Below are positions 1-20,365 of a stretch of DNA of 20,365 bases, piece by piece. The stretch is from a virus. The position numbers and the translations under genes are program-made. Numbering within the stretch: position 1 is the first letter of the stretch; each line of letters begins with the position of its first letter. Under the pieces are notes generated by a model. The model was not told the origin of the DNA. It did not search any database and was given only the letters and a program-made list of their open reading frames with translations. The DNA is taken from the IMG/VR virus record IMGVR_UViG_3300008450_000609, positions 1-20,365 of that record; one strand, given 5' to 3'.

Positions 1-180
1 GTAGTAGATAAAGAAGCTGATATTAAGAAGGAAGATGATATTGAAGAAATGGAACTTCCTAAATTAGATGGAGCGCCTGTTGAAGAAGGTGTTAAGTTTT
101 CAGCACAAAACAATAGTAAAAATTATGGTAAGAAAGTAGAGAACTCTCAAAGTTCATTCTTATCAAAACTTTATAAGTAA
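1..180 (+). CDS. C-terminal end of a scaffold-like protein (partial)
   Basis: The window opens inside a reading frame that runs to a TAA at 178-180; the start lies upstream. The visible 59 residues are highly charged at first (KEADIKKEDDIEE) and then turn polar, ending in a Lys/Ser-rich tail (SSFLSKLYK). It sits 31 bp before the major capsid gene, where tailed phages usually keep the scaffold or capsid-assembly gene, and an acidic helical tail before a basic C-terminus is common in scaffold proteins, whose C-terminus binds the capsid protein. The role is inferred from position and composition only; it could also be another head-assembly protein. Confidence 0.6.
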   Translation, partial: VVDKEADIKKEDDIEEMELPKLDGAPVEEGVKFSAQNNSKNYGKKVENSQSSFLSKLYK

Positions 181-211
181 ATTATTTTAAATCATTTAAA
201 AAACAAAGGAA

Positions 212-1219
212 ATGAAAGCAAAACAAAATTTCGCACTTCCTAGTGTAACCTCTACCTACGCAGGTGAGGCAGCAAGTGGCTATATTGCAGCTGCATTGTT
301 AAGTGCAAGAACTTTGGATAACAAATTAGTAACTATCATGCCAAACGTGAAGTACAAATCTGTAATCCAAAAATTAGATGTAAGTGGAATCGTACAGGAC
401 GCATCTTGTGATTTCGTAACTTCAGGTTCAGTAGCAATCTCTGAACAAGTATTAACTCCAAAGGAACTTCAGGTTAACTTGGAATTGTGTAAGCAAGAAT
501 TCGTAGACTCATGGGAGGCACTACAATTAGGATTCTCTGCATTCGATGAGATTCCAAAGAACTTCAACGATTTCTTAATCTCTTATGTAGGTGGTAAAGT
601 AGCAGAAGCAACTGAAACTGCAATTTGGCAAGGTACATCCGCGAATGGTTCATTCCCTGGATTCCAAGCAGCATTATCTTCATCTATTGCAGCTAACACA
701 ACTATCGTATCTGGAGCAATCACAGTATCAACTGGTGTTATCCCAGCATTCTCTGGTTCAACTCTAATCGGTGGAGCACCAATCTCTGGTTCTATCACTT
801 CAGCTAACGTATTAGCTAAAATGAATGACATCGTAAACTCTATCCCTGATACAGTATATGGTAAGGAAGACCTTTTGTTGTATGTTGGAACAGGTGTTGC
901 AAAAGCATACCAGCAGGCATTAGCAGGTGGAGCAGTAGGAGCAAACGGATGGAACAACCAATTGAACGTAGGTGAAAAACCTTTCAACTTCAATGGTATT
1001 GAAATCGTATTGTGTCCAGGTTTAGGTGCATCTAAAGTAGTTGCAGCACAGAAATCTAACTTATTCTTCGGAACAGGTTTACTTTCTGATTACAACGAAG
1101 TTAGAGTATTGGACATGGCTAACATCGATGGTTCTCAAAACTACAGAATCATTATGAGATATACTGCAGGTACTCAATTCGGTATCGCACAGGATATCGT
1201 TTACTATGGTGCATACTAA
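212..1219 (+). CDS. Major capsid protein
   Basis: A 335-residue protein expected to form the icosahedral head shell. Length, position after a scaffold-like gene, and the sequence style (Ala/Ser/Gly-rich, a central helix-rich stretch around residues 85-150 including ELCKQEFVDSWEAL, and a C-terminal strand-rich part ending FGIAQDIVYYGAY) resemble HK97-fold capsid proteins of Bacteroidota phages. Codon use is distinct from most of the window: Phe, Asn, Ile and Tyr often take C-ending codons (TTC, AAC, ATC, TAC), the usual mark of very high expression. The start is preceded by AAAGGA, one of the few Shine-Dalgarno-like sites here. A hairpin follows the stop. The XkdF-like protease encoded at 14207 may process it, although no cleavage site can be read from the sequence. 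Confidence 0.8.
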   Translation: MKAKQNFALPSVTSTYAGEAASGYIAAALLSARTLDNKLVTIMPNVKYKSVIQKLDVSGIVQDASCDFVTSGSVAISEQVLTPKELQVNLELCKQEFVDSWEALQLGFSAFDEIPKNFNDFLISYVGGKVAEATETAIWQGTSANGSFPGFQAALSSSIAANTTIVSGAITVSTGVIPAFSGSTLIGGAPISGSITSANVLAKMNDIVNSIPDTVYGKEDLLLYVGTGVAKAYQQALAGGAVGANGWNNQLNVGEKPFNFNGIEIVLCPGLGASKVVAAQKSNLFFGTGLLSDYNEVRVLDMANIDGSQNYRIIMRYTAGTQFGIAQDIVYYGAY

Positions 1220-1240
1220 TAGTAACTAACTAACAATAAC

Positions 1241-1261
1241 GGGTGGGGATAATCCTCACCC
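1241..1261 (+). terminator. GC-rich hairpin after the capsid gene
   Basis: GGGTGGGGA (1241-1249) pairs with TCCTCACCC (1253-1261), nine pairs with one G-U and a 3-nt loop. The next bases are ATTTATTAAC rather than a pure T run, so it is at best a partial terminator. It may alternatively protect the 3' end of the capsid mRNA, allowing capsid to be made in excess over the next gene. Confidence 0.5.
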
Positions 1262-1291
1262 ATTTATTAACAAATTTAAAACATAAAGTAT

Positions 1292-1828
1292 ATGGCTTGT
1301 TTATTAACACAAGGAAGACAGGAAGTATGTAAAGAATCAGTAGGTGGACTTCAAGGAGTTTACTTCATCAACTTTACAACTGGTTCCTTTACGAAAAACG
1401 GAAGCGGACAAGTAACCGCATTACCATCTGGTTCAACAGTATATTACTACGAATTGAAAGGTAATTCTGCATATACTGAAACAGTAAACTCATCTCGAGA
1501 TAATGGTACAACTTTCTTCAATCAGGAATTAACTCTTAATTTGAAGAAGTTAACAAACGAAATGACTACCCAATTGAAGCTTATGGCTTATGGTAGACCT
1601 CAAATCGTTGTATGGACTATGAACGGAGATGCATTGTTAGTTGGTGAAAGAGAAGGTGCAGATGTAACTGCAGGTACAATTCAAACAGGTGGAGCATTGG
1701 GTGACCTTTATGGTTATTCAGTAACTTTCACAGGTATGGAACAATTGCCAGCAGCATTTTTGAGTGGTAGTACAACTACTTCTCCATTTGCTGGATTATC
1801 AGCACAACCAACTATCGTATATAGCTAA
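1292..1828 (+). CDS. Candidate major tail tube protein
   Basis: A 178-residue, strand-rich protein. The N-terminal part carries the motif GLQGVYFINFTTGSF, and the C-terminal part GYSVTFTGMEQLPAAFL; this last pattern (Y-x-V-T-F-x-G-M-E) resembles the end of the beta-sandwich in major tail tube proteins. C-ending codons (TTC, AAC, TAC) and the flanking hairpin and strong terminator point to very high expression, matching a tube protein needed in hundreds of copies. Its place directly after the capsid gene and before the portal is unusual for siphoviruses. A head decoration protein is the main alternative. Confidence 0.55.
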   Translation: MACLLTQGRQEVCKESVGGLQGVYFINFTTGSFTKNGSGQVTALPSGSTVYYYELKGNSAYTETVNSSRDNGTTFFNQELTLNLKKLTNEMTTQLKLMAYGRPQIVVWTMNGDALLVGEREGADVTAGTIQTGGALGDLYGYSVTFTGMEQLPAAFLSGSTTTSPFAGLSAQPTIVYS

Positions 1829-1852
1829 TTCAGTATATTAGTAGAAAATAAT

Positions 1853-1884
1853 AAAGGGTATTACTTCGGTAGTACCCTTTTTTT
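1853..1884 (+). terminator. Intrinsic terminator with UUCG tetraloop
   Basis: GGGTATTAC (1856-1864) pairs with GTAGTACCC (1869-1877) around a TTCG tetraloop (1865-1868), with one T-G pair; AAA at 1853-1855 extends the stem into the following run of seven T (1878-1884). UUCG loops closed by C-G are exceptionally stable. This ends the highly expressed capsid/tube transcript before the lower-level portal operon. Confidence 0.9.
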
Positions 1885-1947
1885 ATTTTAACTATTTATA
1901 GCTATTTGTTTGTTATTTATAGATAAGGTCAAGATAAATACGAGATA

Positions 1948-2307
1948 ATGCTAGCATATTTTATATCACAAAGCAACGAATATGTATTCAGAACACAACC
2001 TACGGCGAGTTCTCAATTCACTATGAGTTTGCAAGATATGACAACTTTACAAAACTTTACTGCATCAATTAGTGGGTTAACTTATGAATCATACGAATCA
2101 TATGTATCATTCTCTTTGAACATAAGTGGAGCTACGGTTGGTGAAGAATACAGAGCAACACTAATCAATAGTGGCTCACTTACACCTATTTGGAATGGTT
2201 CAATTCAAGTATTCGCATCTCAATCAACTGATAAAACCGTTTACGAAAATAAAAATACTCAATATATTTCTCATCAGTCAGAGAATCTATATGTAATAAT
2301 GGACTAA
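1948..2307 (+). CDS. Small virion-associated hypothetical protein
   Basis: A 119-residue, Ser/Thr-rich, strand-predicted protein with no signal peptide or membrane segment. It has the composition of a structural beta-sandwich (ASISGLTYESYESYVSF, GATVGEEYRATLI). The stop is one base before the portal start, so the two genes are translated together, and it lies just after the capsid/tube terminator. A role in the head, neck or connector is likely by position, but no family function is recognised. Confidence 0.7.
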   Translation: MLAYFISQSNEYVFRTQPTASSQFTMSLQDMTTLQNFTASISGLTYESYESYVSFSLNISGATVGEEYRATLINSGSLTPIWNGSIQVFASQSTDKTVYENKNTQYISHQSENLYVIMD

Positions 2308-2308
2308 T

Positions 2309-3628
2309 ATGAAACAAGGACAAAAATTTTCAGTAGTTAACGTAAATACAAACCAACTTCCAATCATTACGGAGGATACAAAGACCCGATATAGTTGGGT
2401 TCCGTTTGGTGTTTATGGACACGATGATTTCTTTGATGCAGTAACAACTGCTTACAATACTTCTACAACCAATGCAGCATCCATTGAGGGTATTGCAGAT
2501 TTAATCTTTGGTAAAGGTATATACTCTAAAAGAGAAGAGCTAAACAATGTGATAGCTAGGATTCTTCCACAGGAGGAATTGAAAAGAGTAACATTTGATT
2601 TTAAGTTGTTTGGTAATGCTGCATTCCAAGTCTATTGGAACGATGACCATACGAAGATAATTAAGATGTATCACGTGCCAGTACAAACTCTTCGTGCTGA
2701 AAAACTATATGGTTCTCCTCGTATTGAGAACTATTACTATTGTACCGATTGGAATGATGCAAGAAAAGTAAAAGATAAGAAGAAGATTCCTGCGTTTGAA
2801 ACATCAAATGAGAAGATGGAAATCCTTTATATCAAACACTATTGTCCTGGTTTATATTACTATGCATTGCCTGATTATGTATCATCTTTACAATTCAGTA
2901 TAAGTGAAGCAGAGTTAAGTAACTTACATTTAAGTAATATCACTAATGGTTTCTTACCATTGGTTATGGTAAACTTCAATAACGGAGTACCTGCACCTGA
3001 AGAAAGACAAACTATTGAGGATTTATTACAAGCTAAATTTACAGGCACAAATAATGCAGGTAGATTTATGTTATCATTTAACGATGACCCCCTAACTAAA
3101 CCAACGGTTGATGCAATTAGTATTGATAATATGCATGAGAAGTTTCAGTATGTAGCTGAATACGCACAGGATAGAATCCTTGTATCTCATAGAATTACAT
3201 CTCCACTCCTATTTGGTATCAGAACTGAAAACAATGGATTCTCTTCTCAATCAGAAGAAATGAAAACTGCATTCTCTATTATGCAAACGATGACAATCAT
3301 GCCATTCCAAAACATTCTATTGAACGCAATTGATTACGCATTAACGTGTGGTGGGTATCCTGATACTGAATTATACTTTGAACAATTAACTCCATTAGTA
3401 ATTCTTTCAACAACTGCTGAAGAAACTGATAAGAGTGTTGAGCAAGTAGAAGATGAAGTAAATGATTCAATGGAGAATCCTGCAACTGTTGAAGATGAAC
3501 CAGTAGATACAAATCAAAATGTTTCTCTTAATGATATTATTGATGAAATGAGTAGTGATAAGGATGAAATTGAATTTATCAGAAGAGTTGGAACTAATTC
3601 AGCATTTTTCGAAAAAGAATTTAAATAA
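2309..3628 (+). CDS. Portal protein
   Basis: A 439-residue protein of the usual portal size. Portals form the dodecameric ring at the capsid vertex through which DNA enters and to which the tail attaches. The middle of the protein resembles the portal core: LFGNAAFQVYWNDD with MYHVPVQTLR after it, the helical region with EERQTIEDLLQAKFTG, the GRFMLSF strand, and the region VSHRITSPLLFGIRT followed by a FSSQSEEMKTAF helix; this last pair matches the way HK97/PBSX-type portals continue after the stem. The C-terminal ~70 residues are very acidic and low in complexity. It starts one base after the previous stop. Confidence 0.85.
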   Translation: MKQGQKFSVVNVNTNQLPIITEDTKTRYSWVPFGVYGHDDFFDAVTTAYNTSTTNAASIEGIADLIFGKGIYSKREELNNVIARILPQEELKRVTFDFKLFGNAAFQVYWNDDHTKIIKMYHVPVQTLRAEKLYGSPRIENYYYCTDWNDARKVKDKKKIPAFETSNEKMEILYIKHYCPGLYYYALPDYVSSLQFSISEAELSNLHLSNITNGFLPLVMVNFNNGVPAPEERQTIEDLLQAKFTGTNNAGRFMLSFNDDPLTKPTVDAISIDNMHEKFQYVAEYAQDRILVSHRITSPLLFGIRTENNGFSSQSEEMKTAFSIMQTMTIMPFQNILLNAIDYALTCGGYPDTELYFEQLTPLVILSTTAEETDKSVEQVEDEVNDSMENPATVEDEPVDTNQNVSLNDIIDEMSSDKDEIEFIRRVGTNSAFFEKEFK

Positions 3629-3634
3629 AAATAT

Positions 3635-4150
3635 ATGTACGCATTATTCATAACACGAAACGATATTATAAAGAATACACCACTACAAGGTGCAATAGAT
3701 GCAGATGCTCTATTACCATTTTGTAGAACTGCGCAAGATAAGTACTTAAAGAACTTATTGGGTACTGTTCTTTTTGATTTCCTACAATCTAAAATAGAAA
3801 CCAATACCTTTAGTACTTTGGATGTTTACTATCAGGACTTAATGAATGACCATATCAAATATACACTATTGTGGTATGCATGTGTTGAATATATTCCTTT
3901 CAGTTCTATTCAGTTCAAATCGAATGGTGCCGTAAAACAACAAAGTGAGCAAGGTATCGCTCCATCAAAAGGAGAGATAGATTATCTTAAACAAATTGCA
4001 CAAACGAATGCTGATTACTATGCACTTCGTTTACAAAACTATTTAATTGCTTATAGTAATAATATACCTCAATACTTACAAAGTGTTGGAAATCAGACAC
4101 AAATATATCCTGACCAGAGTAATCAATACTTTGGTGGAATACAACTATAA
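3635..4150 (+). CDS. Putative head-tail connector (adaptor) protein
   Basis: A 171-residue, mostly helical protein directly after the portal, where phages keep the head completion or adaptor gene. The N-terminus (LFITRNDIIKNTPLQGAID) followed by ALLPFCRTAQDKYLKNLLG and a helix-rich middle (DLMNDHIKYTLLWYACVEYIPF) fits small helical connector proteins from Bacteroidota phages, which I recall being grouped as DUF6712-like. The C-terminal ~30 residues are Gln/Asn/Tyr-rich and probably flexible. The call is based on position and recall, with no diagnostic catalytic motif. Confidence 0.6.
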   Translation: MYALFITRNDIIKNTPLQGAIDADALLPFCRTAQDKYLKNLLGTVLFDFLQSKIETNTFSTLDVYYQDLMNDHIKYTLLWYACVEYIPFSSIQFKSNGAVKQQSEQGIAPSKGEIDYLKQIAQTNADYYALRLQNYLIAYSNNIPQYLQSVGNQTQIYPDQSNQYFGGIQL

Positions 4151-4156
4151 TATATT

Positions 4157-5023
4157 ATGGCTCAACAAATAGTACATAACACAGGTGTAAACTACTCACT
4201 TTATTACAATGTCCTAAATTACTTTAAGACGATAATGAAGAACCATCCTTCGATTCAATCAGTAACCTATGGTGATATTGATTCGATAGATGATAAGCAG
4301 TATCCTGAATATCCTTTGGGTAATGTGTTAATTACTGATAGTAGATTTGAAAAATCAACTACTACATTTACAGTCCAATTAACAATAGCTGATAAGCAGA
4401 AGAATCTAAATAACGAATCATCAGGTAGTAGAAACTCACTAACCGTACCATTCTATGGAGTAGATGATATGGTAGATATACACGCAAATACACTTGCAGT
4501 ATTAAACGATTTAACTGCGTATACACAGAGGGGGGTGCAAGGGTTTGAAGTAAACGGTGATATAAATTGTCAACCTTTCTCCGATAGGTTTAATAACGGA
4601 TTAGCAGGGTGGGTATCAACATTTGAACTAACTACTCACAACGATAAAAATCGTTGCCTTTTTTTTTTAGTTAACCCTAGTGGTAGTGGTTATATAATTG
4701 AAGAGTGTGATACGGGTGAAAGATATAAAGCAGTATTAACTGAATCAGGTAGTATAGGACAGGTCTTTATGAGTAAGTATTTTCCTAACTATAATAAAGA
4801 CATCACTACCTACTATGATTACAATTGTTATACTATTGTAGATACATTTAGTGGTGAAGATGATTATGATTATGTAAATTTACCGATACTTGCTCTACCT
4901 TATGTAGATTTTGGAACTTGTGAGTATTGTGATTTATGGGCTAATCCTCAAATATGGGGAACAACTCCACAAAAATGGGGACAAGGAACTGATGTAGCAT
5001 ATAGAAAATGGATATTCGATTAA
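4157..5023 (+). CDS. Putative tail terminator/completion protein with C-terminal extension
   Basis: Residues 1 to about 168 resemble tail completion proteins of related phages: NTGVNYSLYYNVLNYFKTI, VTYGDIDSID, a strand pair around VQLTIADKQKN, and a closing strand ending LTTHNDKNRC. Such proteins cap the tail tube at the neck. After NRC the gene contains ten consecutive T (4659-4668, codons for L-F-F-L), then a different domain of about 115 residues rich in Cys, Tyr, Trp and Asp (EECDTGERYKAV, YNCYTIVDTF, CEYCDLWANPQIWG). A -1 slip on the T run would stop at TAA 4672-4674, giving about 172 residues, close to what I would expect for the cap domain alone. The long version may be the real protein, or one of two products. 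Confidence 0.6.
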   Translation: MAQQIVHNTGVNYSLYYNVLNYFKTIMKNHPSIQSVTYGDIDSIDDKQYPEYPLGNVLITDSRFEKSTTTFTVQLTIADKQKNLNNESSGSRNSLTVPFYGVDDMVDIHANTLAVLNDLTAYTQRGVQGFEVNGDINCQPFSDRFNNGLAGWVSTFELTTHNDKNRCLFFLVNPSGSGYIIEECDTGERYKAVLTESGSIGQVFMSKYFPNYNKDITTYYDYNCYTIVDTFSGEDDYDYVNLPILALPYVDFGTCEYCDLWANPQIWGTTPQKWGQGTDVAYRKWIFD

Positions 5024-5040
5024 AAGATAAATAAAATAAA

Positions 5041-6732
5041 ATGGGAAGTTTAAGTAACTTATATATTTCACAAAGTTTTAAATCCTTAATACATTTAGGT
5101 AATGATAATTCAGCATCAGCTACACAAGTAGAATTGCAAGATGGTGTTGGAGCTGGATTAGGCATCTATGTGAATAATGCAGGAGATGTAACTATTGATG
5201 GCGCGTTAATCGTTAGTGGTACATTTGATATTGAAGGAAAGATTGTTGTAAATGATGATGTTAGAATCAATGGTAATTTAGAAGTTAGCGGTTCGACTAA
5301 ATTTACAGGCAGTTTAGTAGTAAGTAATCAACTTACTGCATCTTCTGCTTTTATTCAAAATGATTTGAATGTTGGTGGTACTCTATTCGCAAGTAAAGTT
5401 GTAACACTAATAGAATCATCATCCATTATTTTCTCATCAGGAAGCAATATATTAGGAGATGATATTTCAGATACACAAACCCTCATCGGTTCTGTTATCG
5501 TTTCAGGTAGTGGAGCTTTGACGGGTTCTATGGGTATATCTGGTGACTTGGAAGTAAAGGGTAATATATCTTCTTCTACCGTTAGTGGAATAGGTAATGT
5601 AACTTTGTATTCTCAATCAGTAGATGCAAGACTAGATATAGTAGAAGCTACTGCATCCCTATTTGTTCCATTCTCTCAATCTGTAGATGCACGTTTGGAT
5701 GTTGTTGAAGCAACTGCTAGTTTGTATATACCATTCAGTACTTCTGTAGATAGTAGATTAGACTTTTTAGAAGGACCTTTTAGTACATCAGTAGATGCCC
5801 GTTTAGATGTTGTGGAGGCAACTGCTTCATTATATGTTCCATTCAGTACTTCTGTAGATTCTCGTTTAGATTTTCTCGAAGGACCGTTTAGTACATCTGT
5901 TGATGCTAGATTAGATATAGTAGAAGCAACCGCTTCTTTATATGTTCCTTTCAGTACATCAGTTGATGCACGTTTAGATGCATTGGAAGCATTTACTGGC
6001 TCTCAAGGTTTAGTAAGTACGGCATCATTTAATGCGTATACTGCATCTGTTAATTCTGCTTTATCATCAATATATCAAACTACTGCAAGTTTAAATACAT
6101 TTACTCAATCTACGAATAGTAGATTAAATTCATTAGAAGCAGCAACTTCATCTTATGCTAATTCTGCATCAGTAGCAGCTGATTTTGTAACAACAAATAA
6201 TAATATAACTTCTTTATCTCAATCAGTTTCATCTTCAAATGCATTAACTAATAATAGAATAAATGTATTATCATCTTTTACAGGAAGTTATGCAACCACT
6301 GGTAGTAATTCATTTAATGGCAACCAAACAATAACAGGAAGTTTAATACTTTCATCATCTGCTGCAATTGAATTGGAAGTTATTGGTAATTCTGTATTCA
6401 CAGGAAGTGTAAGAGGACGAGTTTCAAATTTAAGTATATCATCAAATACTGCAAGTATGGATTTAAGTTTAGGTAACTTTTTTACAATAACATTAAATAC
6501 ATCACAAGCTTGTAGAATTGAACCTACTAATATACAACCAGGACAAACTACAACATTGAGGGTAACGCAAGCTAGTGGTGGAGGAGGAACAGTTCAGTTT
6601 CCAACAAATGTAGATTTCCCAACAGGATTTCAATATAGTGCTACACCTGCTGCAAATGCAACTGATATATTAACATTCTTATCATTTGATACCGCAAGTT
6701 TATATTATAGTAGAGCAAATCAATTTATTTAA
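5041..6732 (+). CDS. Repeat-rich tail fibre protein
   Basis: A 563-residue Ser/Thr-rich fibre-like protein. Residues ~40-110 are short strand repeats of the type DVTIDGALIVSG and DVRINGNLEVSG, typical of a trimeric beta-prism shaft. Residues ~120-150 contain ESSSIIFSSGSNILGDDISDT, like a motif in marine phage fibres. Residues 191-317 hold seven SVD(A/S)RLD repeats likely to form a coiled coil, followed by looser TASVNS/SRLNSLE repeats. The C-terminal ~110 residues (NFFTITL, TNIQPGQTTTLRV, GGGTVQF, DILTFLSFDTASLYY) look like a globular knob that could bind the host surface. It lies between tail-neck genes and a second fibre-like gene. Confidence 0.75.
   Translation: MGSLSNLYISQSFKSLIHLGNDNSASATQVELQDGVGAGLGIYVNNAGDVTIDGALIVSGTFDIEGKIVVNDDVRINGNLEVSGSTKFTGSLVVSNQLTASSAFIQNDLNVGGTLFASKVVTLIESSSIIFSSGSNILGDDISDTQTLIGSVIVSGSGALTGSMGISGDLEVKGNISSSTVSGIGNVTLYSQSVDARLDIVEATASLFVPFSQSVDARLDVVEATASLYIPFSTSVDSRLDFLEGPFSTSVDARLDVVEATASLYVPFSTSVDSRLDFLEGPFSTSVDARLDIVEATASLYVPFSTSVDARLDALEAFTGSQGLVSTASFNAYTASVNSALSSIYQTTASLNTFTQSTNSRLNSLEAATSSYANSASVAADFVTTNNNITSLSQSVSSSNALTNNRINVLSSFTGSYATTGSNSFNGNQTITGSLILSSSAAIELEVIGNSVFTGSVRGRVSNLSISSNTASMDLSLGNFFTITLNTSQACRIEPTNIQPGQTTTLRVTQASGGGGTVQFPTNVDFPTGFQYSATPAANATDILTFLSFDTASLYYSRANQFI
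5611..5990 (+). repeat. Seven SVDxRLD protein repeats inside the fibre gene
   Basis: Seven units begin S(Q/T)SVD(A/S)RLD. Four are the 21-residue form (ending VEATASL-F/Y-x-PF), two are a 15-residue form (ending FLEGPF), and the last runs into LEAFTGSQG. Long and short forms alternate in the middle. The amino acids are nearly identical but the codons differ widely, so the repeats are conserved at protein level. Hydrophobic spacing fits a trimeric coiled-coil shaft. Confidence 0.85.
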
Positions 6733-6734
6733 TA

Positions 6735-7349
6735 ATGTATATACCATCTCTCTTTAGTACTTCTCCCAATGGATGTCCTTCTGGAACTAATGCCTATAAA
6801 ATGGGTAATTTTGGAATAACTAATTTAAATACAGGCACAAGAGGAAGAATTACTGTAACTATAAATCAATTTACAAATGATGTAGTTGGTGAGAACTTTC
6901 AAGGTTCTGGTTCATATAGTACTGATATACAATTAGCAAATGGTGCATCTTTTAGTACTAATGGTATTCAACCACCTGCAACTGGTCCTGGAGCAAGTAC
7001 ACAATTAGCATATTGGGGTTCAGCTAATTCAAGCCAAACTACTAACTATTTTATAACATCTTCAAGCGGTGCACAACTAAATTATTGTTATGATTGTACA
7101 CAAAAATGGAGATATACCATTGGTTCTAGATTATGTCAGGATGCCCCTTGGCCATCATCAGCTATACCATTAAGGTTGGCAGTACTGACAAATCCTACAG
7201 GTTCTATAACAAATTCTGCTCATTATACAAGAGTTACCTTTAATTTTTGTGCAGGTACAACTGGTAGTATTGAAGGATACGGTCCTATATGGCAAGGAAG
7301 TGATGATAACGCACCAGGATATTATATTGTAAGTAGAGAAGCTATATAA
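6735..7349 (+). CDS. Virion protein, possible fibre tip or adhesin
   Basis: A 204-residue, Ser/Thr/Asn/Gly-rich protein starting two bases after the fibre gene. It has no signal peptide or membrane helix. Six cysteines are present, including a CYDC pair near residue 119, as in receptor-binding or zinc-binding tips. The composition and close coupling suggest it works with the preceding fibre. I do not recognise a family, and it could be another minor virion protein. Confidence 0.65.
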   Translation: MYIPSLFSTSPNGCPSGTNAYKMGNFGITNLNTGTRGRITVTINQFTNDVVGENFQGSGSYSTDIQLANGASFSTNGIQPPATGPGASTQLAYWGSANSSQTTNYFITSSSGAQLNYCYDCTQKWRYTIGSRLCQDAPWPSSAIPLRLAVLTNPTGSITNSAHYTRVTFNFCAGTTGSIEGYGPIWQGSDDNAPGYYIVSREAI

Positions 7350-7350
7350 A

Positions 7351-7749
7351 ATGGCAAAAACATTAGCACAGATAGCAAATAGGATTAGGGATTTAGCAGT
7401 TCTTAAAGCACCTAAAAAGACGGGTAATCTAAAACGAAAGTTAGCAGATTACAATCGTCCATCAGGTATGATTAAACAATCCAAAATTGGTGGTTCACGT
7501 TCTTTTGAATTTGAATTAGATGTATCACCTCCTGGCGCAGAGTACGGTAGGTATTGGAATGACCCTAATGTATCAGAAACCGTTAGAAAGGGTAAAACCC
7601 CTAACGTACCTAAAGCTATAAACTTTGCTCAACAGGCAGTGAATGACCCAATAGTTCAGAAAATGATAGATGATTTAGTTTCTGAAATAACTGATGAAAT
7701 TGCAAAAGATATATCTAATACAATAGATAACGAGTTTAGTAGATTATAG
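7351..7749 (+). CDS. HK97 gp10-like head-tail joining protein
   Basis: A 132-residue protein. The N-terminal half has a helix followed by VLKAPKKTGNLKRKL, the APxxTGxLxxS/K-type signature of HK97 gp10-like (tail completion) proteins, then a strand region and GAEYGRYWND, equivalent to the usual YAxxVExGT stretch. The C-terminal half is an amphipathic helix (IVQKMIDDLVSEITDEIAKDI). Family members help join the tail to the head. It starts one base after the previous stop; a 53-bp gap follows. Confidence 0.6.
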   Translation: MAKTLAQIANRIRDLAVLKAPKKTGNLKRKLADYNRPSGMIKQSKIGGSRSFEFELDVSPPGAEYGRYWNDPNVSETVRKGKTPNVPKAINFAQQAVNDPIVQKMIDDLVSEITDEIAKDISNTIDNEFSRL

Positions 7750-7766
7750 TATCCAATACTTTTTTG

Positions 7767-7801
7767 ATTGTGTTGGTTATTTAAATAAAGATAAACACAA
7801 T
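7767..7801 (+). promoter_or_regulatory. Hairpin covering the start of the next gene
   Basis: ATTGTGTT (7767-7774) is the exact reverse complement of AACACAAT (7794-7801), which ends one base before the ATG at 7803. The 8-bp stem with a 19-nt loop could cover the translation start. The stem is AT-rich, so stability is modest. Confidence 0.35.
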
Positions 7802-7802
7802 T

Positions 7803-8966
7803 ATGAGTTTAAGTATTACACAAACACCTGCATTAGTATCTTTGGCACAATCTCCGATTATATTTACTCTTTCGGAGAATACACCTGTATATACATCATC
7901 CTCATTTCAATATGTAGGTGAATTATATTATTGGACTGGTAGTTTAACTAACTCATCATCCTTTTCAGATTATACAATTGTAAAGTTTCCGAACACTGCA
8001 ACTGTAGGTATATTTGATTTGAATAGAATTATTAACTCTACACTAACTGATTTAGCACAGGCAAATAGTTCATCGGTAACATATTACGCAGTTGATTTCT
8101 ATTATCAGTATTTAAGTGGTAGTACTTATGTTACATCATCTCACTTAAAATCTGATACATACAAAGCATTGGATGGGTATGGTGTATTCCAAGAACCAAT
8201 TGGACAGAATATCACATCTGCTTCCGTACATTGGCCGTTGATGACTAGTGGGCCTGTCACTCAATCTGCGTTGATAACTAACGAAGGGTATAGTGGTGTA
8301 TACACCGGAACTGCGGGTGGTTTAGAACCCACGAAAATAGTGTATACATCGAACGTAGGAAATGGGGACTATTTTGTAAGTTCTTCTACATCTTCTTCGG
8401 GTCAGATTTATCGTTATCCAATTGGACCTGCAGAAAGTGGATTCCCATTATCTACTACTGGATTAGAATACTATACCGTACAAGCATATTCAGGTTCAAC
8501 TGCATTAGGTACTTCGATAAAATACGATATAGTATGTAATCAAAAATATCCTAATGTAAGAGTTAAATTTAAGAATCGTTTTGGACAATTCGATTGGATT
8601 AACTTTAATATGGTTAGTAGACAATCATTTGGAACTGAAAGAAAAACTTATCAACCTCAATTAGGCTCATGGGAAAGTTCCACATTTGGATATAATAATT
8701 ACGATACAGCAACACAAGCATATATTGTAGATTCTAAACAGATGTTAAGTGTAAATACATATTGGTTACCTGAAGATTATAATGATATTATAAAACAACT
8801 ATTAGTATCTGATGAAATATATTGGATTACTGATGAAGTGAGTGGAGTGCTTAAACCATTAACTATTGTAACTCAAAATATATTATTTAAGACATCTGTA
8901 GTGGATAAATTAATTCAATATCAATTTGATTTCCAATTAGGTCAGCCTTACAAGCTCATCATGTGA
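7803..8966 (+). CDS. Minor/distal tail protein
   Basis: A 387-residue protein with no membrane segment. The N-terminal ~220 residues are Ser/Thr/Tyr-rich and strand-like. The C-terminal ~140 residues carry a pattern I recognise from Bacteroidota phage tail proteins: YPNVRVKFKNRFGQFDWINF, then RKTYQPQLGSWES, then NTYWLPEDYNDIIKQLLVSDEIYWI, and a final strand QFDFQLGQPYKLIM. Its place before the large 646-residue tail protein fits a distal tail or baseplate-hub role. No enzymatic motif is visible. Confidence 0.6.
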   Translation: MSLSITQTPALVSLAQSPIIFTLSENTPVYTSSSFQYVGELYYWTGSLTNSSSFSDYTIVKFPNTATVGIFDLNRIINSTLTDLAQANSSSVTYYAVDFYYQYLSGSTYVTSSHLKSDTYKALDGYGVFQEPIGQNITSASVHWPLMTSGPVTQSALITNEGYSGVYTGTAGGLEPTKIVYTSNVGNGDYFVSSSTSSSGQIYRYPIGPAESGFPLSTTGLEYYTVQAYSGSTALGTSIKYDIVCNQKYPNVRVKFKNRFGQFDWINFNMVSRQSFGTERKTYQPQLGSWESSTFGYNNYDTATQAYIVDSKQMLSVNTYWLPEDYNDIIKQLLVSDEIYWITDEVSGVLKPLTIVTQNILFKTSVVDKLIQYQFDFQLGQPYKLIM

Positions 8967-8969
8967 TGA

Positions 8970-9001
8970 TTTGAAAATGTGAATTATTTTTCGTATATTA
9001 A
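8970..9001 (+). promoter_or_regulatory. Flavobacterial-type promoter for the endonuclease gene
   Basis: TTTG (8970-8973), a 20-bp spacer, then TATATTAA (8994-9001), preceded by G. This matches the Bacteroidota pattern (-33 TTTG/TTG, -7 TAnnTTTG) with the last two bases differing. It would start a transcript just before the ATG at 9014, giving the mobile gene its own promoter. Confidence 0.5.
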
Positions 9002-9013
9002 AATAAAAAAGTT

Positions 9014-9469
9014 ATGAAAAAGTGGTGTGTATACGAATTAGTAAATTTAATGGGAACGGTTGAATGGGTAGGAGAAACTACTAGATACAAAAGACGAATG
9101 TACGAACATACTAAAATAAAACCAAAGGATACACAGAGAAATGGTTATTTTTATGGAAGACAAGATATAATGATGAATATAGTACACGAGTTTGATAATA
9201 GAAAAGATGCTCTAGAATTAGAAAGTGAATTGAAAACATTTTATGGATTACCATTGAGTGAGAAAGAAGGTAGGTTAAAAGGAGCTTTAAAAGGTGGAAA
9301 ATCTGCAGTTGAATCAGGACAATTAAAGTCAGTATGTAGTATGGGAGGAAAAATTGGTGGAAAGATAGCAGGTAAGTTACAATCACAAAAGGAATACATT
9401 TGTCCAAATTGCAATAGAAAAGGAAGAGGAAATAGATTCGTATCACATATTAAAAATTGTAAAATATAA
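9014..9469 (+). CDS. GIY-YIG-type homing endonuclease (free-standing)
   Basis: A 151-residue protein. Residues 5-35 fit the GIY-YIG nuclease core: CVYEL (GIY-like strand, residues 5-9), VEWVG (YIG-like strand, 16-20), then ETTRYKRRMYEH with Arg24/Arg28 and His32; Glu at about residue 70 in ALELESELK is a candidate metal-binding residue. A Lys/Gly-rich linker (GGKIGGKIAGK, ~111-121) resembles NUMOD-type DNA-binding repeats, and residues 130-149 form CPNC-x11-H-x3-C, a zinc finger. Such enzymes cut intronless or gene-free alleles to spread their own gene. It sits between two tail genes with its own promoter-like site and is likely a mobile insertion. Confidence 0.75.
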   Translation: MKKWCVYELVNLMGTVEWVGETTRYKRRMYEHTKIKPKDTQRNGYFYGRQDIMMNIVHEFDNRKDALELESELKTFYGLPLSEKEGRLKGALKGGKSAVESGQLKSVCSMGGKIGGKIAGKLQSQKEYICPNCNRKGRGNRFVSHIKNCKI

Positions 9470-9472
9470 ATA

Positions 9473-11413
9473 ATGTCAATAATCAGTACGCAAGCATTTA
9501 CTTTCCGATTAGTAGCAAACGATACACAATTAGATACATTTGATGATGAAGATATTTTATTATCAAATAATGTAACAGGTCTATTTGATATTGGAGTTCT
9601 ACCTTCTGATTTTACTAGACAGATTACTCTGCCTGGTACAAAGGTAAATAATGCCTTTTTTGAGCATGTTTACGATATTAGTGTAGAATCACCTTTCTTA
9701 TTTAACACAAATATAAAGGTTCCTGCATACTTTGATTTTGATTCAATCTATCTTTCTAATGGTTATTTGCAATTAAATAAAGTAAATCTTATTGCAAATA
9801 AATTCATTGAATCATACGAAGTTACAATATATGGTACTCTATCATCATTTGGTAGAGATATAAACAGAGAATATCTAACTGATTTAACTTCTCTTACACA
9901 ATATAACCATACTGCATCTTATGATAATATATCAGCAAGTTGGGGAGGTAATCTTTTTAATGGTGATATAGTATACCCTCTTGCAGATTATGGTAAAGGG
10001 TATCAATTTGCACAAGGTAGTTTACAAACATTTGGAATAAATGATATAGATGGTGCTCTAACCGTACAAAACTTCAAACCTGCAATCAGAGCTAAAGTAG
10101 TATTAGATGCAATCTTTGAAGAAGCAGGATATACATACACTTCATCTTTCTTAAACCAAAGTTGGTTTGATGATGTGTATATGATTTGTAATAACTCTTT
10201 AAAATATCCTGAATTTTCATCTGTTGATTTAGAAACATACGGTAAGATAAAAGTAGGTGCTATTTCAGGTAGTAATATGACAGATGTTGTATTAGTTTCT
10301 GGTAGTTTTACTACACTGCCGTGGATTAACGTATTATCAGACCCACAAGGGTTTTATAATAATAATGCCTATACTGTAGATAGAATAACAAATATAGAAG
10401 GTGTTCTAAATCTTAATATAAATGTAAGTTGTTCTGTCAATAATATACCAGGCACATTTTCAAATAATGGTAGGTGGCAAATAAGAATGTATAATACATC
10501 TACTGCAACTGCGTATGGTTTAACTGCAATACAATCTTATAATCTTTTCTTTGACCAATTACAAAATAGTAGAAGTGGTGGTATCAATACTACATACGAA
10601 TTACAAACACAATTTAAGTTGTATGATATTCCATCAGGTAGTTATTATTTCCAAATAATGCAATCTCCAAATTCACCAACAGGTACTTTGCCTACGGTGA
10701 CTATGGACCCTGGTGGAACAACAAAATCTTATTTAGAAGTTACACAAGTAAATCAGGCAGCTGATGGATTGGTAATGGATATACCATCTAATATGCCGTT
10801 TGGAACTAGTGGTATAAAGCAAATAGATTTTATAATAGGATTACAAAAGAAATTCAATTTAGTAATTTATCCAAATAAAACTAAAGCAAATGAATTCATT
10901 ATAGAATCATTTAACAATTGGTATAATAAAGGACAAAGATGGGATTTCAATAAATACATCAATTTAGATGAGAAGATTGAAGTTATACCTGCGAATAACC
11001 TTGCAGTAAATCAGTTGAATTTCGGAGATACATTAGACCAGGATTACCTTTCACAACAATTCTCAAAAGCAGCAAATAGAGAATATGGTAAGATTTATTA
11101 TACTGATACTACAAACTTCTTCTCACAAGGTAGGTTTGATGTTAAAACAACATTTGCATCAACTCCTTTAACTAGGATTGCAGGAACTGGTCTATCAGGT
11201 TCCGTTGGAGGTTTAAACCCACCAACACCAACTTGCGCAATTTACTCAATTGGACCTGCTACTTATAGTGGAGATGCATATTGGACTAATTGTGATGGTT
11301 CGTATGGTTCTTATTTCTTAAATTATGGTAATACATACTATGGTGCAGGGTGTATTAAGATTGGTACAATAACTGGTCAACCATTTACTTATATAACCAG
11401 TTGCTCTTCTTAA
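9473..11413 (+). CDS. Large distal tail protein, N-terminal part
   Basis: A 646-residue protein starting three bases after the endonuclease gene. The N-terminus (LLSNNVTGLFDIGVLPSDF, then RQITLPGTKVNNAFFEHVYD) and the later DFIIGLQKKFNLVIYPNK and WDFNKYINLDEKIEVIPANN stretches are conserved in big tail proteins of Bacteroidota phages, expected at the tail tip. It ends with a Cys-rich segment after NPPTPTC (residue ~585 on; six Cys, WTNCDGSYGSYF). In relatives as I remember them, the chain continues after such a segment into the sequence that here starts a separate gene at 11425. The two genes therefore look like halves of one ancestral protein. Confidence 0.65.
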   Translation: MSIISTQAFTFRLVANDTQLDTFDDEDILLSNNVTGLFDIGVLPSDFTRQITLPGTKVNNAFFEHVYDISVESPFLFNTNIKVPAYFDFDSIYLSNGYLQLNKVNLIANKFIESYEVTIYGTLSSFGRDINREYLTDLTSLTQYNHTASYDNISASWGGNLFNGDIVYPLADYGKGYQFAQGSLQTFGINDIDGALTVQNFKPAIRAKVVLDAIFEEAGYTYTSSFLNQSWFDDVYMICNNSLKYPEFSSVDLETYGKIKVGAISGSNMTDVVLVSGSFTTLPWINVLSDPQGFYNNNAYTVDRITNIEGVLNLNINVSCSVNNIPGTFSNNGRWQIRMYNTSTATAYGLTAIQSYNLFFDQLQNSRSGGINTTYELQTQFKLYDIPSGSYYFQIMQSPNSPTGTLPTVTMDPGGTTKSYLEVTQVNQAADGLVMDIPSNMPFGTSGIKQIDFIIGLQKKFNLVIYPNKTKANEFIIESFNNWYNKGQRWDFNKYINLDEKIEVIPANNLAVNQLNFGDTLDQDYLSQQFSKAANREYGKIYYTDTTNFFSQGRFDVKTTFASTPLTRIAGTGLSGSVGGLNPPTPTCAIYSIGPATYSGDAYWTNCDGSYGSYFLNYGNTYYGAGCIKIGTITGQPFTYITSCSS

Positions 11414-11424
11414 AATAATATATT

Positions 11425-11955
11425 ATGTCACAAATAATTCCTATATACATTCCAACCTATATTTCAGACCAGGAGTATAGTCCTAGTCGTGTATTACCTC
11501 GTTTGTTTTTTTACAATGGAATGATTGATTGTGAACAATACTATATTGAAAGTGGTTCGATAAATCAATATGGTATTGCAAAAGAACAAACTGCATTTCC
11601 ATATTTTGATAATTACAATGTGGTAACAGGTTCGTTTCCATCTGAAGGTAGTAGAACTCTTCTTTTTAATAACGAAGCACCATCGTATGGTTTAGCACCA
11701 ACTGCTTCACTATATACTGAATACTGGGAAGATTATATTTCCTTACTATATAATCCAAGAACGCGTTTGTTGAATTGTTCAGCAATCATTCCTTTAGCAG
11801 ATTATGTTAAAATGGAATTGAATGATATAGTAAATTTTAGAGGTAACTATTATCACCTTCGTGCTATAAATGATTACTCACTAAAAGATGGTACTTGCTC
11901 TTTACAATTATTAGGTCCTATTATAGCTGACGCATTAGATAATACCTATCAATAA
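11425..11955 (+). CDS. Distal tail protein, C-terminal part (split from upstream gene)
   Basis: A 176-residue protein beginning 11 bp after the previous stop in another frame. Its sequence (SPSRVLPRLFFYNGM, FPYFDNYN, SRTLLFNNEAPSYG, YWEDYISLLYNPRTRLLNCSAIIPLADY, NDIVNFRGNYYHLRAINDY, CSLQLLGPII) reads like the C-terminal domain of the large tail proteins of this phage group rather than a stand-alone family. It probably folds with, or is assembled next to, the 646-residue product. It has its own ATG and an A-rich upstream (TTAAAATAATATATT), so separate translation is credible. Confidence 0.65.
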   Translation: MSQIIPIYIPTYISDQEYSPSRVLPRLFFYNGMIDCEQYYIESGSINQYGIAKEQTAFPYFDNYNVVTGSFPSEGSRTLLFNNEAPSYGLAPTASLYTEYWEDYISLLYNPRTRLLNCSAIIPLADYVKMELNDIVNFRGNYYHLRAINDYSLKDGTCSLQLLGPIIADALDNTYQ

Positions 11956-11983
11956 TTAAAACATATATAATTGTTATTCTAAT

Positions 11984-12193
11984 ATGATAAAAGCACTAAT
12001 AGAATTATTAAACTCTTCAGATTACTACGGTGTATCTGAAAGAGTAGATATAGCAAAAGGAAAGTATCAAATGCCAATCGGTTGGAAAGATAGTTTTAAT
12101 AAAATTAAAAGACATTCTAAAAGAGAAAGAGAACCGATAACTTGGAAAATTGTTTGGAATAAAATAAAAGATAAATGGCTGATAAGACGGTAA
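11984..12193 (+). CDS. Small basic protein before the tape measure
   Basis: A 69-residue, strongly basic protein (SFNKIKRHSKREREPITWKIVWNKIKDKW). It overlaps the tape-measure gene by 19 bp. In many phages this place holds tail-assembly chaperones made by frameshifting, but the tape-measure frame has a TAA immediately before its ATG, so a -1 shift would not fuse the two. Function unknown; overlap suggests coupled translation with the tape measure. Confidence 0.6.
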   Translation: MIKALIELLNSSDYYGVSERVDIAKGKYQMPIGWKDSFNKIKRHSKREREPITWKIVWNKIKDKWLIRR

Positions 12194-14175
12194 AAGTAAA
12201 AGTTGATGTAGAAACTGATGTAGAACCATCATTAGCAGCTCTTCGTGCTCTTAAAAAACAATTAAAAGAAACTGCTGCAGGTTCGCAAGAGTTTGCTGTT
12301 TTACAAAGACAGATTGATGATGTACAGGATTCATTAGCAGGTGCAAGAGCAGGTGCGGGTAACTTTGCAGATGTATTAGGTACATTACCAGGTCCTATTG
12401 GTGCTATTGGTGGGCAAGCTGCCGGAACACTTCAAACTCTAAAACAATTTTCAAATCTCAAATTATCAAATATACAGGCATCTTTTGTTGAATTAGGTAC
12501 TGATATAGGTGATGTTATAACAGGATTTGGTGAACTTACAGGTATTACAAAAGTATATACTGTCCTTAATGCATTCCTAGCTAAATCATTTGTTGCAGTT
12601 GGTGTTGCAGAAGGAGCTGCAGCAGTAGGTGCTAAAGCATTTGCAGCGGCATTAGTTACAACTGGTATCGGTGCCATTGTGGTTGCATTAGGTACGTTAA
12701 CGGCTATCTTTATGCAGTATGTAGATGCCGCAGAAAACGCAGCAGCTGCTCAAAAGAACTTTAACGAACAAAGAGAAAAGATGAGTGTGGAAGCTTTAAC
12801 GGTGGAACAAGCAGCGTTAAAGAGAAGTATGGATTTATTAAAATCAGAAGCAAAATTAAGAGGTGCTTCACAAAAAGAATTATTTGCATTAGACCAACAG
12901 GCTAGAAATTTAAGTTTAAGAGCATTAGAAAGACACTATAAAGAATTATCTGATACGGATAGTGAAGAGGGTAGAAAAACTTTACAAAGTATAAAGAATC
13001 TTCAAACTGAAATTAAGGTTGAAGAGAATAACTTTAGGGCTGCACAATTAGAGGCACAAAAACAAAGTGGGCAAAAACGTATTGATACAACTTCTCAAAT
13101 ACTAAAGAAGGAACTTGAGGAAGTTCAAAAGAATGCAAAAGATGCGTTTGTTGGATTGATGAGTGAAAAGGCTAAAGAAATCTTTTTGATTGAAGAAAAG
13201 TTTGCTCAACAAATCCAACTTGCAACTAAACATGGTGCAGATACAAAGGTTTTAGCAGAACTTCAACAAAAAGAATTAAGGGATGTTAATGACAAGTATA
13301 ATCAAATTGAGTTAGATAAAAAGAAAGAAAAGGATGCTAAAGATAAAGAACTCCTACTTAAAGCTCAACAAGATGAAAGAGGTATTCTATTACTAGGTTT
13401 ACAAACTCGTTTAGAAGAGTTAGATAGAAAGAACCAATTATCTGATTTAGATTTTCAGCAAGATTTAGAACGATTAGCAGAACAAAGAACTATACTTGCA
13501 GAGCAAGAAGCAATTGATTTACAAAATACAGAACTTACTGAATTTCAAAAAACTGAAATCCGTAAGAGGTATGCTGATGCAAGAAAAGGTATAACCGATG
13601 AAGAGATTGCAACTGAAAAGGCTGCAATGATGGCTAAACAGGATATCAATATGGCATATCTTGGTTTGTTTGAACAATTCGGTAGTGTATTAGGACAAAT
13701 AGCAGGTAAGAATAAAGCACTTGCAATTAGTGGTGTTGTAATCCAACAGGCAGCTGCAATCGGACAAATCATTGCAAGTACTGCAATAGCAAATGCTAAA
13801 GCAGTAGCAGCAACTCCTTTAACTGCGGGAATGCCGTTTGTTGCTATAAATACTGTATCAGCAGGATTAAGTATTGCATCTACAATAGCTGCAGCTGCTA
13901 AATCCATACAACAAATAAATGCACAACCAGGAGCTAGTGGAGGTAGTGGTGGTGCTGGAGGTGGTGGAGGTGCTCAAATCTCTGCACCAAGAGTAGCAGG
14001 AATATCTGCACCACAAATCAATACAGGTGGTGGAATGAATCCATCATCACAAATAGCTGAAACTTTAGGTGCAGCTCAAAAACCAGTTCGTGCTTATGTG
14101 GTTAGTGGTGATGTATCATCAGCACAAGCATTAGATAGAAGGACTAGTAGAGCTGCTACATTTACAGGTGGATGA
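12175..14175 (+). CDS. Tape measure protein
   Basis: A 666-residue protein that sets tail length and is ejected at infection. Residues 1-60 are a helical start (VDVETDVEPSLAALRALKKQ), a Gly/Pro/Ala region follows, and residues ~140-180 form a hydrophobic stretch (VTTGIGAIVVALGTLTAIF). Residues ~186-505 are long Lys/Glu/Gln-rich coiled coil. Residues ~530-585 are again hydrophobic and Ala-rich (ISGVVIQQAAAIGQIIAST), then a Gly-rich linker and a C-terminus ending PVRAYVVSGDVSSAQALDRRTSRAATF, typical of Bacteroidota phage tape measures. At about 1.5 angstrom per residue this predicts a tail near 100 nm. No sheath gene is seen, so a siphovirus is more likely than a myovirus. Confidence 0.85.
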   Translation: MADKTVKVKVDVETDVEPSLAALRALKKQLKETAAGSQEFAVLQRQIDDVQDSLAGARAGAGNFADVLGTLPGPIGAIGGQAAGTLQTLKQFSNLKLSNIQASFVELGTDIGDVITGFGELTGITKVYTVLNAFLAKSFVAVGVAEGAAAVGAKAFAAALVTTGIGAIVVALGTLTAIFMQYVDAAENAAAAQKNFNEQREKMSVEALTVEQAALKRSMDLLKSEAKLRGASQKELFALDQQARNLSLRALERHYKELSDTDSEEGRKTLQSIKNLQTEIKVEENNFRAAQLEAQKQSGQKRIDTTSQILKKELEEVQKNAKDAFVGLMSEKAKEIFLIEEKFAQQIQLATKHGADTKVLAELQQKELRDVNDKYNQIELDKKKEKDAKDKELLLKAQQDERGILLLGLQTRLEELDRKNQLSDLDFQQDLERLAEQRTILAEQEAIDLQNTELTEFQKTEIRKRYADARKGITDEEIATEKAAMMAKQDINMAYLGLFEQFGSVLGQIAGKNKALAISGVVIQQAAAIGQIIASTAIANAKAVAATPLTAGMPFVAINTVSAGLSIASTIAAAAKSIQQINAQPGASGGSGGAGGGGGAQISAPRVAGISAPQINTGGGMNPSSQIAETLGAAQKPVRAYVVSGDVSSAQALDRRTSRAATFTGG

Positions 14176-14206
14176 TAATTTTTAAATTTATAATTGTTAA
14201 TATAAT

Positions 14207-15424
14207 ATGAAAGATTTATTATACGAATTACGAATTGAAGATGATACCGATGAAGTTTTTGCTATTAGTTTAGTAGAATCACCAGCGATAGAATCAGACT
14301 TCATTTATTTTGATAAAGAAGTAGTTCAGTTTGCTAAAGTAGATACAGAACAAAGAATGTTGTTAGGCCCTATCTTAATACCTGATAAAAAGATATTAAG
14401 AGTAGATGGTGAGGGACAACCATACCACGTATTTTTTACAAAGGATACCGTTAAGAAATTAGCTCAAAACTACTTAATGAAAAAATATACTGATAAAGCA
14501 ACTATCGAACACGCTAAAAGTGTTAAGGGAGTTCATTTAGTAGAGAGTTGGGTTAAGGATGGTAAGTTAGATAAATCAAATAACTATGGTTTGAATCTAC
14601 CTGAAGGAAGTTGGGTAGGTATGTTTAAGATTACTGATGATAAGATTTGGAACGATTATGTTAAAACAGGTAAGGTACAAGGATTCTCTATTGAAGGTCT
14701 TTTTACTCATGCTTTAATGAAGGCTTCTAAAATCGATTTAGAGAAGGATATAGAGGACTTAAACGAAAATGAGGTAAAGATACTACTTGGACAGATTAAA
14801 GCTCTCATACGCAAGGATAATAGGTTCAAATCAAAAGAAAGAGTAGATATGGAATCTTACTCTGATTATCCAGATGGAGTTAAGAATAATGCCAAAAGAG
14901 CATTAGAATGGGCTGATAAAAACGGATGGGGTAGTTGCGGAACACCCGTTGGCAAACAAAGAGCAAACCAGCTCGCTAAAGGTGAACCGATTTCAGTAGA
15001 TACGATAAAGCGCATGTACTCATTTGTTAGTAGACACGAAAAGGATTTGGAAGTATCTAAATCATATTCAGATGGGTGTGGAAAACTTATGATGGATGCA
15101 TGGGGTGGATTAGCAGGAGGTCGTTGGGCAAAGAGTAAGTTAAGAGAATTAGGATTACTTACAGAAGCAAAAGAAGGAGTACCTCACTACACAGAAGATG
15201 GAAAACTATGGGAAGGACCTACACATAAAGGACCTGATGGTAGATTGATGACGGGTGAAGTACATACTGAAGATAGTAAGTATCTTTATCACAGAGAAGA
15301 ATTAAATAATCCCTTAATAGTAGCACCGTCATACGCTGGAGAACCAGCTACAATCAAAAAGAAACAAAGAGAAATCTTAACAGAAATGATGAAAAGTGAC
15401 GAAAAATTAGGATTATATGAATAG
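14207..15424 (+). CDS. XkdF-like capsid maturation protease with extra C-terminal domains
   Basis: A 405-residue, multi-domain protein. Residues ~20-170 resemble the XkdF-type (S78-related) prohead protease: SLVESPAIESDFIYF, MLLGPILIPDKKI, then IEHAKSVKGVHLVESW with His102 and VQGFSIEGLF with Ser161 as the probable catalytic pair. Residues ~217-317 are a second domain (SDYPDGVKNNAKRALEW, CGTPVGKQRANQLAKGEPIS, MYSFVSRHEKD, DAWGGLAGGRWAKSKL) often found with phage head proteases. The C-terminal part has HYTEDGKLWEGPTHKGPDG, a short motif seen in the same group. The gene lies after the tape measure, far from the capsid gene it should serve. Confidence 0.7.
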   Translation: MKDLLYELRIEDDTDEVFAISLVESPAIESDFIYFDKEVVQFAKVDTEQRMLLGPILIPDKKILRVDGEGQPYHVFFTKDTVKKLAQNYLMKKYTDKATIEHAKSVKGVHLVESWVKDGKLDKSNNYGLNLPEGSWVGMFKITDDKIWNDYVKTGKVQGFSIEGLFTHALMKASKIDLEKDIEDLNENEVKILLGQIKALIRKDNRFKSKERVDMESYSDYPDGVKNNAKRALEWADKNGWGSCGTPVGKQRANQLAKGEPISVDTIKRMYSFVSRHEKDLEVSKSYSDGCGKLMMDAWGGLAGGRWAKSKLRELGLLTEAKEGVPHYTEDGKLWEGPTHKGPDGRLMTGEVHTEDSKYLYHREELNNPLIVAPSYAGEPATIKKKQREILTEMMKSDEKLGLYE

Positions 15425-15740
15425 TAATTCAGTACATAGTAAGATTAGAGATTTCTTTGCTAAACCCCAAATCATTTCTGTAAGAAGATTGAGAAGTTTG
15501 ACATTGGCTAATAAGAACGTACCATTTAGAATATGGGGTTCGACATTAGAAGGTGATACATATTCAGGCAGAGAAGTATTTACATTCAACGGACCTAGTA
15601 GAAGTCCTGGTGTTGGATACAACTATAATGCAAGAGGATATATGATTATGTATGATATGAATAAAGGAGATTACAGAACCTTTGTATATGATAACATAAC
15701 AAAGTTAGAATTAAACGGAATTACATATAACATAAATTAA
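15417..15740 (+). CDS. Small conserved phage protein, SH3-like
   Basis: A 107-residue protein overlapping the protease gene by 8 bp (ATG within its last codons), indicating translational coupling. After a basic helical N-terminus (KIRDFFAKPQIISVRRLRSL) it is mostly strands (PFRIWGSTLEGDTYSG, YMIMYDMNKGDYRTFVYDNI, KLELNGITYNI), compatible with a small SH3-like barrel. I recall similar proteins in flavobacterial phages but know no function. Confidence 0.65.
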   Translation: MNSNSVHSKIRDFFAKPQIISVRRLRSLTLANKNVPFRIWGSTLEGDTYSGREVFTFNGPSRSPGVGYNYNARGYMIMYDMNKGDYRTFVYDNITKLELNGITYNIN

Positions 15741-15744
15741 AATT

Positions 15745-16089
15745 ATGCCAATCAATATAAGACCAGGAGAAAAAGAAGAAGAGTTCATATCTCGTTGTAT
15801 AGGTGAAGAAGTATCATCAGGTATAGAACAAACACAGGCAGCAGCTATTTGTTACTCCTATTGGAGAAAAGATAAGATGAGTAAGATTAAAGATACTACA
15901 TCTAAAGTAATGGCTAAAGTAGCGTATGATACAGATTTCAGAGGAATCAATTTAGGTCAGATTCTACCTAATGGTGATTATGAATTTGAAAATGGATTAG
16001 AAGATGCATGTTGGGATGGATATGAAGCCATTGGAACAAAGATATTGGATGGGGTTGAAGTGCCAAATTGTGTTCCTATAAAAGAATAA
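15745..16089 (+). CDS. Small conserved phage protein with CxxC-like N-terminal motif
   Basis: A 114-residue protein. The first ~45 residues (EEEFISRCIGEEV, QTQAAAICYSYWRKDK) match a short conserved segment often attached to phage head proteases, and the end (LEDACWDGYEAIGTKILDGVEVPNCVPI) matches another small module that I have seen in phage structural polyproteins. The middle (TSKVMAKVAYDTDF) looks like a linker. It starts five bases after the previous stop and may be a head-maturation partner of the protease, but no activity can be named. Confidence 0.65.
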   Translation: MPINIRPGEKEEEFISRCIGEEVSSGIEQTQAAAICYSYWRKDKMSKIKDTTSKVMAKVAYDTDFRGINLGQILPNGDYEFENGLEDACWDGYEAIGTKILDGVEVPNCVPIKE

Positions 16090-16090
16090 T

Positions 16091-16375
16091 ATGGATTCAA
16101 ATATATACTCTGTAATCATCACTGCTCTAACCGTATTAACTGGTACAGGTGCATGGAGATATTATGAGAAAAGAGCAGCTAAAAAAGATGCAGATGATAG
16201 ATTCATTCGTCAGGATTGTCAATCTCGTATCACTAAATTGGAAATCCTATTAGAAAAGAGTTCTGATGAAAAGAACGAGATGCGAGAACTTATTGTATCA
16301 CTTACTGCTCAAGTTGCTAGATTAGAAACAGAGGTTAAATACTTAATGGAAAATGGCAAAAACAAAGGACTCTAA
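16091..16375 (+). CDS. Membrane-anchored coiled-coil protein, possible lysis gene
   Basis: A 94-residue protein with one N-terminal hydrophobic segment (residues ~5-22, IYSVIITALTVLTGTGAW) followed by a charged linker and a long Glu/Leu coiled coil (ITKLEILLEKSSDEKNEM to ARLETEVKYLMEN). This layout fits an inner-membrane spanin- or holin-like lysis protein, though no lysin is present in the window to support it. It overlaps the next small gene by 23 bp. Confidence 0.6.
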   Translation: MDSNIYSVIITALTVLTGTGAWRYYEKRAAKKDADDRFIRQDCQSRITKLEILLEKSSDEKNEMRELIVSLTAQVARLETEVKYLMENGKNKGL

Positions 16376-16481
16376 AGGAAGTGCTAAAATATCATTCGGT
16401 AAAAAGAAGACCGGAGTAGCTAAAAAATCATACTCAAAGTATGAAGAGAAACCAAAGAAGTATGTCGGTCAGGGAAGATAG
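16353..16481 (+). CDS. Small Lys-rich protein (42 aa)
   Basis: ATG at 16353 overlaps the end of the previous gene; stop TAG at 16479-16481. The 42 residues are very basic: SFGKKKTGVAKKSYSKY followed by EEKPKKYVGQGR. The FGKKKxGxAKK plus YxGQGR ending is a pattern I recall from small genes at the end of structural modules in Bacteroidota phages. Role unknown; nucleic acid binding is plausible from charge only. Confidence 0.7.
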   Translation: MAKTKDSKGSAKISFGKKKTGVAKKSYSKYEEKPKKYVGQGR

Positions 16482-16514
16482 AAAAAGGGTAGCCGTAAAA
16501 CAGCTACCTTTTTT
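16482..16514. terminator. Bidirectional terminator between convergent operons
   Basis: GGTAGC (16488-16493) pairs with GCTACC (16503-16508), flanked by an A run (16482-16486) and a T run (16509-16514), so the hairpin has a U tract on either strand. It separates the + strand late genes from the - strand small-gene operon. The loop (16494-16502) reads CGTAAAACA. Confidence 0.85.
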
Positions 16515-16551
16515 AGTTATGAAAACGCAAATTAATAAGTTATTTAATTAT

Positions 16552-16737
16552 TTAGGATAAATCTACACCTCTATTCATTTGTTTTAGAAATGAATTTAAT
16601 TTTCTGTATCTACTTTCAGTAATATGAAATCCGATAGATTCTAATGCATCTACCATTCTTCCCCAATGCGATGTTCCTGCTACTTTCTCTTTGGTTTGTG
16701 AGAATACTTCGTTTAGCAATTTCTCTGTAAGTTTCAT
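16552..16737 (-). CDS. Small hypothetical protein (61 aa)
   Basis: A helical protein (LTEKLLNEVFSQTKEK, MVDALESIGFHITESRYRKL) with basic and aromatic residues, last gene of the - strand operon. The start is fixed by the CCTAAAACA leader 9 bp upstream. The helix-turn-helix-like spacing in the second half is suggestive but not diagnostic. No family recognised. Confidence 0.65.
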   Translation of the reverse strand: MKLTEKLLNEVFSQTKEKVAGTSHWGRMVDALESIGFHITESRYRKLNSFLKQMNRGVDLS

Positions 16738-16746
16738 AACGATTTG

Positions 16747-16755
16747 TGTTTTAGG
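16747..16755 (-). promoter_or_regulatory. CCTAAAACA leader of the 61-aa gene
   Basis: On the - strand, CCTAAAACA ends 9 bp before the ATG. The same element precedes several neighbouring genes at the same distance and probably helps set the translation start. Confidence 0.6.
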
Positions 16756-16757
16756 GG

Positions 16758-16970
16758 TTATAGTTTATATAAAATAGAATTTAGTTCAGCAATTGTTCGT
16801 TTTTTAGAAGGTATTGTATCTTCTATCAATTGAGTTTTTTTTGCTTTATTTCTCCTAAATTCATTTTCAACATAAGATTCATCGTATCGTAATGAGTTCT
16901 CATACGATGATAACGTATTCAATAAAATACCTTTTACAAATTCTAATTCAGTTTGTGTTAATGTGTTCAT
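16758..16970 (-). CDS. Small hypothetical protein (70 aa), coiled coil
   Basis: A charged helical protein: TQTELEFVKGILLNTLSSY, then ENEFRRNKAKKTQL and KKRTIAELNSILYKL. No membrane segment or catalytic motif. Start supported by the CCTAAAACA leader 9 bp upstream. Function unknown; one of a set of small early-type genes. Confidence 0.65.
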   Translation of the reverse strand: MNTLTQTELEFVKGILLNTLSSYENSLRYDESYVENEFRRNKAKKTQLIEDTIPSKKRTIAELNSILYKL

Positions 16971-16979
16971 AACTTTTTT

Positions 16980-16988
16980 TGTTTTAGG
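16980..16988 (-). promoter_or_regulatory. CCTAAAACA leader of the 70-aa gene
   Basis: On the - strand CCTAAAACA, inside the longer shared TTAAACCCTAAAACA, ends 9 bp before the start codon. The 15-base version is repeated before the 81-aa gene that starts at 18093. Confidence 0.6.
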
Positions 16989-16994
16989 GTTTAA

Positions 16995-17138
16995 TTAATT
17001 ATTTTCGTAGTATTGGAATATCTCCTCTTCCAACTCTTCTATATCCAATCTCATATTTTCATCATACTCTGTTGATTGTGAATACTCTTCTTTCAAATCA
17101 ATCAATCTCATTTCTAATTGTTCGATGTAACTTTCCAT
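16995..17138 (-). CDS. Small acidic coiled-coil protein (47 aa)
   Basis: ATG at 17136-17138 and TAA at 16995-16997. The product is very acidic and helical (YIEQLEMRLIDLKEEY, then LDIEELEEEIFQYYENN). It fits between its neighbours with ~20-bp gaps and has an A-rich leader (ACTTAAACAAATAAAAAA), a weaker version of the motif used by the other genes. Acidic small early phage proteins sometimes mimic DNA, but nothing here shows this. Confidence 0.6.
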   Translation of the reverse strand: MESYIEQLEMRLIDLKEEYSQSTEYDENMRLDIEELEEEIFQYYENN

Positions 17139-17158
17139 TTTTTTATTTGTTTAAGTGT

Positions 17159-17365
17159 TTATTGATTTTGGAACTCTAATGAATTTAATTTTTCTAAATC
17201 TTCTTTATGCCAACGGATAACTAGTTTGGTTGCTTCCATTTCTTTTTTGATTTCTTCTATACGTTTTGCCATTTCTGTTAACCATTCTTCGTAAGAAGAA
17301 ATTTGTTCAGTAATCTCTTTAATTCTTTTTTCTTTTTGTTTTTCAAAGGTTTCTAATGTGTACAT
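17159..17365 (-). CDS. Small coiled-coil protein (68 aa)
   Basis: A Lys/Glu-rich, continuous helix (FEKQKEKRIKEITEQISSY, MAKRIEEIKKEMEATKLVI) very likely to form a coiled coil. The leader (CCCTTAAAACTTAAACA) carries a modified form of the shared element further upstream. No known family. Confidence 0.65.
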   Translation of the reverse strand: MYTLETFEKQKEKRIKEITEQISSYEEWLTEMAKRIEEIKKEMEATKLVIRWHKEDLEKLNSLEFQNQ

Positions 17366-17391
17366 AATTGTTTTTGTTTAAGTTTTAAGGG

Positions 17392-17565
17392 TTATTTATT
17401 TAATTCTTGAAGTGATTTTTCTAAATCGGAAATCCTCGATTGGATGTTCTTCGCGGTTTCAGCAATGTGTCCCCAATAGGATAACATCTCTTTTTGTGAT
17501 GCAATCTCATCTAGGATGATTTGTCTCTTTCTTGATAGGAAATCTGAAGTGGTTATGGTATTCAT
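17392..17565 (-). CDS. Small coiled-coil protein (57 aa)
   Basis: The start is placed at 17565 (MNTITTSDFL) rather than an in-frame ATG at 17637, because the latter lies upstream of the promoter at 17603-17633 and the 24 extra residues do not look like the rest. The protein is helical (FLSRKRQIILDEIASQKEM, then QSRISDLEKSLQELNK). The leader here has CCTAA and AATT but not the full shared element. Confidence 0.6.
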   Translation of the reverse strand: MNTITTSDFLSRKRQIILDEIASQKEMLSYWGHIAETAKNIQSRISDLEKSLQELNK

Positions 17566-17602
17566 AATTAGGGGGGTTAGGGGTTGAACTCTCATTACCT
17601 TA

Positions 17603-17633
17603 CAAACATACGAAATTCTGGCTTCATATCCAA
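17603..17633 (-). promoter_or_regulatory. Internal promoter of the small-gene operon
   Basis: On the - strand: TTG (17631-17633), 20-bp spacer, TATGTTTG (17603-17610), a full match to the flavobacterial -7 consensus TAnnTTTG. Preceded by TTCG, as in the promoter at 18600. It would transcribe the five downstream genes. Confidence 0.7.
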
Positions 17634-17645
17634 GCACTTTCGTAA

Positions 17646-17843
17646 TTATTTTTCGGTTTCTTTTCGTAATTTCTTATCAATTCTATTGATAAGTTCAAAT
17701 GAACCATCAATACAATATGATTCAAAACCCATAGTAATACCAATCAGTTCTGATAAGGTATACTTCCTATCCTGTCCATTAACCCACTCTACTGCGGATT
17801 TAAGAGATGATTGCCTGATAATTTGTCTTTGAGTATCGTTCAT
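17646..17843 (-). CDS. Small hypothetical protein (65 aa)
   Basis: Start chosen at 17843 (MNDTQRQIIRQSS), directly after CCTAAAACA; an in-frame ATG seven codons earlier lacks this leader. The protein is helical with a mixed middle (AVEWVNGQDRKYTLSELIGI) and a basic C-terminus (NRIDKKLRKETEK). No family recognised. The AACAATGA around its start is complementary to the terminator loop of the RNA at 19935-20044. Confidence 0.6.
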   Translation of the reverse strand: MNDTQRQIIRQSSLKSAVEWVNGQDRKYTLSELIGITMGFESYCIDGSFELINRIDKKLRKETEK

Positions 17844-17852
17844 TGTTTTAGG
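17844..17852 (-). promoter_or_regulatory. CCTAAAACA leader fused to the start of the 65-aa gene
   Basis: On the - strand the motif runs directly into the start codon (CCTAAAACA-ATG), unlike the other copies, which lie 8-9 bp upstream. It also contains the stop codon of the upstream gene. Confidence 0.55.
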
Positions 17853-18093
17853 AGTTAGTAACATAGTGAGAAGGACAAATCTCTAATTTTTGGTTATCTA
17901 ACCACTTCAGTTTGTAATTGATACATTTAATTTGTAATTTATAATTAGCTATATCTTCTTTACTGCCTGATTGTTTTGTGATTTGTAGGTTGTGGCGTGC
18001 ACGTTCTAACTCATCACACAACATATACTCTATTGCGTATAAATACGATGCGAGACTTCGTTGTAATCGTAACTCTTCTACTTGCTTTTTCAT
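17848..18093 (-). CDS. Small helical protein (81 aa)
   Basis: A helical protein (KKQVEELRLQRSLASYLYAI, LCDELERARHNLQITKQ, YKLQIKCINYKLKWLDNQK) with a Cys-containing polar tail. Start supported by the shared TTAAACCCTAAAACA element 8 bp upstream. Its stop overlaps the leader of the next gene. No function known. Confidence 0.65.
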   Translation of the reverse strand: MKKQVEELRLQRSLASYLYAIEYMLCDELERARHNLQITKQSGSKEDIANYKLQIKCINYKLKWLDNQKLEICPSHYVTNS

Positions 18094-18101
18094 AACTGTT
18101 T

Positions 18102-18110
18102 TGTTTTAGG
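18102..18110 (-). promoter_or_regulatory. CCTAAAACA leader of the 81-aa gene
   Basis: On the - strand the motif ends 8 bp before the ATG and lies within TTAAACCCTAAAACA, as upstream of the 70-aa gene. Confidence 0.6.
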
Positions 18111-18120
18111 GTTTAAGGTA

Positions 18121-18136
18121 GGGAGGTTTCCCTCCC
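18121..18136 (-). promoter_or_regulatory. GC-rich hairpin with GAAA tetraloop on the - strand
   Basis: GGGAGG-GAAA-CCTCCC read on the - strand: a 6-bp GC stem closed by a GNRA loop, between the 130-aa gene and the next gene. There is no T run downstream on the - strand, so it is more likely an mRNA processing or stability element; read on the + strand it is followed by TTTTATT and could stop antisense transcription. Confidence 0.5.
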
Positions 18137-18142
18137 CTTTTA

Positions 18143-18535
18143 TTAAATATATTGTTTTGATGATTCGTAAATTGGTAACCAATAATCATTGTAAGTTTTT
18201 TCGATACCATTCCTTAACCATCTTAAAAACTCTTTATTAGTTTCCTCATCTGTAAAACCTTCTTTGATGCACTCACTAATTGGAAACTCTCCAACTAATA
18301 TATTATACACCCATGATGAAGAGAAACTAACTTTGTAATTACCTTTATTTGTTTCCACAATTTGAAAACCGAAATCCCATTCACTGTGGTAATACATAGT
18401 TCCCATACAAAAACCTTCTACTAATTCATTACCATTGTTATAAGAGGTTTCCCAACCTTTACCCCATTTACCCATTGATTTGAAATCTTCTGTTGAAAGA
18501 ACGATTACTGATTTGTTGTTTTGTACCTTTTTCAT
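18143..18535 (-). CDS. Hypothetical protein (130 aa), first gene of the small-gene operon
   Basis: A mixed alpha/beta, aromatic-rich protein (FKSMGKWGKGWETSYNNG, MYYHSEWDFGFQIVET, FSSSWVYNILVGEF, NKEFLRWLRNGIEKTYNDYW) without signal peptide or membrane segment. It is the largest member and the first to be transcribed from the promoter near 18600, as expected for an early gene, but I recognise no family. The start ATG has the CTAAAACA leader 8 bp upstream, and AACAATGA around the start is complementary to the second RNA loop. Confidence 0.7.
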   Translation of the reverse strand: MKKVQNNKSVIVLSTEDFKSMGKWGKGWETSYNNGNELVEGFCMGTMYYHSEWDFGFQIVETNKGNYKVSFSSSWVYNILVGEFPISECIKEGFTDEETNKEFLRWLRNGIEKTYNDYWLPIYESSKQYI

Positions 18536-18543
18536 TGTTTTTT

Positions 18544-18551
18544 TGTTTTAG
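18544..18551 (-). promoter_or_regulatory. CTAAAACA leader of the 130-aa gene
   Basis: On the - strand CTAAAACA (preceded by ACT rather than CC) ends 8 bp before the ATG. Confidence 0.55.
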
Positions 18552-18599
18552 AGTTATCGTTGGAGGGGTTTGAACCATTCATTCCCTCACCCAACAATA

Positions 18600-18630
18600 C
18601 AAACATACGAAGAATTCGGCACAATTCCTA
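18600..18630 (-). promoter_or_regulatory. Main promoter of the small-gene operon
   Basis: On the - strand TATGTTTG (18600-18607) matches TAnnTTTG exactly and is preceded by TTCG, sharing TTCGTATGTTTGTA with the promoter at 17603. The -33 position has TAG (18628-18630) rather than TTG. A 64-bp leader follows before the 130-aa gene. Confidence 0.65.
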
Positions 18631-18713
18631 ATGTTTTCTAAAATATATTTTAGTTTTATCTAATTTGTAATCATTCTAAATAACTGCTTTTCTTTTCGTT
18701 TTTTTTTATTTGG

Positions 18714-18721
18714 TATATTTA
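18714..18721 (+). promoter_or_regulatory. Weaker + strand promoter-like box
   Basis: GTATATTTA after a T-rich stretch fits the -7 box, but no TTG is present at the expected distance. With the site at 18766-18796 it may form a tandem promoter pair for the replication module. The rest of the 18536-18788 gap holds no gene of convincing length. Confidence 0.3.
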
Positions 18722-18765
18722 ATAGTGTAGAGAATGTGCTATGAGAAAAATAATTACTGAAGGAC

Positions 18766-18796
18766 TTGGTAATTTGAAAAACTTATAGTATATTCG
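18766..18796 (+). promoter_or_regulatory. Promoter of the leader RNA and replication gene
   Basis: TTG (18766-18768), 20-bp spacer, TATATTCG (18789-18796), differing from TAnnTTTG at one base, with G directly upstream as in other sites here. A transcript would begin at about 18803, just before the structured RNA. Confidence 0.6.
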
Positions 18797-18802
18797 ATAC
18801 AT

Positions 18803-18914
18803 CAATTAGAAAAAACATATAGACTCGTACTCTATATTTAAGATAACGGAAGAGATTCCAACTTAAAACCCAAAGAGACAGAATGTACGAGATTCAGTTT
18901 CAATGGGTTTTTTT
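18803..18914 (+). ncRNA. Structured leader RNA with predicted loop-loop kissing interaction
   Basis: Three hairpins follow each other without linkers. H1: 18817-18823 pairs with 18831-18837, seven perfect pairs, loop CTCGTAC (18824-18830). H2: 18838-18842 with 18862-18866, an internal loop, then GGAA (18848-18851) with TTCC (18856-18859) around a GAGA (GNRA) tetraloop. H3: outer stem 18867-18872 with 18904-18909 (extendable by two pairs if H2 opens), a symmetric AA/AA internal loop, inner stem 18875-18884 with 18892-18901 (one G-U, one A-A mismatch), loop GTACGAG (18885-18891), then a T run to 18914. The H1 and H3 loops are perfect reverse complements over all seven bases. The RNA ends 8 nt before the replication gene start, so it could act in cis as an attenuator or be released as a ~110-nt RNA. 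No known family recognised. Confidence 0.65.
18865..18914 (+). terminator. Terminator/attenuator hairpin before the replication gene
   Basis: This is H3 of the leader RNA: up to eight outer pairs AAAACCCA (18865-18872) with TGGGTTTT (18904-18911), an inner 10-position stem, and seven T from 18908 to 18914. It ends 8 nt before the ATG at 18922, so expression of the downstream gene would need read-through or a separate mechanism. Confidence 0.7.
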
Positions 18915-18921
18915 ATTTAAT

Positions 18922-19713
18922 ATGAAAAAACAATATAAGTTTTTAGAAAAAGAAAATTGGTTCAAACATGATTTCCGTAGTAGGGAAGATAAGAAACTAA
19001 TTAGATTAAAGATGAAATGGAAATCATCAGCACCTATTGGTGTATTCTGGCAATTATGTGAAATGATTTACGAAAGTGCTGGATTATTAGAATATGATAT
19101 AGATGTAATATCATACAATTGTGGTGATGATGTTGAAATAGTTAAAGATGTAATTGATATGTGTTTTTTAATTACTGATGATAACTTTCTTACACACGAA
19201 ACTATTGTAGAACAATTGGATTTTAGGCAAGAATCTTATGAACAAACAAGTAAAAGAAATACTGAAAATGTTAAAAAGAGATGGGAGAAAGATAAACAAT
19301 CTAATACGAATGGTATACCACCCGTATACGAACCGAATACGAAATTATACCAACCTATACCAGAGAAGAGAGTAAAGAGTAGAGAGTTTAGAGTAGAGAG
19401 TAAAGAGTTTACAGATAAGAATAAACTACTTGCTGTATATAGTTCTGAACCTTTACCTGAAATTGAAAATACTGATATTGATTGTATGGGTATTCAATCA
19501 GATTATGAAATAACTAGACCTATGTTAGAAAGAGTTATTGATAAGTTTATTGCAGTAAATAATAGATTTAAGTTTCAATCAGTAATGAGAGAAGTAGATG
19601 AAGACTATGGTGGATTTGATAATTTAATAGAAATGTATTTACCTAATGATACATCAGCACAAAATAATTTTAAGAGTAAATTACAACAATATAAAAACGG
19701 AATATATGCTTAA
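18922..19713 (+). CDS. Replication initiator/organizer, Lin1244/Lin1753-like (DUF4373-type) N-terminus
   Basis: Start taken at 18922, after the terminator hairpin, giving 263 residues; an in-frame ATG at 18883 lies inside that hairpin. Residues ~4-105 match the Lin1244/Lin1753-like domain: ENWFKHDFRSREDKKLIRLK, then GVFWQLCEMIYESAG, and the closing TSKRNTENVKKRW, like the SxKRxxxxxxRW ending of this family. Such proteins are related to DnaD-like replication factors and serve as phage replication organizers, binding the origin and recruiting host helicase loading. The middle (~128-163) is a low-complexity linker encoded by the DNA repeats described separately; the C-terminal ~70 residues (ITRPMLERVIDKFIAVNN) are helical. 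It overlaps the next gene by 8 bp. Confidence 0.7.
   Translation: MKKQYKFLEKENWFKHDFRSREDKKLIRLKMKWKSSAPIGVFWQLCEMIYESAGLLEYDIDVISYNCGDDVEIVKDVIDMCFLITDDNFLTHETIVEQLDFRQESYEQTSKRNTENVKKRWEKDKQSNTNGIPPVYEPNTKLYQPIPEKRVKSREFRVESKEFTDKNKLLAVYSSEPLPEIENTDIDCMGIQSDYEITRPMLERVIDKFIAVNNRFKFQSVMREVDEDYGGFDNLIEMYLPNDTSAQNNFKSKLQQYKNGIYA
19304..19363 (+). repeat. Six helically phased ATAC(G/C)A iterons (candidate origin, part 1)
   Basis: ATACGAA, ATACCAC, ATACGAA, ATACGAA, ATACCAA and ATACCAG start at 19304, 19315, 19326, 19337, 19347 and 19357. Spacing is 11, 11, 11, 10, 10 bp, about one turn of DNA, so all copies face the same side of the helix. The period is not a multiple of three and the encoded peptide does not repeat, so the signal is in the DNA. 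Position inside an initiator gene resembles the phage lambda origin inside gene O. Confidence 0.75.
19369..19410 (+). repeat. Six tandem AGAGTNN heptamers (candidate origin, part 2)
   Basis: AGAGTAA, AGAGTAG, AGAGTTT, AGAGTAG, AGAGTAA, AGAGTTT start every 7 bp from 19369; a degenerate unit AGAGAAG precedes them at 19362. One strand is purine-rich. The 7-bp period is out of phase with codons, so the encoded KRVKSREFRVESKEF is a by-product. The array follows the iterons directly and could be a second protein-binding or unwinding element. Confidence 0.8.
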
Positions 19714-19897
19714 CAGACTAGAAAGAGAAGATTTCCTTGCGGAAGTAATGACAGAAATTACTGAAAGTAATGTAAAAACAAAAAAGGTAGTAGATGAAAT
19801 AATTGTAGACCCTAACTTTAAGTTATCAGAAGATGCAAAGTTTGGACATGAATTATCCAAAAATAAAGCTGAATGGTATCGTTATTTTAATTCATAA
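19706..19897 (+). CDS. Small acidic protein coupled to the replication gene
   Basis: ATG at 19706 overlaps the end of the replication gene by 8 bp, the arrangement of translational coupling; an earlier in-frame ATG at 19646 is deep in the other gene. The 63 residues are acidic and helical (LNRLEREDFLAEVMTEITES, then KLSEDAKFGHELSKNKAEW). Replication partner (for example a helicase-loader-like accessory) is possible from context only. Confidence 0.65.
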   Translation: MLNRLEREDFLAEVMTEITESNVKTKKVVDEIIVDPNFKLSEDAKFGHELSKNKAEWYRYFNS

Positions 19898-19934
19898 ACC
19901 AATTACAAAATCAATCTATGTTGTTATATAATAC

Positions 19935-20044
19935 AGATGAGCTTAATCAATACTGAATTGTTTATGCTATTTTATATTCAGTGCTCATCTACTTTTAGAT
20001 ATATGCTAAAGAGCCAGGTTCGTCATTGTTCCCTGGCTCTTTTT
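19935..20044 (+). ncRNA. Candidate small RNA with antisense-like terminator loop
   Basis: Hairpin A: AGATGAGC (19935-19942) pairs with GCTCATCT (19983-19990), then, after a 9-nt bulge, ACTGAAT (19952-19958) pairs with ATTCAGT (19976-19982) around a 17-nt loop. A linker leads to hairpin B, a perfect 11-bp terminator (20008-20018 with 20032-20042) with a 13-nt loop holding GTCATTGTT (20022-20030). That loop sequence is complementary to AACAATGAC at the start of the next gene (20137-20145). No gene fits in 19898-20140. The RNA could be cut from the 3' end of the replication transcript; a weak TATAAT at 19927 is the only local promoter candidate. Confidence 0.5.
20008..20044 (+). terminator. Strong intrinsic terminator
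   Basis: AAAGAGCCAGG (20008-20018) pairs perfectly with CCTGGCTCTTT (20032-20042), followed by more T and TTTATTT. It ends the replication transcript and forms the 3' part of the candidate small RNA. Confidence 0.9.
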
Positions 20045-20056
20045 ATTTACAGATAC

Positions 20057-20087
20057 TTGTAAATCTAAAAATTATTTAGTATATTTA
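20057..20087 (+). promoter_or_regulatory. Promoter of the zinc-ribbon gene
   Basis: TTG (20057-20059), 20-bp spacer, TATATTTA (20080-20087), preceded by G. The spacing is identical to the sites at 8970 and 18766. A leader of roughly 45 nt would precede the ATG at 20141. Confidence 0.55.
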
Positions 20088-20140
20088 AGGAATTATTTAT
20101 CTTTTTTCTGGGAAAGTGATATTTATAGTAAAAGCAAACA

Positions 20141-20365
20141 ATGACACAAACTAAACACTGCTACGCATGTAGCATTACCAAACCTACCACAGACTTCTCT
20201 AAATGTAAAAAGAGCAAGGATTCCCTTCAACCAAAATGTAAGGAATGTAACAAAGTGGATAATCACAAATTCAGAACCACACTAAATCCTAAACACCATA
20301 CTCAATGGCAAAAAGATAATGCTAAAAGAGTATGTGAAATTGTCAGAAAGCATAGAGCTGCTGAT
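20141..20365 (+). CDS. Zinc-ribbon protein, HNH or endonuclease VII-like N-terminus (partial)
   Basis: The ATG at 20141 opens 75 codons that run off the window. Residues 7-36 are CYAC, then CPKCKEC-like (CxxC-x22-CxxC, Cys7, Cys10, Cys33, Cys36) in the arrangement seen at the N-terminus of phage HNH and endonuclease VII-type nucleases. The nuclease core would lie downstream, so the enzyme call is unproven. Codons are more C-rich (TAC, ACC, TTC) than in the neighbouring genes, a possible sign of separate origin. Start region AACAATGAC is the complement of the upstream RNA loop. Confidence 0.6.
   Translation, partial: MTQTKHCYACSITKPTTDFSKCKKSKDSLQPKCKECNKVDNHKFRTTLNPKHHTQWQKDNAKRVCEIVRKHRAAD

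Follow-up and report, generated by a model that had tools for sequence, protein, structure and literature searches.

Directly upstream of a replication-initiator-type gene, in the 20,365-base IMG/VR virus record analysed here in full (the window), we identified an undescribed leader RNA, predicted to be ~114 nt long, that would act in the manner of a leader attenuator and has a tertiary contact like those of riboswitches. On balance, we favour the view that it is a cis-acting 5′ leader of the phage, in which a 7-bp loop–loop helix locks the terminator hairpin to the first hairpin, so that the leader sets how much transcription continues into the initiator gene. The RNA would in this way probably set the amount of replication protein that is made.

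Anatomy of the leader in the window

The window derives from a tailed phage, with genes for a capsid-type protein, portal, tape measure and XkdF-like protease. Its small genes at 16552–18535 run leftward, and the rightward promoter lies in the divergent intergenic stretch, followed by the element and the initiator gene:

18765–18768, + strand: -33 element CTTG of a predicted Bacteroidota primary-sigma promoter, 20 nt 5′ of the -7 element
18789–18796, + strand: -7 element TATATTCG of the same predicted promoter; this layout recurs in most RNA-bearing relatives and in L296
18817–18837, + strand: hairpin H1, with a 7-bp stem and the loop CUCGUAC (18824–18830), all seven bases of which enter the loop–loop helix
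18838–18847, + strand: linker J12, UUAAGAUAAC, unpaired (consensus AAAGAUAAC), near-invariant in relatives that were fetched by protein without use of the motif
18848–18859, + strand: hairpin H2, GGAA-GAGA-UUCC, seen in the fold and through covariation to GAAC/GUUC
18860–18868, + strand: linker J23, A-rich, conserved among relatives
18869–18907, + strand: hairpin H3, with the loop GUACGAG (18885–18891) paired to the H1 loop, seen in the fold and through covariation
18908–18914, + strand: U-run (T7), forming with H3 a predicted intrinsic terminator
18922–19713, + strand: replication-initiator-type gene, Lin1244_N (Pfam PF14297), 263 aa

The -33 element reads CTTG in the window and TTTG in most relatives. 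Because this TTTG-type/-7 arrangement matches the Bacteroidota promoter consensus TTTG/TANNTTTG (PMC6847099), whose -7 box spans -12 to -5 relative to the start (PMC6847099), transcription is predicted to begin at ~18801, and the RNA from promoter to terminator is predicted to be ~114 nt long (~18801–18914). A sequence-only reading of the window had drawn this transcript at 18803–18914; its end is retained here, and its start moves to ~18801.

The minimum-free-energy fold consists of exactly H1, H2 and H3 (z = −3.56; 1 of 200 shuffles as good), so that sequence and fold agree with that reading on three hairpins and on H1 and H3 loops that are perfect reverse complements; CTCGTAC occurs in the window only at the two loop sites, both strands counted. 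H3 is built of a G+C-rich base, a small symmetric internal loop, an upper stem of ~10 bp and a 7-nt loop, and its base lies 14 nt from the initiator ATG at 18922, with seven bases, rather than the eight first given, between the U-run and the ATG. The hairpins had also been described as lacking linkers, which does not hold, as the conserved unpaired AAAGAUAAC and AAAACAAA flank H2; the GNRA cap ascribed to H2 is present in the window (GAGA), but this loop is not conserved in relatives. A TTTAAG/CTTAAA match able to close the strands that flank H2 in the window is absent as a conserved feature in the relatives.

The initiator gene product matches PF14297 at 25.3 bits (cut-off 25), and its homologues in L005 and L015 do so at 49.3 and 60.8 bits. 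Searches against PHROG gave weak matches of the window protein to primosomal proteins, and a match of the L005 homologue to phrog_2562, ‘replication initiation protein' (E 4.6e-28).

Three further features of the window were recorded. A second structured intergenic element (19933–20045) lies downstream of the initiator operon and comprises a hairpin, AGATGAGC...GCTCATCT, with a strong terminator (AGAGCCAGG...CCTGGCTCTTTTT) behind it; L001, L004, L005 and L011 gave no match to a simple pattern of this element. A free-standing GIY-YIG endonuclease gene (9014–9469) is located within the tail-gene cluster. Finally, a partial open reading frame at 20141–20365, cut by the contig end and without a Pfam match, begins with a CxxC...CxxC zinc ribbon (CYACSITKPTTDFSKCKKSKDSLQPKCKECNK) and perhaps encodes an HNH-type endonuclease.

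Compensatory change and distribution

Within a single sequence the loop match is suggestive only. Counting as comparable any 7-bp H1 and H3 of at least 4 bp with perfect 7-nt loops within 120 nt, we found such a pair in 14 of 1,000 dinucleotide shuffles of the whole window on one strand; because of the search space, the frequency expected by chance is therefore ~1 in 70 per window strand and not 1 in 4^7, as had been estimated. Homologues were first fetched with the downstream protein alone, yielding five IMG/VR loci, each of which carries the leader with loops that differ yet are compensated (CTCCCAC/GTGGGAG, GTGAGAT/ATCTCAC, ATCGCAC/GTGCGAT). Extension by a conserved-core pattern and two protein-profile searches brought this family (family 1) to 26 other IMG/VR phage contigs besides the window.

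In a 12-sequence alignment (A1), all 84 cells of the kissing pairs were paired, with double changes in five of the seven pairs. The H1 stem was 100% paired in the 12 sequences, four of its seven pairs having changed on both sides, as had eight of the 14 pairs of H3, and the covariation score of the whole structure was 0.538, compared with 0.178 for shuffles and at most 0.093 for slid structures. Loop complementarity was perfect in 13 of 13 structurally aligned variants (including the protein-found L298, L332, L281 and L282), which display ten distinct loop sequences; in L282 the H1 stem is imperfect beside the loop. The H2 stem covaries as well (GGAA/UUCC versus GAAC/GUUC) and its loop is variable (UUUAA in L004, UUAAUU in L332 and L281), conservation being highest in the unpaired strands that flank H2, AAAGAUAAC and the A-rich AAAACAAA. 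Covariation in the stems and in the loop–loop pair, for which the sequence-only reading had proposed a search, is thus found in the homologues, and loops varying without compensation, which it had named as evidence against itself, were looked for, all varying loops proving to be compensated. Comparison of the homologues indicates that the loop–loop contact is under selection. G-U pairs are frequent in H1 and H3; since the opposite strand would have A-C at these places, the element acts as RNA, and in the sense orientation of the initiator gene.

The GAAC-variant pattern retrieved no contigs beyond those of L281 and L332, and a loosened pattern run over viral contigs gave no further structural member among the matches listed. 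A permissive finder of loop complementarity, applied to all upstream regions, was too noisy to stand alone.

Rfam 15 gave no match in the window at the gathering threshold, none on the element in the five family-1 loci at E≤10 and none on the element in the family-2 loci (described below) at E≤1. These gathering and sub-threshold scans rule out a known Rfam family and bear out the earlier judgement that the RNA belongs to no described class; the homologues show it to be a genuine conserved structured RNA. Of the features that define the known systems it resembles, the element lacks an antiterminator and an Rfam match. The families published in the 2017 motif survey of Weinberg are reportedly largely contained in Rfam, and a search of the literature for such an RNA found no report with the terms used. 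Among cultured and annotated phages, blastn detected no homologous leader, and tblastn with the Lin1244 protein returned weak Porphyromonas phage matches and one other phage only; for the capsid-type protein (212–1219), P12024S is the nearest match that carries annotation, and its replication module differs. A core-pattern scan of GTDB contigs gave no locus with the structure among the matches listed, a sample of 395 Bacteroidota genomes yielded none by the covariance model of family 1 (R1, strict filters) or by the family-2 pattern, and a sample of 397 genomes of one family yielded none by the family-1 pattern. All members come from metagenomic contigs, with no cultured phage known to carry the RNA, and the carriers are uncultured phages that probably infect Bacteroidota.

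Genomic position and a second RNA family

All copies examined lie directly 5′ of a replication-type gene or operon, so that the position immediately before an initiator gene, originally noted in the window, is found there and before unrelated initiator families elsewhere. The hairpin base is 11–15 nt 5′ of the ATG in 13 of the 17 family-1 members examined; in the others the distance is no more than ~20 nt. The downstream proteins represent at least five families, namely Lin1244_N, DUF6291, phrog_6251/1701 (DnaA-like/DnaD-like), DUF1376-like and MA[KQ]RFTD, the last without a Pfam match; in L012 and L014, RNAs that are 98% identical precede genes that have no match to each other. Judged by these neighbourhoods, the RNA is tied to initiator function and not to one protein. 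A single strong copy per contig was found in 13 of 15 records tested, the remaining two carrying a weak variant (L282/L283) that the genome search missed.

Most members have upstream a TTTG/TTGG-N-TATATT promoter that matches the Bacteroidota consensus. The initiator of L296 is 94% identical to that of L295, and its promoter leads straight into the ATG without the RNA, indicating that the RNA is an optional, removable cassette between promoter and gene. Sequence comparison establishes this absence from a promoter-matched close relative, as it does the structure, the kissing pair and the position. In L299, a small open reading frame starting MENQMTRKENDYLQKEL replaces the RNA cassette after a similar promoter. 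In all family-1 members the G+C-rich hairpin base is followed at once by at least four T residues, and the gap from the U-run to the ATG is too short for another promoter; the initiator mRNA from the predicted promoter must therefore cross the predicted terminator, and on this the case for a cis-acting role chiefly rests.

A second kissing-loop leader (family 2) was found on reading the regions upstream of MA[KQ]RFTD initiators; its loci are L323, L324, L329, L333, L342 and L468–L489. Its layout is promoter, H1, a AUUAAAGAU linker, a terminator whose loop is complementary to loop 1, and a replication-type gene (MAKRFTD, Lin1244-like, DUF6291, DnaD-like or HTH); in most loci the predicted promoter ends a few bases before H1, a GTC[C/G]...GAC stem whose loop and the terminator loop match at 8 nt. 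Scanning with a pattern in which complementarity was not required returned 22 contigs, and the 8-bp match was perfect in all 22; across the 16 distinct sequences, all 128 kissing cells are paired, and five of the eight pairs are doubly changed. Compared with family 1, family 2 has an H1 of only 4 bp, an 8-bp kissing helix formed by the 5′ part of a larger loop, and no H2, and the sequence of its internal loop, GAA/AGUA, resembles a loop-E motif. Since neither of the covariance models R1 and R2 detects the other family, a common origin is unproven, and the shared AUUAAAGAU is only a hint of one.

Possible further variants occur near the same initiator family, at L326 (1903–1994), L341 (~1699–1790), L294 (~1854–1990) and L369 (~1409–1500), where a permissive search found these extra upstream segments to be complementary to terminator loops over 7–12 nt; as additional variants, L341, L294 and L369 are only suggestive.

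Proposed mechanism and alternative explanations

In the cis-acting leader that we favour, RNA polymerase would start at ~18801 at the Bacteroidota-type promoter, and H1 would fold first. The emerging bases of loop 3 could then pair with loop 1 as an H-type pseudoknot, after which the 3′ arm of H3 would close round the paired loop, leaving the terminator locked to H1 by a continuous 7-bp helix. At the U-run the polymerase would let go of a ~114-nt transcript, and expression of the initiator, which starts 7 nt further on, would depend on read-through transcripts alone. The unpaired core (AAAGAUAAC-H2-AAA) is the likely binding site for a factor, perhaps a small molecule or a protein of phage or host, that would shift this balance. 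That the leader is transcribed and terminated, that it is regulated and that it senses a signal are the parts of this scheme that we infer. The earlier inference of a regulated attenuator or a stable phage small RNA is thus supported in part.

Folding of the nascent RNA before closure of H3 predicts loop 1–loop 3 pairing in most members, compatible with H3 and, in some members, alternative to H1. In these nascent folds the arms of H3 had no other conserved partner, and no mutually exclusive antiterminator was seen; H1, the kissing helix and H3 can all form together, and the conserved state is the terminated form. As in an intrinsic terminator, a hairpin with a G+C-rich base and then a U-run lies between promoter and start codon; its strength as a terminator is uncertain because the base of H3 has only 3–5 bp beside the internal loop.

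Compatibility of all conserved helices, together with the lack of a conserved antiterminator, makes a stable trans product conceivable, and the main rival is a stable, trans-acting phage small RNA of ~114 nt with its own promoter and terminator; its kissing loops would serve to make the fold compact, and the initiator would be expressed from constitutive leakage. The complete terminated fold, in which H1, the kissing helix and H3 coexist, is what is conserved, no conserved antiterminator appears in the nascent folds, and the unpaired core is conserved as a binding site would be. We nevertheless give this explanation only a minor, if appreciable, share of our confidence, considering that family 1 always lies 11–20 nt 5′ of the initiator start across unrelated initiator families, that family 2 heads replication operons, that no second strong copy occurs in the same contig and that the initiator mRNA would cross a terminator without reason.

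The narrow spacing between hairpin base and ATG would also suit a leader acting on translation or mRNA stability, with the kissing structure shielding the 5′ end or adjoining the ribosome-binding zone and the U-run being incidental; initiation in Flavobacterium proceeds without a Shine–Dalgarno sequence and is modulated by structure around the start codon (PMC6847099). We consider this unlikely, however, as all family-1 members have the G+C-rich base and at least four T residues that a terminator would have. Still less probable is a role at the DNA level, as part of a replication origin or as a recombination joint for the exchange of initiator modules: the joining of near-identical RNAs to unrelated initiator genes and the site beside the initiator are in keeping with it, but the frequent G-U pairs, the strand specificity of the structure, the promoter aimed through the element and the existence of L296 without the element all speak against it, and any exchange of modules may be incidental. 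Chance, in the form of unrelated hairpins whose loops happen to match, would be favoured by the 14 shuffled windows with a comparable pair, but is ruled out because the loops of the homologues form ten different pairs that are always perfectly compensated.

Several known systems share parts of the design of the cis-acting leader. In ColE1, complementary seven-base hairpin loops of RNA I and RNA II form a loop–loop helix that controls replication initiation, and the likeness lies in this seven-base kissing helix and its replication-initiation context; the ColE1 loops, however, are on two antisense transcripts that pair in trans, whereas the phage leader has both loops in one sense-strand RNA before a protein initiator, one of them being the terminator loop. 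Plasmid rep leaders of the pT181 and pIP501 type place a terminator just before the replication-initiator gene but depend on an antisense RNA and on structures that exclude one another, in contrast to the phage leader, whose conserved helices are all compatible and for which no conserved alternative fold was seen. Cobalamin (L5–L13) and purine (L2–L3) riboswitches combine a loop–loop contact, a conserved unpaired core and an expression platform, and the phage element resembles them in being a compact, aptamer-like leader with a loop–loop contact and a conserved core; it differs in that it has no Rfam match, its terminator hairpin itself kisses and it always precedes phage initiators. HK022 put, lambda oop and P4 CI RNA, leader or early-transcript RNAs encoded by phages, are likewise short and structured and control the expression of early or replication genes via termination or antitermination; the anatomy of the present element differs from theirs, it matched no Rfam family, and we know of no intramolecular loop–terminator kissing in any of the three.

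More tentatively, and with rather less confidence than we place in the cis-acting leader itself, the elements may constitute a novel class of phage leader that comprises two families or more. The terminator would here be half of an intramolecular kissing complex forming a sensor-controlled replication gate, a signal read by the core would switch the initiator gene on or off, and the cassette would have been installed before many unrelated initiators. Few conserved structured RNAs have tertiary contacts for which compensation argues so strongly, and those located at the start of phage replication are fewer still. If confirmed, the finding would mean that phages time replication by a tertiary switch in RNA that uses the terminator loop as one of its contact surfaces, and would provide a portable, exchangeable regulatory part for use in Bacteroidota; with two RNA families converging on, or diverging from, one design, loop–terminator kissing would also become testable as a general principle.

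Follow-up and report, generated by a model that had tools for sequence, protein, structure and literature searches.

Why does the replication initiator gene of a virus carry two adjacent arrays of short DNA repeats inside its own coding sequence? The gene is the last complete larger gene of the window, i.e. the whole stretch of 20,365 bases that was analysed and that represents an IMG/VR virus record. The original prediction regarded the arrays as a candidate phage origin, composed of iterons bound by the initiator and a second element for binding or unwinding. Judging from sequence comparisons, we consider it probable that the arrays form an in-gene replication origin, in which the iterons would be read at least partly by the end of a helix of the N-terminal domain and the heptamers would open. 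What is new in the result is that the iteron appears to be largely predictable from a short protein motif, which together with the iterons would form one exchangeable cassette. No report of such a correspondence between protein motif and iteron was found in the freely accessible literature.

Two repeat arrays within an initiator gene

The first array consists of ATAC(G/C)A words at spacings of 11, 11, 11, 10 and 10 bp, and the second of AGAGTNN heptamers, with AGAGT starting at 19369, 19376, 19383, 19390, 19397 and 19404, i.e. in steps of 7 bp (Table 1). In the rest of the window, both words occur only scattered. The predicted six members of each array were confirmed at their positions, and both arrays go beyond chance: when the gene was shuffled 500 times by codon blocks, the longest chain of 6-mers at 10/11-bp steps, with one 2-fold degenerate base permitted, had 5 members vs. 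6 observed, and chains of 5-mers at 7 bp never exceeded 3 vs. 6 observed. TRF likewise calls the heptamer array, as 7/14/21-bp repeats, and its best 42 bases have a purine fraction of 0.81. The original prediction also stated that the encoded peptide does not repeat. This holds for the first array but not for the heptamers, where RVKSREF/RVESKEF repeats because three heptamers correspond to seven codons.

Table 1. Positions of the initiator gene, its parts and the two DNA arrays in the window.
Feature	Position	Strand	Basis
Lin1244_N-type replication initiator gene, 263 aa	18922..19713	+	ORF; PF14297 match of 25.3 bits (cut-off 25), E 2.7e-5
Lin1244_N domain (winged helix, as predicted), residues 13-82	18958..19167	+	Pfam, AlphaFold2, winged-helix matches
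Long C-terminal helix of the N-domain, residues 93-127	19198..19302	+	AlphaFold2-predicted helix H93-127
Putative specificity cassette, protein motif and iterons	19222..19361	+	Replaced as block in L005 and L002; window/L005 identity 0.36-0.53
Proposed iteron-recognition motif RNTENVKKRWEK, residues 112-123; V117 = R-3 of RW	19255..19290	+	R120/W121 invariance; R-3 association
First array, six ATAC(G/C)A iterons at 19304, 19315, 19326, 19337, 19347, 19357	19304..19362	+	0/500 shuffles reach six
Second array (proposed unwinding element), six AGAGTNN heptamers rich in purines on the coding strand	19369..19410	+	AGAGT positions; TRF; purine fraction

The assignment of the gene to the Lin1244-type initiators was borne out, with a marginal PF14297 (Lin1244_N) score of 25.3 bits at a cut-off of 25; RepA_N (PF06970) is absent from the Pfam matches of the protein at E ≤ 0.1. 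An AlphaFold2 model built with 30 aligned sequences has pLDDT values above 90 across approximately residues 21-120 and below 50 at residues 141-164 in the linker. It predicts a winged-helix N-domain (H24-33, H37-51, H60-67, H71-81, wing, H93-127). The top VIA-align matches are winged helices as well (Z 5.9, rmsd 2.0, 58 residues), which represents a generic likeness, and Foldseek gave no match at E ≤ 0.001 for either of two models.

Relatives, block replacement and distribution of the layout

Relatives of the window protein are encoded at five viral loci, three of which carry an identical protein; a profile search of genome contigs with alignment A2 found no relative. The protein of locus L005 is 76% identical to that of the window. 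L005 has kept the heptamers, while its first array consists of TCAAC at 11, 11, 10, 11 and 10 bp instead of ATAC(G/C)A, and the protein stretch just before its iterons also differs from the window's. The DNA identity between the two genes amounts to 0.82-1.00 over gene nucleotides 1-300, 0.36-0.53 over nucleotides 301-440, 0.96 in the heptamers and 0.83-0.98 beyond. Because the identity collapses in this interval and stays high on either side, the alignment indicates that approximately 140 bp, encompassing the end of the N-domain and the iterons, are replaced as one block in L005. In L002, the first array is different again. The farther relatives L060, L061 and L063 combine a window-type C-terminal domain with a DUF6291 N-domain. 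In these three and in L073-L090, very different N-terminal domains are joined to shared C-terminal domains, either that of the window protein or one of the YYWTAKDAG type, which suggests that the DNA-binding halves are freely exchanged.

The original prediction proposed to align the linkers of homologous initiators, where repeats of altered sequence and the same spacing were indeed found. For this comparison, 56 non-redundant initiator genes were scored with a five-unit consensus, and each score was tested against codon-block shuffles (p ≤ 0.02). Exact 5-mer chains were rejected as a general iteron detector, since they are too strict and miss the window itself; the consensus score was used instead. 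The set includes L019, although this locus was found by its heptamer pattern, and leaves out L161, L156 and L159. The loci L091-L156 were obtained partly via a linker peptide pattern and are therefore not fully independent of the linker. Steps of 10/11 bp were significant in 30 of the 56 genes, whereas 8/9 and 13/14 steps reached significance in 2 genes each. However, approximately 14 of the 30 positives are, as judged by reading, A-rich short-period arrays seen at double period, so that 16 clear iteron arrays remain, including L019. The iteron units vary among ATACSA, TCAACA, GCCACC, ATGCAA, TCCGAA, GTTCAA and others. Periodic repeats are not seen in every homologue: approximately half of them lack a clear iteron, with 26 of the 56 genes showing no {10,11} signal at the same threshold, which counts against the origin reading.

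The second array was examined in a set of 96 initiators whose selection took no account of iterons. This set retains 65 of 69 HMM-drawn genome loci (L161, L513, L523 and L545 were dropped owing to short ORFs or masked bases); its older part excludes L156, L159 and L019, its later-drawn part comprises 41 of 44 loci, and some tail matches in the HMM draw, e.g. L528 and L531, were judged spurious by position. At p ≤ 0.01, tandem arrays with a period of 5 bp were found in 36, of 6 bp in 18 and of 7 bp in 7 initiators, vs. 2 with a period of 4 bp and 4 with a period of 8 bp. Altogether 58 of the 96 initiators carry a 5-7 bp array, mostly purine-rich with a mean purine fraction of 0.80, and hence the window heptamers represent one variant of a second element that is common. 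The two-part layout, which had been considered unfamiliar for this family, is in fact widespread among these initiators.

The word AGAGTNN was rejected as an origin signature, as only 2 of 50 viral loci with five such units were judged to lie in initiator-like genes, namely L019 and L042 (the contig of L005). L019 has seven GTCAC words at 11, 11, 10, 11, 10 and 11 bp followed by five AGAGT units, and its protein has no Pfam match. Tandem AGAGTNN arrays occur in many viral contigs (L007-L056), mostly outside initiator genes.

Association between protein motif and iteron

The joint swap of the iterons and the preceding protein stretch in L005 led to a search for a correspondence between the two. 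The idea itself arose from reading linkers side by side and was tested with DNA patterns that carry no motif information. These patterns were scanned over viral contigs, and the ORFs were clustered at 70% identity, whereby the clusters are not fully independent lineages. Three GTTCAAC words at 10/11 bp were found at no fewer than 120 loci, of which 113 are listed with an ORF on the same strand that spans at least 100 aa; among the matches listed, 100 of these 113 ORFs have the strict motif at most 45 aa upstream of the array. Grouping the 103 ORFs of at least 140 aa gave 48 clusters, 46 of which contain GxxS(A/G)xxR, again among the matches listed. Four ATGCRA words were found at 79 loci (52 ORFs, 31 clusters), and A..RW is present in 25 of the 31 clusters; one of the others has Ser at this position, one Asn and one Ser on opposite-strand arrays, and three have none. 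The window's own word, ATACSA in four copies, occurs at 31 loci in addition to the window (8 ORFs, 7 clusters), with (I/V)..RW in 6 of the 7 clusters and no RW in the remaining one. R120 and W121 are invariant in the six proteins with ATACSA iterons. The contrast of Ala vs. Ile/Val at R-3 between ATGCRA and ATACSA clusters is significant (Fisher 7.7e-6), when 5 of the 31 ATGCRA and 1 of the 7 ATACSA clusters are omitted (L408 and L390 with opposite-strand arrays; L351, L367 and L371 without RW); scoring L390 and L408 as non-Ala changes the value to approximately 6e-5.

For a further word, ATCGCC, Asn at R-3 (N..RW) was predicted before the scan, which gave 86 loci, 25 ORFs and 23 clusters and was noisy, mostly with chance matches in GC-rich genes. 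Asn was found at R-3 in loci L418, L422 and L449, and also in L421, where the longest-ORF rule had chosen a wrong-strand ORF and GNHTRW was read from the same-strand ORF. Four other RW-bearing clusters (L444, L446, L478, L483) have different residues at R-3 and do not look initiator-like, with some doubt about L483, which has Leu in a GC-rich ORF. ATCGCC thus appears to fit the predicted N..RW in a few cases. The proposed code classes are GxxSAxxR with GTTCAAC, and x..RW with Ala, Ile/Val or Asn at R-3 for ATGCRA, ATACSA and ATCGCC, respectively. Two more observations concern possible class members. L390 is an initiator-like gene with a GNEVRW motif, and its ATGCRA match lies on the strand opposite to the gene; in the reading direction of the gene, its iterons may belong to an ATCGC class. 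By eye, the DUF6291-type loci L060 and L081 have GGAPKGNxNA with ACAACC repeats and L061 and L063 have GGRPK with AACC, which are possible further classes of the correspondence.

The coding strand carries the array in all 48 representatives of the GTTCAAC clusters (among the matches listed), in 29 of 31 for ATGCRA and in 6 of 6 for the RW-bearing ATACSA clusters. Reversing the iteron would create stop codons for GTTCAAC and none for ATGCRA or ATACSA; because of the latter, the constant orientation of the arrays relative to the second array seems to carry meaning. One might still regard the repeats as slippage products in a disordered linker that have no DNA function, given the low model confidence of the linker and the predominance of AGAGTNN arrays outside initiator genes. 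We consider this extremely improbable, since the non-triplet period of 10-11 bp is kept while the sequence changes, the interval between TTCAAC words is 11 bp in 113 of 123 cases, and the iteron is predictable from the protein motif; the last point speaks against slippage for the first array, not for the heptamers.

The association was also found in the 96 initiators of the iteron-blind set. At least two GTTCAA words were present in 7 of 8 genes with the GxxSA motif vs. 0 of 88 without it (Fisher 7e-10), and at least three AATGC words in 11 of 16 genes with A..RW vs. 2 of 80 (Fisher 3e-9). It must be mentioned that a part of this set inspired the motif idea, whereas 41 genes were drawn afterwards; in the latter, the corresponding numbers are 2 of 3 vs. 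0 of 38 for GxxSA/GTTCAA and 5 of 7 vs. 1 of 34 for A..RW/AATGC. Ile or Val at R-3 occurs in 5 genes of the blind set, with two or more ATACSA words in the window only. A scan of 793 host genomes for three ATACSA words listed 25 loci from 16 genomes, none of them in an initiator gene, and the pairing of Ile/Val with ATAC therefore rests on six viral clusters. The ATACSA class of the window is the weakest of the correspondence. The view that the first array acts as initiator-specific iterons is supported by the scans and the blind set, in which the iteron word tracks the protein motif.

It is conceivable that motif and iterons travel together merely as neighbours in one recombining block, the motif marking the cassette and the wing or recognition helix doing the reading. 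Both elements are at most approximately 40 codons apart, the L005 swap takes both, and, according to the available text of PMC5703833, RepA_N proteins contact their repeats through the winged HTH. Several observations make this reading unlikely in our opinion. The domain DNA before the swap is 0.82-1.00 identical between the window and L005, yet their iterons differ. Moreover, different Pfam domains with the same motif have the same iterons: GTTCAAC occurs with DUF1376 in 42 and with Lin1244_N in 4 of 48 proteins (among the matches listed), ATGCRA with Lin1244_N in 16, DUF1376 in 7 and DUF6291 in 1 of 31, and ATACSA with Lin1244_N in 4 and DUF6291 in 1 of 6. PF14297 or another Pfam domain as determinant of the iteron sequence was rejected, as iterons cross families. 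Finally, the conserved columns are mainly those of the motif and of residues encoded by the iterons. The 48 GTTCAAC proteins, among the matches listed, have a mean column identity of 13%, and the columns conserved to at least 90% are A97, G98, S101, R105, F106, N107 and T111, i.e. motif plus iteron-coded residues; the 31 ATGCRA proteins conserve M1, A108, R111, W112 and M129. We lean towards the view that phage initiators of several families share one compact code, in which the basic helix end would specify 11-bp-phased iterons; both would sit in a cassette of approximately 140 bp, and an opening element rich in purines would follow downstream.

Proposed mechanism and comparison with known origins

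Eleven base pairs correspond to about one turn of DNA. The six ATAC(G/C)A words, approximately one per turn, would be iterons bound by the initiator itself, with monomers arranged along one face of the DNA beside the purine-rich heptamers. At least part of the iteron reading would fall to RNTENVKKRWEK, the basic end of the long helix with which the N-terminal winged-helix domain terminates. Because the predicted helix 93-127 contains this motif, it can be placed on the basic helix end, which in the model could enter the major groove. In a bZIP-like reading, a single basic helix lies in the major groove and makes contacts at residues 0, 3, 4, 7 and 8, and RNTENVKKRW may resemble the bZIP basic-region signature. 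As a chemical guess that would fit the R-3 contrast, Ile/Val might pack against the methyl group of the thymine in ATAC, where an A:T pair takes the place of G:C. The heptamers would melt as an unwinding element, and this opening would permit the C-terminal domain, or a partner loader, to bring in the helicase. Since the DNA that encodes the motif neighbours the iterons and both would be exchanged jointly in approximately 140 bp, a new origin specificity could be acquired with the remaining gene unchanged.

The purine-rich downstream array is likely the opening element, by analogy to plasmid Rep proteins, which bind one strand of unwinding-element repeats according to the available text of PMC4081077. 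It is rather unlikely in our view that the heptamers instead bind a further protein, be it host DnaA, SSB or the C-domain of the initiator. The nearly unchanged heptamers next to changed iterons in the window and L005 would fit such sites, and the same behaviour of plasmid Rep proteins means that both roles may coincide. Across the 96 genes, however, the period (5, 6 or 7) and the word of the second array vary while the purine richness is constant, as is expected for a compositional element. Regarding helicase loading, a DnaC-like loader adjoins the initiator gene of the relative L067 on its downstream side in a Porphyromonas phage, from which we infer this step for the opening origin proposed here. 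In the window, whose end (20365) comes shortly after the initiator gene, no helicase loader is visible, and inspection of the region downstream of L004 by eye recognised none.

In-gene origins are established for lambda and were proposed or shown for P22, L, SPP1, 80alpha and pSK41 (available text of PMC8022706, PMC5499656, PMC5703833). This bears on the question whether the iterons might bind the initiator for autoregulation or partition, the true origin being elsewhere in the genome. The GC skew of the 20-kb record tracks gene direction and indicates no origin, which would permit this explanation. We regard it as quite improbable, since repeats within the gene are origins or proposed origins in lambda, P22, L, SPP1 and pSK41 (same sources), and the records of 80alpha and Tuc2009 annotate the origin in the corresponding gene. 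The origin reading of the window arrays is, at the level of sequence comparison, well supported.

As in the window, the iterons of phage L gene 18, P22 gene 18 and lambda gene O lie within the initiator coding region. Unlike the window protein, these initiators are O-type proteins, and the repeats of lambda and P22 are approximately 20 bp long; a motif-iteron correspondence is not described for these origins in the available text of PMC8022706. This source reports six imprecise 11-bp repeats in phage L, which we read as GTCCAAC at 11, 11, 44 and 11 bp. The GxxSA motif was not found in phage L gp18, and the 11-bp GTCCAAC repeats of phage L in the absence of the motif count against the motif reading. 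SPP1 gene 38 (oriL) and 80alpha ORF20 resemble the window in that a replisome organizer gene embeds the origin, and ORF20 and ORF21 are essential for initiation in 80alpha (available text of PMC5499656). Different from the window, the repeats of 80alpha gp20 are longer and its second array is of a TAATAAT type.

For RepA_N initiators, binding to iterons at the origin is described (available text of PMC7145576). Those of plasmids such as pSK41 share the winged-helix N-domain with the window protein, the RepA_N origin is situated in the dispensable central linker, and the chimeric pPR9 represents a natural swap of N-domain plus origin (available text of PMC5703833). The pSK41 type has four Rep boxes vs. 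the 11-bp iterons of the window. The pPR9 swap comprises approximately 500 bp including the whole domain, whereas approximately 140 bp are exchanged here and most of the domain is kept. Iteron plasmid Reps (TrfA and others) likewise have iterons beside a repeated unwinding element (available text of PMC4081077), but these proteins contain two winged-helix domains, and their unwinding elements have 13-mers instead of purine heptamers.

Hence, in-gene origins and 11-bp repeats, as in phage L, are already known, and the two-part layout is common. If the code is true, it would assign a specific role to the Lin1244 family and to domains of unknown function such as DUF1376 and DUF6291, and sequence alone would suffice to place many phage origins, including those of uncultured phages, to within approximately 100 bp and to decode them in part. 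A sharp and cheap binding test is offered by the contrast of a single residue at R-3 (Ala/ATGC vs. Ile/Val/ATAC). Furthermore, by swapping the cassette, related phages might alter the specificity of their origins and gain compatibility within a single host.

Several minor observations concern the surroundings of the gene. Rfam and tRNA scans gave no matches. Directly before the initiator gene, an imperfect inverted repeat (18865-18911; 20-nt arms, 80% complementary, 7-nt loop) is followed by a T-rich run and is possibly an attenuator or terminator in the initiator leader. Tandem repeats of 108 bp occur at 5679-5979 within a probable tail or fibre gene. A GIY-YIG nuclease gene (9014-9469) is located among structural genes and an endonuclease VII-like gene (20141-20365) after the initiator; both possibly encode homing enzymes.

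Follow-up and report, generated by a model that had tools for sequence, protein, structure and literature searches.

A terminator loop complementary to an endonuclease start codon

Why should the loop of a transcription terminator be complementary to the start codon of the gene that follows it? This question is raised by the right end of the window, by which we mean the whole stretch of phage DNA analyzed here, a linear IMG/VR record of 20,365 bases. On the plus strand, sequence and fold reveal a terminator hairpin at 20008..20042 (stem AAAGAGCCAGG/CCTGGCTCTTT at 20008-20018/20032-20042, followed by a T run) with the 13-nt loop TTCGTCATTGTTC at 20019..20031. Within this loop, GTCATTGTT at 20022-20030 is a 9-nt complement of AACAATGAC at 20137..20145, which surrounds the start codon (ATG at 20141) of an endonuclease gene on the same strand. 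Hairpin, loop and 9-nt complement are exactly as the initial annotation had described them, and the loop is largely single-stranded across the computed ensemble (0.79 unpaired). The hairpin was missed by a simple terminator scan because the loop limit of that scan is 8, and a DNA search with the exact stem of the terminator gave matches in unrelated contigs only.

Judged from the window alone, the match is moderately unusual and suggestive only, with at least 9 nt of complementarity to the 20141 start reached by 0.5% of shuffled loops (P 0.005). The comparison with shuffled loops that had been proposed at the outset singles out the 20141 start, and the other starts are not in excess. It had also been suggested that the loop blocks translation initiation at three genes, the additional two being marked by AACAATGA, and these sites do exist on the minus strand, running from 17847 downwards (ATG 17843) and from 18539 downwards (ATG 18535); the frame at 17843 has an additional upstream ATG at 17864, though 17843 is still a plausible start. 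Comparing every loop, across 18 phage contigs, with all the gene starts predicted on the contig that carries it, we found that 28 of the 499 non-endonuclease starts shared at least 7 nt (32.4 ± 7.1 expected) and five at least 8 nt (9.5 expected), while in two relatives with a loop nearly identical to that of the window (G001 and G004) no other start reached 7 nt. Since these other starts match at chance level, the extra targets at 17843 and 18535 are not supported and we reject a regulon of three genes; what survives is an antisense block at the adjacent endonuclease, for which covariation speaks. The AACAATGA matches at small genes may simply reflect a shared A-rich start context. The minus strand of the window carries a block of very small genes at 16552-18535, most of them with a similar leader (CYYTAAAACAAA...ATG).

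Loop and start codon change together

Relatives of the locus, metagenomic fragments like the window itself, were gathered via homologs of the 20141 gene, via homologs of an upstream replication-type gene and by RNA-motif searches, and they identify the match at the 20141 start as genuine rather than a product of chance. Among 19 representatives, the loop and the endonuclease start share 5-10 complementary nucleotides when only Watson-Crick pairs are counted, and the mean of 7.95 nt for a phage's own loop and start compares with 6.08 nt for loops swapped among phages (0/20,000 permutations). Duplex energies, calculated with one member for each of 10 loop types, likewise average -10.4 kcal/mol for own pairs versus -6.5 (sd 0.85) for permuted ones (0/5,000). 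This signal is antisense only, with a flat same-sense control (3.16 versus 3.25) and a reversed control in which own pairs do not exceed swapped ones. The best match between -60 and +400 lies at the gene start in 18 of the 19 representatives, tied with a site elsewhere in four, and the one exception (G014) requires a G.U pair. Pairing falls on the start codon or at most 13 nt upstream of it, and in most members the start codon itself is part of the duplex.

The paired sequences differ widely from phage to phage, from GTCATTGTT/AACAATGAC in the window to AGTGCCA/TGGCACT in L038, TTGCCATCTT/AAGATGGCAA in L049, GTCATATT/AATATGAC in L050 and TTGTGCCAT/ATGGCACAA in L103. The clearest paired change separates L039 (G008) from L048 (G022), whose terminator hairpins differ by GTCATT to GCTATT alone, while the target has gone from AATGAC to AATAGC and the mRNA from AATGACAAATATG to AATAGCAATTATG, losing its first ATG; in the tree, G022 sits inside the GTCATT clade. 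The duplexes are short, at 6-10 nt, and some are weak, as in G021 (6 nt, no better than shuffled) and G016 (7 nt). Overall, the predicted pairing of loop and start is well supported by covariation, and because both change together in evolution, the RNA that carries the loop very probably blocks production of the endonuclease.

A conserved structured RNA of which the hairpin forms the 3' half

What the initial annotation could not see is that the terminator hairpin makes up the 3' half of a larger conserved RNA. The 5' domain of this RNA is itself structured; it spans 19936..19989 on the plus strand of the window (covariance model score 61.1 bits, E 1e-10) and comprises two helices and a conserved 5' bulge, TTAATCAAT. 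Helix P1 pairs GATGAGC (19936-19942) with GCTCATC (19983-19989), helix P2 pairs ACTGAAT (19952-19958) with ATTCAGT (19976-19982), and both show covariation: across 21 aligned members and the 15 base pairs of the two helices, 97.4% of cells are paired and 52 cells are altered on both sides, none of 500 shuffles was as good, and the pairing is lost when the partner strand is slid along the alignment. The element thus combines a conserved secondary structure in its 5' domain with conserved complementarity to an mRNA, two hallmarks of a base-pairing sRNA. An outer helix P0, formed by the TGTTAT region with an ATATAT spacer, is not claimed, own and swapped pairs both scoring 6.86.

The RNA is about 110-150 nt long in some 20 other phage contigs, and the copy in the window extends from about 19930 to 20047. 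At around 20 further distinct loci it is found together with an endonuclease gene, always in the order P1, conserved bulge (C)TTAATYCAAT, P2, spacer and hairpin, the latter being an intrinsic terminator in most members; in L103 and the contigs of L032 and L033, the anti-start loop belongs to an additional hairpin that precedes the terminator. Of 39 phage records, 27 are matched by the covariance model of the 5' domain, each of them exactly once. Relatives G025-G028 and G035 carry the endonuclease with no detected RNA, so the RNA is not obligatory.

No Rfam family scored above its gathering threshold for the window and related loci, which gave sub-threshold matches only, and the predicted RNA is a previously unlisted family absent from Rfam. 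No tRNA or tmRNA was found, and neither a search for DNA matches among named phages nor a search of the Nonlabens phage P12024S genome with the RNA model returned a match; in bacterial genomes the endonuclease had no relative, and a single pattern match there is attributed to chance. The closest named relatives of the portal protein belong to Nonlabens phages of Flavobacteriaceae, the nearest being P12024S with 36% identity, and the promoter-like sites of the window are of the Bacteroidota type. Together, these two observations make a Bacteroidota host likely, and phages with this RNA family probably infect Bacteroidota in general.

The predicted target is an endonuclease of either of two superfamilies

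The window includes only the first 75 codons of the gene at 20141..20365 (plus strand), which runs into the contig end and encodes a CxxC zinc-ribbon N-terminus with matches to PHROG endonuclease families. Its product is 95% identical over 75 aa to a full-length homolog in L036, and homologs of full length end in a GIY-YIG domain (Pfam E 1.5e-6 in L034), retain the GIY-YIG residues (IYxI..YIG, R, H, E and N) and match PHROG homing endonucleases in L039 and L036. Because the contig ends within the window gene, the predicted identity of this gene as a GIY-YIG endonuclease was assessed on these homologs. A PDB profile search gave no match, and named phages matched the GIY-YIG protein by its zinc ribbon only.

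In five other contigs (L126, L102, L125, L117 and L092), the loop-paired gene is an HNH_3 endonuclease that is unrelated to GIY-YIG. The RNAs of L103 and L117 are nearly identical, and the first precedes a GIY-YIG gene (ATGGCACAA) while the second precedes an HNH gene (ATGGTACAAA) with which it can pair by including one G.U. The predicted target tracks endonuclease function and not sequence family.

Several additional endonuclease loci were observed. A second GIY-YIG gene of the window (9014-9469, Pfam E 9.5e-9) stands alone among structural genes, and the covariance model finds no RNA copy near it. L005 has a NUMOD4/HNH_3 gene (6474-7037) flanked by the upstream operon and the RNA; mobile endonucleases seem to have a hot spot here. 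In L057 (2818-2922) and L060 (2807-2913), a different RNA with three hairpins, which our model does not match, precedes related GIY-YIG genes; the loop of its first hairpin, TTCTTTA(G/A)TGCCATTTAGG, complements the start AATGG(C/T)A over 7 nt (with one G.U in L060), a match that taken singly has a P of 0.06-0.08. This RNA may have arisen independently, or it may be the same element after strong divergence.

Probable separate transcripts and action in trans

In most members the RNA and the gene lie in tandem, about 70-125 nt apart. The gap between terminator and gene contains a TTG-N17-22-TAHHTT site at 16 of 17 loci versus 3.0 expected; in the window, this is a putative Bacteroidota sigma-A-type promoter for the endonuclease mRNA, TTG-N20-TATATT, at 20057..20085 on the plus strand. 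Given such a promoter-like site between terminator and gene, RNA and endonuclease mRNA are predicted to be separate transcripts and probably are. Upstream of the RNA, a sigma-A-type promoter is obvious in just 6 of 18 members and not seen in the window. All 22 of 22 members have a conserved TGTT[AT] box 12-15 nt upstream of P1 (TGTTAT at 19922..19927, plus strand, in the window), and this box, which occurs with or without a visible sigma-A-like promoter, is possibly a phage-specific promoter element or a 5' segment of the RNA. L005 (8539-9090) and L092 (reverse strand, 5621-6190) share a conserved gene that by eye resembles sigma-70-type proteins, and a gene of similar size in Nonlabens phage P12024S is annotated as sigma-70 region 2; such a gene could serve phage-specific promoters, for example that of the RNA.

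RNA and target are not always neighbors. In G031 and G032 (the contigs of L032 and L033), the RNA lies at the end of a leftward block of small genes, on the strand opposite the endonuclease and about 1.5 kb from its start; in G032, the RNA is at 4339 and the endonuclease starts at 2831 on the minus strand. The loop of the L032/L033 contigs, TTTGTGCCATCT, still complements ATGGCAC at the endonuclease start, though the match in G032 is 7 nt and thus modest evidence. That an RNA on the opposite strand some 1.5 kb away keeps a matching loop favors action in trans. In G024 (L092), an HNH-type gene on the reverse strand (about 3264-3964) separates the RNA from the loop-matched HNH gene. This intervening gene has its own promoter-like site and looks like a recent insertion.

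Proposed mechanism and alternative explanations

Our favored explanation, which we hold to be likely on the sequence comparisons presented here, is an antisense sRNA that acts in trans and whose dedicated role is to silence a homing-type endonuclease at the step of translation initiation. The hairpin would lie at the 3' terminus of this phage sRNA, transcribed apart from the downstream endonuclease mRNA, with an intrinsic terminator that presents the anti-start loop. Over 7-10 bp, this loop would pair with the endonuclease mRNA around its start codon and keep Bacteroidota ribosomes, which do not rely on Shine-Dalgarno sites, from initiating, so that the mobile GIY-YIG or HNH endonuclease would be silenced or timed, either staying off until its mRNA outnumbers the RNA or being kept low throughout. 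Holding down a DNA-cutting mobile enzyme would presumably be of benefit. Flavobacteria and other Bacteroidota have mRNAs without Shine-Dalgarno sequences, and pairing in the start region hinders initiation (PMC6847099); masking the start codon would thus be a natural route to repression. We further consider it reasonably probable that the element is a retargetable endonuclease silencer, acting in trans from a conserved scaffold whose loop is rewritten when the gene or its start changes and which has been kept across a swap of endonuclease superfamily.

The alternative that fares best, though we think it unlikely, is a cis-acting leader in which the loop of read-through transcripts folds onto the start of its own mRNA and a downstream promoter gives translatable mRNA. 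The tandem arrangement of RNA and gene, 70-125 nt apart in most members, and the promoter between them would fit this idea, and T4 I-TevI, segB and mobE indeed combine an upstream RNA structure with a downstream promoter (PMC2988022). Against it, an intrinsic terminator as well as a promoter stands between loop and gene, although some transcripts may read through, and the two are not adjacent in G024, where a whole gene intervenes, or in G031/G032, where the RNA is on the opposite strand; a separate and strongly covarying 5' domain would also be superfluous for a simple leader. It is quite improbable that the RNA activates, stabilizes or times translation of the endonuclease rather than repressing it: covariation reveals pairing and not its sign, and RepG represses or activates depending on the target (PMC8295292), yet the start codon itself is covered in most members, which would normally block initiation, and T4 homing endonucleases are under negative regulation (PMC2988022).

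We see very little room for a purely DNA-level explanation in which the endonuclease binds or cuts a site that is present in inverted orientation at loop and start, serving autoregulation or homing with no RNA pairing. I-TevI does have an operator at its own promoter (PMC2988022) and the paired sequences are close on the DNA in most members, but the match exists in antisense orientation only, one copy is always at a translation start, the other is always in a hairpin loop of the structured RNA even where this lies outside the terminator (G013 and G032), and the same arrangement recurs with unrelated GIY-YIG and HNH proteins. Least credible of all is chance complementarity between CAT-bearing loops and A-rich start contexts that contain ATG, as seen for the two other proposed targets and for AACAATG, which is found several times in the window, because swaps that preserve both ATG and A-richness never did as well (0/20,000 and 0/5,000), other genes of the same contigs match at chance, and some paired changes fall outside the ATG (G022).

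Relation to known systems and significance

Homing endonucleases are selfish genes common in phages, and what stops them from harming their own phage is known mainly from cis hairpins of T4-like phages. Type I toxin-antitoxin systems, in turn, use a small RNA that base-pairs with the transcript of a neighboring gene whose product may be harmful. The RNA family described here would resemble the latter in targeting such a neighbor, but the target is a mobile endonuclease instead of a typical small membrane toxin, and the RNA is encoded in tandem or at a distance and not as an overlapping antisense transcript.

For T4-type homing endonucleases (I-TevI, segB and Aeh1 mobE), translation is repressed by RNA hairpins in cis (PMC2988022). 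Both there and in our proposal, a phage homing-type endonuclease is held down at initiation by an upstream RNA structure and has a separate downstream promoter, but the T4-type hairpin lies within the mRNA leader and sequesters the Shine-Dalgarno site (PMC2988022), whereas the family of the window would be a separate, terminated and structured RNA that pairs with the start codon in phages of a group lacking Shine-Dalgarno sites, and in some of these phages does so from another locus. The use of an intrinsic terminator loop as mRNA-pairing seed recalls the Helicobacter sRNA RepG, which is chromosomal and targets a G-repeat in a leader (PMC8295292) and has no known sequence relation to the RNA of the window; in our case, the loop and the start codon of the neighboring endonuclease evolve together. 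CfrI of cyanophage S-PM2 is likewise an antisense RNA that a phage encodes near a homing endonuclease gene, but it comes from the psbA-endonuclease intergenic region, is proposed to act on psbA and, in the review PMC12197685, is not described as having a loop complementary to an endonuclease start. What is new is the RNA family, while the kind of control is already known and appears here as a variant.

With a seed that evolves together with its single target, this conserved antisense RNA offers a clean natural record of sRNA-mRNA co-evolution. Its design of scaffold plus loop is simple and directly testable, and it suggests how pairing at the start codon can regulate genes where a phylum makes no use of Shine-Dalgarno sequences.
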